Positions 1 to 64,000 of a DNA stretch of 64,000 bases are shown here, in pieces (the stretch's first letter is position 1; each line of letters starts with the position of its first letter). This DNA is from Phycisphaerae bacterium RAS1 (GTDB taxonomy: Bacteria > Planctomycetota > Phycisphaerae > UBA1845 > Fen-1342): assembly GCA_007859745.1 (NCBI GenBank), contig SMLU01000003.1, positions 434,001-498,000 of the forward strand, written 5' to 3'. The notes under the pieces were generated by a model. The model had not been told where the DNA came from and did not search any database. It saw nothing but the letters and a program-made list of their open reading frames with translations. The translations under genes and the position numbers were made by a program.

Positions 1-1
1 G

Positions 2-130
2 ATTCGAAAGGTCGCCGTCGCGATCCTGCGCGTGCTGCAGAAGGAGTCGCCCAATCTGTTCGGCGACTACACCATCACGACGTTGGCCGACGGCTTGGAG
101 ATCGCCTCGACCGAGCACCGCAAGGTCTAG
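2..130 (+). CDS. thyX: C-terminal end of a probable flavin-dependent thymidylate synthase (partial)
   Basis: Only the last 42 codons are inside the window; the frame enters from the left edge and stops with TAG at 128-130. The translated end begins IRKVAVAILRVLQ and continues with a PNLFGDY segment. This resembles the last helix of ThyX, where an EIR-A-I helix is followed by P..F.DY. ThyX methylates dUMP to dTMP with FAD and methylene-tetrahydrofolate. The flavin and substrate motifs lie outside the window, so the call rests on a short tail and is tentative. The next gene starts 7 bases after this stop on the same strand. Confidence 0.45.
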   Translation: MRKVAVAILRVLQKESPNLFGDYTITTLADGLEIASTEHRKV

Positions 131-137
131 GCTGATT

Positions 138-1319
138 GTGAGATGTGGTATGGGCTTCCACCCGGTAAATCCGCCGCCCGACTTGCAGCCGGTTGCGACG
201 CAGGCCCGCCCGCCGCGGGCGCCGCACGGATGGTTCGCCTGGGGGGTGAGTGTTGCGCTCATGGCGGTCTGCGCGAGTGCGCCGCGCGCCGTGGCGGACT
301 GGGCCGACATCTATCTGACGAACGGCCTGGTCTTGCGGGCCGAAATCGAAGAGGAGGCCGACGCCGTCGTGATCCGCAACGAGGCCGGCACGGCGCGCAT
401 CTTGCGAGCCGACATTCTCCGGATCGAGGTGCTGCGCGACTTGCGGCCGGCGGCTTCGCAGCCCGGCGCGCCTCCGCCGCAGGCCACACAATCCCGGCCA
501 TCCGCAGCGGACCGGCAACCCAAATCCGCGCCGCCCGCCTCTCAGCCCACCGCATCATCCGCAGCGGCCGACGACGACGAGCCCGTCCCGGATGACGAAC
601 GGCCGCGCGACGGCGCATTTCCGCCGCCCCCGTTGCTGACGCCGCGCGACATTCAGCGTTTGCGGATCAACGAGCTGAAGCTGAGCGGCCCGCCGGAGAA
701 GGTCCGCGTGCGGCTCGGCGAGCGCGGCCAGAAGACCGACCTGGCCAAGCGCGTGCAGCAGGAGCTGGAGCAGCAACCAAGCGCCGACTCGCAGATCCTC
801 CGCGTGCTCGCCCGCGGCGAGCCGCACGAAAAACTGCAGGCGATCGTCAAGGCCACCGGCGCGGCGCACGCAGACGAAATCGAAATCCAGAGCGATCCCG
901 AGGCGTTCGCCCTGTTTCGACAGCAGATCGTGCCGCGCGTGATGCGCGGCTGCGCCCGCTCCGGCTGTCACGGCGGGGCCGAGGCACAGGCATTTCGGCT
1001 GCCCGCGGCCAGCGCCAGCAATGATGCGGCGGTGTACACCCTCTTCGCGATGCTCAACGAAATCAATCCCGGAAGCGGGGCGCTGATCGACCGTGCCGCG
1101 CCGGACCAGAGCCGGCTGCTCACTTTCATGCTCCCGGCGGCAGACAACCCGGCCCCCCATCCGTCCGTCGGCGACCGAAAGTTCACGCCGGTGCTGAAGG
1201 GGCGCAACGACCCGCAATTCGCGCTGATCGAGTCGTGGATCGCTTCGCTGCGCCGCCCGCGGCCGGACTACGGATTGGAATACGTCATGCCGTCGCCACC
1301 GCCCGGAACCAAGCCGTAA
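138..1319 (+). CDS. Secreted protein with a CX4CH haem-like motif
   Basis: A 393-aa protein. The N-terminus has a hydrophobic stretch (about residues 32-50, GWFAWGVSVALMAVCASA) followed by an Ala cleavage region, so it is probably exported or anchored. Residues ~52-95 (DWADIYLTNGLVLRAEI) form a short beta-rich segment, then a Pro/Ala/Gln-rich linker runs to ~160. The C-terminal third contains C272, C277 and H278 in GCARSGCHGG. That is CX4CH rather than the usual CX2CH; longer-spaced haem sites are known in planctomycete cytochrome-like domains. A peroxidase- or cytochrome-type role is an inference. ATG at 150 is an alternative start. The gene follows the probable thyX end by 7 bases, but there is no obvious functional link. 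Confidence 0.6.
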   Translation: MRCGMGFHPVNPPPDLQPVATQARPPRAPHGWFAWGVSVALMAVCASAPRAVADWADIYLTNGLVLRAEIEEEADAVVIRNEAGTARILRADILRIEVLRDLRPAASQPGAPPPQATQSRPSAADRQPKSAPPASQPTASSAAADDDEPVPDDERPRDGAFPPPPLLTPRDIQRLRINELKLSGPPEKVRVRLGERGQKTDLAKRVQQELEQQPSADSQILRVLARGEPHEKLQAIVKATGAAHADEIEIQSDPEAFALFRQQIVPRVMRGCARSGCHGGAEAQAFRLPAASASNDAAVYTLFAMLNEINPGSGALIDRAAPDQSRLLTFMLPAADNPAPHPSVGDRKFTPVLKGRNDPQFALIESWIASLRRPRPDYGLEYVMPSPPPGTKP

Positions 1320-1475
1320 GCCGTCCCTGCTCCAATAACATGTGGCCATCTGAAGAACCTCGCGATTGCCTCCCGCGAAAACGATGACGACGCCGGGTCG
1401 ATTCCGCCACGCCGCGCCGCCTATACTCTTCTGACGGTCCGTCGCCTTACCCCGCGGCGGCTCTGAGAGTACGCC

Positions 1476-2549
1476 ATGAAAAACGCGCGCCGTTTCGCCG
1501 CAAATCTGATCCTGCCCGCGCTCCTTCTCGGTTCGCCGGTGGCGCGCGCCGGCGGGCGGGCGTTCATGCTGGCGCTCAGCTACGACGAAAACGCCGTGCT
1601 CGAGGTCCACGCCGACGGATCCGTCGGCGATGCGATCCTGAACGGCAGTGACGGACTGGGCGGCCCGTTCGGCGCCAGCGCGATCGTGCGCGGCCCGGAT
1701 GACTGCCTTTACATCGGAAACTTCGACAGCCTCGAACTGCTGCGCATCTGCGGCTCACCGCCGCAGGTCACGGTCCTGGCCGACGGCGCCGACGGACTGA
1801 ACACTCCCGACGGCCTGGCGCCCGGAACCGACGGCGAAATCTACGTCGCTAATCGCTTCTCGCGGAACATCCTGAGGGTTGACCCGAACGGCGACGTTTA
1901 CGAAGTCGATGCGCTCGACGGCCGGCCGATGTGCATCGTCGCCGCCCCTGGGTGGCTCTTCGTGGCCGACGACCTGGGGAATATCTTCGGCTACGACGCC
2001 CAGACGCCGTCGGAGCGCGTGCTGATCGCCAACATCAGCGACGGTCTGGCGGTCGGTAACGTGGCGCTGGCCGTCTCCGCGGACGGTGGGACGCTCTATC
2101 ACCTTGATGCCGGCGTCCTGCGCGCCATCCCGGCGCTGGGCGGACCGGCCGAAATCCTGGCGTCCGGCATGGGCGGCGCCGACGAAGGACTGGCCGTTCT
2201 CGAACGCGCCGGCGGCCGGCTCCCGCCGCTCTTTTTTGCGGCTGATTTTGCCGGCGTGATCTACCGCTTTGCGCCGGGCGGCGTCCCGAGCGTGTTTTCG
2301 ACGGGCGTTCCCGGCGTCAGTGGAATGCTGCTTTCGTCCTGCGGCGAACTGCTGACGTGCGACTCCAATTGCGACGGGTCGATCGACGTGCTCGATATCA
2401 ACCCCTTTGTAACGGCGATCATCGACCCCGGCCTGTATCTCGAGCAGTTCCCGGCCTGCGATTGGCTCTGCAACAATGACATCAACTTCGATGGGGCCGT
2501 GAACGTGCTTGATATTTCCGGGTTCGTCGACTGCGTGCTGGGGGAATAG
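1476..2549 (+). CDS. Secreted beta-propeller protein with dockerin-like C-terminus
   Basis: A 357-aa protein with a clear signal peptide (MKNARRFAANLILPALLLG, cleavage near ARA-GG). Residues ~30-285 contain repeated strand patterns such as DGLAPGTDGEIYVANRF that suit an NHL/SMP-30-like propeller. The end (~295-357) holds two EF-hand-like calcium loops, SNCDGSIDVLDINPF and NINFDGAVNVLDISGF, as in type I dockerin-like modules. A second secreted protein at 29440-30258 has the same kind of tail. In planctomycetes such tails are common on exported proteins and may serve attachment or sorting; there is no sign of a cellulosome here. The ligand or reaction cannot be read from the sequence. A hairpin repeat starts 8 bases after the stop. 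Confidence 0.7.
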   Translation: MKNARRFAANLILPALLLGSPVARAGGRAFMLALSYDENAVLEVHADGSVGDAILNGSDGLGGPFGASAIVRGPDDCLYIGNFDSLELLRICGSPPQVTVLADGADGLNTPDGLAPGTDGEIYVANRFSRNILRVDPNGDVYEVDALDGRPMCIVAAPGWLFVADDLGNIFGYDAQTPSERVLIANISDGLAVGNVALAVSADGGTLYHLDAGVLRAIPALGGPAEILASGMGGADEGLAVLERAGGRLPPLFFAADFAGVIYRFAPGGVPSVFSTGVPGVSGMLLSSCGELLTCDSNCDGSIDVLDINPFVTAIIDPGLYLEQFPACDWLCNNDINFDGAVNVLDISGFVDCVLGE

Positions 2550-2557
2550 CCGGCATT

Positions 2558-2615
2558 GGGTGGGACGGGCGTCTCGCCCGTCCCGGCGCGACGGGCGAGA
2601 CGCCCGTCCCACCCA
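2558..2615. repeat. Family A palindromic repeat
   Basis: Two arms read GGGTGGGACGGGCGTCTCGC and, after an 8-10 base centre, its inverse GCGAGACGCCCGTCCCACCC. Related copies are at 7582-7645, 15110-15173 and 45033-45089. It lies directly 3' of the dockerin-like gene and could also act as a transcript-end hairpin. Confidence 0.9.
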
Positions 2616-2640
2616 TCACGAAGTCCTCACCAGCCGTCGC

Positions 2641-3810
2641 CTACGCCTTGCGGAGCGCTTCGAGAATCGGCACGCGCGCCGCCTTAATCGCCGGCACGAG
2701 CGCTCCGGCCACGCCCACCACCGTCGCCAGCGCCAGCGACGACAGCGCCACGCCGGGCGTGACACGCAGCTCGAACGCCAGCACCGTCCAGGTCGTGTCG
2801 GACAGGAAATCCTGGCGCGACCCGTTCAGCAGCCCGCCCAGCGCCAGCCCAAACACCGCCGCCGCGAGGCAGAGAATCACCGACTCAATCACGAACGACG
2901 CGACGATGACCGCCCGCGAGAAACCGATGGTGCGCAGCATGGCGATCTCCCGTCGCCGTCCGTCCACGGCGGCGTACATCGTGTTGGCCACCGCGAAGAC
3001 CGCGCCGATCGACATGATGAATACCAGGATGCCGGTTACCGCCACAATTTGCCGCGTTTTTGCCAGCAGGTCGGCGTAATACGCCGTTTCCAGCCGCGGC
3101 AGAAGCTGCACGGTCGGGCCCTTGATGTAGGCCATCGCAGCCGGCGCCGACGCGGGGTCATCCAGCTTGACCACGATCGTTGAGGCCAGCGAGCGGGCGT
3201 AGGAGTCGGCGATGGTCGAGCGCGGCGCCCACAGCTCGCTCTCAAACGCGCTTCCGCCGCTCTCAAAAATGCCGACGATCTCGCAGTCGCGGTTGCCGAA
3301 ACGCCCCAGCTTGATGCGGCTGCCCAGCGTCAGGCCTTCGTAGCGCTCAGCAGCCGCCTTGCCGACGATCACCTCCAGCAAGCCCGGTTCGAAGCAGCGC
3401 CCCTCGACGATCTTCACTTCATCGTGCACGGACAACCCCACCAGGTCGATCCCGCGCACCGCCACATTCGCCATCGCCCCGCCGCCGCGGCGCGGGATCG
3501 AGGTCTGCACGCAGATTTCCTGGCTGATCAGCGGGCGGCCGTCCGGCCCGATCGCCGCGCCGGGCGTCTGCATGACCTGCACACACTCGCTGGGGATGAT
3601 GATGCTCGTGCTCTCGGCGGTGGCTCCGGGCTTGAGCACCAGAATATTGCGCGAAGAACCGCTGGCGACCAGCGACGCGCCGATGCCGGCGGAAAACGAG
3701 AGTAGCACCGCCAGCACCAGGACGACGACCGTGACGACGGTGAAGGTCAGTCCGGAGCTGACCTTGCGGGCCAGCAGATTTCGCCAGTTGTACGAGAGGG
3801 GAAGCGCCAT
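2641..3810 (-). CDS. ABC transporter permease, FtsX/MacB type
   Basis: A 389-aa membrane protein with the FtsX/MacB layout: one N-terminal membrane helix (~residues 19-45, FTVVTVVVLVLAVLLSFSAG), a large extracytoplasmic domain (~50-250) and three C-terminal helices (~265-380). The last part (AIKAARVPILEALRKA) is the usual FtsX tail that contacts the ATPase. The family includes lipoprotein-release (LolCE), macrolide efflux (MacB) and cell-division (FtsX) permeases. It is last in a reverse-strand set after eno and an ftsB-like gene, 59 bases beyond the latter. No ATPase is adjacent; the only ABC ATPase in the window is at 12395-13522 on the other strand, and pairing the two is speculation. Confidence 0.85.
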   Translation of the reverse strand: MALPLSYNWRNLLARKVSSGLTFTVVTVVVLVLAVLLSFSAGIGASLVASGSSRNILVLKPGATAESTSIIIPSECVQVMQTPGAAIGPDGRPLISQEICVQTSIPRRGGGAMANVAVRGIDLVGLSVHDEVKIVEGRCFEPGLLEVIVGKAAAERYEGLTLGSRIKLGRFGNRDCEIVGIFESGGSAFESELWAPRSTIADSYARSLASTIVVKLDDPASAPAAMAYIKGPTVQLLPRLETAYYADLLAKTRQIVAVTGILVFIMSIGAVFAVANTMYAAVDGRRREIAMLRTIGFSRAVIVASFVIESVILCLAAAVFGLALGGLLNGSRQDFLSDTTWTVLAFELRVTPGVALSSLALATVVGVAGALVPAIKAARVPILEALRKA

Positions 3811-3823
3811 TCCAGGATCCCTT

Positions 3824-3854
3824 GTAGGGTGGGTTGAGCGAAGCGAAACCCACC
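3824..3854 (+). repeat. GTAG-headed palindrome (GGTGGGTT type)
   Basis: GTAG at 3824-3827 is followed by GGTGGGTT, a GAGCGAAGCG loop and AACCCACC. It lies between the ftsB-like gene and the permease gene. The 5' GTAG plus hairpin layout matches REP elements mobilised by RAYTs. Confidence 0.8.
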
Positions 3855-3869
3855 GTCCCCGCTACCGTC

Positions 3870-4391
3870 CTAACGTCCCTCTGACTCCACCTCGAGCGCC
3901 GCTCGCCTCGCCGTCACCCGCCCCAGCAGCACCACCGCCGTCACGATCATCCCGCCGCCGATCAGCATTACGACCGGCCGCGTCTGCGATCGAACGAAAA
4001 TGTACGCCGCCGGATACCGTCCCAAAAGGTCATCCACAAATCGCGTGATTTCCGGCACCACCGCGTCCGCAGCCGACGGCGCCGGCGCGGCCGGCGCCGC
4101 AGCGGCCTCGGGCGTCGCAGGCGGCGCCGCGACCGGCGGCGCGGCGCCGAATTCCTGGCGGTAGAGCCGCTCCACGTACGCCGCGTCGGTCTGGATGTGC
4201 TCGATTTGTTTCTGAATCACCACCAGGCGCTGCTCGACCTGCGCCAGCGAAGTCTGCATGGCGGCCAGCCGCTCGCGCTGCGCCACGTATTCAAACCAGG
4301 GCGGCAGCAGAACGCACGGCATGAGCACGGCGCCGCCCACCAGCGTCATGATCCAGAACAGTAAACCCGCGCCGCGGGTGGAACCTTGCAT
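3870..4391 (-). CDS. FtsB/DivIC-like septum protein with an extra membrane segment
   Basis: A 173-aa protein from ATG at 4391; the open frame extends further upstream but only through a repeat. Residues ~8-30 (GLLFWIMTLVGGAVLMPCVL) are a membrane helix. It is followed by a coiled coil (~37-75) ending DAAYVERLYRQEFG, which closely resembles the D.EYIE..AR.ELG signature of FtsB/DivIC. A Pro/Ala-rich linker and a second membrane helix (~140-162) are unusual for the family. The gene lies directly downstream of enolase on the same strand, and eno-ftsB is a widely conserved order, which supports the call. FtsB/DivIC proteins act with FtsL and FtsQ at the septum. Confidence 0.6.
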   Translation of the reverse strand: MQGSTRGAGLLFWIMTLVGGAVLMPCVLLPPWFEYVAQRERLAAMQTSLAQVEQRLVVIQKQIEHIQTDAAYVERLYRQEFGAAPPVAAPPATPEAAAAPAAPAPSAADAVVPEITRFVDDLLGRYPAAYIFVRSQTRPVVMLIGGGMIVTAVVLLGRVTARRAALEVESEGR

Positions 4392-4456
4392 GACGCTCTC
4401 GCCTGAACCGCGGCGACCAGCCCGAACCGTTCCCGTCCCGAAGCAGACAAAGTCCC

Positions 4457-4604
4457 ACCACAGAGGCACAGAGACACGGAGAATACGCGATGGCGTGAAC
4501 GGGGGACATGGGGCGCGCGAAACGCTCCAGCCTCCGCGCGCCCAGTGTCCCTTTGTCCCTCTATCCCGCGCCAACGCATTCCCTGTGCCTCTGTGCCTCT
4601 GTGG

Positions 4605-4607
<3 letters not shown>
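4457..4607. repeat. Inverted 'CACAGAGGCACAGAG' repeat pair at the 3' end of eno
   Basis: The left arm at 4457-4481 contains CACAGAGGCACAGAGACACG; the right arm at 4581-4607 is the inverse, CTGTGCCTCTGTGCCTCTG. The right arm overlaps the stop codon of enolase. A related single arm lies 5' of the enolase gene at 6064-6092. About 100 bases separate the arms here. Confidence 0.85.
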
Positions 4608-5990
<1,383 letters not shown>

Positions 5991-6063
5991 TTACTGGCGC
6001 GCAGCTCCGAGAGCCACCCCGCGCGCCGTTTGTCCCCATATCTGGCTAACCCGGTCTCTCGCA

Positions 6064-6092
6064 TTCTCTGTGCCTCTGTGTCTCTGTGGTTG
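6064..6092. repeat. Single arm of the 'CTCTGTGCCTCTGTG' repeat upstream of eno
   Basis: The segment around CTCTGTGCCTCTGTGTCTCT repeats the right arm seen at 4581-4607, so enolase is bracketed by copies of one repeat. It ends 15 bases before the stop codon of the lipoprotein gene at 6108. Confidence 0.8.
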
Positions 6093-6107
6093 TTTTCGCT
6101 TTCGCAA

Positions 6108-6557
6108 TCACTGCCCCGCCAGCTTCGGCAACGGCGGCGGCGGCAGGTCCTTGCGCACCTGGGCCGTGCTGACGACGTATCGCTCCGGGCCGGCCGCCTC
6201 GGCGTAAAGCACCACTTGCACATCGTCGCCAACCTGCACCGCGTCGATCGGCCGCAGCAGGTCGTTGACGTATATCTCCGAGTCCTTCGTCACGACGCAG
6301 GTGATCACGTGGTCGTGCAGCGCCGCCTGGCGCGATTGCGTCACGCGCACCGACCACTCGCCGTTTTCGAGATTCCGGTCTTCCACGCGGCCCCAGCAGG
6401 TTTCAAACGCACTCGGCGGCGTCAGCCTCTGACAACCGGCGATCACGAGCGCAGCCGCCGCCGCGGCCATGACGCGCAATCCGCGTGCGATGCGGGGCGC
6501 GACCGGCGCCGCCGTCCGAGGCAGTATCAAGTCGAGTGTCCCAAGTTCTGCGGACAT
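6108..6557 (-). CDS. Small predicted lipoprotein of unknown function
   Basis: A 149-aa protein with a lipobox (LVIAGC, Cys at about residue 42), so it is probably lipid-anchored. The mature part (~43-149) is small, contains VGDDVQVVLYAE-like strands and ends in a Pro-rich tail. ATG at 6470 (MAAAAAALVIAGC) is an alternative start giving a normal-length signal. I do not recognise the family. It reads away from the tricorn protease gene, with a family C repeat pair between them. Confidence 0.6.
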   Translation of the reverse strand: MSAELGTLDLILPRTAAPVAPRIARGLRVMAAAAAALVIAGCQRLTPPSAFETCWGRVEDRNLENGEWSVRVTQSRQAALHDHVITCVVTKDSEIYVNDLLRPIDAVQVGDDVQVVLYAEAAGPERYVVSTAQVRKDLPPPPLPKLAGQ

Positions 6558-6671
6558 TTGCCGTTCATTCTAGGCCGCCACCCGCAATCTCGCGACGGAT
6601 TCGAAAGCGGGCAACCAGAGGGTGCGTCACGGCCGGCCCGGCGGGATTCTGACCGGCTCGGCGGGCACATC

Positions 6672-6778
6672 TGTCCGAACCCGCCGCGCCAAGCGGCGGG
6701 GTGACGTCCCGAGCCTACGCGGCGCTTCTCGCCGTCGTGGGTCACCCCGCCACTTGGCGCGGCGGGTTCGGAAAAACG
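6672..6778. repeat. Family C repeat pair (BIME-like)
   Basis: Left arm CCGAACCCGCCGCGCCAAGC...GGCGGGGTGACGTC; right arm is the inverse, ending GCGGCGGGTTCGGA. Each arm contains its own palindrome (CCCGCCGC-GCCAA-GCGGCGGG), so the pair can form two hairpins or one long one. The spacer is about 35 bases. Other pairs are at 10523, 33563, 48625, 54691 and 58975. Confidence 0.9.
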
Positions 6779-6822
6779 ACCCGGCCGGTGCGGCGTCGCG
6801 CGAACGGCGGCGTTTCGCAGCG

Positions 6823-9800
6823 CTACGGCCCGCCCGGCGTATCCGCGATCTTCTTCAGCGTCGCCTGAATCGCCGCGTCCAATTGCGGCTGCCGCCCGGC
6901 GGCTTCGTCGGCGGGCGTCTCGGCGATGATGACGTCCGGCTTGGCGCCGTGGTTCTCCATGTCTGTTCCATCGGGCAGATACCAGCCGCGGCCGGGCATG
7001 CGGATCGACGCGCCGTCGATCAGCCGGTATGCCCCGGTGCTGATCACCGCGCCGAAAGTCGTCATCCCCACCAGCGGACCGCGCTTCAGCGTCTTGAACG
7101 CGTGCGAGATGATCTCGGCGTTCGAGTAACTGTATTGGTTGCACATCATCGTGGTCGGCTTCGTCCAGGCGTAGAAAATCAGCCGATCCTGCGGATAGCC
7201 CGCCGCTCCGCCGCGGCCGATGGTGTAGGCGTGCCGCTTCACGCTCAGCACCGCCATCACCCAGTCCGCCGTCCAGCCGCCGCCGTTGTTGCGGACGTCG
7301 ATGATCAGCCCCTCTTTCCCATTTGCCGCCGCGTAGAGGTCGCGCTCGAAGACGTGAAACTCCGGCTCGCCCATGCCGCGGATGTGCAGGTAGCCCAAGC
7401 GGCCGGCCGACTTCTCCTCGACGTACTTGCGGTTCGCTTCGACCCAGGCGTCATACTGCAGCGCGTCAAACTGGCCGCCGGAGATCGGGCGAATCACGAT
7501 CTCAATCGGCTTGTCGGCGCCATCGGGCTGGGAGGCGGAGCCACCGGGGTCCATGGGCGAGGTGGGTGGGGTGGCTGGAATGGGTGGGACGGGCGTCTCG
7601 CCCGTGCCCGCTGGAGTCTGGACGGGCGGGACGCCCGTCCCACCCGATTCGCTGCTGGCCGGCGCCGTCGCCGCTTGCGACGAGCTGGGCTGCGTCGCCG
7701 GCTTCGGACGCTCCGGCGACGGCTGGATTTCGAGGATGATCGGATCGTCCACGGCGTTAATCAACGCCCGATCCAGCGGCGCATCCGGCCCAACCTCGAC
7801 GCCGCCGACTTTCAGCAGCACGTCGCCGACATAGAGCCTGCTCTCGCTGCGATCGGCCGGGCCTTGCCGGACGATCGACGCGATTTTCAGGCCCGGACCG
7901 GGCCAGGTTTGATCGACGAACACGCCCAGGTAGCCGATGCGCTCCGGCGATCCGCCGCCGGCCGGGCCCGAAATGCCCATGTGCGAGGCGTTCAACTCGC
8001 CTTGGAGCATGTTGAAGACCTCGTTGAACTCAAACGTCGTGTGCGTCTTCAGGGCCAGCTCGCGGTACTTCGCCGCCAGCCGCGACCAGTCCAGCCCCTT
8101 CATGGTCGGGTGGTAGAAGCGCAGCAGCAGCGCCCGGGCGGCGTCGTCGAATTTCTGCGCCGCTTCCGCCGCCAGATCGATGTTCATCTTCGCCCGGAAG
8201 TCGTGCGCGTTCGCGTCGGCCCCGCCGGGCTTGCACGAATTCGGCACGCCCGTTTTGAGGTAGAAGAGCCGTTGCCCGTCGAGGCCCCAGTGCAGTCCGC
8301 CGGCCGCGCCACCGAGCGCCTTTTTCAGCTCCTCTCCGTTCCACTTCACCTGGTACAGGTTCGGCTCGCCCTCGTGCGCCGACGTGAACGCCAGCAACCC
8401 GCCGTCGGGCGAAAGGGCAAAGCCGCTCTGATCGCCCGGAAGAGACGTGACGCGGCGGATGCGCTTCCAGGCGGTATCCAGCTCGTACTCGAACTTCTCC
8501 TCCGGCTCTTTCTTCTCGTCGTCCTTCTTGTCCTCGTCCTTCTTGTCGCCTTTTTCCTTCTTCTCGTCCTTGTCGCCATCGTCCTTCTCGGCGCTCTCCT
8601 CGCGGGTCGGAGCCGCGGCCGGCTGCGAGTCGGCGGCCGCTGATGACGGGGACGACTCCGGCTGCGAGGCCGGCTGCGTCTGGGGCGGCTCACCGGCGAG
8701 GACGATCTTGCCGCTCGCGTCGCACTTCTTCAGCGGCTTGCGCTTCTTGGCCTTCTCTGCCGCCTTCTCGAAATACTCCAGCATCTCCGACGGCGACTTC
8801 TGATCCAGTTGCGGCGAGAGGAACACCATGTACAAATCGAAATCGCTGCCCACCCGCCGGCTGCCAAACGCGAGCATCTGGCCATCGGCCGACCACTGCG
8901 GGCTGCCGTCGTTGTCCGGGTGCCGCGTGATATTCACCGCCGGCCCGGTCCCGTCGGCGGGGATGATGTGAATGTCGGCGTTGTACTCGGCGTCCTCGAT
9001 CTCGTATGCGATCCACTTGCTGTCCGGCGACCAGCGAAAGCTCGGCTGATTCCAGCTTTGCACCAGCACCTGCTCGGTCCCGGATTTCAGTTCACGCACG
9101 ATCAGGTCGCCGCGCAGCCGCGAAAAAGCCAGGTGCTTTCCGTCCGGCGAGACCTGCGGCCCGAATTCGGGATCGGCATTGTCGGTGACGCGCTCGATCT
9201 TGAAGCGCAGCGAGTCGCAGAGCGCCTTGGGCGGCGTCTCCGCCGAGGTCGCGCGGTAGAGGTCCTCCTGCCCGGCCTGGTCCGACACGAAAAAGAGCGC
9301 CTTGCCGTCGGGCGACCAGGTCACGTCGCGCTCGCGGGCGATGGCGCTGGTGACCCGCCGCGTCGGCCGCTTGGCCTCCGTCTTGATGACAAACAGCTCG
9401 CCGTGCACGACCAGCGCGATCTCCTTGCCGTCGGGCGAAGCTTCGGCTTCGTCCGCGTCGCGGGCGAACGTGCGCAGGTCGAGCGGGCTGCGCGGCGTGT
9501 CGCCGCCCGCCGTCACGCCCAGCGCCCGCGGCGGCCCGTCCGGCAGGCTCATCACATAAAGCCGGTCCCAGTGCGTGAAGACGAGCGTCTTGCCGTCGGC
9601 GGAAACCGCGTAGTCGCGGACGTCGTCATCGGTCATGCGCGTGACCTGCTTGGCCTCCGGTCCGTCCGTGGGCTGATGCCAGACGTTCACCGTGCCGCCG
9701 CGATCCGACAGGAAATAGACGCCCCGGGCACCAAGGTCCCAGCTCGGCTCGCTGTCGTTGCCGTCGAATGTCGTGAGCTGAGCGAAACTGCCGGCGGCCG

Positions 9801-10416
9801 CGTCATGCATCCACAGCTCGATCGCCGCACTGCCGCGATAGCCGCGCCGCCACCACGGCGCATTGCCGCGGGCGAACACGATCTTCTTCCCGTCGCCGCT
9901 GACGCGCGCGTCGGCGGCGTGGCACTCCATCACGCGCGTCGGCTGGCCGGCGTCGATCGAAACGCGATAGACCTTCGGATCCCAGAAGACCTGCCCCTCC
10001 TTGCGTGAATGGAAATAAACGAACTTGTCGTCCGGCGACCAGTCGGTCGGAATTTCGCTCTTGTCGCCGAACGTAAGCCGCCGCACGTCGCTGCCGTCGC
10101 GGTTCATGACAAACACGCTGGCTGCGCCATGCCTGCCCGAAGCGAACGCGATCAGCCGCCCGTCGCGCGACCAGACCGGGTTCGTATCATGCTCCGGGTG
10201 GGCGGTGAGCCGCGTCGCCGCCCCGCCCGTCAGCGGTACGGACCAGATGTCGCCGGCCCAACTGAACGCCAGCGTCTGGCCATCGGGCGAAAGCGCCAGG
10301 TGACGGGCGAAGACGACTGGCTCGGCGACGGCGGCGGTCGCCAGGAGGAGAGCAGCGAAAGACACAATCGTCCGAGGATGAGCCGAAAGGGCTCGGGTAA
10401 TCGACTTGGCGGGCAT
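6823..10416 (-). CDS. Tricorn-type S41 protease with N-terminal WD40/TolB propeller
   Basis: A 1197-aa exported protein. The signal peptide spans ~1-31 (ends TAAVAEP). TolB/PD40 propeller repeats (LSPDGQTLAFSWAGDIW, WSRDGRLIAFASGR and similar) fill ~35-560. A Lys/Asp/Glu-rich linker is at ~600-650, then a second propeller part, the C1 domain with Ser811-His812 (NASHMG), a PDZ domain (~822-895) and the S41 core (~1015-1190). The putative nucleophile Ser1098 lies in NQYSYSNAE, and GNGG-like NNGGGWTAD precedes it. Tricorn proteases process peptides downstream of larger proteases. The odd feature is a family A repeat inside the gene at 7582-7645, translated in frame as part of the post-PDZ linker (~925-946). 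Confidence 0.9.
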   Translation of the reverse strand: MPAKSITRALSAHPRTIVSFAALLLATAAVAEPVVFARHLALSPDGQTLAFSWAGDIWSVPLTGGAATRLTAHPEHDTNPVWSRDGRLIAFASGRHGAASVFVMNRDGSDVRRLTFGDKSEIPTDWSPDDKFVYFHSRKEGQVFWDPKVYRVSIDAGQPTRVMECHAADARVSGDGKKIVFARGNAPWWRRGYRGSAAIELWMHDAAAGSFAQLTTFDGNDSEPSWDLGARGVYFLSDRGGTVNVWHQPTDGPEAKQVTRMTDDDVRDYAVSADGKTLVFTHWDRLYVMSLPDGPPRALGVTAGGDTPRSPLDLRTFARDADEAEASPDGKEIALVVHGELFVIKTEAKRPTRRVTSAIARERDVTWSPDGKALFFVSDQAGQEDLYRATSAETPPKALCDSLRFKIERVTDNADPEFGPQVSPDGKHLAFSRLRGDLIVRELKSGTEQVLVQSWNQPSFRWSPDSKWIAYEIEDAEYNADIHIIPADGTGPAVNITRHPDNDGSPQWSADGQMLAFGSRRVGSDFDLYMVFLSPQLDQKSPSEMLEYFEKAAEKAKKRKPLKKCDASGKIVLAGEPPQTQPASQPESSPSSAAADSQPAAAPTREESAEKDDGDKDEKKEKGDKKDEDKKDDEKKEPEEKFEYELDTAWKRIRRVTSLPGDQSGFALSPDGGLLAFTSAHEGEPNLYQVKWNGEELKKALGGAAGGLHWGLDGQRLFYLKTGVPNSCKPGGADANAHDFRAKMNIDLAAEAAQKFDDAARALLLRFYHPTMKGLDWSRLAAKYRELALKTHTTFEFNEVFNMLQGELNASHMGISGPAGGGSPERIGYLGVFVDQTWPGPGLKIASIVRQGPADRSESRLYVGDVLLKVGGVEVGPDAPLDRALINAVDDPIILEIQPSPERPKPATQPSSSQAATAPASSESGGTGVPPVQTPAGTGETPVPPIPATPPTSPMDPGGSASQPDGADKPIEIVIRPISGGQFDALQYDAWVEANRKYVEEKSAGRLGYLHIRGMGEPEFHVFERDLYAAANGKEGLIIDVRNNGGGWTADWVMAVLSVKRHAYTIGRGGAAGYPQDRLIFYAWTKPTTMMCNQYSYSNAEIISHAFKTLKRGPLVGMTTFGAVISTGAYRLIDGASIRMPGRGWYLPDGTDMENHGAKPDVIIAETPADEAAGRQPQLDAAIQATLKKIADTPGGP
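7582..7645. repeat. Family A repeat inside the tricorn protease coding region
   Basis: Arms GGGTGGGACGGGCGTCTCGC and GACGCCCGTCCCACCC, the same inverted pair found between genes at 2558 and 45033. Here the copy lies within a coding sequence and is read in frame as GGTGVPPVQTPAGTGETPVP. Confidence 0.92.
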
Positions 10417-10522
10417 GTTGACCTCAGTGAGCTGATCCGCGGCGCTACGCCGTCGCCGGCGATACAGGGGCGGTGATTCTACGACACCGGCGGCCAGTCC
10501 AGTAGCGGCGGGATGACGCGCT

Positions 10523-10709
10523 CTGTCCGAACCCGCCGCGCCAAGCGGCGACGCGCCGCGCTGTCGGAACCCGCCGCGCCAAGCGGCGGGGTGGCGCGCT
10601 CTGTCAGAACCCGCCGCGCCAAGCGGCGGGGTGGCGTCCCCGGCCTGTCGGCGTCCGATCGCACGCGGCCGTCACCCCGCCGCTTGGCGCGGCGGGTTCC
10701 GAAAGACGC
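10523..10709. repeat. Family C cluster: three direct arms and one inverted arm
   Basis: Direct arms with the core CCCGCCGCGCCAAGCGGCG start near 10523, 10561 and 10601; the inverted arm is at 10671-10709. This occupies most of the 469-base gap between the divergent protease and adaptor genes (10417-10885). No gene was found in the gap. The extra direct arms suggest local tandem expansion of one half of a pair. Confidence 0.9.
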
Positions 10710-10885
10710 CGCCGATCGCACGCTAAAACGGGAAGCGCCGCGAGCCGGCGCGGCGCGCTCGTCGGGATTTGTCGGCGGGCGGTTTTCCAGCGCGCCGGGC
10801 TGGGGCTAATCTATCTGGTTCACGGCCGGTCCTTCGTTTGCGCTTCGAGTGCGGAGCAGCGACGGGCCGCTCCAGGACGGATGAC

Positions 10886-12262
10886 ATGCGGAAATGGGTT
10901 CTCCTGCTCGTGGTCGTGGCGCTCGTGGCCGGCGGATGGTACCTGGCGCGCACGTTCTGGCGCGTCACCCCGCTGTGGGCTCAGCCCAAGTTCGGCAAGG
11001 TGACGCGCGGCGACATCCGCGTGCCGATCACGGCGGCGGGTCTGATCCAGGCCAACCAGGAAATCGAGATCAAGTCGAAGGCCTCCGGCGAAGTGATCGA
11101 CGTCCCGGTGCGCGAGGGCACGTTCGTCGCGGAAGGGGCGGTCCTGCTGGTGCTGAAGAAGGTCGACGAACAGCGGACGGTGGACCGGGCGCAGGCGGAG
11201 CAGGACCGCGCGACGGCGCTTCTGGCGCAAGCCAAGGTCTCCATCGAAAGCGCCAAGGCGGCGATCCTGGGCGCCGAGGCGGATGTAAGCCGCATGGAGG
11301 CCGAGCTTGCCATGGCGCTGTTCGAGCGCGACAAGGTCCGAGACCTGGCCTCAGACGGCCGAGCCGGCGAACAGGACAAGGTCAACGCGGAGCAGCGCTA
11401 CAACGTCTCGGCGGCCACCAAGCGCTCGGCGGAAGCGCAGCTTGCGTCGGCCCAGAGCCGCATGAATGATTCTGAGCAAGTAGTCAAGCTGCAGGAAGCC
11501 GCGGTCCGCATCGCCACCAAGCAGCTCGAAGACGCCCAGGAACGGCTGCGCGAGACGACGATCTACGCCAAGCAGCCCGCGATCGTCACGGATGTCACGA
11601 TCGAAAAAGGAATGCTGGTGCAATCGGGCACGGGCTCGTTCACCGGCGGCACGATCCTGATGAGGCTCGCCGATGTATCGAACAAGAAAGTCATCGCGCG
11701 CGTCGATGAATCGGACTTCGGCCGCATTCTGAATATCTCGCCCATCGACGCGCTGCCCGACCTGCCCGGCCTGCGCGAGGCGGTCAAGGCCGGGGTTCAG
11801 ACCATTGCCACGCGCAGCGGCACGGTGAAGTTGCTGGTCGACGCCTTCCCCGACGATGAATTTGAAGGCAAGATCGACCTGGTCGAGCCGCAGGGCAAGC
11901 TGAACGTCGGCTCCTCCATCATCCAGTTCGACGTGCACGTCACGATCTCCGACGCCAAGGGCGACAAGCTGCCGCTCGGCGCTCAGGCCCAGGTGGAGTT
12001 CACCGTCGAAAGCGCGATCAATGTCATGCGCGTGCCCAGCGAGGGCGTCAAAACGCTCCAGGGCCAGCGCGGCGTCTACATCAGCGTCCCGCCCGAGCCG
12101 GGCTCGAACGAGCAGTGGGGCAAGCGCTTCGTCCCCTGCCGCTTCGGCGTGACCGACGGCGAAGTGACCGAAGTCGTCAGCGTGCAGGGCGAACACAAGC
12201 TGGAGGTCGATCAACTGGTGTATACGAAGCTGCCGGTCGTGCCGTCGAATGATGACGACTAG
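10886..12262 (+). CDS. HlyD/MacA-like periplasmic adaptor protein
   Basis: A 458-aa membrane-fusion protein. I chose ATG 10886 (MRKWVLLLVVVALVAGGWYL), which opens directly with the membrane anchor; the longer frame adds no conserved residues. Residues ~40-75 form the first lipoyl half (GLIQANQEIEIKSKASGEV) and ~85-215 a long coiled coil (Ala/Glu/Gln-rich). The second lipoyl half follows (TIYAKQPAIVTDVTIEKGML), then the beta-barrel (~250-400). Adaptors of this type link an inner-membrane ABC or RND pump to the outer membrane. The next same-strand gene is an ABC ATPase 132 bases on, so an ABC exporter of the MacAB type is likely, but no permease gene lies between or after them. Confidence 0.85.
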   Translation: MRKWVLLLVVVALVAGGWYLARTFWRVTPLWAQPKFGKVTRGDIRVPITAAGLIQANQEIEIKSKASGEVIDVPVREGTFVAEGAVLLVLKKVDEQRTVDRAQAEQDRATALLAQAKVSIESAKAAILGAEADVSRMEAELAMALFERDKVRDLASDGRAGEQDKVNAEQRYNVSAATKRSAEAQLASAQSRMNDSEQVVKLQEAAVRIATKQLEDAQERLRETTIYAKQPAIVTDVTIEKGMLVQSGTGSFTGGTILMRLADVSNKKVIARVDESDFGRILNISPIDALPDLPGLREAVKAGVQTIATRSGTVKLLVDAFPDDEFEGKIDLVEPQGKLNVGSSIIQFDVHVTISDAKGDKLPLGAQAQVEFTVESAINVMRVPSEGVKTLQGQRGVYISVPPEPGSNEQWGKRFVPCRFGVTDGEVTEVVSVQGEHKLEVDQLVYTKLPVVPSNDDD

Positions 12263-12289
12263 TGTTCCGTCACCTGACAGTCTTCTCGT

Positions 12290-12340
12290 GGGGAGCATCG
12301 GCGTCCCGCCGGTGCGCACCGGCGAGACGCCGATGCCCCC
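12290..12340. repeat. Family B palindromic repeat
   Basis: Reads GGGGAGCATCGGCGTCCCGC, then GGTGCGCACC and the inverse arm GGCGAGACGCCGATG-CCCCC. The copy has two or three mismatches between arms. It lies 28 bases after the adaptor stop codon. It begins with GGAG preceded by GG. Confidence 0.85.
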
Positions 12341-12394
12341 CTCAATCGAGATCGTGACGGCCGGTGAGCCGATTTGCGAGGAGAGACTGACGCC

Positions 12395-13522
<1,128 letters not shown>

Positions 13523-13547
13523 TCCGGATTTCGACTCGGCGCCTGAC

Positions 13548-14249
13548 ATGATCCCGGCTGTGCTGATTCTCGCCTCCCGCCAAAGCGACCGCATCGCGCT
13601 GATCATCTTCCTGGGCCTCATGGGCCTGATGGTTGTCATCGGGATCATCAGCGGGGTCTTTGAACGCCGGCGCGTGCGGGCGCTGCAATCCGTGGCCGAG
13701 CGCCTCGGAATGAACTTCAGCAAGACGGGCGAGGAGGTGCTTGAGCAGGCGTTCGCGAGTTTCCCGCTCTTCACGACCGGTCGATACGGGAAGGCTGCGT
13801 GCGTGCTCTCCGGCCTCATGCGCCGCGGCGACCGGCCGATGCTCGTGTTCGACTACCGATACATAATCGGCCGCGGCAAAAGCAGGCATACTCGGCGACA
13901 AACCGTCGTCGCCGTCCGGCTGAGCCGCGCCAGGCTGCCGCAGTTTTCGCTTCACCCGGAGGGCGTCTTCGACCGGGTTGCCGCCGCCTTTGGATTTAAC
14001 GACATCGACTTGGACTTTGCCCCGGAGTTTTCGCGCCGCTGGCTGCTGCGCGGGTCGGAAGAGCAGGAAATCCGCCGCTTTTTCACTTCGCGGCTGGTGC
14101 AGGCGCTGGAGACCGAGCCGCCCATTTGCGTTGAGGGAGGCGGCGACTGGCTGGTGGTCTACCGCGCCCGCCGCCGCATCTCGCCCGATGCGCTGCCTGC
14201 GTTCATCGAGAAAGCCCGCGACCTGGCCGCGCTGTTCTCGCGGAGTTGA
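13548..14249 (+). CDS. Membrane-anchored protein of unknown function
   Basis: A 233-aa protein starting at ATG 13548, 25 bases after the ABC ATPase gene, so possibly cotranscribed. One N-terminal membrane helix (~12-40, LIIFLGLMGLMVVIGIISGV) is followed by a soluble domain. That domain has a pattern of short strands (FPLFTTGRYG, MLVFDYRYIIG, QTVVAVRLS) and an arginine-rich C-terminal half. The layout (membrane helix, then FERRRVRALQSVAERLGM and an 'LF.TGRYGKA..VLSG' core) recurs in uncharacterised bacterial proteins, but I cannot assign a function. Confidence 0.6.
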   Translation: MIPAVLILASRQSDRIALIIFLGLMGLMVVIGIISGVFERRRVRALQSVAERLGMNFSKTGEEVLEQAFASFPLFTTGRYGKAACVLSGLMRRGDRPMLVFDYRYIIGRGKSRHTRRQTVVAVRLSRARLPQFSLHPEGVFDRVAAAFGFNDIDLDFAPEFSRRWLLRGSEEQEIRRFFTSRLVQALETEPPICVEGGGDWLVVYRARRRISPDALPAFIEKARDLAALFSRS

Positions 14250-14331
14250 GCCGTTTCGCGACTTTGTGGTCGCGCACGGTCGCAACTCGGATAAAGCTTA
14301 TCGGTGTGATCATGGCGCGATCTCCGCGATA

Positions 14332-15066
14332 ATGCCGGGCATGTTCCTCTATCTGACGCTTGCGGCTTGCGGATGCGGCGTTGCGCTCCTGGTGTGGCGC
14401 TACGACCTCTATGAGAAAGAGCCCTGGTGGATGGTTCTGACCACGCTCGCGCTGGGCGCCGGGGCGTCGGCGGGTGTCGGGCCGATCGAGGACATCACGC
14501 TGCGGAGCATGCGGGCCGCCAGCGGCATCGCTTCGCGGGCGGCGGTCGCCGCCACGCACGAAGAGGCGGCCAAGTTGCTGGGGGTGATGCTGATCGCCGT
14601 CGTCTTTCGGCGTCAGTTCAATGATCCGCTCGACGGTCTGGTCTACGGCGCCTATTTCGGCCTGGGCATGGCCGTTGAGGAATCGCTCTACTACATGCGA
14701 TTCGCCGGACCGCTCTGGACGCTGCCGGCGGCGGAAATTGTGCGACTGGTGGGCCATCCGATGTTGGGCGGGATCGCCGCGTTCGGACTGGGACTGCTGC
14801 CGGCCAAGTCCCGGAGCTGGCCGCTGGGAGTGGCCGGCGGGCTGATCGCGGCCATCGGACTGCACTTCGCGTGGGACGTGCTGGCGGACATCACCGCCAT
14901 CGCCGCCCCGCCGCTGGCGTGGTATACGCCGGCGGCAGTCGGGCTGATGCTGACCGGCTGCGGCGTGTTCGGGATGCTGGTCGTCACCGGCGCGCGTCTC
15001 TCGCGGCAGCTTCGGCCGGAGGCGCGCGGGCGCCTGTGGGCCTGGCCTTTCCGCGGCGGCGGGTAA
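14332..15066 (+). CDS. PrsW-family intramembrane metalloprotease
   Basis: A 244-aa polytopic membrane protein with about seven hydrophobic segments. I chose ATG 14332 (MPGMFLYLTLAACGCGVALL); ATG 14341 is equally possible. PrsW hallmarks are visible: HEEAAKLLG (EExxK glutamates), EESLYYMRFA, GHPMLGG (conserved His) and HFAWDVLAD (second conserved His-Asp). In Bacillus, PrsW cuts the anti-sigma factor RsiW, so family members are often sensors in stress signalling. The substrate here is unknown; the sigma factor remnants just downstream are of a different class and are damaged. Confidence 0.85.
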   Translation: MPGMFLYLTLAACGCGVALLVWRYDLYEKEPWWMVLTTLALGAGASAGVGPIEDITLRSMRAASGIASRAAVAATHEEAAKLLGVMLIAVVFRRQFNDPLDGLVYGAYFGLGMAVEESLYYMRFAGPLWTLPAAEIVRLVGHPMLGGIAAFGLGLLPAKSRSWPLGVAGGLIAAIGLHFAWDVLADITAIAAPPLAWYTPAAVGLMLTGCGVFGMLVVTGARLSRQLRPEARGRLWAWPFRGGG

Positions 15067-15074
15067 TTCGCAGC

Positions 15075-15173
15075 GTGGGAAGCATCGGCGTCCGAGCCTG
15101 CGAAGAGTTGGGTGGGACGGGCGTCTCGCCCGTCCTTGCGCGGCTGCGAACGGGCAAGATGCCCGTTCCACCC
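15075..15173. repeat. Family B fragment followed by family A palindrome
   Basis: 15075-15100 carries a degraded left arm of family B (GTGGGAAGCATCGGCGTCCG). 15110-15173 is a family A pair, GGGTGGGACGGGCGTCTCGC ... TGCCCGTTCCACCC. Both lie between the PrsW gene and the sigma factor remnant, ending 47 bases before the GTG start at 15220. Confidence 0.85.
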
Positions 15174-15219
15174 GAAGAAGTTCACAACCTCTCCCGCCCG
15201 TGCGACTACAATTCGCGGC

Positions 15220-15660
15220 GTGCATCCATCTCACGATGATGAGCTTCTCGCCAGCGCCCGCGGCGGCGACGCGGTCGCCATGCAGCAGCTTCTGCTGCGC
15301 CAGTTTGATTTCATGGCACGCGCAATGGAGTCACGCATTCCCGTCGATCTGCGTTCGGTCCTTTCCGCAGAAGATGTCTGCCAGGAGGCTCTCGCCGCCG
15401 CGATTCGCGAGCTGCCCGGATTCGAGCCGCGCACGGACAACTCCCTGCGCAACTGGCTGCTGACCATCGCCGACCGGAAGCTGATTGACGCCATCCGCCT
15501 CTGCCGGGCCGACAAGCGCGGCGGCGGGTGGCAGGCGCTGGCGACCGGCGGCACGAGCGAGACCTCAGCCGTCAACCTCCTGGAACACGTGGCGGCGATT
15601 TCGCACACACCCAGCCGCTCGGCGGTGCGGCATGAAGCGATCGACGCGGTGCAACGTGCG
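15220..15660 (+). pseudogene. Truncated ECF-like sigma factor (region 2 kept, region 4 lost)
   Basis: From GTG 15220 the frame reads HDDELLASARGGDAVAMQQL, a standard ECF opening. Region 2 follows: DLRSVLSAEDVCQEALAAAI and FEPRTDNSLRNWLLTIADRK. After AVRHEAIDAVQ (about 15655) the homology stops and the frame becomes Arg-rich shadow sequence. The next matching sequence, in another frame, is the middle of a Ser/Thr kinase. Region 4, needed for -35 recognition, is absent, so the product should not work as a sigma factor. This is the first of three broken junctions within 2 kb. Confidence 0.75.
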
Positions 15661-16310
15661 CGTCGACGAACGCGACGAGCCGTTCGTGCTCGATTTCGGC
15701 CTGGCGAAGCTCACGGACGACGATTCCTCGGCTGCGGGAATGACGCAGACCGGCCAGTTCCTCGGCTCCCTGCCGTGGACCTCGCCGGAGCAGGCCCGCG
15801 GGGCGTCGGCTGAGACGGACTTGCGGACGGATGTGTACGCGCTGGGCGTAATGCTCTACGAGCTGACCACCGGGCGCTTTCCGTACGAGATTGCCGGCGG
15901 GCTGCGCGAGGCGCTGGAGAACATCGTCAACGCCGAGCCGCGCCCGCCGCGTCAGATTCGCCCGCAGATTGACGCGGATTTCGAGACCATCGTTCTGAAG
16001 TGCCTTCAGAAGCAGCCCGAGCGGCGCTACCAGTCGGCCGGCGAGCTGGCCGCCGACCTGCGTCGCTACCTGGCCGGCGAGGCCATCGACGCACGCCGCG
16101 ACTCCGTCAGCTACATGCTCCGCAAGTCTTTGCGGCGGCACTGGCTGCCGATCAGCGTGACGGCGGGACTGATGGTCGTCATTATCGCGGCGCTGGCGAC
16201 TTCGCTGTTTTTCTGGTCCGACGCGCTCCGCGAGCGCGACGCAGCGCTGCGGGCGTCGCTGAAGGCGAGCAACGCCGCGCGGGTCGCCGGCGAGGCGCGC
16301 GCGCGAGGCG
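15655..16310 (+). pseudogene. Ser/Thr protein kinase fragment (C-lobe plus membrane helix)
   Basis: The frame starts mid-kinase at about 15655: RVDERDEPFVLDFGLAKLTD, i.e. the DFG segment. It continues through the activation segment and APE equivalent (LGSLPWTSPEQARG), the DVYALGVMLYELTTGRFPY helix and the C-lobe end. Then comes a membrane helix (WLPISVTAGLMVVIIAALAT) and a short Ala/Arg stretch, ending out of frame near 16310. The glycine loop, catalytic lysine, C-helix and HRD loop are missing, so it cannot be an active kinase. It is fused out of frame to the sigma remnant upstream and to a second sigma gene downstream. Confidence 0.8.
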
Positions 16311-16853
16311 CTCGACGCCGGCCGCGGCGATCGTAGGGCCGCCGCCGAGCTCTTGCCGCTGGTGTACGCCGAGCTGCGCGCCCTGGCCCGCGCCCGCATG
16401 GCCGGCGTGGCCCCCGGCAACTCGCTCCAGCCGACCGCCCTGGTTCACGAGGCGTACATGCGGCTGGTGGGCGACTCGGACCCGGGGTGGGACTCGAAGG
16501 GGCATTTTTTCGCCGCTGCCGCTGAGGCCATGCGGCAGGCGCTGGTGGACCAGGCCCGGCGAAAAAAACGTTTGAAGCGGGGCGGCGACCGAAAGCGTAT
16601 TGATGTGGACGAGTTCGAGATTCCGCTGGCCGAGCCGGTGGAGGACATCCTGGCGCTGGACGAAGCCATCGAGCGTCTGACGGCGGACGATCCGCGCAAG
16701 GCGCAGATCGTCTCGCTGCGCTGCTTCGCCGGGCTGAACCGCGAAGAGGCCGCGGCGGCCCTGGGAATCTCGCTGGCGACGATCGACCGTGAATGGCGGT
16801 ACATCGTCGCCCGGCTGCACAAGGAACTTTCAAGCGCGGGTCCCAGCGAATGA
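16311..16853 (+). CDS. Planctomycete-type ECF sigma factor, 5' end disrupted
   Basis: Homology begins at about 16311, ALDAGRGDRRAAAELLPLVY, which normally follows a few more N-terminal residues and an ATG; those are lost at the junction with the kinase fragment. TTG at 16353 (LPLVYAELRAL) is the only nearby start. Visible signatures are QPTALVHEAYMRLV, GHFFAAAAEAMRQALVDQAR (region 2), and LNREEAAAALGISLATIDREW (region 4 helix-turn-helix). This matches the ECF class that is expanded in planctomycetes. The TGA stop overlaps the ATG of the kinase remnant at 16850. Whether a working protein is made depends on the TTG start. Confidence 0.75.
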   Translation, partial: LDAGRGDRRAAAELLPLVYAELRALARARMAGVAPGNSLQPTALVHEAYMRLVGDSDPGWDSKGHFFAAAAEAMRQALVDQARRKKRLKRGGDRKRIDVDEFEIPLAEPVEDILALDEAIERLTADDPRKAQIVSLRCFAGLNREEAAAALGISLATIDREWRYIVARLHKELSSAGPSE

Positions 16854-17171
16854 GCCGATCCGGTTCCAGCGATCGTTACCGCTTCGTCGAGTCGGTCTAC
16901 CAACGGGCCGTCGAGCTGCCGCGCGCGGAGCGCGGGGAGTTTCTGCGGCGCGAATGCGGCAACGACGCGGCGCTTCGCGGCGAAGTCTTGGCAGGTGGCG
17001 GATGCGTTGCGCGTGCGCGGGCTGCAACTGGTGCGCATCGGTTGTCTGGCGGAGGCGTCCGATCTGCTGGATTCTGCTCTGCGGATTCTCGAAGAAACGA
17101 ACTCGCCGGACGAGCTGGGCGTGAACACGACGCGCGAGCGGACGCTGCGCGCCCGGGCGGCGGCACGGTGA
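16850..17171 (+). pseudogene. Collapsed Ser/Thr kinase gene: N-terminal leader joined to C-terminal TPR
   Basis: ATG 16850 overlaps the sigma stop (ATGA). The leader SVYQRAVELPRAERGEFLRR and CGNDAALRGEV is the usual start of planctomycete kinases that follow ECF sigma genes. At about 16983 homology jumps to another frame, WQVADALRVRGLQLVRIG and AEASDLLDSALRILEE, typical of the TPR-like C-terminus of the same kinases, and stops at TGA 17169-17171. The whole catalytic domain and membrane helix are gone. The end abuts, on the other strand, the stop of the galactosidase gene. Confidence 0.75.
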
Positions 17172-17172
17172 C

Positions 17173-19215
17173 CTATCGACGCTCCCCCTCCGCCGCCTGC
17201 TCCTGAACTGTAATCATCGCCGCGCCGTGGCCGCTGACCGTCGTCGTGAATCCAGTCTCGTGCCGCCCGGAGTTCATCCGCCGCCAGCAATCTCGCACGA
17301 GCTGCGGACCGCTCAGACCCAGATCGCTCCATTGCACGCTCACGTCCGCGGCGGAGCGACCGCGATTGAAGAGCGCGACCGCGGTTGAGCCGCCCGCCAG
17401 CGGCCGGGCCCATACTTCGACCGTCTCAACTTGCTTGATGCGCCGCGCCTGCTTGCCAAGCGGGTCCTGATTCACCTCGAGCACTTCCGGATTTCCGAGC
17501 ACGGCCAGCGTGAAGTCGTCGAGTTGCGACAGGTCGCAGCCAATCAGCAGCGGCGACGCCAGCATGGCCCACAGCGTCACATGCGTCACCTGCTCATTCT
17601 TCGTCAGTCGCGTGGGACGGATGTTCGGCCCCCAGCCGAGCCGACCGACGACCAGCATGTCCGGATCATTCCAACGTCCGAGGCCGGCGAATTCCGCCAA
17701 TTCGTGCTGTACAAACCCGATGGACGACATGCTCTGCCAACTGTCGGTGATGTCGCCGGTGGTTCGCCAGTAGTTGCCGCCGACAGCGTCGCCCCATTCG
17801 GAAACGCGGCCCATGCCGTACTGACAGAGGCTGTAGACGATGTCGCGGCCGCAGGCGTCGAGAGCGGCCCGCATCACAAAGTAAGGACGCATCAGCTCGG
17901 GCAGACTGTCGTCCGCGGCAATCATGCCGTAGGAGCACCAGTCATACTTGAGCAGGTCGATGCCCCACTCCGCCCATGTCCGGGCGTCGATGTATTCGTG
18001 CTGATAGCTGGCGACGTAGCCGGCGCAGGTTTTCGGCCCGGGGCCGGAGTAAATGCCGAGTTTCAGTCCCTGCGAATGCACGTAATCAGCCAGGCCCTTC
18101 ATGTCCGGAAATTTCTCATTCGTTCCCAGAACGCCGTACCCATCGCGCTGGCCTTCCCATGCATCGTCGATGTTGACGTATTGGTAGCCGACGCCGGCAA
18201 GGCCGCTGGCGACGAGGGCGTCAGCCGCGGCGCGCACTTTGGCGTCGTCCACGGCGGTTCCCCAGACGTTCCAGGAATTCCAGCCCATCGGCGGCGTCAA
18301 CGCCAGGGAGTCCGGGCCGGCGACGATCGTCAGGGCGCCGGTCGCGAGACCGGCGGGGCTTTGAGCCGTGAGCAACACGTCGCTACGACCCGGGCGCGAG
18401 ATTTCGCCGGAAATGACGCCCGTCTGCGGATCGAGCAGCAGTCCGTCAGGAAGTGCGCTGGCCGAGAATGTCAGCGGCGGCGGGCCCGTGGCCGGAATAC
18501 GAAACAGGAACGGCCGGCCGGGCGTGCCGCCGGTGATGCGCGGCGCGTGGATCGCGAGTTCGCGAGGCGTGAATGGGGCGATTTCGGGATCGGGGCCGGG
18601 ATCGGGAACGAGCGCGGTGGGGCGCTGCGCAGTGCCCTTCTTGAGCGTGATGATCGCGCCGGCCCAGTTCGCGTGATCGGAGTCGATTCCGTCGCCGGCG
18701 TCTTCGACAATCAGCGCCAATTGCCGCGCGCCGCTCAAATCAACGTCAGCGGATTCCGCCGCCGCCCCGCCGCGCAGCACGCCGCTTCGAAAACGCTCCA
18801 CCCCGTCGACCAGCACGACAAAGACGACGCTTCCCAGCTCTCCGGATTCCGCGTCGACGCCGACGGCGGATTCGAAGCGGAGCGCGGCGCCGTGCAGCTC
18901 GATGGTCATCTCGCTGCGGGCGTGCGTGCCGACGCCATGTTGATACACCGCGCCGCTCATGCGGAGCGGATTGTCGGCGACGGAGCGTCCGGCCCGCGGC
19001 TGACCCCATTGCTGATCCATCGCGGACAGGTCCAGCTCGTCGAGCCAGACGGCGTTCGAGCCGCGCGTCGTAGCGAGCAGCGGTTCGCCGCCGAGACCGG
19101 TGTCGCGCTTCTGCGCGCAGCCGGCGACCGAGAGGATCGCTGCAATGCCAACAAGCCCGAAGCGCAAGTCGGAGCGCAGCCGGCCGGCCACTCTGTCAGG
19201 GGCGATTCTTGGCAC
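17173..19215 (-). CDS. GH27 alpha-galactosidase with NPCBM domain, lipoprotein
   Basis: A 680-aa protein starting at GTG 19215, with GGAG five bases upstream and only 13 bases after the pseudokinase stop, so the two are probably cotranscribed. A lipobox (LSVAGC, ~30) suggests membrane anchoring. An NPCBM-type carbohydrate-binding domain is at ~60-200 (VYQHGVGTHARSEMTIEL), an Ig-like domain at ~230-300, and the GH27 barrel from ~305 (PPMGWNSWNVWGT). The nucleophile is Asp425 in LLKYDWC; the acid/base lies in NDPDM (~515-519). A C-terminal beta domain ends the protein. GH27 enzymes release terminal alpha-galactose from oligosaccharides and polysaccharides. Confidence 0.9.
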   Translation of the reverse strand: MPRIAPDRVAGRLRSDLRFGLVGIAAILSVAGCAQKRDTGLGGEPLLATTRGSNAVWLDELDLSAMDQQWGQPRAGRSVADNPLRMSGAVYQHGVGTHARSEMTIELHGAALRFESAVGVDAESGELGSVVFVVLVDGVERFRSGVLRGGAAAESADVDLSGARQLALIVEDAGDGIDSDHANWAGAIITLKKGTAQRPTALVPDPGPDPEIAPFTPRELAIHAPRITGGTPGRPFLFRIPATGPPPLTFSASALPDGLLLDPQTGVISGEISRPGRSDVLLTAQSPAGLATGALTIVAGPDSLALTPPMGWNSWNVWGTAVDDAKVRAAADALVASGLAGVGYQYVNIDDAWEGQRDGYGVLGTNEKFPDMKGLADYVHSQGLKLGIYSGPGPKTCAGYVASYQHEYIDARTWAEWGIDLLKYDWCSYGMIAADDSLPELMRPYFVMRAALDACGRDIVYSLCQYGMGRVSEWGDAVGGNYWRTTGDITDSWQSMSSIGFVQHELAEFAGLGRWNDPDMLVVGRLGWGPNIRPTRLTKNEQVTHVTLWAMLASPLLIGCDLSQLDDFTLAVLGNPEVLEVNQDPLGKQARRIKQVETVEVWARPLAGGSTAVALFNRGRSAADVSVQWSDLGLSGPQLVRDCWRRMNSGRHETGFTTTVSGHGAAMITVQEQAAEGERR

Positions 19216-19228
19216 GAATGCTCCGCTG

Positions 19229-22200
19229 CTACTTCGGATACACGCGCAGGATCGACCGCCCACCAACCAGGCCGTCGCCGTAGGCGCGCTGCTGCGTCAC
19301 CAGTGGAGATCGGAGCCAGTCGAGCAGCGCCCGCGCATCGGCATTCGGCGGCGGGGCCGGCGTCAAGCTGCCCTTCAGCTTGCCCTCCAGGATCGAGCAG
19401 CCGCCGACGGCCCAGAATTGGGTCGCGCGGCGGTCATCGGCGCACCAATCGAACATGCCGCCGAACATCTGCAGGTCTTTGCCGGCTTTGAGCGCCGCGA
19501 GGCTCCATACGCTCACGGTCGGCACGTCCAGTTGGCGGGCCTCGGCCGCCTTCAAGGCGTCGTCGGGCGTGTCAAACGGACCGCTCTCCGCGGCGTCAAT
19601 GTAAAAGATCGACCAGCCGCGCTGCGCCTCGGGCACATCCAGGTCGCTCCAAGCTGGGTCTGCCGGCGGCAAGGCGACGAGCTTCAGTTTCGCCCCGCCG
19701 CCGTCGGTCAATTCAGCGGGATATCCCGTCAGTCCGTCCGCGGCGCCGGCTTCAAACCCCTTGATCGGCTCGAAGGGAGGCGGCAGGCCGTCGAGCTTCA
19801 GCTCGACGCCGGCGACCGCCGGGTCGTCGTCCGCTTTCTTCAGCGCGGCCTCGGCCGCGGCGATCAAGTTGAACGCGGCGGCAAGCTTGCCGGCGGCGCC
19901 TTCGCTGCGGGCCTTGTCTACCACGGCGGCCGCCGCGCCGGCGACCGCAGCCTTTAACCCGGCCTCGTCCACGGCGGATGACACTTTCCACGATTTCTGC
20001 GGCTCGTCGTAGACAACGGAAACATCGACCACGAACTGCTGCTGCCGGCCGTCGGTCAGAGCAATGCGCTGCGTGCCCGAAGGCGGCTCATCGGCAGTCT
20101 TCCGCCAGACGCCGAGCGCGCCACTGAGCGGTGCGGCGGATTCGCCGGCGGCAACGTTGAGCGCCGCCAGCGCGTCGGCCAGCGGCGCGCGCGCCAGGCG
20201 GGCCAGTGCCACGATGTCGCGCGGCAGTTCCACAACCGGCGGCTGAGTCGTGACGAGATCCTCAAACGTGGGCCGCGTCACGACGGTCTGGCCGCCGTTC
20301 TGATTCTGCGGAGTCTGCCCGCCGTTGTCGTTGGTGTTTTCCGGAGCCGTGTTGTCGTTCTGATTGTCGGCGGCGTTCACGTTCTGCGCGCCGCCGTTGT
20401 CGTTCTGGTTGGCCACGGCGACGTTCGCGTTTGATGGCGCCGTGTTGTCGTTCTGGTTCACGGACGCGACGTTGTCGTTACGCGGCGCCGTGTTCTCATT
20501 GGTGTTCACGGCGGCGAGGTTGTCGTTGCGGTTTTCAGCCGCGTTTTCGTTGCGATTGCCGGCCGCCAATCCGCTGGCGTTGAGATTCTGGCCCTGGTTG
20601 TCGTTCGTGTTTGCGGCAATCCCGCCCTTGTTGGTGTTCTCGTTTTCCGGATTGGTCACCACCGGCTTGCCACCGCCGATGATGCCCGTCATGAACAGCA
20701 CCACCACCACCGCGGCGACGCCCAGCACGCCTCCGCCCACCGCCAGCGGCATCATCGACGACTTGGGCTGCGGCAGGGCCTCGAATTTCGCCAGCAGCGC
20801 CGCCGCCTCCTCCTTCTGCTGTTTCTCGACCACCGGATCATCGCGCAGCGATGCGGCTCGGACGGCGAAGTTGGGCGCCTTGCGGCCGCGCTGCTCCAGC
20901 TCGGCCGTGAGCGCCTTCAGCTCTTCGCCGATCTCCTTGCGCCGCGCGACGATCTTCGCCTTGATTTCCTTCTCGAGCGCCTTCAGGCGGGTCAGCGCGA
21001 GTTCCGGAACGCCGGCTTCTTTCTTCAGCAGGTCGGCCGCGTCACGGTAGGCGGCGGCCGTGTCGCCGCGCTTCGCCGCCGTCTCGATCGCAGCCACCTT
21101 GGGCATCCACTCCGCCAGCCGCACCGTCTGCTGGAGCAGCTCGGCGTGCTTGGTGGTCAGCGTTTTTTCGTATTCGAGGCCGGACGCGGCGCGGTCCAGC
21201 AGGTCGCGCGCGGCGGCGTACTCTCCATTGGCCAGCGCCGCCGTGGCCTCGCTCATGGCCCGCTTGGCCGCCTCGACCGCTTCGCGGCGATGCTGCTTCT
21301 CGAATTCGGCCAGCCGCTGGCGAATGGTGTCGGTGCGTTTCTTCGCCCAACTGGGCAGGTCCGGCGGCAGCGCCCCGAGGGATTCGCCGGACGAGGAGCC
21401 GCCCTTTTCCAGAAAATCGATCGCCGCGCGGGCCTGGCCGGATTGCAGCGCGCTCTCGGCCGCGACAATCGTCCGCAGGATGGGCTTTTGAGCCTGCACG
21501 TCGCTGCGGAGCGAGGTTGCTTTGGCTCGCAGCTCGTCCCAGACGTGCGGCGACGCGACGATTTCGGCGAGCAGCTCCTCGGCCGCGGTCAGGTCGCCGC
21601 CGGGGGCCAGCTTGGCGGCTTGTTCGAAGCGCTGCTCGAGTCGCTTGCGCTGCTTGTCGGCGAAGGACTTCTGGGCGGTCGCGATTTCGCCGCTGAGCTG
21701 GGCGACTTCTTCCTCAAAGCTGGCCGGCAGCCCCTTCGTGTCCAGCGAGGTCAGTTTCGCCGCGGCGCCGCCGAAATCATCTTTCTTGAGGCAGTCCTGA
21801 GCCGCCTGGAAGATGGTGATGGCCTGGCGATAGCGGTTGCAGCTTTCCTGAAGAGCGGTCGCTTTGCTTCGCGCATCCGCGGGCAACGCGTCCTTGAGAC
21901 TCAGGACGGTCTTCACGAGCGACGCGGCCTTGATCACGTCGCCGGCGTGATAGGCGGCGTCTGCCTTGGCGATGGAGTCGAGCGCGTCGTTGAGCGCCGC
22001 CTGCCGCGCCTCGGCCATCGCCTTTTCGACGCGGGTGATCAGTGTCGAGCGTTGTCCGGCGAGCTTCCGGGGCAAGCCCGAGGTCGGCATGGCCTGCAGC
22101 GCTTCGAGCGCCGACTCGGCGTCGCCGTCGCGGTATTTCTTCTCGGCGGCGCTGATCTGATCGAGAGCCGTCTTGAGCTGGTGCAGCCGCGTGCCCAGTT

Positions 22201-23953
22201 CGCCGCGGCGTTCCAGGAGCGAAGCGTCGTTGATGTCGAAGGCCAGACCTTCGAGCTGCTCTTCGAGCAGCGGCGCGTCAGCGTCGTCCCAGGCTTTCTG
22301 AGCTTCGTCGAGCGCCTGGGCATACTCGGCCCGCTTGGCGAGATCCGCCTCGACCTGGTCCTTGATGGCGCTGGCCTTGAGCGCCAGCGTCGGCGGAAGC
22401 GACGCGTCCTTCAGCAGTTCGCTCGCACGCTTCAGCGCTTCGTCGAGCTGGCTGCGCTCCAGCGCCTGGGTCGCCGCCGCCAGCAGGCTTTCCTGCTTCT
22501 TGCGACGTTTGGCGATCTCGTCGATCTCACCCAGCAGCTTGCGCGCCTGTTCGGCCAGCGAAGCGGGCACCGACGGCTGCTGCAGGGCGGCGTTGATCGC
22601 TTCGCGCGCGGCGTCGAACTCCCCGCCGTCGATGTACTCGCGCGCGTTTTCCAGATAGGCGCGCGCGAATTCCGCGGCGGCGGTGTCGCCCATCTTGTCG
22701 CGCTCGTCGCACTCGCGGCGCAGCTCCGCGGCGCGCGATTTCTGGGCCGCCTCAGCTTCGGCGGCGGCTTCGATCTCGCCCAGCAGCATGCGGCACTGCG
22801 CCGTGTCGCCGTAGTCGAGGGCGTGCTGGGCCTCGTCCAGCTTCTTCTGCAGCGCCCGCTGTTTCTGAATCTGCCCCTTCTTCGCCTCGACTTCCTTGAC
22901 GGTGGCCGTCAGCACGCCGCGCAGCATGTCGGGCATGGCCGCGTCGCCCGCCAGCGGCGCCGCCTGCCCGGCGAAGGCCTCCACGTCGCCGTCGTCAAGA
23001 TGCTTCACCGCGGCCGAGAGCGTCTTCGACGCCGCTTCCCACGCGGCCGGCGCGTGCTCCTTGAACACCTCGTCCAGCTCGGGCAGCTTGAAGCGGTTCT
23101 CGGGCGCGTGATCGAGCATGCGGCGAACGGTGGACGCCCAGGTCAGAATCTTCTTGTCCGCCGTATTGGCCAGCCCCTTGTCGTTGCGGTCGAACGTCTC
23201 CTTCCAGTCTTTCCGCTCGTCGCGCAGCTCGTACGGCTCGAGCACGAAAATGTAGTAATTCGGATTCGGCTCACCGAAATCGGCGCCGAACGGATGCGCC
23301 CCGGTCGCCAGAACAAACAACGTCGCGCCCAGCGAGAACTGGTCGGAGCGCGGGTTGAATCGCTGCCCGCCCTGCAGGAGCTCCGGCGGATAGTAGGTGC
23401 TGTTCCAGCCGCGCTCGCGCGTCTCCTGGTCGCCCAGCAGGCGCCAGGTGCCCGACAGGTTCATGCCGCCGGACGTCTGCGAGAAGCCCGGCTCGCAATG
23501 CAGCAGGCTCTGGCAATCGCGAACCACCGCCTCGAACGCGGGCGCGACGCCGAAATCGGAGAGCTTCACCCGGCCGGTGCGGTCGCGCAGCAGCGCACCG
23601 GGCTGTATGCCGCCGTGGGCGATCTTCTCGTCTTCAGATGCTTTCAGGGCGCGCGTCAGCGACCAGGTGAGCCACCAGATGGTTTCGATCGGTGGGCGAT
23701 CCTTGCCGCCGACGACGGCGGCCAGGTCCAGCGCCGCGGCCGGCTCGTGCGGAATGACGACGAAATCGCCCTGCTCGCGGATCGTCCCGTCCACACGCAG
23801 GATCGTGTCGCAGCGCGACGCCAGCTCCGCCTGTTTCTTCACCGCGGCGGCCAGCTTGGACAAGAGCGCGGCCCGCTCCTTGGCGCCGAGATTCGCCGGA
23901 AGCTCGACGATCCGCGCCTGGCTCAGCTTTGACTGGAAGGGTTCGAACGCCAA
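19229..23953 (-). CDS. Giant pseudokinase-like membrane protein with Asn-rich tract
   Basis: A 1574-aa protein. Residues ~1-320 have a kinase fold: DFG is present (LSDFGVAPA, ~133-135) and the C-lobe is clear (SDQFSLGATLFVLATGAHPF). The catalytic loop reads HGGIQPGALL (~113) instead of HRDxKPxN, and I see no glycine loop, so it is probably inactive. A long helical, TPR/coiled-coil region (~320-1050, rich in Ala/Glu/Leu) precedes a membrane helix (~1060-1085, VLGVAAVVVVLFMTGIIGG). A ~130-residue tract follows, built of Asn-x-Asn units (NRNENAAENRNDN and similar). The extracytoplasmic end (~1225-1574) is unrecognised. The next gene is the galactosidase. Confidence 0.8.
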   Translation of the reverse strand: MAFEPFQSKLSQARIVELPANLGAKERAALLSKLAAAVKKQAELASRCDTILRVDGTIREQGDFVVIPHEPAAALDLAAVVGGKDRPPIETIWWLTWSLTRALKASEDEKIAHGGIQPGALLRDRTGRVKLSDFGVAPAFEAVVRDCQSLLHCEPGFSQTSGGMNLSGTWRLLGDQETRERGWNSTYYPPELLQGGQRFNPRSDQFSLGATLFVLATGAHPFGADFGEPNPNYYIFVLEPYELRDERKDWKETFDRNDKGLANTADKKILTWASTVRRMLDHAPENRFKLPELDEVFKEHAPAAWEAASKTLSAAVKHLDDGDVEAFAGQAAPLAGDAAMPDMLRGVLTATVKEVEAKKGQIQKQRALQKKLDEAQHALDYGDTAQCRMLLGEIEAAAEAEAAQKSRAAELRRECDERDKMGDTAAAEFARAYLENAREYIDGGEFDAAREAINAALQQPSVPASLAEQARKLLGEIDEIAKRRKKQESLLAAATQALERSQLDEALKRASELLKDASLPPTLALKASAIKDQVEADLAKRAEYAQALDEAQKAWDDADAPLLEEQLEGLAFDINDASLLERRGELGTRLHQLKTALDQISAAEKKYRDGDAESALEALQAMPTSGLPRKLAGQRSTLITRVEKAMAEARQAALNDALDSIAKADAAYHAGDVIKAASLVKTVLSLKDALPADARSKATALQESCNRYRQAITIFQAAQDCLKKDDFGGAAAKLTSLDTKGLPASFEEEVAQLSGEIATAQKSFADKQRKRLEQRFEQAAKLAPGGDLTAAEELLAEIVASPHVWDELRAKATSLRSDVQAQKPILRTIVAAESALQSGQARAAIDFLEKGGSSSGESLGALPPDLPSWAKKRTDTIRQRLAEFEKQHRREAVEAAKRAMSEATAALANGEYAAARDLLDRAASGLEYEKTLTTKHAELLQQTVRLAEWMPKVAAIETAAKRGDTAAAYRDAADLLKKEAGVPELALTRLKALEKEIKAKIVARRKEIGEELKALTAELEQRGRKAPNFAVRAASLRDDPVVEKQQKEEAAALLAKFEALPQPKSSMMPLAVGGGVLGVAAVVVVLFMTGIIGGGKPVVTNPENENTNKGGIAANTNDNQGQNLNASGLAAGNRNENAAENRNDNLAAVNTNENTAPRNDNVASVNQNDNTAPSNANVAVANQNDNGGAQNVNAADNQNDNTAPENTNDNGGQTPQNQNGGQTVVTRPTFEDLVTTQPPVVELPRDIVALARLARAPLADALAALNVAAGESAAPLSGALGVWRKTADEPPSGTQRIALTDGRQQQFVVDVSVVYDEPQKSWKVSSAVDEAGLKAAVAGAAAAVVDKARSEGAAGKLAAAFNLIAAAEAALKKADDDPAVAGVELKLDGLPPPFEPIKGFEAGAADGLTGYPAELTDGGGAKLKLVALPPADPAWSDLDVPEAQRGWSIFYIDAAESGPFDTPDDALKAAEARQLDVPTVSVWSLAALKAGKDLQMFGGMFDWCADDRRATQFWAVGGCSILEGKLKGSLTPAPPPNADARALLDWLRSPLVTQQRAYGDGLVGGRSILRVYPK

Positions 23954-24303
23954 CGCTTGCTATCCGCTGTAGAGGCCGGAGCTTGGGGGCCGTGGATCGA
24001 TCGGGGGACCCACTACGAGACGATCAGCGGCGCCGGCGCCGGCGCCAGTCGTGTTACTATGAACGCTTCTCCGCGTCTGTCAAACCGCGGCTGCGACAGG
24101 GGCGCGTCCTCTCGGCGAATCGCGGACCGGACCGCATCCGCTCTGCGGGAAACTTCCGCAGCCTTCCGAGACCGGCCAGAGGCCGGTCCCCCAGACAAAC
24201 CCACCACTCGCGACGGATCGGCCGTCCGGTCTGCTCCGCACACACCACTTTGATATCGGATTGCCGGATTGGTGCATCGATTTGCGCGTTCGCGGCCCGC
24301 GGC
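23954..24303. other. 350-base intergenic gap between two reverse-strand genes
   Basis: It must hold the promoter of the pseudokinase gene and any terminator of the CRTAC1-like gene, which ends at 24304. The only structure I see is a family D half-repeat at 24169-24203. Short open frames here have no recognisable content. Confidence 0.5.
24169..24203. repeat. Family D half-repeat
   Basis: GACCGGCCAGAGGCCGGTCC is a hairpin (GACCGGCC-AGA-GGCCGGTC) followed by CCCCAGACAAACCCA. It matches the right arm of the complete pair at 59918-60009. Confidence 0.8.
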
Positions 24304-26133
24304 CTAGCGCTGGAACGGGAGCGTCTCGATCACCCCCCCGCGGCCTTCGCCGACCACGTACGTCGCGCCGCCCTGAAGCACGCCGGCGGTCTGAAAAAAA
24401 CCGCTCGGCCAGCGAACGTCGATCGCCCCGCCGGGGGCGCCGCCGATCACGAACGTCGCCGCCAGCTCGCTCTGCGAGAGATACGACCCGCCGGTGCGGA
24501 ACATGCAGGTGTAGCTCTCACCGCTCGACACGCGACAGCGGACCTGGCAGCCGATCCCGTCATACTCCTGCCACGCTCCGCGGAGCGTGACGCGTACGAC
24601 GTTGGGCGGCGCGGGCAGGTCGTTGCGCAAGAGCCGCGGCCTTCCACCGTTGACAGTCAGCAGCAGATCGAGATCGCCGTCGTTGTCGATGTCCGCGTAC
24701 GCCAGTCCGCGGCCGGCTCCGGGCTGATTGAAATCCGGCCCGACGCTGCCGGAAATGTCCGCAAATCCGCCGCCGCCGTCGCCGCGGAAGAGCTTCAGGG
24801 CCGAGCCGCCCGCGTCCGCGGCGGCGCGTTCTCGCGGCGCATCTCGCGCGACGACTAGATCCGCGAATCCGTCCAGATCGACGTCGGCCATCACCAAACC
24901 GAACGTCCCGCCGCATTCCGGCGGCAGCCCAGCCGCCGCAGCCCGATTCTCGAACGCGGCGCCTTTGTCCGATCGCGTCATCAGCGACAGCGGCTCGCCG
25001 GCGGCCGCGCCGATCGCGATCCACGGCATGCCGTTGTTCATCCATTCGCACGAATCGACGCCGCGGCTGGACCGCACCGGTCCGCCCGCCGGGGCGAACC
25101 CGATCTTCGCGGCCATCTCCTCAAACCGCGCCACGCCGCTGCGCTGATAGGCGAAGTTCGGCTCGCCATCGTTGGTGACGATCAGGTCGGGCCGGAAATC
25201 GCGGTTGAGATCATCCACGACTACGGAGAGCGAGCGGCCGCGCGGATTGAACAACCCCGCCGAGCGCGTCACCTCTACCAGCCGCCCCTCGCCGACGTTC
25301 TGAAACAGCCGGCAGGTTTGCCCCGGGTAGGCCTCGGCGCCCTTTCCGGCGGGCACGGCGGCGGCCTGCGGCGACCAGGCCGCATAATTGCAGACGAAAA
25401 GGTCGAGCTTGTGATCCAGGTCGAAGTCCAGCCACGCGGCCGCGGTCGACCAGTCCGCCGCGCCGCCCGCGGCGCCAGCATCCTCGTACTGCATCAGCGA
25501 CGCCGTCGCGTCGACCAGCACGCCGCCCTCGTTGAGCAAGAGCACGCAGCGGCCGACGCCCGTCAGAAACAGGTCGATGTCGCTGTCATGATCGTAGTCG
25601 GCGGCGGCGAACGCCATGCCGCAGAAATCGACTTGGGCCAGCCCCACCGCCTCGGTCGCATCGCTGAACGTGCCGTCCGAGTTGTTGAGATAGAGCCGCG
25701 GCGACCGTTTGCCCGCGTCGGCGGCCTGACCGGGCAGCGGGCCGCCGTTGATCAGCAGGATATCAGGGCGGTGATTGCAGTCGAAATCAAGGAATCCGCC
25801 GCCTGCGCCCATCGTTTCAGGCAGCGTTTTGGATTGCGAAACGCCGTTGAAATGTACAAAGTCGACGCCGGTTTGCTGCGTAATGTCGACGAACGTCGGC
25901 GTGCGCGGCGCGGGGCGACTCGCGGGGCGCGAGGCGGACGGCGGTTGCGGCGCGGGCGCGGTTGCGGTCGCGGCCGGGAGCGCGTGGGAGGTCGGCGACG
26001 CCGGCGGCGACGACCCGCATCCGCTCATCAGCAGAAGAAGTGCGACCGTTGCTTGAAGCCGCGGGGGCGCGCACGCCCTCGCAGTCACGATCAGGTCCTC
26101 GCGCCACGCGCCGCGCCGTTTCCGCATGCTCAT
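24304..26133 (-). CDS. CRTAC1/ASPIC-UnbV-like FG-GAP repeat lipoprotein
   Basis: A 609-aa protein with a lipobox (LLLMSGC, ~39) and a Pro/Ala-rich linker. From ~85 the protein is FG-GAP/VCBS repeats: PTFVDITQQTGVDFVHFNG, GGGFLDFDCNHRPDILLING, AADYDHDSDIDLFLTGVG, DIDNDGDLDLLLTVNGG. The Asp/Asn-rich loops are calcium sites of an integrin-like beta-propeller. The end (VRVTLRGAWQEYDGIGCQV and IDVRWPSGFFQTAGV) matches the ASPIC/UnbV domain. Such proteins are very common in planctomycetes; a function in binding or adhesion is assumed, not shown. Its ATG at 26133 abuts the TAG of tmk, so the two share a transcript. Confidence 0.88.
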   Translation of the reverse strand: MSMRKRRGAWREDLIVTARACAPPRLQATVALLLLMSGCGSSPPASPTSHALPAATATAPAPQPPSASRPASRPAPRTPTFVDITQQTGVDFVHFNGVSQSKTLPETMGAGGGFLDFDCNHRPDILLINGGPLPGQAADAGKRSPRLYLNNSDGTFSDATEAVGLAQVDFCGMAFAAADYDHDSDIDLFLTGVGRCVLLLNEGGVLVDATASLMQYEDAGAAGGAADWSTAAAWLDFDLDHKLDLFVCNYAAWSPQAAAVPAGKGAEAYPGQTCRLFQNVGEGRLVEVTRSAGLFNPRGRSLSVVVDDLNRDFRPDLIVTNDGEPNFAYQRSGVARFEEMAAKIGFAPAGGPVRSSRGVDSCEWMNNGMPWIAIGAAAGEPLSLMTRSDKGAAFENRAAAAGLPPECGGTFGLVMADVDLDGFADLVVARDAPRERAAADAGGSALKLFRGDGGGGFADISGSVGPDFNQPGAGRGLAYADIDNDGDLDLLLTVNGGRPRLLRNDLPAPPNVVRVTLRGAWQEYDGIGCQVRCRVSSGESYTCMFRTGGSYLSQSELAATFVIGGAPGGAIDVRWPSGFFQTAGVLQGGATYVVGEGRGGVIETLPFQR

Positions 26134-26832
26134 CTACCCGAACCGCCGCGCCAGCTCGCGCTCGATATCACTGAAAACCGCCTCCGCCTCGCGCGACGCA
26201 TCCAGAACAACCACCGGGGCGGGGTAGACGTCCGGCAACTCGAGATACAGCGAACGCACGCGGCGATGGTACTCCAGGGGGCGGCGCTCGATTGCGTCGG
26301 GCGCGGCGCCGTCGAACATCGACTTCTGCCCGGCCACGTGGGCCGCGTCGCCGCGCCGCGCGTTCCTGCCGACGTGCCGCGGGTCACGCCCGGTGCGGGC
26401 AAAGCCCACCTCTGGTGGCACGTCGAGCACGACCGTCAGGTCGGGCCAGTTGTCGTCCACGGCGAGCGCGCCAAGCCGAATCACCAGCTCGCGCGGCGTA
26501 CCGGAGGCGACCTGGTAGGCGCAGGTCGAGGAGATGAAGCGGTCGCAGAGCACCGTCTCGCCGCGCTGGAGCGCGGGGCGGATCACTTCGTGCAGTAGTT
26601 GGGCGCGCGATGCCATGAAAAGCATCGCCTCGCAGCGCGGGGCCATTTCATTCAGATCGAAGTCCAGCAGAAGGTGCCGCACGCGCTCGCCGATCGCCGT
26701 TCCCCCGGGGTCCCGCGCGCGACAGCAGCGGCCGCCGGCGGCCGTGATCCGGCGCTCGAGGCGGTCGAGCTGTGCGCCCTTGCCGGCGCCGTCGGGGCCG
26801 TCGAAGACGATGAATTTTCCGGCGAGGTTCAC
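26134..26832 (-). CDS. tmk: Thymidylate kinase
   Basis: A 232-aa cytoplasmic enzyme that phosphorylates dTMP to dTDP. It starts at GTG 26832, one base after the stop of the upstream lipoprotein gene. The P-loop FDGPDGAGKGAQ (~10-21) is visible, with the DR motif in CDRFISSTCAYQ and the RDPGGTAIGERVR segment. The LID region (~145-170) reads RTGRDPRHVGRN, unlike the plain type I or II LID. Length is slightly above the usual 205-215. The stop abuts the start of the CRTAC1-like gene. Confidence 0.93.
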   Translation of the reverse strand: MNLAGKFIVFDGPDGAGKGAQLDRLERRITAAGGRCCRARDPGGTAIGERVRHLLLDFDLNEMAPRCEAMLFMASRAQLLHEVIRPALQRGETVLCDRFISSTCAYQVASGTPRELVIRLGALAVDDNWPDLTVVLDVPPEVGFARTGRDPRHVGRNARRGDAAHVAGQKSMFDGAAPDAIERRPLEYHRRVRSLYLELPDVYPAPVVVLDASREAEAVFSDIERELARRFG

Positions 26833-26833
26833 T

Positions 26834-27721
26834 TCAATTCTTGATTTTCAGCTCGCGCAGCAGTTTCACAAAATCCGCGCGGGCGGCAGTCATCGTCGCC
26901 TTCGGGCCGGTGCCGCGGAAAAACCAGGGACCGCCGGAGCCTTCCACAATCGCGCCCAGCAGCATGTACTCGGACTCGGTCGTCTTGCCGGTTCCACCCG
27001 CCATCTGCGGCGACGTGTAGAACCCGTTCGCCTCGACCATGTGCACCGTGAGCTGATCGTGGGCGAATGTCTCGCGCTTGATCGCCGCGGCGTCGAGCGG
27101 GCCGCCTTCCTTGTTCTTGAAAAAACTCACCCAGCGGTCGATGTTCATGTCCACCCCGCCGACGGCGCCCTGGCCCGGAAAGTGCGTGACGACGACTTCC
27201 GCCGTCCCGCTGTCGCCGGATGCGAGCGGGACCTCGAAGTGGGCGATGCGCGGCGACCCTGGGGCGGGCGCCACTGTTTTCCAGGCGGCCGGCGCCTCGA
27301 TGAAAATGCCGCCGCCGGGCATGCGACCGCCGTGCGGGCTGCCGCCGGCGGGCTGAGAGGCGGCGTGCGGGTCGCGCCCCGTGGCGGCCATGGCGCCCGG
27401 GGCGTTGCTGGACTGCAACGCGCGACGGACAGCGGCGATGTCCTCCTCTGATGGCTGCGATCCGGCGGGCTTCGGCGCGGCATCGGGTCTGGGCGAAGCC
27501 GCCGGCGCCTTTTCGCCCGAGGGTGCGGGAGGCTGGGCTTGCGCAGCCGAATTTGTGTTCGTTGCCGCCGCCGGCGAGCCGCTTTGTGCGGACGGCGGCC
27601 GTTCGCAGCCAGCAAGCATGAGGGAAAAGCCGCACAGGCCGGCCGCGAGGACGCGCGCCGCGCCGCTGTATTGGGCGGCCAAGCACGCCGATCGTCGAGA
27701 ATAACCCTGAATTCGAAGCAT
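26834..27721 (-). CDS. Predicted lipoprotein of unknown function
   Basis: A 295-aa protein with a lipobox (LMLAGC, ~40), a low-complexity Pro/Ala/Ser/Gln linker (~45-140) and a C-terminal domain (~145-295, FIEAPAAWKTVAPAPG to FVKLLRELKIKN). The domain shows alternating strands (EVVVTHFPGQG, YMLLGAIVEGSGGPWFFRG) and a closing helix. Similar 'may bind or fold unaided' domains follow Pro-rich linkers in planctomycete lipoproteins, but I do not recognise a named family. It is the first gene of a tight set with tmk and the CRTAC1-like gene. Confidence 0.65.
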   Translation of the reverse strand: MLRIQGYSRRSACLAAQYSGAARVLAAGLCGFSLMLAGCERPPSAQSGSPAAATNTNSAAQAQPPAPSGEKAPAASPRPDAAPKPAGSQPSEEDIAAVRRALQSSNAPGAMAATGRDPHAASQPAGGSPHGGRMPGGGIFIEAPAAWKTVAPAPGSPRIAHFEVPLASGDSGTAEVVVTHFPGQGAVGGVDMNIDRWVSFFKNKEGGPLDAAAIKRETFAHDQLTVHMVEANGFYTSPQMAGGTGKTTESEYMLLGAIVEGSGGPWFFRGTGPKATMTAARADFVKLLRELKIKN

Positions 27722-27864
27722 GTTTGCACTCCAAGATCTTCGCCAGCGGCAGCGACCGGCGGAATTCCGCCTTCGCCTTCGACTTGCGGTACATCTAACC
27801 GCAACCGGCCCGTACGGCTACCCCGCGCGGCGGCGATGCCAGCGTTGGGCCGCATCGGCGCCGG

Positions 27865-27971
27865 GTACTGGTCAAGTTTGAACCCGGCGCGGAGAGCATC
27901 GGCGTCCCGCCGGTGCGAGTGCAGAATTGCACCGGCGGGACGCCGATGCTCCCCGCAAACTTGACCAGTAC
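27865..27971. repeat. Nested palindrome: 16-base outer arms around a family B repeat
   Basis: Outer arms GTACTGGTCAAGTTTG (27865-27880) and CAAACTTGACCAGTAC (27956-27971) are exact inverses. Inside lies a family B pair (GCATCGGCGTCCCGCCGGTG ... GCACCGGCGGGACGCCGATG). It occupies the gap between the divergent lipoprotein and propeller genes. Confidence 0.92.
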
Positions 27972-28089
27972 TGCCCGAGGCACTCCGTTTGACGTTTCCG
28001 CAGGCGGCGAATAGGCTCCATAGTCCGCGCCGCACGCGGCGAGGTATGCCGCGGCGCGCCCGCCCGGACCCTGGATTCGGGAACCTCCC

Positions 28090-29358
28090 ATGACCCGAGT
28101 TGCTGCCCTTATCGGTATTCTCGCTCTCGCTGCAGGCGGCGCTCGTGCCGCCGGCGGTGATTACCTCTCGCCCGAGGCGCTCGATCAGGCCGGCTGGGTG
28201 AAGTACTGGCAGCTCGCCTTGCCGCTGGAGCGCGGCCAGCGCATCGACGACGCCTACCAGGTCGATGACCAGCTCTACTTCGGCACGAGCGCCGGATACT
28301 GCATCGCCGTGCACGTTGAGACCGGCGCCATCCGCTGGCTGCGGCCGGTGACCAACCGCGGCTATCGCATCCGCCGCCCGTGCCACGCCGGCCGGCGCGT
28401 CGTGCTGGTCTCCCCGCGCGACATTTTGCAGTTGGACCGGCGCACCGGCGAGGAGATCTCGCGCCGCGAGCTGGACATCGCCGCCTCAACGCCGCCCGCG
28501 ACCGACGGGGCGCGCGTGTTCTTCGGCTCACTCGATCGCCGTTTTTATTCGTACACGCTGGCCGAGCAGTTTGAGCTCTGGAAGGCGGGCACGGCCGGGC
28601 CGATTACGTCGGGTCCGGCGATCCACGGCGACGACCTGTTCGTCGCCAGCAGCGACGGCGCGGTCTACGCGTGCGACCGGCGGACCAAGGCGGGGCGCTG
28701 GATGGCATACACGTTTTCGGCGATCACCGCCGACCTGGTGGTGGATGAGACGGCGGTCTACGCCGCGAGCACCGATGATTCGCTCTACGCCTTCGACCTG
28801 CTCACCGGTCGCGAGCGCTGGCGGGCGCGCTTCTCCGGGCCGCTCCGCGACGCGCCGCTCGTCGCACGGGCCGGCGTCTTTCAGTACAGCGCGGCGGACG
28901 GCTTGAGCTGTGTCGACGCGACGCCGCAGCCTGTCGATGACCGCGTGAAGTGGACGATCGAGCGCGGGCGGCACGTGGCGGGCCTCGACGCCCGACATGC
29001 GCTGGTGCTGACGCGCGACGGGGCGCTGCTGGCGTGCGACCTCGCGGACGGACGCGTGGTGCAGGAGCTTCCCGCCGGCGGCTTCGGGCTGGCGGCCTCG
29101 TCGGCTGACGGATCGACGATGGTGCTGGTCGCGGGCGATGGGCGCGTGTTCTGCGCCCGGCCGCGCGGCGCCAGGCCGCCGTCGATCCAGGCCATCCGCG
29201 ACGCGCTCGCCCCGCGCGCGGATGATCACGCCCCGACTTCGCAACCGGCCGCGTCGCAGCCGGCCGAGCCGGCGCGCGCCGCCGCGCCGCAGGCTGCCGC
29301 GATCGGCGGTCGATCCCAAATCTCCAAGCAGATGCAGCAGGGCGGCGCGCCGCGCTGA
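28090..29358 (+). CDS. Secreted PQQ-like beta-propeller protein
   Basis: A 422-aa protein with a signal peptide (MTRVAALIGILALAAGGARA). About seven blades of the PQQ/BamB type follow: YFGTSAGYCIAVHVETGAIR, VFFGSLDRRFYSYTLAEQF, LFVASSDGAVYACDRRT, VYAASTDDSLYAFDLLTGRE, ALVLTRDGALLACDLADGR. The Trp-docking Asp/Thr-G pattern is clear, but PQQ-binding and metal residues of dehydrogenases are not, so it is more likely a scaffold or binding protein. A Pro/Ala/Gln-rich tail (~365-422) ends the protein. A perfect palindrome follows the stop, before the convergent gene. Confidence 0.8.
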   Translation: MTRVAALIGILALAAGGARAAGGDYLSPEALDQAGWVKYWQLALPLERGQRIDDAYQVDDQLYFGTSAGYCIAVHVETGAIRWLRPVTNRGYRIRRPCHAGRRVVLVSPRDILQLDRRTGEEISRRELDIAASTPPATDGARVFFGSLDRRFYSYTLAEQFELWKAGTAGPITSGPAIHGDDLFVASSDGAVYACDRRTKAGRWMAYTFSAITADLVVDETAVYAASTDDSLYAFDLLTGRERWRARFSGPLRDAPLVARAGVFQYSAADGLSCVDATPQPVDDRVKWTIERGRHVAGLDARHALVLTRDGALLACDLADGRVVQELPAGGFGLAASSADGSTMVLVAGDGRVFCARPRGARPPSIQAIRDALAPRADDHAPTSQPAASQPAEPARAAAPQAAAIGGRSQISKQMQQGGAPR

Positions 29359-29378
29359 CGCACGCCCCCGTTACGACT

Positions 29379-29436
29379 GACTGTGGCACCGGTTTCCAAC
29401 CGGTGCCCGCACCGCTTGAAAAGCGGTGCCACAGTC
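29379..29436. repeat. Palindromic repeat between convergent genes
   Basis: Arms GACTGTGGCACC and GGTGCCACAGTC enclose two smaller hairpins (ACCGGTTTCCAACCGGT and CCGCTTGAAAAGCGG). It fills the gap between two convergent genes (stops at 29358 and 29440) and could terminate both. I saw no second copy in the window. Confidence 0.88.
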
Positions 29437-29439
29437 GAC

Positions 29440-30258
29440 TCACGCTCCCGTCAGCAGCGCGATAAACGGGTTGATATCCAGTACGTCAACCTGCTCGTCG
29501 CCGTTTGTGTCGACATTGAACAGGCCGCACGTCGGGTTCGCCGCGACGTAGGCGCCCGGGTCGCTCAATGCCTGCACAAACGGGTTGATGTCGAGCACGT
29601 TCACCTGCCCGTCGCAGTTGGCGTCGCCGACGAGCGGCGGCGAAATCGCCCGAAACTGCACGCCGTTGAGCGCCGCGCCCAGCAACTGGTCGGCGCCCGG
29701 AACGATTCCCGAGTGCGCCTGCAATCGGCCGGTCGTCACCAGGCACGTGTGCCGTGAATACGTGACGAACGCCGCATGCCCGCCGGGCCACGCGCCGCCG
29801 ACGGTCTTGTGCGGATAGCCCGGCTCCTCATCCGAGCTCGTGTATGCGAATATCGTGGGCTCAGCCGGCATCCACGCGTACATCACGAGCTCGTACCACC
29901 CGTTCGACAGCCCGGTGATATAGAGGCAGCTTTCGAGGCTGGCCGTGTACGTGACGAGGCAATGGTCCATGAGCAACGCGTCGTCGCCGGACGTGCCGGG
30001 ATCGTCGGTGCTCCGCACCTCCGTCCCGCCGATCTGGCGGATGCGGACCGACGTGGCATCACCGGCGATGTCGACCACATAAGTGTACAAACCCGGCGAC
30101 TCATCGACCTCATTCCAGACGCCCGCCAGGCCGACGCCGGCGTAACTCGACGACGGCACAGCGCCCGGCGGACCGAACGCGACGTTGAACGCCTGGGCGT
30201 CGGCTGATCGCGGCGCGATCAGCAATACGAGAAGAACCAGACCAGCGCAACGAGACAT
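29440..30258 (-). CDS. Secreted protein with dockerin-like C-terminus
   Basis: A 272-aa protein with a signal peptide (MSRCAGLVLLVLLIAPRSADA). Residues ~22-200 form a jelly-roll-like domain (FNVAFGPPGAVPSSSYAGVG, YTYVVDIAGDATSVRIRQ, GWYELVMYAWMP). The end (~208-272) has two calcium loops, ANCDGQVNVLDINPFVQAL and TNGDEQVDVLDINPFIALL, almost identical to the tail of the protein at 1476-2549. The two proteins probably share an attachment or export-sorting route. The N-terminal domain has no family I can name. Confidence 0.75.
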   Translation of the reverse strand: MSRCAGLVLLVLLIAPRSADAQAFNVAFGPPGAVPSSSYAGVGLAGVWNEVDESPGLYTYVVDIAGDATSVRIRQIGGTEVRSTDDPGTSGDDALLMDHCLVTYTASLESCLYITGLSNGWYELVMYAWMPAEPTIFAYTSSDEEPGYPHKTVGGAWPGGHAAFVTYSRHTCLVTTGRLQAHSGIVPGADQLLGAALNGVQFRAISPPLVGDANCDGQVNVLDINPFVQALSDPGAYVAANPTCGLFNVDTNGDEQVDVLDINPFIALLTGA

Positions 30259-30339
30259 GGCTCATCCCTTCGGCAAAGGGCTCGCTAGGGATAGCCTAAT
30301 GCACGGGGTGCCCGGCCCGAAGCAGAATTTCTGCCCGGC

Positions 30340-32613
30340 TTACTCGGGGCCGTAGGTCGCCTTCGCGGGCGCGGCCTCCACCGCCCGCTTCACCACGTCT
30401 TGAACTCCGCCGCGCATGAACCGCAGCTCAACCGGCCGCGCGCGCTTGGATTGCAGATCGACCAACCTCCCCGACTCGCGCGACACGGCGCCGATCCCCT
30501 CGAACGTCTGGATTTCCCGATCCGGCCCGGGCCAGACTTCAATCACGCGGCGATCGTCGATCGACATCACGTCGGCTCCCACGCCTTCGAATCGCGGAAT
30601 CAGCGTGTCGATTTCCGCAGGCAGCGTGCAGATGATCGCGCCGCCGCGGACGAAGAGCGCCGCACGCTCCAGCGGCACGTCAAGCTCGATGGGCTGCCCG
30701 CCGTCGTGCGGCTGGCCGGTCCAGTAGTCGAGCCACGCCGCGCCGTCGGACTGCTTCGGCAGATAGACCGAACGCCGCGTTCCGGGCTGGTACATCGGAG
30801 CGAAGAGAAGATCGGGGCCGAACATATATTGGTATTGGTGCGCCGCCGCCTCGCGATCGCCGGGAAACGCCAGCACCATCGGCCGGATGATCGGCATGCC
30901 GCTACGAGACGCCTCGACAGCCGCATCCATGACATACGGCGTCAGGCGCATGTGCAGCGTTGCGAAGTCGCGGTAGATCGCCAACGCCCTGTCACCGAAG
31001 TCCCACGGCCCGCGATTGCAGGTCATGTGCACCTGCATCATCGGTGAGAGCGCCCCGAACTGCGTCCAGCGGATAAACAGTTCCTCGCTGGGCGTGCCCA
31101 TGTAGCCGGCGATGTCGTGGCCCCACAGCGGCAGGCCTGAGAGCGCCGTGTTCTGGCCGGCCAGAATCACGCCCGGCAGGCCGTTCTCGAACGAGAACGT
31201 GGCGTCGTTGTCGCCCGCCCAGCCGAAGGGTTGCCGCTGCGTGCCCGAAAACCCGCAACGGGAGTGCAGCACGCCATCGCCATCCAGCCGCGTGTCGATC
31301 CACTCCTGCGCCGCTTCAAGATAGAGCTTGGCGTAGCGGTTTTTCATCTCGGCCGCCGGTGTGCCGTCAAAGAAGACCGCGTCCTGCACGAAGTTGCCTT
31401 CGCCGTCGTCGCACTTGAGCGCCCGCACGCCCCATGGCCGCATCTTGTCCAGTTGTGCCAGCCACCATTCCTTTGCCGCCGGGTTGGTGAAATCGACCAG
31501 CGCCCCGCGCCCCTTCCACCACGCCACGATCATCGGCTCGCCGCCGGGCTGCTTGACGAAAAACCCGCGCTGCCGGCCCTCCTCGAAGTTCGCGCACGGG
31601 CCGGGCTCGATGCCCGGTGTGTCGACGACGTTTTCGACGTTGACGAACGGCGTCAGCCACAGGCAGGGATAGAATCCGAGCTCGCGCACGCGGTCGAACA
31701 TGGCCGCGGGCTGCGTGAACTGCCGCTCGTTCAGCGTGAAGTCGTTGTAGCAGGTCTCCCACGGGCTATCGATCACAATCATCGAGCCGGGCAGGTCGTG
31801 CTTGCGGGTCAGCTCCGCGTCGGCCAGCACCTCGTCGCGGTTGTTGTGGATGTTGCGGCTCTTCCACGGAGCCAGGCTCCACACCGGCGGAACGCGCGGC
31901 CGGCCGCTGAGCCGCGTGAACTCGTTCAGGATCGTCGCGAAGTCCGGGCCGTCGATCAGCACGATGCGCACCCGCGCGGCGCGATAGCGCAGCCGCACGT
32001 GATCGCGATCGGTCGCGTTCAGGTCGAACTCGCCGGGCGCGAAGCTGTCCACCCAGAGTCCGTAGCCGCGCGTGCTCATATAAAGCGGCACGGGCTTGTA
32101 GCTGACGACGCCCTTCGGCTCGGGCCGATCGATGCTGGCCATCGGCAGGATGAAGCCCTTCTGGTTCAGCGCGTTGAAGCGCTCGCCGCCGCCGTAGTAG
32201 CTGGAGTTGTCCTCGATGCAAATCTCGATGTCGTGCGGCGCGCCGTCGCGAGCGGAGTAGATGATCGCGTGAGAGCTTCCGTCCGGCGGTTCAAGGGTGA
32301 TGCGGACGGCGGCGTTGTCGAACGAGGCGCCCGCCGGCGCGGAAGCGGCCGGGGCGGCGGTGAAATCGGCCTGAGGCCGGCCGTCCACGTGCGGCGGCGC
32401 GAGGCGAACGCGGCAATCGGGTTTCTCTTTGGCATCGATTCGGCGAAGGCAAATTCGTCCCGATCGCGGATCAAGTTCGAGGCGCGAGTCGCCGCGTGCC
32501 GTGGCCGCGGCGGCGAGCGAGAAGACGAGCGGCAAGACGAGCGACCATTCGAGTGACGTGATCAACCGGATCGTCCGTTCGATATCCCGGCCTCCGGGGC
32601 TTAGGCGCGCCAT
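30340..32613 (-). CDS. GH31-family glycosidase
   Basis: A 757-aa exported enzyme. I chose ATG 32613 because the frame upstream runs through a family B repeat. Membrane signal ~21-45 (LEWSLVLPLVFSLAAAAT). The N-terminal beta domain (~45-280) precedes the barrel. The nucleophile is Asp402 in LKCDDGEG and the acid/base Asp468 in WAGDND, both at positions expected for GH31. Further family motifs are WSLAPWKSRNIHNN, the substrate region ARIRPMVLAFPGDREA-like, and LWGHDIAGYMGTPSEELFIR. The family covers alpha-glucosidases, alpha-xylosidases and sulfoquinovosidases; which one cannot be decided from sequence alone. Confidence 0.88.
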   Translation of the reverse strand: MARLSPGGRDIERTIRLITSLEWSLVLPLVFSLAAAATARGDSRLELDPRSGRICLRRIDAKEKPDCRVRLAPPHVDGRPQADFTAAPAASAPAGASFDNAAVRITLEPPDGSSHAIIYSARDGAPHDIEICIEDNSSYYGGGERFNALNQKGFILPMASIDRPEPKGVVSYKPVPLYMSTRGYGLWVDSFAPGEFDLNATDRDHVRLRYRAARVRIVLIDGPDFATILNEFTRLSGRPRVPPVWSLAPWKSRNIHNNRDEVLADAELTRKHDLPGSMIVIDSPWETCYNDFTLNERQFTQPAAMFDRVRELGFYPCLWLTPFVNVENVVDTPGIEPGPCANFEEGRQRGFFVKQPGGEPMIVAWWKGRGALVDFTNPAAKEWWLAQLDKMRPWGVRALKCDDGEGNFVQDAVFFDGTPAAEMKNRYAKLYLEAAQEWIDTRLDGDGVLHSRCGFSGTQRQPFGWAGDNDATFSFENGLPGVILAGQNTALSGLPLWGHDIAGYMGTPSEELFIRWTQFGALSPMMQVHMTCNRGPWDFGDRALAIYRDFATLHMRLTPYVMDAAVEASRSGMPIIRPMVLAFPGDREAAAHQYQYMFGPDLLFAPMYQPGTRRSVYLPKQSDGAAWLDYWTGQPHDGGQPIELDVPLERAALFVRGGAIICTLPAEIDTLIPRFEGVGADVMSIDDRRVIEVWPGPDREIQTFEGIGAVSRESGRLVDLQSKRARPVELRFMRGGVQDVVKRAVEAAPAKATYGPE

Positions 32614-32635
32614 CGTGGGCCTGGCCGGGCCAGCG

Positions 32636-32700
32636 TGGGGAGCATCGGCGTCCCGCCGGTGCGTTGCCGTTTCCGCACCGGCCAGAGGCCGATGCTCCCC
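32636..32700. repeat. Family B repeat with a hybrid right arm
   Basis: Left arm GGGGAGCATCGGCGTCCCGC; right arm ...GGCCAGAGGCCGATGCTCCCC. The right arm begins with sequence resembling family D (CGGCCAGAGGCCG), so this copy looks recombinant. It lies between sodB and the GH31 gene, both on the reverse strand. Confidence 0.85.
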
Positions 32701-32753
32701 GCGCGGAGGGCATGGTGCTCGTCTCGCGCGCGCCGGTCCGCGCCGGCACTGCG

Positions 32754-33368
<615 letters not shown>

Positions 33369-33562
33369 GGCGGTCTCCTTTGAAGGCAGAGCAGTCACGG
33401 GCCGGAGCAGCGGCCGTCCGATGGCCGCCGTCATGCGATTATCGAAGGGTGGTGGGCGAGTTTCAACCGGCGGGGAGAAACGGGTGCTGGCCAGCGCTGG
33501 GCAGGGCACATCGCGGTAGAGGTTGCGAGCGGCGCCGTCTTTCCGAACCGGACTGGCGGCGT

Positions 33563-33666
33563 ATTTCCGAACCCGCCGCGCCAAGCGGCGGGTCGACGCT
33601 CGTACACAATCGGCGCCCGACAGGCCGCGCACGTCACCCCGCCGCTTGGCGCGGCGGGTTCGGACG
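33563..33666. repeat. Family C repeat pair
   Basis: Arms with the core CCCGCCGCGCCAAGCGGCGG (33570) and its inverse (33640-33660), spacer about 30 bases. It lies in the 365-base gap between sodB and pilT, which must also hold the sodB promoter. I see no gene in that gap. Confidence 0.9.
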
Positions 33667-33733
33667 AATCGCCGACCGAAACCGGATGCACCCTACCGGG
33701 GGCGGCGCGGGGTAAGGAACCGCGATCGTGACG

Positions 33734-34870
33734 CTACTTCTTCTCCTCCGGCGGCGGCTCTTCCTTCTTGTGCAGCAGCCCGCCGGCGCCGGCCTGGCCC
33801 TTCCGCTTGGCGTCAACCTTCTCCTCGAACTCCGCTGGCTGGCGGGCGCGTTCGATGCACTCATCGGCCGGGCACTCGCCGCTGTCGAAGAGCTGCCAGA
33901 GGTGGTCGTCGAGAAGCTGCATGCCGAATTTCTTGCCGGTCTGGATGGCGGAGTCGATGCGATACGTTTTGTTCTCGCGGATCAGGTTGGCGATGGCGGG
34001 CGTGATCATCAGGAACTCGTAGGCCGCCTTTCGCCCGACGCCGCCGGTCTTGGGCACCAGCGTCTGCGACAGGATCGCCAGCAGCGTGGTCGAAAGCTGC
34101 ACGCGGATCTGCTCCTGCTGGTTCACCGGGAAGGCGTCGATGATGCGGTTGATCGTGCCCTGGCAGCCGGTGGTGTGCAGCGTGGCGAACACCAGGTGGC
34201 CGGTTTCGGCGGCCCGGATCGCGGCTTCGATCGTTTCCAGGTCGCGCATTTCGCCGACGAGGATCACGTCCGGGTCCATGCGCAGCGAGCGGCGCAGCGC
34301 CTCGGAGAAGCTGGGCACGTCAACGCCCACCTCGCGCTGTGAGAAGCACGATTTCTTGTGATTGTGGTAATACTCGATCGGGTCTTCGACGCTGATGATG
34401 TGCCGGTCCATGTACGTGTTGATGTAGTCCAGCATGGTCGCCAGCGAAGTCGTCTTGCCCGAGCCGGTCGGCCCCGTCACCAGGAACAGCCCGCGCGGCC
34501 GGGCCATCAGGTCGCGCACCACCTTCGGCAGGCCGATCTCCTCGAACGTCAGCAGCTTGTTCGGAATCAGGCGCAACACCATCGAGATGTTGCCCTTCTG
34601 CCGGAAGACGGACACGCGGAACCGACCCTTGTCGCCGAAGGCGAAGCCGAAGTCCGTGCCGCCCTCTTCCTGAAGCTCCTGCTGGTTGCGCTCGGGCGTG
34701 ACCGACTTCATCAGCGCGACGCTGTCGTCGGGCTCCAAGACCTTCGTCTCAAGGCTGCGCAGCCGGCCGTGCAGCCGCAACACCGGCGGACGCCCGACGT
34801 GGATGTGAATATCCGACGCGCCGGAGCGGATGCAGGTTTCGAGGAGGCGATCTATGTGAACAGTGGCCAC
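33734..34870 (-). CDS. pilT: Type IV pilus retraction ATPase, PilT type
   Basis: A 378-aa cytoplasmic secretion ATPase. Walker A GPTGSGKTTSLA (~125-136), the Asp box (ISVEDPIEYYH), Walker B ILVGEMRDLET, and the HxxTGHLVFATLHT His box are all present. The AIRAAETGHLVFATLHTTG and YEFLMITPAIANLIRE motifs are the PilT signatures. PilT hydrolyses ATP to depolymerise the pilus and drive twitching. It is followed on the same strand by nothing; pilB lies upstream, separated by a 104-base palindrome region. The end is Lys/Glu-rich (HKKEEPPPEEKK). Confidence 0.93.
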   Translation of the reverse strand: MATVHIDRLLETCIRSGASDIHIHVGRPPVLRLHGRLRSLETKVLEPDDSVALMKSVTPERNQQELQEEGGTDFGFAFGDKGRFRVSVFRQKGNISMVLRLIPNKLLTFEEIGLPKVVRDLMARPRGLFLVTGPTGSGKTTSLATMLDYINTYMDRHIISVEDPIEYYHNHKKSCFSQREVGVDVPSFSEALRRSLRMDPDVILVGEMRDLETIEAAIRAAETGHLVFATLHTTGCQGTINRIIDAFPVNQQEQIRVQLSTTLLAILSQTLVPKTGGVGRKAAYEFLMITPAIANLIRENKTYRIDSAIQTGKKFGMQLLDDHLWQLFDSGECPADECIERARQPAEFEEKVDAKRKGQAGAGGLLHKKEEPPPEEKK

Positions 34871-34881
34871 GTCAGGCTCCG

Positions 34882-34962
34882 GAGTTAAGAGTAGCGAGTA
34901 GCGAGTAGCGAGTGAAAGAAAGAACGGCCATTCTGTAACTCACTACTCGCTACTCTTAACTC
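34882..34962. repeat. 20-base perfect inverted repeat between pilB and pilT
   Basis: Arms GAGTTAAGAGTAGCGAGTAG (34882-34901) and its exact inverse (34943-34962), each extended by further GTAGCGA units (GTAGCGAGTAGCGAGTAGCG at 34891). The stop codon of pilB (34975-34977) lies in an adjoining GAGTAGCG unit. Confidence 0.92.
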
Positions 34963-34974
34963 GCTACTCATCCG

Positions 34975-36693
34975 CTACTCTTCCGCCAGAATCCCTTCCA
35001 TCTGCGCAATCCGCCCGACCTCCTCCGGCGTCGTAATGCCGCGGAGGATTTTCATCCGGCCGTCGGCCAGCAGGTTTCGCATTCCGCCGGCGGCGGCGGC
35101 TCGGCGGAGCTGGTTGGTCGGGGCGCGGTTGAAGGCCAGCTCGCGGACTTCGTTGGTCATTTCCATCAGCTCGAACAGCCCCTGCCGCCCGCGGTAGCCC
35201 ACGCCGCCGCAGCGGTTGCAGCCCTTGCCGCGGTAGATGTGGTGGCCGGCCAGGTCTTCGTCGCTGATGCCGAGCGTGCGCAGGATGTACTTGTCGGGTG
35301 AGGGGTCGATTTCCTTGCACTCTTTGCAGATCACGCGCACCAGGCGCTGCGCGAGAATGGCCTGAATCGACGACGCGACGAGGAAGGGCTTGATGCCCAT
35401 GTCCACCAGGCGCGTGATGGCGCTCGGGGCGTCGTTGGTGTGCAGCGTGCTGAAGACCAGGTGGCCGGTGAGGGCGGCCTGAATGGCGACTTCACCCACT
35501 TCGCGGTCGCGGATTTCGCCGACGAGGATGATGTTCGGCGCCTGGCGCAGCATCGAGCGCAGAATGCGCGGAAACGTCAGCCCGATGTCGTCGCGCACCT
35601 GGCACTGGTTCATGCCGCTGAAGTTGTATTCCACCGGGTCTTCGGCGGTGATGATCTTGCGGTCGGGGCGGTTCAGCTCCTGCAGCGCGGCGTAGAGCGT
35701 GGTCGTCTTACCCGAGCCGGTCGGCCCGGTGACCAGGAAGATGCCGTTGGGCTGACGGATGATGCGGTGGAACGTGTCGTAGTGATCCTGCTCGAAGCCC
35801 AGGCCGGTGACGCCGATCTTGACCGAGTCGGGCCGCAGGATACGCAGGACGATGCTCTCGCCGTGATAGGCCGGCAGCGAGCTGACGCGGAAGTCGATCT
35901 GGCCGGCGCCGATCTTCATCTTGATGCGTCCGTCCTGCGGCAGGCGCTTCTCGGCGATGTCGATGCCGGACATGATCTTCAAACGCGCCGTGACGGCGCC
36001 CTGCATGCTCTTGGGGACGTTGTCGCGGCAGATGCACACGCCGTCGATGCGGTAACGCACGCGGACGCGATCGGACATCGGCTCCACGTGAATATCCGAC
36101 GCGCGCATGCGCACGGCTTCGCCGATCAGCAGGTTGATCAGGCGGATGACGGGCGCGTCGCCGTCCTCCTCGATTTTCTTGAGGGCTTCCTTTTCCTTGG
36201 CCTGAATGTCGGCGTCGCGGTCGATCTCCAGGATGGTCTCGTCCATGCTGCTGCCGAGGTTGGCGCCCATGAACGTGTCGATGAAGCGCTGAATCTTGCT
36301 CTTGGGCGCGATGGCGCACTCAATCTCGCAGTTGAGCTGGAAGCGCAGCATGTCCTGCAATTCGAGATCGAGCGGGTCGTAGATGATGACCTTGATCTTG
36401 TTCTCCTCCTTTTTCAGGGGGAGGACCTTGTACTTGGTCACCAGCTTCTGCGGCAGAAGGTCGATGGCGGCGGGAACCTGGACGTTCTTGTCGAGGTCGA
36501 CGTATTCGAGGTTGAACTGCGTGGCGAGGGCCTTGCTGACGTCCTCTTCGGTGGCCAGCTCCAGCTCGACCAGCGCCTCGCCGACGCGCTTGCCGTGCTG
36601 ACCGGCGTAGGTGAGCGCGCCGTCCAGGTCGGTCTGCGAGACGATCCCCCAACTGACGAGAATCTCGCCCAGGCGCTTGCGACGTCGAGCCAT
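34975..36693 (-). CDS. pilB: Type IV pilus assembly ATPase, PilB/GspE type
   Basis: A 572-aa ATPase. I chose ATG 36693 (MARRRKRLGEILVSWG) where homology begins. The N-terminal domain (~1-150, LGEILVSWGIVSQTDL) is the GSPII_E type. Walker A GPTGSGKTTTLYAAL, the Asp box ITAEDPVEYNFSG, Walker B ILVGEIRDREV and the His box HLVFSTLHTNDAPSA are present. Near the end two Cys pairs, CKEC and CNRCGG, form the zinc-binding tetracysteine motif of PilB/GspE. It extends the pilus by ATP hydrolysis. With pilT it gives the motor pair, but no pilin, PilC, PilQ or PilM genes lie in this window. Confidence 0.94.
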   Translation of the reverse strand: MARRRKRLGEILVSWGIVSQTDLDGALTYAGQHGKRVGEALVELELATEEDVSKALATQFNLEYVDLDKNVQVPAAIDLLPQKLVTKYKVLPLKKEENKIKVIIYDPLDLELQDMLRFQLNCEIECAIAPKSKIQRFIDTFMGANLGSSMDETILEIDRDADIQAKEKEALKKIEEDGDAPVIRLINLLIGEAVRMRASDIHVEPMSDRVRVRYRIDGVCICRDNVPKSMQGAVTARLKIMSGIDIAEKRLPQDGRIKMKIGAGQIDFRVSSLPAYHGESIVLRILRPDSVKIGVTGLGFEQDHYDTFHRIIRQPNGIFLVTGPTGSGKTTTLYAALQELNRPDRKIITAEDPVEYNFSGMNQCQVRDDIGLTFPRILRSMLRQAPNIILVGEIRDREVGEVAIQAALTGHLVFSTLHTNDAPSAITRLVDMGIKPFLVASSIQAILAQRLVRVICKECKEIDPSPDKYILRTLGISDEDLAGHHIYRGKGCNRCGGVGYRGRQGLFELMEMTNEVRELAFNRAPTNQLRRAAAAGGMRNLLADGRMKILRGITTPEEVGRIAQMEGILAEE

Positions 36694-36888
36694 TCCACCG
36701 TTCCCTGCCGTGGCGGGTGCGGAGTTCGCATGATCCGCCGGGCCGCCCTCAGGCCCGCACACCTCAACCCCGCCGCCCGGCGGTTTATTCTTATCCGCCA
36801 ACCGGCGCGAAAGCAAGGCGACGCAATGTTCCGGGGGGGCCGTGGGCGTGGCCAGAGTTTTTGGCAAACGCCGCGGGCCTGGCCGTTT

Positions 36889-36914
36889 TTCCGAACCCGC
36901 CGCGCCAGGTCAAA
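36889..36914. repeat. Family C remnant (half arm)
   Basis: TTTTTCCGAACCCGCCGCGC (36891) is a left half of the family C arm with no partner. It lies at the truncated 3' end of the galactose-oxidase-like gene. Confidence 0.75.
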
Positions 36915-37867
36915 ACCGTTGGCGGCGGTGGGCGGACAGGGGCTGGGCGGACTCCAATTCTCGAACCAGGCCGGACCGAGCGGTCCGACCGGGCAGGGCT
37001 CCGGCGCGCCGCCGTTGCAGTAGTGGGCGTCGTAATAGGGCGTCCACGCGAACGCGGGCGGCGACCACGAGGCCGGATTGGGGTTGAAGAGCACCGGAAT
37101 GCGCGGGTTGCCGTGGCAGAAGGGGTAGCGGTCCACGGGCCAGACACGCGGACCGTCAATGCAGACCGTTTCGTCGGTGCAGCCGACGCACTCGCACGCG
37201 CCGTCCAGCACCACGACTGTCCCATCCCCAAGAACCGTCGGGCTTGGGTACCAGCGTTTCGCTTGCCATTCGCTTGAGGGCTGAATCGCGTCCATGCGCC
37301 ACGTCTCGGGCGGTCCGGCAATCCAGCTTCCCTTTCCGAAATTCCCGTTGGCGTCGGTCTCGGTACCGGCTGGGTCGTAGAGCGTGACCTGCGCCGTGCC
37401 GGGGCAGTCGCGTTCGGCGTTGGGAACGGTGCTGAACAGTCCACCGCCGAAAAATGCGACCAGACCCGAATCGAGGATCACGTGCCCAGAGCAAAACAAT
37501 ACGTGGTTGGAGCTTGGCCAGCCGACGTCGCGGCAGCGGCCCGTGACGGGATCGAAGAGGACGACGTCGGGCGCTGGTTGAACTCGTTGGTCATCAAATC
37601 GACGATTACGACTTTTCCCGATTTCAACAACGCCGCATGGATCGCCTGGATGTTGCTGCTGTTGATACCGCCCGGCGTCGGCAACGGGCCATCCGGGTTG
37701 TAGTTGATCTTCAGGCACATCAGGTCCGACCACTCGCCTTGCGTAGATTGAGAGCCCTGTGTCGGGCAGTTTGACGCGAGTTGGCAGGGATCTTCCTGTG
37801 CCCATAGTTCTGCGACCGCAAGTAATGCGAACACTGCCATGCATGTTGGATGCAGAATGCGGCTCAT
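36911..37867 (-). pseudogene. Galactose-oxidase-like secreted protein, frameshifted and truncated
   Basis: ATG 37867 gives a signal peptide (MSRILHPTCMAVFALLAVAE) and an opening typical of galactose/glyoxal oxidase propellers (IQAIHAALLKSGKVVIVDL). Near 37570-37582 the reading switches by one base; the continuing homology in the next frame is APDVVLFDPVTGRCRDVGW, GHVILDSGLVAFFGGG, VYDPAGTET-like, WRMDAIQPSSEWQAKRWYPS. After PCPPTAANGFDL (about 36915) it runs into a family C repeat remnant, and the usual C-terminal domain is missing. It overlaps the PEP-CTERM gene upstream by four bases (ATGA), so it once formed an operon with it. Confidence 0.65.
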
Positions 37868-38871
37868 TTGCGATCTCCTTGATGTAAACGGTCGGCCGCG
37901 ACAAACCCTCGTCGCGTGGCCACGATGAGCAACAAAGCAGTTCCGAAAACCGGAGCTGGTTCGGGCACGTAGACGACCAGCCCGTTAACGCGCGCGTCGC
38001 CTGGAATCTGGGCGAGCTGCGTTCGCTCACCCGTTTCGAGGTCGACGCCGAACAGGAAGGCGTTCGTACCAACAAACAGAGTCCTTTCATCCGGGGAAAT
38101 GCCTAGTACGCCACTAGAAGTCTGAAATCCCGTGATGAGCGTCTGCCGCAGGGCCGCATTCTCCGCCGGGTACTTGTAGATCGTGCCGGTGTTCTCGTCG
38201 GTCATCACGTACAGGTTGCCCTGGCTGTCGCCCGTGAGCGACTGCACGCGCCCCGTTCCGGGTCCGTCATACGCGTCGAAGTCGTGAATCTGTCCGTCGG
38301 GCGTGAAGCGCTTCACAAGCCCCTCCGGACCGGAAATCTCGTTTGCTCCACCCCAGTACAGATCCCCGCTGGCGCCGAACGCGATCGAGCCGTAGCCCGG
38401 CAGCGTGCTGCCGAAGAATTGACTCGGCCCGTTCCCCTGCGGAAACCGCGTAATGTGATCGAAGCCGTCATTGAATGCAAACAAGTCCCGGTTGCGGTCG
38501 TAGGCCAGGCCGTTGTCCCCGGCCGGCCCCGCCAGCCCGTCGGACCCGCTCAGAACAACCGACTGGCTCGCGTCGCTGCGGACTTCCAGTATCTGGTTCA
38601 GGCTTCGCCGAAAAACGCGCAGCCCCGAGCCGTCGGGCGTAAACGCCATCCCGCCCAATCCGCGGTTATTCGTGTATTGCAGGAACGGCGTCACCTGCCC
38701 GGAGGCGGGATCAATTTCATAGATCGTGTCGATCGGCGTGAAGGGATCGCCCGTCCCGGCGTGCGTCACGTAGACATGCCCGTATTGAAAATCTGCCCGC
38801 GCCGGCGGAACCACTAGCAAGGCACACGCCACCGCGGCGACAACCGGCCCGAATTTGCTGAGCTGACGCAT
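37864..38871 (-). CDS. PEP-CTERM beta-propeller secreted protein
   Basis: A 335-aa protein with a signal peptide (FGPVVAAVACALLVVPPARA). Residues ~35-300 form NHL/SMP-30-like blades (GLGGMAFTPDGSGLRVFRRS, SIAFGASGDLYWGGANEI, GNLYVMTDENTGTIYKYPAE). The C-terminus is VPEPAPVFGTALLLIVATRR followed by a basic end: a VPEP motif, a hydrophobic segment and Arg residues, i.e. a PEP-CTERM sorting tail. Such proteins are exported and processed by an exosortase; no exosortase is present in this window. The stop overlaps the start of the galactose-oxidase-like gene. Confidence 0.85.
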   Translation of the reverse strand: MRQLSKFGPVVAAVACALLVVPPARADFQYGHVYVTHAGTGDPFTPIDTIYEIDPASGQVTPFLQYTNNRGLGGMAFTPDGSGLRVFRRSLNQILEVRSDASQSVVLSGSDGLAGPAGDNGLAYDRNRDLFAFNDGFDHITRFPQGNGPSQFFGSTLPGYGSIAFGASGDLYWGGANEISGPEGLVKRFTPDGQIHDFDAYDGPGTGRVQSLTGDSQGNLYVMTDENTGTIYKYPAENAALRQTLITGFQTSSGVLGISPDERTLFVGTNAFLFGVDLETGERTQLAQIPGDARVNGLVVYVPEPAPVFGTALLLIVATRRGFVAADRLHQGDRK

Positions 38872-39222
38872 GATTACTTCTCATTTCAATGCCGCGCGAT
38901 CGGCTTCGCGGCAGCATAGGGAACTGCACTTCACTCCATTATTGCCCTTCCGTTACCGGCGTATCAATACGAATCATTCACCTTCACGGTATCTCGGTTC
39001 TGCCCGACGCGAGCCGACAGCAGCGGCCCGATCGGGTCCATTCCGACGGAATAGCAAGCTGCGAAGAAGCGCGGGCCGTAGCATCGGCCCTCAGTGGCCG
39101 ACGCCGAGATTCCTCGGCCTCTTGCACTCGCCGTCGGCCACAGAGGGCCGACGCTACAGTTTTTTAGCGACCTGTTTGGGCCCCGCCAACCGCTCCACCC
39201 GGACTCTTCCAGAAGCGCCGGC
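38872..39222. other. 350-base gap without a gene
   Basis: This gap lies between the start of the PEP-CTERM gene (38871, reverse strand) and the end of ispD (39223). It holds the promoter of the former, an inverted GTAG-type repeat at 39078-39156, and a T-run (TTTTTT) directly after the repeat at 39160-39165. No open frame of note. Confidence 0.55.
39078..39156. repeat. GTAG-headed inverted repeat pair (family H)
   Basis: GTAGCATCGGCCCTCAGTGG (39078) on the plus strand faces CGTCGGCCACAGAGGGCCGA-CGCTAC (39132-39156) on the other. Each arm starts with GTAG and forms its own hairpin (CGTCGGCC / GGCCGACG). Related single copies are at 49434-49459 and 55275-55300. Confidence 0.88.
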
Positions 39223-39966
39223 TCACCACTGTGCTTCGCCGAAGGGCCCCATCGGTGCGGCGCCGCGGGCCTTCTTCGCCGAGGAGAACTCCTTCAGGAT
39301 CGCCGCGGCCAGCGACATGTCGCCGGGCGTGGTGATCTTGATGTTCCGCCGGTCCGCCGCGACGACCGTGACGCCGTGACCGCTGCGCTCGACCACTTCG
39401 GCGTCGTCGGTCGGACGCAGGTCGGCCGGCAATTTCTGGTAGGCCGCGCGGATCAGGTCCTTGCGAAAGACCTGCGGCGTCTGAGCCTCAAACAGCCCCT
39501 GCCGCGAGACGGTTTCATCGATGACCCCGGACGCGGCGACGCGCTTGATCGTGCCGGAAAGCGGCGCGGCCAGAATTGCGGCTCCGCTCTTGGTGGCCTC
39601 GTCGAAGACCTTGTCGATCCAGGATTCGAGCAGGCAGGGACGGACCGCGTCGTGCACAGCGACGAAATCGGCCTCGTCCGCAACGATCTCCAGCGCTGCC
39701 CGAACCGACTGGTAGCGCTCCTCGCCGCCGCGGACGAGCTTGATGTTCATGAACATCAGGTTGGCGGCGTACTTCTCCTTGACGACGTCGTAGTCGTCTG
39801 GCGCGACCGCGAGAATCGTCTGCACGACGTCGGGTCGGTTGATGAACAGCTCGATGGAGCGGATGAAGATCGGGCGGCTGTCGATCTGCGCGAAGGGTTT
39901 CTTGACGTCCCCGCCGAATCGCTTGCCCGCGCCGGCGGCGGGAATGATGACTGCGAACTGAGCCAT
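39223..39966 (-). CDS. ispD: 2-C-methyl-D-erythritol 4-phosphate cytidylyltransferase
   Basis: A 247-aa cytoplasmic enzyme of the non-mevalonate isoprenoid pathway; it makes CDP-methylerythritol from MEP and CTP. The CTP-binding opening IIPAAGAGKRFGGDVKKPFA is present, as are RGGEERYQSVRAAL, VAVHDAVRPCL and LFEAQTPQVFRKDLIRAAY, all family signatures. The ending TTPGDMSLAAAIL fits. The length is slightly long because of a short extra tail. ATG 39966 is well placed. No other isoprenoid gene is adjacent. Confidence 0.95.
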   Translation of the reverse strand: MAQFAVIIPAAGAGKRFGGDVKKPFAQIDSRPIFIRSIELFINRPDVVQTILAVAPDDYDVVKEKYAANLMFMNIKLVRGGEERYQSVRAALEIVADEADFVAVHDAVRPCLLESWIDKVFDEATKSGAAILAAPLSGTIKRVAASGVIDETVSRQGLFEAQTPQVFRKDLIRAAYQKLPADLRPTDDAEVVERSGHGVTVVAADRRNIKITTPGDMSLAAAILKEFSSAKKARGAAPMGPFGEAQW

Positions 39967-40031
39967 GCGTGCACCTCGTGGCTACACGATGGTAGCGCGG
40001 AGCGCGGGGGTCAAGAGGCGTTCCGGCACGC

Positions 40032-40103
40032 GGTAATAGAAAAACAGAACGCGAAGCGCCGACCGGCGCCCCGCGGAGGGGCGCTGACCTGTGCTTCGCG
40101 TTC
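40032..40103 (-). terminator. Rho-independent terminator of the lipoprotein pair
   Basis: On the reverse strand, GAACGCGAAGC (40103-40093) pairs with GCTTCGCGTTC (40057-40047), and an inner stem GCGCCCC/GGGGCGC (40084-40066) sits inside. A T-rich run (TGTTTTTCTATT) follows at 40046. It ends the transcript of the genes at 40125-40517 and 40531-41115. Confidence 0.8.
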
Positions 40104-40124
40104 CAACGCGCGGACCGAACCTGC

Positions 40125-40517
40125 CTACGCGGACTGCAGGCCTTCGCCGAGGGCTTCCAGAACCTTCTGGTCCTCGTCGGAGATGTTGAACTGGTCCGGG
40201 TTGTCGATGGCGTTCTGGATGTCGTCCAGCGAGTTCAGGTTGTTGTCGGCCAGAATGTTCACAATGGCCTGCGCCTGCTCGTCGGACAGCGGAGCGATCA
40301 CCGAATCAGGCTGCGACAGGATGACATCCGTCGCCAACTGAACCTCGTCGGCGTTGAGCGACGAGAGCTGGTCGTTGAGCACCTTGCTGCCGGCCGACAG
40401 CAGCGAGCCGCCGCCCTGATTGCTGGTGCGGGCGTCCGAGCCCGGGCAGCCGCCGATCGTCGCCAGGCTCACCATCGCGGCCATGGCCACAACGCCGAAT
40501 TTCCCTGTGTTTCTCAT
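40125..40517 (-). CDS. Predicted lipoprotein, paralogue of its upstream neighbour
   Basis: A 130-aa protein starting at ATG 40517, with AGGAGAG about 8 bases upstream. The lipobox region (MVSLATIGGC) predicts a lipid anchor. The mature part has LNADEVQLATDVILSQPDS, LSDEQAQAIVNILADNNLNS and DDIQNAIDNPDQF: short helical units. The gene upstream (40531-41115) has the same order of motifs (LTPDEVQVY, LTDVEAQAIVDTFRLNNLAT), so they are probably paralogues. Only 13 bases separate them. A terminator lies 20 bases after the stop. Function unknown. Confidence 0.65.
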   Translation of the reverse strand: MRNTGKFGVVAMAAMVSLATIGGCPGSDARTSNQGGGSLLSAGSKVLNDQLSSLNADEVQLATDVILSQPDSVIAPLSDEQAQAIVNILADNNLNSLDDIQNAIDNPDQFNISDEDQKVLEALGEGLQSA

Positions 40518-40530
40518 CCTGAATCTCTCC

Positions 40531-41115
40531 TCAAGGTAAGCGGTCAACCAAACGCTGCGGATCGAAGTCGATAAACAGGCTCTGCAGCGCGCCGTCGGGC
40601 ACATCCGACGGGATCAGCGCTGCATTCAACGGATCGTCCAGGAACGCGCCCAACTGTGTCACCGTCGCCAGGTTGTTCAGTCTAAACGTGTCTACGATGG
40701 CCTGCGCCTCGACGTCGGTCAGCGCCAGGTTCAGCGCGTCATCGACGTCCGCCGCCTCGTCGCCGTAGACCTGCACTTCATCGGGCGTCAGCGTGCTGAG
40801 CGACCCGCCGGTGATCTTGTCGAACGCGGTCCGCAGCTCGCCGCCGAGCTGATTGCCCAGCCGCTCATCCCGCAGGATGGCGTTGATCTCCAGCGGCCCC
40901 AGCCCCAGCTCCGCCAGGCGCTCGCGCTTGACCGAGGCGGACAGCGCGGCGTTCGTACGGATGAACTCAATCTCCTCAACGGTCGTGGGGAGCAACGTGG
41001 CGTAGTCCTCCGGGGGGCAGCCGGCGGGAGCCCCGACCAGGGCCAGCAGCCCGCAAAGGCCCGCCGCACACGCTCGCCACACCTTACTTAATCGCCGTCG
41101 GTGCATCGTGTTCAC
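40531..41115 (-). CDS. Predicted lipoprotein, larger paralogue
   Basis: A 194-aa protein; GTG 41115 is placed about nine bases after GGGAG, while ATG 41106 is the alternative. A lipobox-like AGC (GAPAGC, ~30) follows the hydrophobic segment AGLCGLLALVGAPAG. The mature part has helix-rich repeats: LGLGPLEINAILRDERLG, TLTPDEVQVYGDEAADVDDA, LTDVEAQAIVDTFRLNNLA. It shares the DEVQ ... EAQAIV order with the downstream gene. I do not recognise the family; the repeated short helices might be a binding array. It heads a two-gene transcript. Confidence 0.6.
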   Translation of the reverse strand: MNTMHRRRLSKVWRACAAGLCGLLALVGAPAGCPPEDYATLLPTTVEEIEFIRTNAALSASVKRERLAELGLGPLEINAILRDERLGNQLGGELRTAFDKITGGSLSTLTPDEVQVYGDEAADVDDALNLALTDVEAQAIVDTFRLNNLATVTQLGAFLDDPLNAALIPSDVPDGALQSLFIDFDPQRLVDRLP

Positions 41116-41194
41116 GCTCAGTCGCTCCCTACCGGGCGGCGACGCAGACCGATATGATAGCCGCGCCGTCGCGGCACACAACTGCCGCCACGTT

Positions 41195-41217
41195 GGGGGA
41201 CCGGCCTCCGGCCGGTC
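41195..41217. repeat. Family D single arm
   Basis: GGGGGACCGGCCTCCGGCCG-GTC: a hairpin (GACCGGCC/GGCCGGTC) preceded by a G-run. It matches the left arm at 59931-59952. It lies in the gap upstream of the YchF-type gene. Confidence 0.8.
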
Positions 41218-41293
41218 TTCCGTTGTACTCGAGCGGAGTCCGGCCCAAGACCGATCCGCCGTTGCCGCGAACGCTGCGCCGGGAGTCAGTTGA

Positions 41294-42355
41294 ATGCGGG
41301 TCGCGATCGTCGGTTTTCCATTCAGCGGCAAAACATCGCTCTTTACCGCAATATCGGGCGTTCCACGCGACCATCTGAAGCTGGCCGAAGAGAACCTCGC
41401 CGCCGTCAAGGTGCCCGAGCCGCGGCTGGATTGGCTCGAACAGGCCTACACCCCGAAGAAACGAACCGAGGCGACGATGGACTTCGTCGACCTGCCCGGA
41501 TCGGCCGAGGGAGATGAGGAAAAGGCCGGACTGACCAAGCACCTGCCGACGCTGCGGCTGGCCGACGTTCTGCTCTTCTGCCTGCGGGCGTTCGACTCGG
41601 CTTCCGTGCCGCCGCACATGGGGAGCGTCGACCCGCAGCGCGACGCTTCGCTGCTGCGCGACGAGATGCTGCTGGCCGACATGGTCACGCTCACCGGCCG
41701 CAAGGAGCGGCTCGAAAAGTCCGCCAGCCGGCCCTCGAAGGAGCAGGACGCGCAGAAGAAGGAACTCGCACTGGTCGAGCGCTGCCTGACGGCGGCCGAG
41801 AACGGCAAGCCGGTGCGCGGCGTCGTTCAACCCGGCGACGAGGAGAAAATGCTCCGCAGCTTCGGGTTGCTGACGCTCAAGCCGGTGGTCGTGGCGCTGA
41901 ATGTCGGCGAAAGCGCCATCGCCAAGCCGCCGCCGCTGGACGCCGGCGCCGCGTCGGCGGTCATCGCGGTCAGCGCCGCGCTCGAGGCCGAGCTGATCTT
42001 GATGGAGCCTGCGGACCGGCCGGCGTTCATGGCGGACTACGGCATCTCAACGCTGGCGCGCGACCGGCTGATCCGGGCGTGCTTTGAGGCGCTCGGGATG
42101 ATCCACTTCCTGACGGCCGGACCCGAAGAGGTGCGTGCCTGGCCGATCCCGCGCGGCTTCACGGCGGTCGAAGCGGCGGGACGGATTCACACCGATCTGG
42201 CCAAGGGCTTCATCAAGGCGGAGACGATCGCATACGACGACCTGCGCGCCGCGGGTTCGATGCGCGACGCCAAGGCGGCCAACAAAGTGCGGCAGGAGCC
42301 GAAGGGGTACGTCGTGCAGGATGGGGACGTGATTCTCTTCAAGCACAGCGCGTAG
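41294..42355 (+). CDS. YchF/Obg-like GTP/ATP-binding protein
   Basis: A 353-aa protein of the OLA1/YchF kind: N-terminal G domain, helical insert and a C-terminal TGS domain. The G1 loop reads GFPFSGKTSLF (7-17), whereas classical YchF has GLPNVGKST, so it is divergent. G3 is DLPGSAEG. G4 reads VVALNVGES, fitting the NxxE variant of YchF rather than NKxD. The end (GFTAVEAAGRIHTDLAKGFI, AETIAYDDL, GYVVQDGDVILFKHSA) is a clear TGS domain. YchF proteins bind ATP rather than GTP and associate with ribosomes or stress responses. No second ychF is visible in the window. Confidence 0.85.
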   Translation: MRVAIVGFPFSGKTSLFTAISGVPRDHLKLAEENLAAVKVPEPRLDWLEQAYTPKKRTEATMDFVDLPGSAEGDEEKAGLTKHLPTLRLADVLLFCLRAFDSASVPPHMGSVDPQRDASLLRDEMLLADMVTLTGRKERLEKSASRPSKEQDAQKKELALVERCLTAAENGKPVRGVVQPGDEEKMLRSFGLLTLKPVVVALNVGESAIAKPPPLDAGAASAVIAVSAALEAELILMEPADRPAFMADYGISTLARDRLIRACFEALGMIHFLTAGPEEVRAWPIPRGFTAVEAAGRIHTDLAKGFIKAETIAYDDLRAAGSMRDAKAANKVRQEPKGYVVQDGDVILFKHSA

Positions 42356-42383
42356 CCGGAAGCGGGCGGGGCCCGCAAGCCAT

Positions 42384-42461
42384 GGTCCGCACAGCGGACG
42401 CCACATGTAGGGTCCGCTGTGCGGACCAATCCGGTAGTGCGTAGCGGTCGCTGTGCGGACC
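42384..42461. repeat. REP cluster 5' of the RAYT gene (family R)
   Basis: Three copies: an inverted degenerate one, GGTCCGCACAGCGGACG (42384-42400); GTAGGGTCCGCTGTGCGGAC-C (42408-42428); and GTAGCGGTCGCTGTGCGGAC-C (42441-42461). Each is a 7-base stem with a 3-base loop headed by GTAG. Confidence 0.93.
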
Positions 42462-42487
42462 GCCCACCTCACGCTACCATCCATCAC

Positions 42488-43063
42488 ATGCCCGTCTATC
42501 GCCGCTGGTTCCAGCCTGGCGGGACGTTCTTCTTTACGCTGGTTACCGAAGGGCGAGCGCCGATCCTGTGCAGCGACTCAGCCCGCGCGTTTCTCCGAAC
42601 GGCAACCCTCGAAACACGCGCGCGCTGGCCATTCGAGATACTGGCGTGGGTGCTGCTTCCCGAACATCTGCACACCATCTGGACGCTTCCGCCCGGCGAC
42701 GGCGATTTCTCCGTTCGTTGGGCCTTCCTCAAGAAGCAGTTCTCCAAGGCATGGTTGGCGGCGGGCGGGCACGAGCAGCGCCGTTCAACGTCGCGCATCC
42801 AGAATCGCCGCCGCGGCGTGTGGCAGCGGCGGTTCTGGGAGCATCTGATTCGGGATGAGCGAGAGTCGCAATGTCTGGCGGATTACATCCACCACAACCC
42901 GATCAAGCACGGGCATGTCCAGTGCGCCCACGCGTGGCCGTGGTCTACGTTTCACCGCCTGGTCAGGGAAGGCGCGTACACGCCTGACTGGTGCTGCAGT
43001 TGCACGACGCCGCGACGTCCGATGATCGACGACGCACTCCTGCAACCGCTCGTCGGCGAGTAG
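42488..43063 (+). CDS. REP-associated tyrosine transposase (RAYT, Y1_Tnp)
   Basis: A 191-aa protein. I chose ATG 42488 (MPVYRRWFQPGGTFFFTLV), the usual RAYT opening; the longer frame reads through the REPs. The HUH-type metal site is His60-Leu-His62 in LPEHLHTIW, and the catalytic Tyr is Tyr133 in LADYIHHNPIKHG. Other family marks are WAFLKKQFSKAW and VWQRRFWEHLIRDE. RAYTs are single-copy relatives of IS200/IS605 transposases that cut and join REP hairpins in single-stranded DNA. Here REPs flank the gene on both sides in opposite orientations, so the set has the layout of a 'REPtron'. Confidence 0.93.
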   Translation: MPVYRRWFQPGGTFFFTLVTEGRAPILCSDSARAFLRTATLETRARWPFEILAWVLLPEHLHTIWTLPPGDGDFSVRWAFLKKQFSKAWLAAGGHEQRRSTSRIQNRRRGVWQRRFWEHLIRDERESQCLADYIHHNPIKHGHVQCAHAWPWSTFHRLVREGAYTPDWCCSCTTPRRPMIDDALLQPLVGE

Positions 43064-43070
43064 AGCCAGT

Positions 43071-43167
43071 GTAGGGTCCGCTGTGCGGACCAATCCAGCA
43101 GCCATTAGGTCGCAGCAATGGTCCGCACAGCGGACCCTACATCCATGGTCCGCACAGCGGACCCTAC
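43071..43167. repeat. REP cluster 3' of the RAYT gene (family R)
   Basis: One direct copy, GTAGGGTCCGCTGTGCGGAC-C (43071-43091), and two inverted copies at 43120-43140 and 43147-43167 (GGTCCGCACAGCGGACCCTA-C). The last copy ends 30 bases before the start codon of the M16-like gene, so it may also affect that gene. Confidence 0.93.
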
Positions 43168-43197
43168 TTGTCAACTTGTCGGGTACGATTGCACAGA

Positions 43198-45003
43198 ATG
43201 TCGGCTGTGATACTTCTTCTGCAAATTGCCGCGGCGGCCACGTCCACGTCCATCCGATACGAGCGCCTGGAAAACGGGTTGCGCGTCTGTATTTTCGAAG
43301 AGCATTCGCAGCCGCTGGTGAGCGCGCAGCTCTGGATCGCCGCCGGCTCGGCGCTCGATCCGCCGGACCGAGTGGGGCTTTGCCACATTGCGCGTGCACT
43401 GCTCGAACCCGAACCGGGCGCGCCTCCCGACGCGTTGAATGCCGAAAGCCGCACGCTCCGCGACGCCTGTTTTTTTGCGGCCGTCGCGCGCACCGCGCCG
43501 GCCGCGTCGGCGCCCGCCGACGAGATCCCGCTCGATGGGCTGCTCGCCCGTCACGCGCGGCGACTCGCGCAGCCGAGTGTTAGTGAATCCGCGGTCGCCG
43601 CGGCGATCGCGCGCGCCGACACGTCGGCCGCGGCGAACATTGCGGCCGTGGACGGCATTGACGCGGCGCGGATCGACGCCTGGCAGGCGCTGCTGGAACG
43701 GGCGTTCGCCGCGGCGGGCGCGGCCCATCATCCCTACAGCCGCCCGCCGGGAGCGATGGGTCCGTGGACGCGAAACGCCGATCCACGCGAGGTCGAAGAA
43801 TTCCTGCGGCGCTGGTTCGTTCCGGCCAACGCCACCCTGGTCGTGATCGGGGACGTGTCGGCTGTGAGCGTGCTGGATCAAATCCGCGACCGGTTCGGCG
43901 CATTGCCGCGGGCTGACCCGCCGCGGCGGCCGGAAATCCCGTTCTTCCGGGACCCGCCGCTGGTCGCCGTGAATGACGGCGTCGGCGGCGCGGCGATGGC
44001 GTGGTTCACGCCGCCGGCGGGCGATTTTCAGAACGCGGCGTTCGACGTGTTGGTGCGGCGGGCGTTGAATCCGGTCGATGGCGTGAATCGCCAGCGACCG
44101 ATTGACGGTTCGCCGGGCGGCGCGCGGTTCCTGCGGCTCGGTTGGCGCGAAATGGGGCTGTGCGTACTGACGCTGCGGCCGAGCGAAAGCCCGGCGGAGG
44201 CGCGTGCGCGACTCGATCAATTCCTCACGAGACTCGACGCGGCGCTGTCGAGCGCCGAAGGGTCTGAGATTTCGCTGAACCGCGCCCGAGCGCTCGCGTT
44301 TCGCGCCGCGCTTGAGCGGCGCATGGGCTTCGCGGCCCGCGCGCGGCTGCTGGGGGAGGCACAGGTCGTCGCCGGAGATTTCCTGGCGGATGAGTACGAG
44401 CGCGGCGCCGTGGCCCGGGTCGATTCCGCCGCGCTGAACGACGCGCTGGCGGAGCTGAAGCGCGCCGCCGCCGCGGGCGTCGAAGAAAGTCAGAGCATCC
44501 GCGGCGCGGCGGAACTGCCGGGCAGCGGCGCGCCCGTGTCCGCCGAATCATTGCAGTTGGAGCGGCGGCCATGCGTGCGGCGCTCGGGCGGGCGGGTCGA
44601 GTGCAGCTTCACGCCGATCCCCGGCGAGCTGCTGGCCGCGGTGCGCGTGCGATGCCCGCGATGGACCGACTCCGCCACGCTGCGAAATGGCGTAGAGCGC
44701 GGCGCGGCGGGATGGGATGCGGCGCGGCTGGCCGACTACCTGAGCTACCACGGCCTGACGCTGCGGGTCGCCGACGCGGCAGACGGACCGGGCATCTTGA
44801 TTGACGGCGCGCCGCGCGAGCTCGCGCAAATGATCGAGCTGGCGGGCCAGTTGGCGAAAGAGCTGGCCCCGGCGGACGCGCCACTCCTGCTTCTGGTCAT
44901 CGCCGATGCCGAGGCGGTAGCGGTGTTCAAGCTTGTTTTCGGCGATGATTCGGGCGCCGGAGGGTTCTTTCTCCCTTGTCAGGCCGGCGACGCTTCGCGG
45001 TAG
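43198..45003 (+). CDS. Degenerate M16 peptidase-family protein
   Basis: A 601-aa protein starting at ATG 43198. The leader (MSAVILLLQIAAAATSTS) is a signal or anchor. The opening IRYERLENGLRVCIFEEHSQ and AQLWIAAGSALDPPDRVGLC fits M16 peptidases, and FLRRWFVPANATLVVIGDV is the family's mid-domain motif. The zinc site HxxEH is replaced by HIARA (residues ~64-68, GLCHIARALLEP), so metal binding and catalysis are not expected. M16 genes often occur as pairs with one inactive member, but no partner is adjacent. The REPs of the RAYT lie directly upstream. Confidence 0.75.
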   Translation: MSAVILLLQIAAAATSTSIRYERLENGLRVCIFEEHSQPLVSAQLWIAAGSALDPPDRVGLCHIARALLEPEPGAPPDALNAESRTLRDACFFAAVARTAPAASAPADEIPLDGLLARHARRLAQPSVSESAVAAAIARADTSAAANIAAVDGIDAARIDAWQALLERAFAAAGAAHHPYSRPPGAMGPWTRNADPREVEEFLRRWFVPANATLVVIGDVSAVSVLDQIRDRFGALPRADPPRRPEIPFFRDPPLVAVNDGVGGAAMAWFTPPAGDFQNAAFDVLVRRALNPVDGVNRQRPIDGSPGGARFLRLGWREMGLCVLTLRPSESPAEARARLDQFLTRLDAALSSAEGSEISLNRARALAFRAALERRMGFAARARLLGEAQVVAGDFLADEYERGAVARVDSAALNDALAELKRAAAAGVEESQSIRGAAELPGSGAPVSAESLQLERRPCVRRSGGRVECSFTPIPGELLAAVRVRCPRWTDSATLRNGVERGAAGWDAARLADYLSYHGLTLRVADAADGPGILIDGAPRELAQMIELAGQLAKELAPADAPLLLLVIADAEAVAVFKLVFGDDSGAGGFFLPCQAGDASR

Positions 45004-45032
45004 CGTGCTTAGTCACGTTCTTTGCACTTGAT

Positions 45033-45089
45033 TGGGTGGGACGGGCGTCTCGCCCATCGTGCGACGGGCGAGACGCCCGTCCCACCCAG
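45033..45089. repeat. Family A palindromic repeat with a half-copy
   Basis: Arms GGGTGGGACGGGCGTCTCGC and GCGAGACGCCCGTCCCACCC, then at 45090-45125 a degenerate half-copy (GCGAGACGCGCGTCTCACCC-AGAGACTGG). It lies between the convergent M16-like and rhomboid genes. Confidence 0.9.
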
Positions 45090-45132
45090 ACACTGGCGCG
45101 AGACGCGCGTCTCACCCAGAGACTGGCGGCAT

Positions 45133-46290
45133 TTACGTGCCGCGGGCTTCGGCGATGTGCAGCTCGTCGAAGGCCAGCGAGCGCTGCGCCTCGTTCTGAA
45201 GTCCCTCGGCTGCAACGCGCAGATGGCGCGCGGCGGCGGCGTAGTCCTGCAGGTAGCGGCTATAGATCAGCCCCAGCAGCAGACGAACCTGGTGCGCGTC
45301 GGGCGAGCCGGGATGGGCCGCGAGGTACAGTTCGTAGGCCCGCGCGGCAACGTCATGGCGACCGGCCTGCGCCAGGTGATTCGCCAGTTCGAGCTGCGCG
45401 GCGCGCGGCAGGGCGGCGTCAGGCGAGAGCTCGAGCAGCATCAGGTAAGACGCGATCGCCTGCCCGATCCGCCCGGCCGCCATGGCGGTCATCACTTCTT
45501 CGCGCAGGCGCTCGACGGGAGTGATCGGAATCTCCTCCAGCGGCCGCGAGCCGACTTCGCGCACGATTACCGGCCGGGCCATCCGGCCCGCCGGCGCCAG
45601 CGCCGAACGCCGCAACCGCCGATCCCACAGGGCGGCGATGTCAAACTGGTTACGCGGCAGCGCCCGTACAAGCAGCATCATCAGCGACACGGCGAAACCG
45701 AAGGCGTAGCCGCCCAGGTGCGCCGAGTACGCGACGTTTGAGATCGCCCCGCGATCCAGCGAGGGAGCGAGGATGTTGTCCCAAAGGATGATCTTGAACA
45801 CGATCACAACCATCGCCGGAACGGAGAATGTCGTAATGTAAATGAACATCCAGAACAGAAGCGTGACGCCGACGCGCGGATAAAGCGCCAGGAACGCGGT
45901 TGTGACCGCGGCGATCGCCCCGGAAGCCCCGAGGATCGGGTTGTCCGCCGTGCTCACGAACGTCAGCCCGGCAACGACGCCGCCGGCCAGATAGAACAGC
46001 GCGTAGCCGATGCCGCCCATGCGGTCGCACACGGCGTTGCCGAAGATGAACAGGAAGAGCATGTTGCCGACGAGGTGGGCCAGGTCGCCGTGCAGGAACT
46101 GATAGGTAACGTACTGAAAGAGCAGCGGGCGGGCGGCATCGAGCGTGTAGAGCGCCTTAACCTGCTCGCCGCCGCGGCCGCCGAAGATATCCGTTATGAA
46201 GAAAACGGCGACGTTCAGGGCGACGATGACGTAGTTGGCGACAGGCGGACGGCGCGGGCGGACGTCGGTGCCAATGGGGAGCAGGATCAT
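45133..46290 (-). CDS. Rhomboid-family intramembrane serine protease with TPR-like tail
   Basis: A 385-aa membrane protein with about six helices in ~1-215. The catalytic serine lies in GASGAIAA (~122-129) and the catalytic histidine in AHLGGYAFG (~190). The HGDLAHLVGNMLFLFIFGN loop is the family's WR/HxxxN region. The rest (~225-385) is cytoplasmic and helix-rich (LREEVMTAMAAGRIGQAIAS, LELANHLAQAGRHDVAARAY, GLIYSRYLQDYAAAARHL), like TPR units. Rhomboids cleave membrane helices; the tail may recruit substrates. It converges with the M16-like gene. Confidence 0.88.
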   Translation of the reverse strand: MILLPIGTDVRPRRPPVANYVIVALNVAVFFITDIFGGRGGEQVKALYTLDAARPLLFQYVTYQFLHGDLAHLVGNMLFLFIFGNAVCDRMGGIGYALFYLAGGVVAGLTFVSTADNPILGASGAIAAVTTAFLALYPRVGVTLLFWMFIYITTFSVPAMVVIVFKIILWDNILAPSLDRGAISNVAYSAHLGGYAFGFAVSLMMLLVRALPRNQFDIAALWDRRLRRSALAPAGRMARPVIVREVGSRPLEEIPITPVERLREEVMTAMAAGRIGQAIASYLMLLELSPDAALPRAAQLELANHLAQAGRHDVAARAYELYLAAHPGSPDAHQVRLLLGLIYSRYLQDYAAAARHLRVAAEGLQNEAQRSLAFDELHIAEARGT

Positions 46291-46326
46291 TCAACTCGGC
46301 CTTAGCTGGGCTAAGCACTTCGATCA

Positions 46327-46385
46327 GAACCCCGCACGGGAGTGCGGGGCCCGCTGGCCCGCCACTTCCGTGGCGGGTTCTGAAC
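46327..46385. repeat. Two hairpins between rhomboid and zinc-ribbon genes
   Basis: CCCCGCACGGGAGTGCGGGG (46330-46349) and CCCGCCACTTCCGTGGCGGG (46358-46377), both with four-base loops, lie in inverted orientation. They fill most of the 96-base gap and resemble a REP pair of their own family. Confidence 0.8.
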
Positions 46386-46386
46386 G

Positions 46387-48342
46387 TCACGGGTTCCCGA
46401 ATTCCCTTCGCCGCACGTCATGCTCAACGGCTGACAAGAGCTGTCGGCGCAATTCGATCGGCAAGGACGTATCCGCTTTCAGCCGCTTGATCATCGCCTC
46501 GCCGCCGGCCACAACCGCGCGGGCGAAATGATCATAGCCCGGCCGACCCTCCGCAAGCATCTGCAGATCGAGTTGCAGCCCGTCCGGCCAGGCTACGTCG
46601 CGGCTGCCGCGCCGAAAATCTCCGGCCGCCAGCGCCGTCTTTGCCAGCGCCGCCACCCATGCCGGCTGATCTGTCGCGTCCGCCCACAACTCCAGCATCC
46701 GCCGCACACGCGGATCGTCGCTCTCGGGCGACAAGGTCATCGCCGCCGTCAGCGCCGGCGGGTTCGGATCGCGCTGCCGGGGATCGAGCAGCTCAACCAG
46801 CCGCGGCGTGAAGCCGAGTCGCTCGCTGTGCCAGCGGGTCAACGCGGCGTCGAGCGTGGTCCAGTCCTGGAGTTGAGCCAGGAGGTCCGCCTCGAGCAGC
46901 CGCCGCGACGGCACGATGCGGCGCTCCAATCGCAGCGGCGGCGGATATGAACGGGCGCCGGATCGGAGCGGTCCCGGCTTGGCCAGACCGCTGCTCTCCG
47001 CCCACCGCAGCACCGCGCGCACATCTTCATGCCGCACATGCGACAGCGACGTCGCCGCGCCGATGTCGCCGAACGACCGCCCGCTCAGCCGCACTACCGC
47101 CCACGCCACGCGCTGCTGGTCCGCGGGCGGGCAGTCCGGCAACAACCCGATCAGGGACTGCACGATGCGCTCGCGAGCGCTCTTTTGCTGCGGCGCCGCG
47201 ACGAGCAGGATCAGACCGGCCGCCGCGCGCGTCGCGGCCGGGGCGCGTTCCGCGACCCGCACCAGGCTGCGGCGGGCGGATTGCAGTTCGGCCCGCGACT
47301 CGTCCCCGAACGTCATGCCGGAGGCGCTCGCGACCGACAGCGGCGGGCGGGCGAGCTCGAAAACCGCCATCGCAAAAGCCTCGCCCTGATCGTTGCCCAG
47401 CCAGCCGGCGGCTTCCCAGTATGCGGCGACGACCGCGTCCAGCGCGGTCAGCGAATCGTCGAGAACCAGCGGCCGCAAGGCGCGCGTGGCGCGCTCGCAG
47501 GATTCGCGCGCGGCGCGCTGCGCCAAGCGCGCGGCATCGCTGCCCGTCAGCCGCTCCAGCCGTTCGAGGAAAATCCGCCGCTGCTGCCGGTCGATCCACA
47601 CGCGCTCGAGTTCCGCGGCGACGCGCTCGTCCTTCGCCGCGCCGCGAGCTTCAAGAGCGGACTGTCGCAGCGACGGGACGCTGTCGCACGCTTCCAGCGC
47701 GACGATCGCGTCCGAGCCGGCTTGCGGACCCATGCGAGCCAGAACCTCGATCGCCAGCGACACGCCGGTGAGCCGCGCCGGACGGGTGGCGGCCTGCGCC
47801 AGTCGCTCCTTCATCGCCGCGGCCAGCGCCGGCGCGGCTCGCGGCCCCACCGCGGCGAGTTCATCCGCCGCGGCTTGCGCCCCGGCGTCATCCGCGAAGA
47901 GCCGCGCGACGATCGGCTCGATCGGAACGAGCGGAGCCGGCTTTGTGGCGGCGGCGGTCGGCTCGGAGCGCGCCTGCCGCCGGGACGTGAGCGCGGTCTG
48001 GATGATCACGGGAACGGCCATGATCAGCAGGAGCGCCGCACCGCCGAGCATGAGCCGCGTTTGAATCGACAGCAGCCTCCAGCGCTGCGCGAGAGTCGCG
48101 CGTCGTCCGGTCGCCAGATCCGTGGCGCAATGGCGGCAGAGCGTCGCGCCCGGCGCCAGCCTCTTGGCGCAGCGAGGACAGGCGACGCCCACCTCAACCG
48201 CGGCGCGCTCTTCCGCCACGCGCTGCGGCAGCGGTACGGTGAAGGTCTGGCTGCACGCGGGGCAGCGACGCTCTTCACCGAGCGTGTCGTCCTCGGCCCG
48301 CAGGACCTTCTGGCAATGAGGGCAGCGGATTTTCAGCGGCAT
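46387..48342 (-). CDS. Zinc-ribbon membrane protein with HEAT-like repeats
   Basis: A 651-aa protein starting at ATG 48342 (MPLKIRCPHCQKVLRAEDD); ATG 48360 is possible. Two ribbons are visible: CPHC...CPAC (~7-33) and CPRC...CRHC (~56-74). A membrane helix follows (~90-112, LMLGGAALLLIMAVPVIIQT). Most of the rest (~140-640) is helical and rich in Ala/Leu/Arg with HEAT-like periodicity (ADELAAVGPRAAPALAAAM, AIEVLARMGPQAGSDAIVAL). Such zinc-ribbon plus membrane helix plus HEAT layouts are common in planctomycetes. The role is unknown. Confidence 0.65.
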   Translation of the reverse strand: MPLKIRCPHCQKVLRAEDDTLGEERRCPACSQTFTVPLPQRVAEERAAVEVGVACPRCAKRLAPGATLCRHCATDLATGRRATLAQRWRLLSIQTRLMLGGAALLLIMAVPVIIQTALTSRRQARSEPTAAATKPAPLVPIEPIVARLFADDAGAQAAADELAAVGPRAAPALAAAMKERLAQAATRPARLTGVSLAIEVLARMGPQAGSDAIVALEACDSVPSLRQSALEARGAAKDERVAAELERVWIDRQQRRIFLERLERLTGSDAARLAQRAARESCERATRALRPLVLDDSLTALDAVVAAYWEAAGWLGNDQGEAFAMAVFELARPPLSVASASGMTFGDESRAELQSARRSLVRVAERAPAATRAAAGLILLVAAPQQKSARERIVQSLIGLLPDCPPADQQRVAWAVVRLSGRSFGDIGAATSLSHVRHEDVRAVLRWAESSGLAKPGPLRSGARSYPPPLRLERRIVPSRRLLEADLLAQLQDWTTLDAALTRWHSERLGFTPRLVELLDPRQRDPNPPALTAAMTLSPESDDPRVRRMLELWADATDQPAWVAALAKTALAAGDFRRGSRDVAWPDGLQLDLQMLAEGRPGYDHFARAVVAGGEAMIKRLKADTSLPIELRRQLLSAVEHDVRRREFGNP

Positions 48343-48479
48343 CAGGTACTCGATCAGCACGCGCGTTTCCGGCCGTGCGTCACGCCGGAAATCAGGATTG
48401 TAACGGCGATTACCGGTGGCGCGCGCTGGTGGCTGTGACCGAAGATCTTGCGGGTGCGCTTGGGCGCGGTCTTAATCCG

Positions 48480-48562
48480 AACCCCAAGCGCCAGCGCGCG
48501 GGTATTTGTACGAGCGTCACCCAACCCTGAGAATGCCCACGCGCTTGCGCTTGGGGCTCGGA
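48480..48562. repeat. Family E inverted repeat
   Basis: Left arm ACCCCAAGCGCCAGCGCGCG (48481) and right arm CACGCGCTTGCGCTTGGGGC (48538), about 40 bases apart. I saw one copy in the window. Confidence 0.85.
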
Positions 48563-48624
48563 TCCCATTGGGCCGCGGCCAAAAACTGTCCCGCAACCGG
48601 ATTTGGAAGGCTCGGCGGGCATCT

Positions 48625-48733
48625 CCGTCCGGACCCGCCGCGCCAAGCGGCGGGTTGACGTCGCCGGACCGAATGGCACCGATCGCTTGCGATCGTCACC
48701 CCGCCGCTTGGCGCGGCGGGTTCGGAAAAACGG
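48625..48733. repeat. Family C repeat pair
   Basis: Arms CCCGCCGCGCCAAGCGGCGG (48633) and CCGCCGCTTGGCGCGGCGGG (48701), with the usual GTTGACGTC/GATCGTCAC ends and a spacer of about 35 bases. Confidence 0.9.
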
Positions 48734-48793
48734 CCCGGCCGCCGGCGGCGCCATGAACGTCGGCAATACCCCCGCCGAGTCGTCGCGCATCTC

Positions 48794-49408
48794 TCACCCA
48801 CGACGACGAACGTCCAGAAAGACAGCGGTGCGCACCTTTCTGGCAAGCCACTTGCCCATCAGCGAGCCACGTTTCGAGACGTTGATGGGGAGCAGCCAGA
48901 TCAGGTAGCCGCCTTGGCAAAGGTAGAACCAGAACGAGTCACCGAAGTTCAGCGGACGCTGAGCGATAAGCAGCGCCGCCAACAGCGCGGACGGCGCTGA
49001 GAACAGGAAATAACGCAGCAGTACGTGCAGCAGGGCCGAGCGCCAGGCGTCGTTGCCAACCCCGGGAAGGCCGAACATCGCGACCAGCGCGATCAGGAAC
49101 ATGCCGGCGGCGGAAAAGCACGTGCACGCACCGGCGTCCGCACCGAGGAGCGGAACACTGCACAACGACACGATTGTGAACGGCGCGGTGAACGCACACA
49201 CGCAGGCGCCGAGGCGGAAACGCGACTCCACGCCGCACAGCTCACGCTCAATCTGTTTCGCCGCCATCGGGCTCAGCGGCTCGTACTTCGTTCCACATTC
49301 CGGGCAGCGCAGGTCCGAAAGCGGTAGGCCGTGCAGGTTGTATCCGCATTGGACACACGGAGCGTCATAGTCGACTTGAATGTGGGCAGGGTGGTTCGAA
49401 TCGACCAT
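48794..49408 (-). CDS. Membrane protein with an N-terminal zinc ribbon
   Basis: A 204-aa protein from ATG 49408. The ribbon is CVQCGYNLHGLPLSDLRCPE-CG (~18-39), the planctomycete CxxCGYxL type. Four or five membrane helices follow (~68-190, e.g. FTAPFTIVSLCSVPLLG, FLIALVAMFGLPG). No function can be assigned. It lies 47 bases after trpE on the same strand, with a GTAG repeat between them, so cotranscription is possible. Confidence 0.65.
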   Translation of the reverse strand: MVDSNHPAHIQVDYDAPCVQCGYNLHGLPLSDLRCPECGTKYEPLSPMAAKQIERELCGVESRFRLGACVCAFTAPFTIVSLCSVPLLGADAGACTCFSAAGMFLIALVAMFGLPGVGNDAWRSALLHVLLRYFLFSAPSALLAALLIAQRPLNFGDSFWFYLCQGGYLIWLLPINVSKRGSLMGKWLARKVRTAVFLDVRRRG

Positions 49409-49433
49409 GACAGCGCGCTCGCACCGCTCACGC

Positions 49434-49459
49434 CGTCGGACGCGGAGGTCCGACGCTAC
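49434..49459 (-). repeat. GTAG-headed palindrome overlapping the trpE stop
   Basis: On the reverse strand GTAGCGTCGGACCTCCGCGT-CCGACG. The TAG in its GTAG is the stop codon of trpE (49456-49458). Confidence 0.88.
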
Positions 49460-50976
49460 GTCATTTGCCCCTCGGCGAGTGCGATCGCCGAGAGCAACCC
49501 CTTGGCCTTGTTGATCGTCTCCTGATACTCGGCCGCCGGTTGCGAGTCGGCGACGATCCCGGCCCCGACCTGCACATAGGCCCGGTGCTTTCCGCCGTCG
49601 GCGGGCTGCATCACCAGCGTCCGCAGGCCGATGCAGGTGTCCATGTTGCCGGCGAAGTCGATGTAGCCGATCGCCCCGGCGTACGGGCCGCGGCGCGTCG
49701 GCTCAAACTCGTCGATGATCTGCATCGCCCGCACCTTCGGCGCGCCGCTGACCGTTCCGACCGGCAGCGTCGCTCGAAGCGCATCGAAGGCGGTCTTTCC
49801 TTCGGCGAGCTCGCCCGTCACGGTGCTCGAAATGTGCATGACGTGGCTGTAGTACTCGATCGACATCGTCTCGGCGAGTTTCACGCTGCCGGGCCTGGCC
49901 ACGCGGCCGACGTCGTTTCGGCCGAGGTCCACCAGCATGATGTGCTCGGCCCGCTCCTTCGGATCGGCCAGCAGCTCGTCACGCAGCCGCCGATCCTCCT
50001 CTTCCGACTTGCCGCGCGGCCGCGTGCCGGCGAGCGGACGATTGGTCACGACGCCCTCCTCCACGCGGCACATGATCTCCGGGCTGGCCCCGACCAGCGT
50101 CACCTGCGGCGATTTGAGATAGAACATGAACGGCGACGGGTTGATCACGCGCAGCGCCCGGTAGATGTCGAACGGATCGGCGGCGGTCTCCAGCAGCAGC
50201 CGCTGCGAGATCACGACCTGAAAAACGTCGCCGGAGCGAATGTACTCCTTGCAGGCGTCCACCACCTGCTCGAACCGGCCGCGCTCGAAGTTGCTGGCGT
50301 AGCGCGTCAGCGGCTCGACCGGCAACGACACGCCGACCGGCCGCAGCGGCGCCGGTCGGCTCAGCTTCTCTATCACACGCTCGACGCGCGCCGCGGCCTG
50401 GTCGTAGGCGCGGCGCAGGTTTTCGTCGCCGCCCTCCTCGATCGCCGCGTGAACAACGACCAGCACCAGCTTGCGGACGTGGTCGAAGACCACCATCGAC
50501 TCATACAGTCCGAAGAGCAGATCGGGCAGGCCGCGGTCATCCGGCGGCGACGCGGGCAGGTCCTCGCCGTAGCGAACCACGTCGTATGCGGCGTAGCCGA
50601 CCGCGCCGCCGACGAATCGCGGCAGGTCTGGCATCTCCGCGGCGCGATAGGCGGTCATGCGTTTTTCCAGCTCGGCCAGCGGGTCGGCGGCGGTGATTTC
50701 GCTGGCGCTGCCCTGGCGAAGATCAGTGACGGCGACGCGCTGGCGCGTGGCCTGGAAAACGACCGATGGGTCGGCGCCCAGAAACGAGTAACGCGCGACC
50801 TTCTCGCCGCCCACGACGCTTTCGAGCAGGAACGCGTGCTGCGACGTGGCGGCCAGCCGTGCGAACGCCCCCACCGGAGTCAGGTCGTCGCCAATCAGCC
50901 GCGCCACCAGCGGCACGCGGTTGTGCCCGGCGGCATGGGAACGGAATTCGCTGAAAGTCGGCGTGATGATGCTCAT
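49456..50976 (-). CDS. trpE: Anthranilate synthase component I
   Basis: A 506-aa enzyme that makes anthranilate from chorismate for tryptophan synthesis. I chose ATG 50976 (MSIITPTFSEFRSHAAGHN); ATG 50985 is near, and the longer frame runs into tandem repeats. The N-terminal domain (FLLESVVGGEKVARYSFLG) carries the tryptophan-binding LLES motif. The chorismate domain shows YIRSGDVFQVVISQRL, NPSPFMFYL, GTRPRG, DLGRNDVGRV, HISSTVTGEL and PVGTVSGAPKVRAMQIIDE. Length is normal. No trpG or other trp gene is next to it. Confidence 0.95.
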   Translation of the reverse strand: MSIITPTFSEFRSHAAGHNRVPLVARLIGDDLTPVGAFARLAATSQHAFLLESVVGGEKVARYSFLGADPSVVFQATRQRVAVTDLRQGSASEITAADPLAELEKRMTAYRAAEMPDLPRFVGGAVGYAAYDVVRYGEDLPASPPDDRGLPDLLFGLYESMVVFDHVRKLVLVVVHAAIEEGGDENLRRAYDQAAARVERVIEKLSRPAPLRPVGVSLPVEPLTRYASNFERGRFEQVVDACKEYIRSGDVFQVVISQRLLLETAADPFDIYRALRVINPSPFMFYLKSPQVTLVGASPEIMCRVEEGVVTNRPLAGTRPRGKSEEEDRRLRDELLADPKERAEHIMLVDLGRNDVGRVARPGSVKLAETMSIEYYSHVMHISSTVTGELAEGKTAFDALRATLPVGTVSGAPKVRAMQIIDEFEPTRRGPYAGAIGYIDFAGNMDTCIGLRTLVMQPADGGKHRAYVQVGAGIVADSQPAAEYQETINKAKGLLSAIALAEGQMT

Positions 50977-50997
50977 GCAGATCATCAGTCCAGCGTC

Positions 50998-51085
50998 GGG
51001 CGCCGCTGGCGCGGCGGGCGCCACTGGCGCGTTGGGCGCCACTGGCGCGTTGGGTGCCACTGGCGGCTTGCCCGCCAGTGCCCGG
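50998..51085 (+). repeat. 18-base tandem repeat grown from a hairpin arm
   Basis: Four head-to-tail units of GGGCGCCACTGGCGCGTT type (50998, 51016, 51034, 51052) with a few changes in the outer ones. The last unit runs into a hairpin CACTGGCGGC-TT-GCCCGCCAGTG (51058-51080). Confidence 0.88.
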
Positions 51086-51143
51086 CCGGGAAAGAAAAGC
51101 GTGGCGACGGGCAGCGTCGTGGCTTTCCCGGCGCGACTCCAAT

Positions 51144-51205
51144 CAGAACGCGAAACGCAAGCGAGCGCCCACGCCAGTTTGCGCTCGCTTGCGCATCGCG
51201 TTCTG
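51144..51205. repeat. Family F inverted repeat
   Basis: Left arm CAGAACGCGAAACGCAAGCG-AGCGC, right arm GCGCTCGCTTGCGCATCGCG-TTCTG, about 12 bases apart. The second copy is at 55133-55192. It ends 10 bases before the stop codon of nuoA. Confidence 0.88.
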
Positions 51206-51214
51206 AAAGCCGGC

Positions 51215-51616
51215 TCACGCGCGGCCCTGGCCCGCGGTCGAGCGAACCCAGTCGAGATAGCCGAACCGCCAGAGGTACAGATAGCCGACCACGAGTATGC
51301 CGAAGAAGAACAGCATGTCCCACATGGCCGCCGCGCCGCCTTCCTTGAACACGACCGCCCACGGATACAGGAGAGCGATTTCGACGTCGAACACGACAAA
51401 CAGCAGCGCGACCACGTAGAAACGCAGATCGAATTGGATCCAGCTCTGCCCCACCGGCAGCTCGCCGCACTCGTAGGAATCGCCCTTCACCGCGTGCCGG
51501 ATGGTCGGGCGGACGAGCGCACCGATAAGCAGCGGCGCCAGCACCATGGCGACGCCGGCGAAGATGAAAATCAGAAAGCCCTGCACGATGACAGCCGGAT
51601 CGGTGGTCGGGGCCAC
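51215..51616 (-). CDS. nuoA: NADH-quinone oxidoreductase subunit A
   Basis: A 133-aa membrane subunit of respiratory complex I. It starts at GTG 51616, with GAGGAG about 7 bases upstream. Three helices are visible (~10-35, ~62-85, ~95-118). The family signatures are YECGELPVGQSWIQFDLRFY and LFVVFDVEIALLYPWAVVF, including the conserved acidic residues of the quinone-channel loop. The order in most genomes is nuoABCD; here no other nuo gene is within the window, which is unusual. Confidence 0.93.
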   Translation of the reverse strand: MAPTTDPAVIVQGFLIFIFAGVAMVLAPLLIGALVRPTIRHAVKGDSYECGELPVGQSWIQFDLRFYVVALLFVVFDVEIALLYPWAVVFKEGGAAAMWDMLFFFGILVVGYLYLWRFGYLDWVRSTAGQGRA

Positions 51617-51700
51617 GAGGTCGCTCCTCTCTGCCTGTCGCACGGATCGTACCGCGCCGCGGCGGGGACTGCACCGGGCGCGGGGCCGCACGATCTCTTT

Positions 51701-51830
51701 CCGAGCCGCGACCGTGAGGGAACGATCCGCGCCGGAAGAACCGCTTCCTTACGGGCGCGGCTCTGCTCATGGGCGCGGCTCTGCTCATGGGTGCGGCTCT
51801 GCTCATGGGCGCGGCTCTGCTTACGGGCGC
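51701..51830 (+). repeat. Family G half-repeat followed by 18-base tandem array
   Basis: CGAGCCGCGACCGTGAGGGA (51701) is the left arm of family G. Then from 51753 four units of GGGCGCGGCTCTGCTCAT (51753, 51771, 51789, 51807) follow directly, with little variation. It lies directly 5' of the gene at 51857. Confidence 0.9.
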
Positions 51831-51856
51831 CGCGCCGAATCGCGTACATTGCACGC

Positions 51857-52855
51857 GTGGCGGCGACGCTGATCGACATTCCCATTCGGTTCGAGTGGTT
51901 CCGCGCCCGGGCGGTCCTGATCGGGATTTTCCTCGGGTGCGTGATTGGACTTGCCGTCGCAGCATTGCTGATCGCGGCCAGCGCCTGGGGGCCCGCCGGC
52001 ACCGCCACCGGCCTGATCCTGGTCGTCGGAGCGATATTCGCGCTACTGGCGCTGCGCCACTGGAACCGGCGCCGGCGAATCTTAGAGGCCGTGCGCAGCT
52101 CCTCGCTCGACGCGGACGCCATTGCCGCGCTGTTCGAGCGACTCAAGCGATCCGAGCCGCAACCGACCGCCGGCGCGATCCTGGAAGGACTCGTGCGACG
52201 CGTGCCCGGCGGCCTCGCGATGCGCGCCGCGCCGCAGGACCGTCTCGCGGCGGTCGTTCCGATCGACCAGACGTTCGAGCCGGCGGTGCTGGACGAATCA
52301 TCAGATGAATTCGTGGCGCTGGCGCCTGACCTGGCCGCGCCGTCTGATGCGCAGCATCCCGCGGAAAAGCAGTGGCGACGCTCCGTCCGCCGGCAGGCGC
52401 GGCTTGGCGCGCTGGCCCCGCTGCCGGTGCTGGGCTACTTCCTGATCAGGACGATCGTCGATGCGCTGCGCCAGCGGCGAGTGACGCCGGAGCTCGCGCT
52501 CTGGATCGCCATCACCGGCGCGCACGCATTCTTCTTCCTGTTCCCCAGCGGAATCGGAAGCACCAGCCGCCTCTTTGTCGTTCCCGGCGGCGCGGTGCTG
52601 CGCCGCTCATGGTATCAGCGCTGGCGAACCGGCAAGGCTTCGCTGCGCTATCTCACAGCGGACGCGGCGCTGCTCTGCGTCGTCCCGGTTCGCAAGAGCC
52701 AATGGACGGCGGTCTTCGCCGACCGTGAAGGAGCGACCGCCGCGACGATCACGCGAAATGAGGCGATGTTTCTTCTGCGAGCCTGGCTCAGTCCGGTTGC
52801 GCCGCCATCGACCGAGCACGTTGAGGCCTACTTCGATAGCACACGGAGTGAGTAA
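51857..52855 (+). CDS. Membrane protein of unknown function
   Basis: A 332-aa protein from GTG 51857; the longer frame reads through tandem repeats and an antisense gene. Two membrane helices lie near the N-terminus (~18-42 and ~45-65), then a helical, charged region with two further hydrophobic segments (~195-215, ~225-243), and a C-terminal beta-rich part (TSRLFVVPGGAVLRRSWYQR, LLCVVPVRKSQWTAVFADRE). The last part resembles a membrane-associated PH-like fold, but I am not sure. No neighbours suggest a function. Confidence 0.55.
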   Translation: MAATLIDIPIRFEWFRARAVLIGIFLGCVIGLAVAALLIAASAWGPAGTATGLILVVGAIFALLALRHWNRRRRILEAVRSSSLDADAIAALFERLKRSEPQPTAGAILEGLVRRVPGGLAMRAAPQDRLAAVVPIDQTFEPAVLDESSDEFVALAPDLAAPSDAQHPAEKQWRRSVRRQARLGALAPLPVLGYFLIRTIVDALRQRRVTPELALWIAITGAHAFFFLFPSGIGSTSRLFVVPGGAVLRRSWYQRWRTGKASLRYLTADAALLCVVPVRKSQWTAVFADREGATAATITRNEAMFLLRAWLSPVAPPSTEHVEAYFDSTRSE

Positions 52856-52941
52856 GGCGAATCCGCGGCGCGACGGGCGCGGTCCTGTTCGCAGCGACGA
52901 GGCCCGAACGTGAGTGCCCAGCCGCATCGTCGCCGTGCCGC

Positions 52942-53415
52942 TCACGCGCCGGAAGATGGCGATCCTGGCGCCGTCGCCGGCGCACCACATTCAGGACAGC
53001 GTCCGCTCACATTGCCCGTGAGGTCGTAGCCGCACTGTTCACACGCACTGGCGATCCGCTCCCGCTTGCGCCAGACGAAGACGGTGACTGCGGCACTGGG
53101 TAACAGCAGTATCCAGAGCGGAATGTGGAGCCATCCGCTCGTGAGCGTGCCTGCAAACGCGAACCACCAGCGCATCGCGTGCAGGTGGAATCCAAAATTC
53201 CCCACTTCGAAAGACATCCGCGGGCGGCCGGGCGGCGGCAGCGGCCACCATCCCACGGCCAGCAACCCGTCGGTGATCCCCAGGCAGCCGATCGGCGCGT
53301 ACAGCGCCACGCCGGGGTGAAACGCGCTGCGGACGTAGATCGCGGCCAGCGCGAGGGTCGCGACCGCCCAGACCCACCGACGCCGCCGCGCACGTCGCCC
53401 GAAGCCGCGCTTCAT
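52942..53415 (-). CDS. Small membrane protein with C-terminal zinc ribbon
   Basis: A 157-aa protein; ATG 53415 is 6 bases after the stop of sat, so it is probably cotranscribed. Two or three membrane segments (~14-30, ~40-58, ~95-115) precede the ribbon CEQCGYDLTGNVSGRCPECG (~123-142). This CxxCGYDLTGNxSGxCPECG sequence is highly typical of planctomycete membrane proteins of unknown function. It ends in a short Pro/Ala/Ser tail. Confidence 0.75.
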   Translation of the reverse strand: MKRGFGRRARRRRWVWAVATLALAAIYVRSAFHPGVALYAPIGCLGITDGLLAVGWWPLPPPGRPRMSFEVGNFGFHLHAMRWWFAFAGTLTSGWLHIPLWILLLPSAAVTVFVWRKRERIASACEQCGYDLTGNVSGRCPECGAPATAPGSPSSGA

Positions 53416-53421
53416 GGCCTT

Positions 53422-54591
53422 CTATCCGCCGGCCTTCATGCTCTCGATCAGAATGTCCGCAATCTCCGGCCGCGTGAACTCCACCGGCGGGCGCTGGCCC
53501 TTGGCCAGCATCTCACGCACCGCCGTCCCCGACAGCGAGACGCGCTCCTCCGGTTTGCTGTTCGTGGTTTTGTCGGTCGCCATCGCGCCGCTGCGGCGGC
53601 ACCAGAAGCTGTTGTCGAACTTCAGCGGCGTGATGCCGATGGCGGCCGGGTCGAACTCGTCGAAGAGCTTCTGCGCGTCGTAAGTGCCGTAGTAGGCGCC
53701 GACGCCGGCGTGGTCGCGGCCGACGATGAAATGCGTGCAGCCGTAGTTCTTGCGGACCAGCGCGTGCAGGATCGCCTCGCGCGGGCCGGCGTAGCGCATG
53801 GCGGCGGGCCAGACCGACAGCATCGCGTTTTTCGGGCTGTAGTAATTGTCGAGCAGGACCTTGTAGCAGCGCATCCGCACGTCGGCCGGGATGTCGCCCT
53901 TCTGCGTCTGGCCGACGAGCGGATGCACCAGCAGACCGTCGCAGATTTCCAGGGCACACTTGGTGATGTACTCATGCGCTCGGTGAATCGGGTTGCGCGT
54001 CTGAAACGCGACCACCGAGTGCCAGCCTTTCTCGACGAATTTCACGCGCGTCTGCCCCGGCGTCAGCCGATATTCGGCGAAAGGCGGATCGATGCCGGGC
54101 GTCAGCACTTCCAGCGGCCCTGACAGGCACACCTCGCCCTGGGCCATCGTCACCGCCACGCCCGGATGGGCGGGGTCACTGGTGCGGAAGACCTTGCTGG
54201 CCTCCTTGGCCTTGTCATGCCGGAATTTCTCCTCGACGGTCATGATCGCCAGCACGCGATCGTGATCGTCGGCCAGCGCCACCGGGCGGCCGAAGTCGAT
54301 CTTCGCCGCGGTTGTGTTGTCGACGCAGCAGAGAATCGGCACGGTCCACGCCAGGCCGCTGGCCAGTCTCATGTGGTCGCAGACGCTGTGGAAATCCGGC
54401 TCGGTCATGAACGTCGTGAGCGGGCTGAACGCACCGACCGCCAGCAGCTCCAGGTCGCAGCGCTCGCGCTCCCCAAGCCGGATGTGCGGCATGTTTTTCG
54501 CCGCGGCGGCGCGCTCTTCACGTCGGGCGCCGGGAACGAGCAGGTCAACGAGTTTTCCGCCGTGGGGCGGGATGAGGGCGTGTTGAGACAT
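53422..54591 (-). CDS. sat: Sulfate adenylyltransferase (ATP sulfurylase)
   Basis: A 389-aa cytoplasmic enzyme that makes APS from ATP and sulfate (or the reverse). It starts at ATG 54591 with GGAGG close upstream. Single-chain sulfurylase motifs are present: QTRNPIHRAHEYI (the QTRNP/HxxH site), GRDHAGVGAYYG, and SLSGTAVREMLAKGQRPP, which ends the catalytic domain. The N-terminal PUA-like domain (~1-150) is normal. There is no CysC-type kinase domain fused. No aprAB, dsr or cys genes are adjacent, so the direction of use cannot be inferred. Confidence 0.95.
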   Translation of the reverse strand: MSQHALIPPHGGKLVDLLVPGARREERAAAAKNMPHIRLGERERCDLELLAVGAFSPLTTFMTEPDFHSVCDHMRLASGLAWTVPILCCVDNTTAAKIDFGRPVALADDHDRVLAIMTVEEKFRHDKAKEASKVFRTSDPAHPGVAVTMAQGEVCLSGPLEVLTPGIDPPFAEYRLTPGQTRVKFVEKGWHSVVAFQTRNPIHRAHEYITKCALEICDGLLVHPLVGQTQKGDIPADVRMRCYKVLLDNYYSPKNAMLSVWPAAMRYAGPREAILHALVRKNYGCTHFIVGRDHAGVGAYYGTYDAQKLFDEFDPAAIGITPLKFDNSFWCRRSGAMATDKTTNSKPEERVSLSGTAVREMLAKGQRPPVEFTRPEIADILIESMKAGG

Positions 54592-54690
54592 TATTCCTCC
54601 AATGTCGATCACCGGAGTTTACGGAGCCCTGCTCGAATCGGAAAGTGCGGCTTTCGGAACCATGGATCTCGGTAGGCCCGGCGGGCATTT

Positions 54691-54798
54691 CTGTCCGAAC
54701 CCGCCGCGCCAAGCGGCGGGGTGACGTCCCCGGCCTGCTGGGGCGGCGCTCGCCTACATCGTCACCCCGCCGCTTGGCGCGGCGGGTTCGGAAAGACG
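54691..54798. repeat. Family C repeat pair
   Basis: Arms CCCGCCGCGCCAAGCGGCGG (54701) and CCGCCGCTTGGCGCGGCGGG (54768), spacer about 40 bases, with GGGTGACGTC/ATCGTCACCC ends. Confidence 0.9.
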
Positions 54799-54847
54799 GC
54801 GCGGTCGGCGGCGCTTGCCAAAACCAACGGCCACACCCGAGCAGCTC

Positions 54848-54898
54848 GCCCTGGGCAAACAAAGAGTCCCGTGCCAGCACGGCGCCGACACGGGACTC
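54848..54898 (-). terminator. Terminator-like hairpin read on the reverse strand
   Basis: GAGTCCCGTG (54898-54889) pairs with CACGGGACTC (54873-54864), both exact, and a T-rich run (TTTGTTTG) follows at 54862-54855. No reverse-strand gene lies upstream of it, so it may end an unannotated short transcript or be a chance or repeat-derived structure. Confidence 0.45.
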
Positions 54899-55039
54899 CG
54901 AAGGGGGACACGACAGCTTCCGTCTCTATTCTTCCATTCAGTTAGTAAAGTGCTGAACTTTTGTTGCCGAAATATGCGCTTTCGTCCGCGCCGCACCGCG
55001 GTCCGGTAGTATCCGCTTGCGGCTCATCCGACCGCCCGT

Positions 55040-55963
55040 ATGATTCAGACCATGCCCCCGACAATCCGCCGTCTTCTGGCGCGCACGATAATCATGCGAC
55101 CAAATCAGCGCGCGCGAGTTGGCGCCACCTTTCAGAACGCGAAGCGCAAGCGAGCGCCCACCGCGCCGTGCGCTCGCTTGCGCTTCGCGTTCCGACAGCG
55201 GCGCGGAATCGCGCGCAGTCGGTCCGAGCGGTTCTGGCTTTTCGTTCCGCTTCCGCGACCGACGCTGAAATCGCCGTCGGACACAGAGGTCCGACGCTAC
55301 AGCACTCAGCGCGCCGCAACGGGCCTGGTCGCCTCCCTGCTCCTGGCGCTGCTCGCCTTTCCCGGCTGCGCCGCCCCCGGCGAGCCGGTCGGCGACACGT
55401 TCGCCATGCTGCAAATACCGGACCTCGACGCCTACATCGACAACGCCGCCACGTACCTGCGGCAATCGGACTTCCCGCCAGAGCGGATCGACCGCGCCGC
55501 CGCGACGATCGTGAGCGAGCCGGTCACGAGCGGGCAGTGGTTCGAGTTCTGGCGGATCGATTCGCAGGGGCCGTATCAGACGCTGGAATCGAGCCTGCAC
55601 ACCACCCGCCGTCGCGTGACAATCGAACTCGTGCGGCAGGGAGATGGCGCGGCGTCGGAGCCGGCCATCCGCGACCCGCGCTCCGAGCCTGAAACGTCCG
55701 CGCCCGCGAGCCCGCCGCCGGCGGGCCGCTATCGCGTGGCGGTTCGGGTGGAAAAGGAGCGGTACAACGCGCCGCAGCGTCAGATCACGACCGCCTCCGG
55801 CGCGCTGGGCATCTACAACGATCGAGTCCCCACGCGCGAAGGCCTGCGCGGCGCCCGCAGCCGCGGTGAGCAGTGGGTGCCGCAGGGGCGCGATGGACTG
55901 CTCGAGGCCTTCCTGCTGGAGAAACTCGCTGATCTTCGAGCGGATGTGCAACCGGTCGAGTAG
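55040..55963 (+). CDS. Predicted lipoprotein with repeat-derived N-terminal extension
   Basis: A 307-aa frame from ATG 55040. The lipobox AFPGC is at about residue 112 (GLVASLLLALLAFPGCAAPG), very late, because two repeats (family F at 55133-55192 and a GTAG element at 55275-55300) lie in frame before it and are translated. No ATG, GTG or TTG lies between the GTAG repeat and the lipobox, so either the start is upstream and the signal is buried, or the original start was lost. The mature part (~113-307) contains AYIDNAATYLRQSDFPPERI and WFEFWRIDSQGPYQTLESSL. Function unknown. Confidence 0.5.
   Translation: MIQTMPPTIRRLLARTIIMRPNQRARVGATFQNAKRKRAPTAPCARLRFAFRQRRGIARSRSERFWLFVPLPRPTLKSPSDTEVRRYSTQRAATGLVASLLLALLAFPGCAAPGEPVGDTFAMLQIPDLDAYIDNAATYLRQSDFPPERIDRAAATIVSEPVTSGQWFEFWRIDSQGPYQTLESSLHTTRRRVTIELVRQGDGAASEPAIRDPRSEPETSAPASPPPAGRYRVAVRVEKERYNAPQRQITTASGALGIYNDRVPTREGLRGARSRGEQWVPQGRDGLLEAFLLEKLADLRADVQPVE
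55133..55192. repeat. Family F inverted repeat inside the lipoprotein frame
   Basis: Arms CAGAACGCGAAGCGCAAGCG-AGCGC and GCGCTCGCTTGCGCTTCGCG-TTC, about 12 bases apart, matching 51144-51205. Confidence 0.88.
55275..55300 (-). repeat. GTAG-headed palindrome inside the lipoprotein frame
   Basis: Reverse-strand GTAGCGTCGGACCTCTGTGT-CCGACG, a single copy of family H, just before the signal sequence of the lipoprotein. Confidence 0.88.
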
Positions 55964-56028
55964 CCCGCGCGAGCGCTGCTCCCGCGCGCGCCGTTCACGC
56001 CAAACGCCGCGCGCTTCGCGGTCGGCCG

Positions 56029-56652
56029 CTACACCGGCCGAAGTGTCGGCGCGGTCTCCGGCATCGCGTCGAGCACCTTGTCCACCAGCCCGTAAGCGAC
56101 CGACTCTTCCGCATCCATCCAGTTGTTGCGGTCGCAGTCAGCCACGATCTGGTCGTACGACTTGCCCGTGTGCCGCGCCAGGACGTTGTAGAGCTGCCGC
56201 TGCGTCCGCATCATCTCGTCCAGCTCGATCTTCAGATCGGTCGCCGGGCCGCGGGCGCCGCCCAGCGGCTGGTGGATCATGATTCGCGCGTGCGGCAGGA
56301 CGTAGCGCTTGCCCTTGGCGCCGGCGGCGGTCAGCACGGCCGCCATGCTGGCGGCGGCGCCGGTGACGTAGGTCGCGACCGGGCAGGGGATGAACTGCAT
56401 CGTGTCGTAGATGCCCATGCCGCTGTAGACCGACCCGCCGGGCGAGTTGATGTACATGTGGATGTCGGCCTTGCGGTCCTCGTTGGCCAGAAAGAGCAGT
56501 TGCGCGATGATGACGTTGCTCAAATCGGACGTGACTTCATCGCCCAGAAAGATGATGCGGTCCTTGAGCAGGCGCGAGTAGATGTCATAGGCGCGCTCTC
56601 CACGGCCCTCGCGCTCGACCACAATCGGGATCAACTGATTTCGTGCAGGCAT
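56029..56652 (-). CDS. clpP: ATP-dependent Clp protease proteolytic subunit (first copy)
   Basis: A 207-aa protein. I chose ATG 56652 (MPARNQLIPIVVEREGRGER), where the ClpP propeptide-like opening begins; the longer frame reads through a repeat. The serine protease site has Ser102 in GAAASMAAVL and His127 in MIHQPLGG; the third residue follows near ~176. DIYSRLLKDRIIFLG and YINSPGGSVYSGMGIYDTM are ClpP signatures. It forms the 14-subunit barrel that degrades unfolded proteins fed by ClpX/ClpA. A second clpP lies 166 bases upstream on the same strand. Confidence 0.95.
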   Translation of the reverse strand: MPARNQLIPIVVEREGRGERAYDIYSRLLKDRIIFLGDEVTSDLSNVIIAQLLFLANEDRKADIHMYINSPGGSVYSGMGIYDTMQFIPCPVATYVTGAAASMAAVLTAAGAKGKRYVLPHARIMIHQPLGGARGPATDLKIELDEMMRTQRQLYNVLARHTGKSYDQIVADCDRNNWMDAEESVAYGLVDKVLDAMPETAPTLRPV

Positions 56653-56673
56653 TCTTCGATTCCTTTTATGGCT

Positions 56674-56786
56674 CGGGGAGCATCGGCGTCTCGCCGGTGC
56701 GACTTCAGAGCCGCGACCGGAGGGGCGCGGTGCACTCGACGCACCCAGTCTCGCGTCCAACCGCTCCCTCACGGTCGCGGCTCGGA
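56674..56786. repeat. Family B half-repeat and family G inverted repeat
   Basis: 56674-56701 is a left arm of family B (GGGGAGCATCGGCGTCTCGC). 56706-56786 holds the family G pair: left GAGCCGCGACCGGAGGGGCG, right CGCTCCCTCACGGTCGCGGC-TC. They fill the gap between the two clpP genes. Confidence 0.88.
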
Positions 56787-56818
56787 AATTCATCGCGGCG
56801 CGGCGACTGAGCGCACCA

Positions 56819-57454
56819 TTACTTCTTCTTCTTTTCCAGCCGCGACTCTTCCAGAATCTCGTCAATCAGGCCGTAGTCCTTGGCCTCCGCCGCGTCCAGA
56901 AAACGATCGCGCTCCGTGTCCTTCTCGACCTGCTCGGGCTGCTTGCCCGTGTGCATCGCCAGGATGTTGATCAGCGTGCGCTTCACTTTCATGATCTCGT
57001 CCGCCTGAATCCGCATGTCGGACGCCTGGCCCGACACGTAGCCCCAGGGCTGGTGGATCATGATCTTCGAATGCGGCAGGGCGAAGCGCTTACCCTTCGT
57101 TCCGGCCGCGAGAATCAGGGCGGCGCCGCTGGCGGCCGTGCCGACGCAGTAGGTGCAGATGTCGCAGCTCAGGAAGCGCATCGTGTCGTAGATGGCCAGC
57201 GTGTCGTCGATGTGCCCGCCGGGGCAGTTGATGTACAGATGAATGTCCTGGTCGCGCTTCAGCGACTGCAGGTACAGCATGCTCTTGATCAGGTGCGAGC
57301 AGACCGTGCTGCTGTTGATCGTGATTCCGGGGTCGAGCGGCAGGTCGAGAAACAGGATGCGGTTCTCGAGCAGCATTTCGTTGAGGCCCATCTGGCGCCA
57401 GGCCTGCCACTGCGAAGCCTGCGCCCGCGGGCGCTCATATTCGGACCAAATCAC
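56819..57454 (-). CDS. Clp protease proteolytic subunit, divergent second copy
   Basis: A 211-aa ClpP paralogue. Catalytic Ser109 lies in GTAASGAALILAAG and His134 in IMIHQPWG, both in the family positions. DIHLYINCPGGHIDDTLAIY and RTLINILAMHTGKQPEQVEK are recognisable. The N-terminus (MIWSEYERPRAQASQWQAW) differs from the first copy and has a longer axial segment. Several bacteria with two clpP genes make mixed barrels, and that may apply here. It is transcribed first, then the first copy, with repeats between them. Confidence 0.9.
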   Translation of the reverse strand: MIWSEYERPRAQASQWQAWRQMGLNEMLLENRILFLDLPLDPGITINSSTVCSHLIKSMLYLQSLKRDQDIHLYINCPGGHIDDTLAIYDTMRFLSCDICTYCVGTAASGAALILAAGTKGKRFALPHSKIMIHQPWGYVSGQASDMRIQADEIMKVKRTLINILAMHTGKQPEQVEKDTERDRFLDAAEAKDYGLIDEILEESRLEKKKK

Positions 57455-57604
57455 TCAGACATCTCCTTCCTTGTCGCTCACCGGGCTGACCGCCGGCCTC
57501 CGGCCGTCGGCGCCGCCGCGGGAGCGCTGAGATTCTATCGGCTTAACCCCGCTTTGGGATGTCGCGCAGCCGCAATGCCCGCGATTCACCCACGATGCCG
57601 ATCG

Positions 57605-58939
57605 CTACCGCTCCCGCCAGCCGGCGTCGATGAACTCCAGGAGGCGATCGAACCGCTTGGCCCAATCCCGCTCATGGTGCCTGCCGCCTTCGATTTCCTC
57701 ATACCTGAAATCAGCCCCCTCTCGGCAGCCGCGCGCTTTCAGAATCTCGACCAGCGCCCGACAGTCGCTCACCGCCTTGGTGAAGAGCGCCATCGGCCCC
57801 TCGCGCGAACCTTCCTCCGTCCCCATGTCCAACCACACTCGCGGCTTCGTTTCCGGCGGCGCACCCCGCACGACCTCTAGGATGGACCGCTCATTCCACG
57901 CCAGCGCCGGCGACACCACGCCCGCCGTCCCGAACACGTCCGGACGCTTGTACGCCGCGTAGAGCGAAATCAGCCCACCCAGCGACGACCCGGCGATGGC
58001 CGTGTGGCCGGCGTCCGGGCGCGTGCGATAGGTGCGGTCGATCAGCGGTTTGAGCGTTTCGGCGATGAACGCCACGTAGAGATCGCCCCGTCCTCCGCCG
58101 CCGAAGCGATCGTCGCGCGCGTGCGTGTATTCGTCGCGCCGATCGGCGTTGTTGTAGATCGCGACGATGATCAGCGGGCGAATTTTCCCCGCCGCGATCA
58201 GCCGCTGGGCCGTCTCGTCGGCCGACCATTCAACGCCGCCGAACGAAGTCGCCTCGTCGAAGACGTTATTTCCGTCGTGCATGTAGAGAACGGGGTAGCG
58301 GCGCTCGGCGTCTTTTTCATAACCCGGCGGCAGGTACACCAGCACGGTTCGCGTGTTCCCAAGCTGCGGCGATTCAACCGCGTCATGGACGCGGATGTCG
58401 CCGGTGCGCGTGCTGCTGCGCTTCGCGCGGGGTGCGGTGCTATCACCGCCGGTCGACCTGTCGGAAAGCAGCACGCGTCGCAATGGGGCCTGATCCGCCC
58501 AGCGCGCGATGGCATGGACGATCACTAGCTCGTCTTCGCCGTTCGGCGTCATCGAACGATTCGCCAGTTCGCCGCCGGCGGCCGACTTCTCCACCGTCTG
58601 CCACGTGCCCGTCCGCGTGAACTTGTACTCCACCGCCGCCCCGGCCGGCAGCGACCACGTCGCCTCATAAAGTCCCGCCGAAACCCGCGCCAGCGGCCGG
58701 CCATCCGCCGGCCAGCCGTCAACCGACATGGCACAGAAGATGCGATCCTGAAAGGGCTCCGCGTCCGGCGTCACGACCACGAAGCGCACGCGGGCCGACG
58801 ATACATCGCCTGCTGTGCCGACCGGAGCGAGAGCCGGCGCCGCGAGGGCAGAGGCGATTATCGCGGCGACTGACCACCCGCCGCTCAGGCTGGAATGCGG
58901 CCGCGACATCGGCCGGCGAGGCGACGTCCTGCTCAACAT
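57605..58939 (-). CDS. Secreted esterase (Fes/esterase D type) with CBM48-like domain
   Basis: A 444-aa protein from ATG 58939 (ATG 58909 possible). A signal peptide (~25-47, VAAIIASALAAPALAPVGTA) is followed by a starch-binding/CBM48-like domain (~50-140, RVRFVVVTPD to GTWQTVEKSA). The alpha/beta-hydrolase fold shows VLVYLPPGYEKDAERRYPVL, MHDGNNVFDEA and the nucleophile elbow GSSLGGLIS, with the catalytic His in EGGRHHERDW. The class includes enterochelin esterases, feruloyl/acetyl xylan esterases and mycolyl transferases. The substrate here is unknown. It ends 150 bases after the second clpP gene. Confidence 0.82.
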   Translation of the reverse strand: MLSRTSPRRPMSRPHSSLSGGWSVAAIIASALAAPALAPVGTAGDVSSARVRFVVVTPDAEPFQDRIFCAMSVDGWPADGRPLARVSAGLYEATWSLPAGAAVEYKFTRTGTWQTVEKSAAGGELANRSMTPNGEDELVIVHAIARWADQAPLRRVLLSDRSTGGDSTAPRAKRSSTRTGDIRVHDAVESPQLGNTRTVLVYLPPGYEKDAERRYPVLYMHDGNNVFDEATSFGGVEWSADETAQRLIAAGKIRPLIIVAIYNNADRRDEYTHARDDRFGGGGRGDLYVAFIAETLKPLIDRTYRTRPDAGHTAIAGSSLGGLISLYAAYKRPDVFGTAGVVSPALAWNERSILEVVRGAPPETKPRVWLDMGTEEGSREGPMALFTKAVSDCRALVEILKARGCREGADFRYEEIEGGRHHERDWAKRFDRLLEFIDAGWRER

Positions 58940-58974
58940 GCGTGCAACTCCACCGGCAGGTGCGGCGGGCCAAT

Positions 58975-59090
58975 CTGTCCGAACCCGCCGCGCCAAGCGG
59001 CGGGTCTACGTCCCCGGCGGGTATCGGCGGGTGTGGCGGCACTCGGCTGCGTTCGTCAACCCGCCGCTTGGCGCGGCGGGCTCGGACAGA
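58975..59090. repeat. Family C repeat pair
   Basis: Arms CCCGCCGCGCCAAGCGGCGG (58984) and CCGCCGCTTGGCGCGGCGGG (59061), spacer about 45 bases, upstream of the esterase gene. Confidence 0.9.
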
Positions 59091-59167
59091 TGCACCGGCG
59101 GCGGGACGGATTGTGCCGCGGCGGGTGCGGGCCGATTAGCCCAGGTGAGTGACGGCCGGATCGGACG

Positions 59168-59326
59168 TTACGCCGTCCCTGTACCTGTCGCTCCCGCGAG
59201 CAAGCTCGGAAGCAGCTCAGTGACGAGCAATTGAACGCCGTAAAAAGCCAGGTCCACAAGGCAACTCTGAAGCTGCAGCGTCACTCCGCCGCAGGCGATC
59301 AGCGCAACCCACTTCCATTTCTTCAT
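59168..59326 (-). CDS. Small exported peptide
   Basis: A 52-aa product from ATG 59326, with GGAG about 8 bases upstream. It reads MKKWKWVALIACGGVTLQLQ, then SCLVDLAFYGVQLLVTELL and an Ala/Gly/Thr tail. The start is a short charged region, a hydrophobic stretch and a Cys (QLQSC), which might be a lipid-anchor site but is not a perfect lipobox. Small proteins of this shape (TLQLxxCL followed by Asp-Leu) recur in planctomycetes. No function is known. Confidence 0.5.
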   Translation of the reverse strand: MKKWKWVALIACGGVTLQLQSCLVDLAFYGVQLLVTELLPSLLAGATGTGTA

Positions 59327-59415
59327 CGGAAACACTCCAGAACAGCGCGCCGCAACCGTATGAGCAGCGCATGTTAATCGCATTCTCCTGCGGCGTGTCA
59401 ACCCAGCTTGCAAAT

Positions 59416-59829
59416 TCAATCGCTTACGCGGAAGTAGGTCACCTGCGCCACGGCGACCAGTTTCCCCGACAGGTCGAACATTTCAATCGCCACCGGGCAA
59501 AGCGTCTTGCCGAGCTTGATCACACGCGCGTTCGCAACCACATCCGTCATGCACGGAGCGAGGTAACGGACGCTCAGATCGCTCGTGACCAGCGTCTCAT
59601 CCGGCCCGTTGAGCGTTGCAATCGCGAACCACGCGACGCAGTCGGCCACGTTGGCGAGCATGCCGCCGTGGAACCCCGGCAGCACGCCGTCGAAGCGCGG
59701 GTCGTGCCGCGCCGACAGCCGGCAGAAGCCGTCGTCGAACTCCAGGAACTCAAGCCCCAGCGCCGTGACGCACGGCGCCGTCCGGCTGCGTTGAAGAATC
59801 GCCTCTCGCCGCGTCGCGTCCAACATCAT
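59416..59829 (-). CDS. Hotdog-fold thioesterase (PaaI type)
   Basis: A 137-aa cytoplasmic protein. The fold is seen in FLEFDDGFCRLSARHDPRFD, HGGMLANVADCVAWFAIATL (central helix), and LVTSDLSVRYLAPCMTDVVA (hotdog sheet). The GxxHGG motif near the start of the helix is the PaaI substrate site. Such enzymes hydrolyse acyl-CoA thioesters; the acyl group is unknown. ATG 59829 and 59826 are both possible. It ends 90 bases before the small peptide gene on the same strand. Confidence 0.85.
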   Translation of the reverse strand: MMLDATRREAILQRSRTAPCVTALGLEFLEFDDGFCRLSARHDPRFDGVLPGFHGGMLANVADCVAWFAIATLNGPDETLVTSDLSVRYLAPCMTDVVANARVIKLGKTLCPVAIEMFDLSGKLVAVAQVTYFRVSD

Positions 59830-59917
59830 GAATCTCCATCAGGCCGTCGGCGTCGCGTGACCGCGCCGCGCCCCGCGAGCCTACCAAGCCCGTCAAGCGC
59901 GGTTGGCCCCGACAGTC

Positions 59918-60009
59918 GTGGGTCAGTTTGGGGGACCGGCCTCTGGCCGGTCTTTTCCTCTTCGGCGAGGACGAGACCGGCCGGAGGCCGGTCCCCCAAG
60001 CTGACCCAC
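59918..60009. repeat. Family D inverted pair with extended arms
   Basis: Outer arms GTGGGTCAGTTTGGGGGACC and GGTCCCCCAAGCTGACCCAC (one mismatch) enclose two small hairpins GACCGGCC/GGCCGGTC. About 20 bases lie in the centre. It sits in the gap between the hotdog gene and the glycosyltransferase. Confidence 0.9.
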
Positions 60010-60127
60010 TACCGCCCGACGCCGCGCGTTGACACGCTCTTAACCCAAGCCTACAGTCCGGCCATGGGTTGCGGCGTCTCCGCACGCCGTTTTGAGCGCG
60101 GTTTGATCGACGTCCGAGGGTCTCTAC

Positions 60128-61705
60128 TTGTCATCTTTCCTTGAAACGGCCTGCCTGGCGTCGTTTCTTTTCCTGATGATTGTTCCGGGCGTCTACGGGG
60201 TGCACTTATACCTGCTGATGTTCCTCTCGTTCTGGCGGCGAAGCAGTGTCCGGCGCTACCAGGCCGCGACGACCACGCGCTACACGCGCGAGACGCCCGA
60301 GAATCTGTGGCCGATCGTCACGACGCAAATCCCTTTATACAATGAAGTTACGGTTGCGCGGCGGGTGATCGAAGCGGCCGCCCGAATGGACTACCCGGTC
60401 GGCCGGCACGAGGTGCAGATCCTCGACGACAGCAGCGACGAAACGCGCGAGCTGGTGGATCAGACGGTGCTCGAGCTCCGCGCCCGCGGCTATGACGTCT
60501 CCGTCGTCCGCCGCGCGGATCGCACGAACTACAAGGCCGGCGCCCTCGCGCACGGCCTGAAATTCTCCCGCGGCAAGTACATCGCCATCTTCGACGCCGA
60601 CTTTGTGCCCGATCACCAGTTTCTCCGCAAGCTCGTCCCGCTGATCGAGTCCGACCCCCAGGCGGGCTGCGTGCAGGGCCGCTGGGGTCACTTGAACGCG
60701 GGGGAGAACTGGATCACCGAGGGGCTGGCGCTGGGCATCGACGGCCACTTCAGCGTTGAGCAGGGCGCCCGCGCGTGGAGCGGCTTCCTGCTGAACTTCA
60801 ACGGCACCGGCGGCATCTGGCGCCGCGCCGCGATCGACGACCCGCGCGTCGGCGGCTGGCATGGCGACACCATCACCGAAGACCTCGATCTCTCGTATCG
60901 CGCCCAGCTCGTCGGCTGGCGCGTCATCTACTGCAACGACGTCGTCAGCCCGGCGGAAATCCCGGCCGATGTCAACGCGCTCAAGTCGCAGCAGCGCCGC
61001 TGGGCCACCGGGTCGATCCAGACCGCCCGCAAACTCCTGCCGCTCGTCTGGAAATCTCCGATTTCGCTCCTGCAGAAGCTCGAAGCGACGCTGCACCTTA
61101 CGCAGTACTCGGTTTCCGTGTTCATGCTGCTGATGGCGATTTTCGGCCGTACGCTGCTTTGGACGGTTCCGGCTGAAAAAGCTGCGACGTGGCTGGGCGT
61201 GAGTTCCGTGCTCGTGCTGGCCGGCGCCGCCGCGCCCTCGATCGCCTACATGTACGCCCGCTGGACGCTCTCGCGCGAAGTGGTGGGCCTGCTGCGCCTC
61301 TTGAAGTTCATTCTGCTCGGCTTCGGGCTGGCCGTGAATAACGGCGTCGCGGTGCTGGTGGGCCTGGTGCAGCGCGGCGGCGAGTTCGTCCGCACGCCCA
61401 AGTCGGGCGCCAGCGCCCAGTCGCGCGGCCGCGGACAATACGCGTCGCTTCGCTCAAAGCTCTGGTTGTTCGAGATCGCGCTGGGCGCGTTCTGCCTCGT
61501 GCAGTGGGCGGCGTTCCTGAAAGCCGACCACTACGTCGGCGGCTCGTTCATGCTGCTGTACGCCTTCGGGCTGATCGCCATGGGCCTGGGCACGCGCCGC
61601 CAGACCGCCGCCCGGACTGCCGCTCACGCCCCGCCGCGCAGCATACCGGCAGCGCCGGTTCATCTTGAGACGTCGCCGGAGCCGGCGATGCGCATCTCGG
61701 CCTAG
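60128..61705 (+). CDS. Processive glycosyltransferase, family 2 (cellulose-synthase-like)
   Basis: A 525-aa membrane enzyme. The start is TTG 60128, the only plausible nearby codon. An N-terminal membrane helix (~8-35) is followed by a GT2 domain: QILDDSSDETRE (DxD), IAIFDADFVPD (DAD), GWHGDTITEDLDLSYRAQ (TED) and LKSQQRRWATG (QxxRW), the full set of processive GT2 motifs. Four further membrane helices lie in ~340-500. The class makes polysaccharides such as cellulose, mannan or similar. It opens a plus-strand run towards wecA-like and ligase-like genes. Confidence 0.9.
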   Translation: MSSFLETACLASFLFLMIVPGVYGVHLYLLMFLSFWRRSSVRRYQAATTTRYTRETPENLWPIVTTQIPLYNEVTVARRVIEAAARMDYPVGRHEVQILDDSSDETRELVDQTVLELRARGYDVSVVRRADRTNYKAGALAHGLKFSRGKYIAIFDADFVPDHQFLRKLVPLIESDPQAGCVQGRWGHLNAGENWITEGLALGIDGHFSVEQGARAWSGFLLNFNGTGGIWRRAAIDDPRVGGWHGDTITEDLDLSYRAQLVGWRVIYCNDVVSPAEIPADVNALKSQQRRWATGSIQTARKLLPLVWKSPISLLQKLEATLHLTQYSVSVFMLLMAIFGRTLLWTVPAEKAATWLGVSSVLVLAGAAAPSIAYMYARWTLSREVVGLLRLLKFILLGFGLAVNNGVAVLVGLVQRGGEFVRTPKSGASAQSRGRGQYASLRSKLWLFEIALGAFCLVQWAAFLKADHYVGGSFMLLYAFGLIAMGLGTRRQTAARTAAHAPPRSIPAAPVHLETSPEPAMRISA

Positions 61706-61727
61706 CGTCGCGGCACGCACTCCGGTA

Positions 61728-61780
61728 CGGGGAGCATCGGCGTCCCGCCGGTGCGCACCGGCGGGACGCCGATGCTCCCC
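61728..61780. repeat. Family B palindromic repeat (near perfect)
   Basis: GGGGAGCATCGGCGTCCCGC ... GCGGGACGCCGATGCTCCCC with the centre CGGTGCGCACCG. The copy starts 23 bases after the glycosyltransferase stop. Confidence 0.93.
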
Positions 61781-61796
61781 ATTGTTGCGCATGATC

Positions 61797-61892
61797 GGAT
61801 CCGAGCCGCGACCGTGACGGAGCGGATTGCGGCGAGCAGGCGACCACATCTAGCTCGTCGAAAACCGCTCCCTCACGGTCGCGGCTCGGATC
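61797..61892. repeat. Family G inverted pair
   Basis: Left arm GGATCCGAGCCGCGACCGTG-ACGGAGCGG and right arm CCGCTCCCTCACGGTCGCGG-CTCGGATC, about 38 bases apart. The right arm ends 17 bases before the start codon of the DUF4416 gene. Confidence 0.92.
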
Positions 61893-61909
61893 GGATTACA
61901 CTCGTAGCC

Positions 61910-62485
61910 ATGGGCGCCGCCAAAACCGCCAAGCCCGTCAAGCTCTTCGCCGGTCTGCTGGGCGCGGACGTCGATCTCCTGCGGCGCGCGCGCCAGCTCC
62001 TCAGCCGTCGCTACGGCCGCGTCGACCTGGAAAGCGACATCTGGGAGTTCGTCAGCACGGACTACTACGAATCGGAAATGGGACGCGGACTGAAACGCTG
62101 GTTCATCGCGTTCGAGCCGCTGCTGGCCCCCGATCGGCTGGCGGAGGTCAAGCTGGAGACCAACGCGATCGAAGCGGAAATCGCCGACGCGGCGATGGAC
62201 CCGCACATCATCCGCCCGGTAAACATCGACCCCGGCTACCTCAACCTCGGCAAGCTGATCCTGGCCAGCGTCAAAGACCACGCCCACCGCATCTACCTGG
62301 GAGCGGGTATTTACGGCGAGGTCACACTCCGCTTCACCGACGGCGCGTGGCAGGCCTGGCCCTGGACGTTTCCTGACTATCGCCTGCCCGAATATCACGC
62401 CTTCTTCGACCGGCTCCGCGCCCGCTATCGTGAGCAGCGCGAGCAGGCCGCCGGCGACAGCCCGGCGCCGCGGGAGCATGAATGA
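61910..62485 (+). CDS. DUF4416 family protein
   Basis: A 191-aa protein; I chose ATG 61910 because the longer frame runs through two repeats. It carries the family pattern VKLFAGLLGADVDLLRRARQ, YYESEMGRGLKRWFIAFEPL, HIIRPVNIDPGYLNLGKLIL and HRIYLGAGIYGEVTLRF. DUF4416 proteins are found in planctomycetes and related phyla and have no known reaction; the conserved Asp/Tyr and Lys residues suggest a catalytic role. Its stop codon overlaps the start of the next gene (ATGA), so they share a transcript. Confidence 0.88.
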   Translation: MGAAKTAKPVKLFAGLLGADVDLLRRARQLLSRRYGRVDLESDIWEFVSTDYYESEMGRGLKRWFIAFEPLLAPDRLAEVKLETNAIEAEIADAAMDPHIIRPVNIDPGYLNLGKLILASVKDHAHRIYLGAGIYGEVTLRFTDGAWQAWPWTFPDYRLPEYHAFFDRLRARYREQREQAAGDSPAPREHE

Positions 62486-63585
62486 GCCGGCCGCTGCTGG
62501 GATTGATCCTGCTCGCCTCGGCGCTGGGGGCCTTTGCGCTCTCCGCCGCTCTGACCGCGATGGTGCGCCGCGCCGCGCTGCGGATCGGATTCGTCGATCA
62601 GCCCGGAGGCCACAAGAGCCATCGACAGGCGACGCCTTACGGCGGCGGCGTGGCCATCTTTCTGGCCTGCTGGCTTCCGGCGCTGCTGCTGCTGATCCTC
62701 GCGGTCGCGGCGCCGGCGGACTGGGTCGCGCGGCTGCTGGGGGAAACGGCGAGCGTCTACCTGGGCGGGCTGAAGCTGCGCGCGGCGCCGGCGTCGATCA
62801 TTCTGCTGGGCGGCGCTATCCTGCATGTCATGGGGCTGATCGATGATCGCCGACCGCTGGGCGCTTCCGCCAAACTGCTCGTTATCTTCGGCGTGGCAGT
62901 GCTGGTCGCGACACTGGGTCGCGTCCGCGTGGCCGAACTGGCGGGCGACTCCGGCTCGATTCTGCTGACCGTCCTTTGGTTCGCGGTGATCATCAACACG
63001 TTCAACTTCCTGGACAACATGGACGGCCTCAGCGGCGGCGTCGCGGCCATCTGCCTGGGCTTTCTGGCGATCTGCGGGCTCCTGGCCGGGCAGGTGCTTG
63101 TTCCCGTCGTGGCGATTGCCGCGCTCGGCGCCATTTGCGGCTTTCTCGTCTTCAACTTTCCGCCCGCGACGATCTTCATGGGCGACGCCGGCAGCCTGCT
63201 GATCGGCTATGTCCTGGCGGTCGTCTCCGTGCTGACGACGTACTACGAAAGCGGCGAAGGCGTGCCGCCTTATGCACTGGCGATGCCGCTCGTCATTCTC
63301 GCCGTGCCGCTTTACGACTGTGCCACGGTGATCGCCATTCGCCTGCGCGAGGGCCGCAACCCGATGACAGGCGATCAGCGGCATTTCTCGCACCGGCTGG
63401 TCGACCACGGCCTGTCGCGCCGCAGCGCCGTGCTGACGATCTACCTGGCCACCGCCACCACCGGCCTGGCCGGCACGCTCCTGCCGGGAGCGAGTCTGCG
63501 CGAGACCATCACGATCGGCATACTCGTGCTGCTGGTGCTGGGAATCGTCGCAATTCTCGAATCCCCGCCGCGGAAGGACGCATGA
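62482..63585 (+). CDS. Undecaprenyl-phosphate sugar-1-phosphate transferase (WecA/MraY type)
   Basis: A 367-aa membrane protein with about ten helices; start ATGA overlap with DUF4416. Family motifs are DQPGGHKSHRQATPYGGG, VMGLIDDRRPLG (DDxxD), NFLDNMDGLSGG, FPPATIFMGDAGSLLIGY and GDQRHFSHRLVDHGLSRR. The HxxH end (RHFSHRL) suggests WecA/TagO rather than MraY. Such enzymes put GlcNAc-1-P or a similar sugar on undecaprenyl phosphate and start wall polymer or O-antigen synthesis. Its stop overlaps the next start (ATGA). Confidence 0.9.
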   Translation: MSRPLLGLILLASALGAFALSAALTAMVRRAALRIGFVDQPGGHKSHRQATPYGGGVAIFLACWLPALLLLILAVAAPADWVARLLGETASVYLGGLKLRAAPASIILLGGAILHVMGLIDDRRPLGASAKLLVIFGVAVLVATLGRVRVAELAGDSGSILLTVLWFAVIINTFNFLDNMDGLSGGVAAICLGFLAICGLLAGQVLVPVVAIAALGAICGFLVFNFPPATIFMGDAGSLLIGYVLAVVSVLTTYYESGEGVPPYALAMPLVILAVPLYDCATVIAIRLREGRNPMTGDQRHFSHRLVDHGLSRRSAVLTIYLATATTGLAGTLLPGASLRETITIGILVLLVLGIVAILESPPRKDA

Positions 63586-64000
63586 GCCCTCGTTCGCTTC
63601 CGCCGCTTGCCCGCGGCGCGCCGCACGCATCCGCAGCGGCGGGCGGATGGTCGGAGCGATTCTGCTTTCTGCTGCTAGTGGCGATTTTCGCGGTCCGCCC
63701 GCTTCTGCCCGAGACCTTCGAACGCACACAGTTGTCGTTCCTCCGCGGCATGGGCGAGCTGCGCGGACCTTCGCCCGCCACCACCGCCTGGCTCGATTCG
63801 CTGCTGCTGATCGCGGCCCTGCCGCTGCTGCTGTCGCCACATGAGCGACCCGATCGGCGTTCCGGCTGGCCGCGCGTTTTTGGAATCGGCATGGTGCTGC
63901 TGGCTGCGAGCGTCGCACTCTCGACCCTCTTCGCCGGAAACGCGCGCGCCGCGCTCAACGCGGGCGCGCACCTGCTGTGCGTGCTGATCGCGGGAGCCGC
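63582..64000 (+). CDS. O-antigen-ligase-like membrane protein (N-terminal part)
   Basis: The frame begins at ATG 63582, overlapping the previous stop, and runs off the window. The visible 139 residues include a Pro/Ala-rich opening, a hydrophobic stretch (FCFLLLVAIFAVRPLLPETF), a second helix (TAWLDSLLLIAALPLLLS) and a third (GIGMVLLAASVALSTLFAGN, then GAHLLCVLIAG). This pattern fits the start of O-antigen ligase/polymerase proteins (WaaL/Wzy), and position after a WecA-type gene supports it. The catalytic loop is outside the window. Confidence 0.55.
   Translation, partial: MSPRSLPPLARGAPHASAAAGGWSERFCFLLLVAIFAVRPLLPETFERTQLSFLRGMGELRGPSPATTAWLDSLLLIAALPLLLSPHERPDRRSGWPRVFGIGMVLLAASVALSTLFAGNARAALNAGAHLLCVLIAGA

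Follow-up and report, generated by a model that had tools for sequence, protein, structure and literature searches.

This locus raises two questions: whether the gene at 42488 to 43063 and the hairpins on either side of it form a REPtron, that is, a single-copy REP-associated tyrosine transposase (RAYT) gene set between units of its own target REP family, and how such a transposase would read its own units. The DNA analyzed, hereafter the window, is a stretch of 64,000 nucleotides from Phycisphaerae bacterium RAS1 (contig SMLU01000003.1, 434,001 to 498,000). The gene and its hairpins are as follows:

42384 to 42404, minus strand: degenerate REP unit GTGG-CGTCCGC-TGT-GCGGACC, with a GTGG head and the outermost stem pair lost
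42407 to 42427, plus strand: perfect REP unit GTAG-GGTCCGC-TGT-GCGGACC
42441 to 42461, plus strand: degenerate REP unit GTAG-CGGTCGC-TGT-GCGGACC, with a GTAG head, stem changes, and a weak hairpin
42488 to 43063, plus strand: RAYT gene, 191 amino acids, assigned from profile, sequence, and predicted-fold matches
43071 to 43091, plus strand: perfect REP unit, beginning 8 bases past the last base of the RAYT gene
43120 to 43140, minus strand: perfect REP unit, inverted, which forms a REPIN-like inverted pair with 43071 to 43091
43147 to 43167, minus strand: perfect REP unit

The neighboring genes, like the RAYT gene on the plus strand, resemble a YchF-type GTPase (41294 to 42355; putative) and an M16 peptidase (43198 to 45003; putative).

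The translation of the gene contains HLH at residues 60 to 62, Tyr133, and WQRRFWEH at residues 112 to 119, and it scored 178 bits against the curated NCBIfam model NF047646 (REP_Tyr_transpos; cutoff, 80), which bears out the preliminary description of a Y1-type RAYT with these catalytic residues. The score against Pfam Y1_Tnp was 17.7, under that model's own cutoff of 23. The sequence matched the solved Escherichia coli RAYT, 4er8, with 141 bits, and the same structure was the top PDB match of the AlphaFold2 model (pLDDT, 88.7; E value, 2e-18), followed by the transposases of ISDra2 and IS608. The protein combines a HuH motif with one catalytic tyrosine in a Y1 fold (HLH60-62 and Y133; 4er8). 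The motif that follows the tyrosine in RAYTs, NP(L/V)(R/K)xG (PMC2817692), is represented by NPIKHG at residues 137 to 142, which was counted as the RAYT motif with I where L or V is expected. In E. coli, the residues that contact GTAG are W94, Q95, E100, H101, and R104 (PMC6006769), and the alignment places W112, Q113, E118, H119, and R122 of the window RAYT as their kept equivalents. The DNA-binding residues, on which the preliminary description had made the pairing of gene and hairpin depend, therefore match. The nearest named relatives of the protein belong to planctomycetes.

The account of six hairpins of one family, three per side and mostly headed by GTAG, proved accurate: five carry the GTAG head, four are perfect, two are degenerate, and some are inverted. 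The perfect unit, taken as single-stranded DNA, folds far better than its shuffles (z = −5.7), while the fold of the unit at 42441 is on a par with its shuffles (z = −0.9), and one long hairpin can be folded from the inverted pair at 43071 and 43120. A scan of the window allowing up to three mismatches gave 10 matches (0.7 expected), all at the six flanking units, so the earlier remark that the window holds no further copy is correct.

Outside the window, the family is abundant. The exact 17-base hairpin occurs 110 times in the 5.5-Mb genome (reversed control, 0), and the 21-mer with up to three mismatches occurs in 136 units (reversed control, 2); the genome-wide search proposed in the preliminary description thus returned many other copies. 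The surroundings of 118 units were analyzed in 41 stretches, namely, 40 stretches and the window, with genes called by a crude in-house caller. Outside called genes lie 113 of the 118 units, though the stretches are 83% coding. The GTAG head is kept in 107 units, the TGT loop in 108, and a perfect stem in 104, and conservation drops immediately beyond the unit, save for a preference for A directly after it. Neighboring inverted pairs point GTAG outward in 27 cases and inward in 5, and among 48 clusters, 17 are bordered by convergent genes, 25 by genes of the same direction, and 3 by divergent genes. Such placement and pairing are usual habits of REPs (PMC3733652).

Beyond this genome, an exact search of 120 related genomes found the hairpin in 40. 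With this spread and the dispersed copies in the genome itself, the suggestion that the family is recent or specific fails. RAYTs of other genomes that are 57 to 68% identical to the window RAYT have GGTCCGC flanking stems, sometimes with a different loop, and RAYTs of Methylovulum and Methylobacter, which belong to a different phylum, have a stem (GGTACGC) that differs by a single base pair. On a tree of 152 RAYTs, 131 of which had assigned stems, the stem changes 50 times, compared with 98 ± 2 after shuffling. All 12 RAYTs with GGTCCGC as the commonest flanking stem fall in one clade of 20 (SH-aLRT, 99), which also includes GGTACGC and GGCAGGC stems; this comparison of sequences supports the proposal that the transposase and this hairpin family belong together. 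RAYT-REP coevolution at the level of the tree has already been published (PMC2817692, PMC8266576). Three related genomes (G102, G033, and G083) contain the exact hairpin 217, 62, and 37 times, respectively, but gave no RAYT match with an E value of ≤1e-10; either the gene was lost, the present copies not needing it, or it is missing from the assembly.

Since the GTAG-contact and catalytic residues are kept, about 136 units are spread through the genome, and stem and clade are co-inherited, we conclude that the locus is very probably a REPtron, as had been proposed from its layout. The REPtron might be a relic, in which the hairpins spread formerly and the RAYT has since stopped cutting them or taken on a different function. 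The two degenerate units beside the gene, and the relatives with many copies and no detectable RAYT, would fit such a history, but the reading frame is intact with every catalytic and GTAG-contact residue in place, most of the units analyzed still have a perfect stem, and stem and RAYT still agree throughout the clade, which makes this reading unlikely. Less likely again is that the hairpins are merely transcription terminators or mRNA-stability elements. They are intergenic, with 17 of 48 clusters between convergent genes, but termination does not explain a near-invariant 21-base unit that includes an unpaired GTAG head and a TGT loop, nor the association with one RAYT clade across genera. 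Most improbable of all is an ordinary IS200/IS605 insertion sequence with hairpin ends by chance; it would share the catalytic fold, as the ISDra2 and IS608 matches indicate, but the RAYT model is far above its cutoff with Y1_Tnp below its own, more than 100 copies of the flanking hairpin are located away from the gene, and the genome has no second copy of the gene above 54% identity, hence no near-identical copies.

That figure, which is the identity to the closest relative in the same genome, agrees with the description of the gene as single copy; the term does not extend to the family, since the RAYT model matched 25 stretches of the genome, 16 of them above the cutoff. Most of the RAYTs examined in this genome have a flanking hairpin family that differs from that of the window. 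The stems are GGTCCGC at the window RAYT, GGTGGGT at L011, GCTGGGC at L012, and GGCAGGT at L014, and further flanking hairpins adjoin L015, L021, L022, L023, L025, L027, and L028. The REPs of three paralogues have longer loops and were recognized by reading the sequence, beyond the automatic hairpin scan. The scan near L016 to L020, L024, and L026 gave no convincing hairpin family, and the search for fusions in the long-frame matches L022, L027, and L028 showed only long GC-rich frames.

Several of these loci have features of their own. At L012, GTAGGCTGGGCT...AGCCCAGC units are densely arrayed to either side of the RAYT (1150 to 1380 and 2010 to 2400), and L014 has a REP-like family headed by GTAGGGCAGGTCGC (1210 to 1405 and 1990 to 2320), with palindrome arms tens of bases apart, far longer than the others. 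The RAYT-family matches L016, L017, and L018 (G000:C1:2614672, 2616250, and 2617828) are spaced exactly 1,578 bases apart and share 468 bases without a difference, and two further matches, L019 and L020, have one and the same sequence, which is 96% identical to that of the three. This is unusual for RAYTs and could reflect a tandem array or an assembly artifact.

How related RAYTs tell such stems apart was explored by comparing about 240 RAYTs, a first set of 131 and a held-out set of 108, with the stem pairs numbered from the base next to GTAG. Stem assignment was automatic, taking the GTAG hairpin that occurs most often close to the gene, and is wrong for some RAYTs. The structure-guided alignment excludes rows holding stops (e.g., L037, which has a stop codon). 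In the first set, residues 102 and 114 covaried with pair 3, residues 108 and 106 with pair 4, residue 106 with pair 5, and residues 79 and 107 with pair 7. At pair 3, S102 and R114 went with T. At pair 4, E108 was found with G, and R108 was found with C or A. When E108 was present, H or K at 106 went with G at pair 5 and R106 with C; N or D at 106 together with R108 went with CC in 12 of 12 cases. At pair 7, R or K at 79 excluded C, and R107 went with C. In the window RAYT, the proposed stem-reading residues are A79, S102, N106, R107, R108, and R114. These covarying residues are located on the helix at 74 to 91 and just ahead of the GTAG-contact strand in the predicted structure, and we infer that they contact the stem directly.

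Because tests of single residues on independent pairs were underpowered in the first set, the held-out RAYTs were added. They come from other planctomycetes, Gammaproteobacteria, the Desulfobulbus phylum, and cyanobacteria, with those at least 90% identical to the first set excluded. At pair 4, R108 went with C or A in 8 of 8 and E108 with G in 85 of 91, the six exceptions carrying A. At pair 5, H or K at 106 with E108 went with G in all 45, and R106 was ambiguous (C, 18; G, 13; T, 2). S102 with R114 had T at pair 3 in 74 of 75, and R or K at 79 had no C at pair 7 in 51 of 52. When each 65% identity cluster was represented by a single RAYT (53 clusters), the five rules were all still significant (Fisher P values of 2e-5 to 3e-8); these P values carry no global correction for the several residues and pairs considered. 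The rules recovered all four letters with an accuracy of 0.52, against 0.43 for copying from the nearest known relative, a gain mostly made at pair 7. Within the genome of the window, they gave 15 of 16 letters for the four RAYTs of the clade, three of which had stems in the first set while L014 had none assigned; the miss is R106 of L012, which has G at pair 5. A later-found RAYT on a Kovacikia plasmid agrees with the rules at all four pairs, and the same hairpin scan at two other plasmid RAYTs found no hairpin.

These covariations suggest that the RAYTs of this large clade read their perfect-palindrome stems by a residue-to-base-pair code, with pair 3 read by 102 and 114, pairs 4 and 5 by 108 and 106, and pair 7 by 79 and 107, so that several RAYTs in one genome would each keep their own REP family and the target REP would be largely predictable from the RAYT sequence. 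We consider this code probable, though with clearly less confidence than the REPtron itself. The recognition of perfect-palindrome REPs by RAYTs was stated as an open question in 2021 (PMC8266576), and our search of literature outside subscription journals found no residue-level RAYT code.

For the code, though not for the REPtron, shared ancestry is a serious competitor, to which we give roughly one chance in three: positions 79, 102, 106 to 108, and 114 may be clade markers in a co-inherited RAYT and REP and not readers. The stem does follow the RAYT tree, copying from the nearest relative predicts pairs 3 to 5 almost equally well, and independent pairs on supported branches are few; those that exist almost never go in the wrong direction, with a best median P value of 0.03 that is uncorrected for several tests. 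Ancestry accounts less well for the result with held-out RAYTs less than 60% identical to any training RAYT, where the rules gave all four letters in 18 of 37 and the nearest relative in 4 of 37. Also against it, a scan of all columns, restricted to close relatives with different letters at a stem pair, puts the proposed reader columns first or near first: S102 and R114 are at the top for pair 3, N106 leads for both pair 4 and pair 5, with R108 second or third for pair 4, and A79 leads for pair 7. A ranking of the held-out set by mutual information (MI) is less clean: R115 and F85 outrank R108 and N106 at pairs 4 and 5, in part owing to near-invariant columns. The position of the proposed reader columns on the helix at 74 to 91 and just ahead of the GTAG-contact strand also speaks against mere markers, as does the E. 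coli crystal structure, where the specific stem contacts are T11 and G32 and the mismatches are A12A13-G26C27 (PMC8266576). When the GTAGGCCGGATAAGGCG... unit of the E. coli rayT locus is numbered from GTAG, the mismatches land as published, T11 is pair 7, and G32 is opposite pair 3, so both stem-specific contacts fall on pairs named by the code. The alignment pairs E. coli R78 with 79 and P96 with 114, and the letters of the E. coli stem, T at pair 7 and C at pair 3, are those that the rules predict. The E. coli RAYT has no residues aligned to 91 to 106, and the code at those positions is therefore without crystal support.

The E. coli REPtron (TnpAREP/RayT, PDB 4er8, REP y/z) is otherwise a close counterpart, with a protein 43% identical, of the same fold and with the same GTAG-contact residues, and with a RAYT gene flanked by inverted REP units in both cases. 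It differs in its REP stems, which are long with an obligatory bulge (PMC8266576), whereas the window unit has a perfect 7-bp stem and a 3-base loop, and in missing the stretch that holds the proposed readers 102 and 106. The group 3 RAYTs of Stenotrophomonas maltophilia and Marinomonas (PMC8266576) share the short perfect palindrome headed by GTAG, but the best solved-structure match of the window RAYT is the E. coli protein, of group 2. GTAG-tagged REPs are known from Planctomycetes, and Rhodopirellula baltica has many transposase genes (PMC3733652); shared with the window's genome are the GTAG-tagged REPs and the wealth of tyrosine transposase genes, flanked by repeats, within a single planctomycete. 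The literature text that was searched did not contain the 17-base hairpin of the window.

The substrate bound by the window RAYT is most likely the 21-base unit in single-stranded form. The GTAG head would be read, as in E. coli, by the conserved block of WQRRFWEH and R122, and the stem of 7 perfect pairs by residues 79, 102, 106 to 108, and 114. Tyr133 and HLH60-62 would then cut and rejoin the DNA beside the unit, and copies, often as inverted pairs, would spread to intergenic places. Binding, cleavage, and dispersal of the units by this protein are proposed from sequence comparison.

As a REPtron, the locus is ordinary, an arrangement of a known kind. Its importance lies in the clade of the window RAYT, which is large and in which the stems vary in a readable way. 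We infer that RAYTs of this clade may read perfect-palindrome stems with residues 102/114, 106/108, and 79/107, and what merits testing is the residue-stem covariation, which points to specific residues and base pairs. If true, the code would account for the separate REP families of the four related RAYTs that share one genome.
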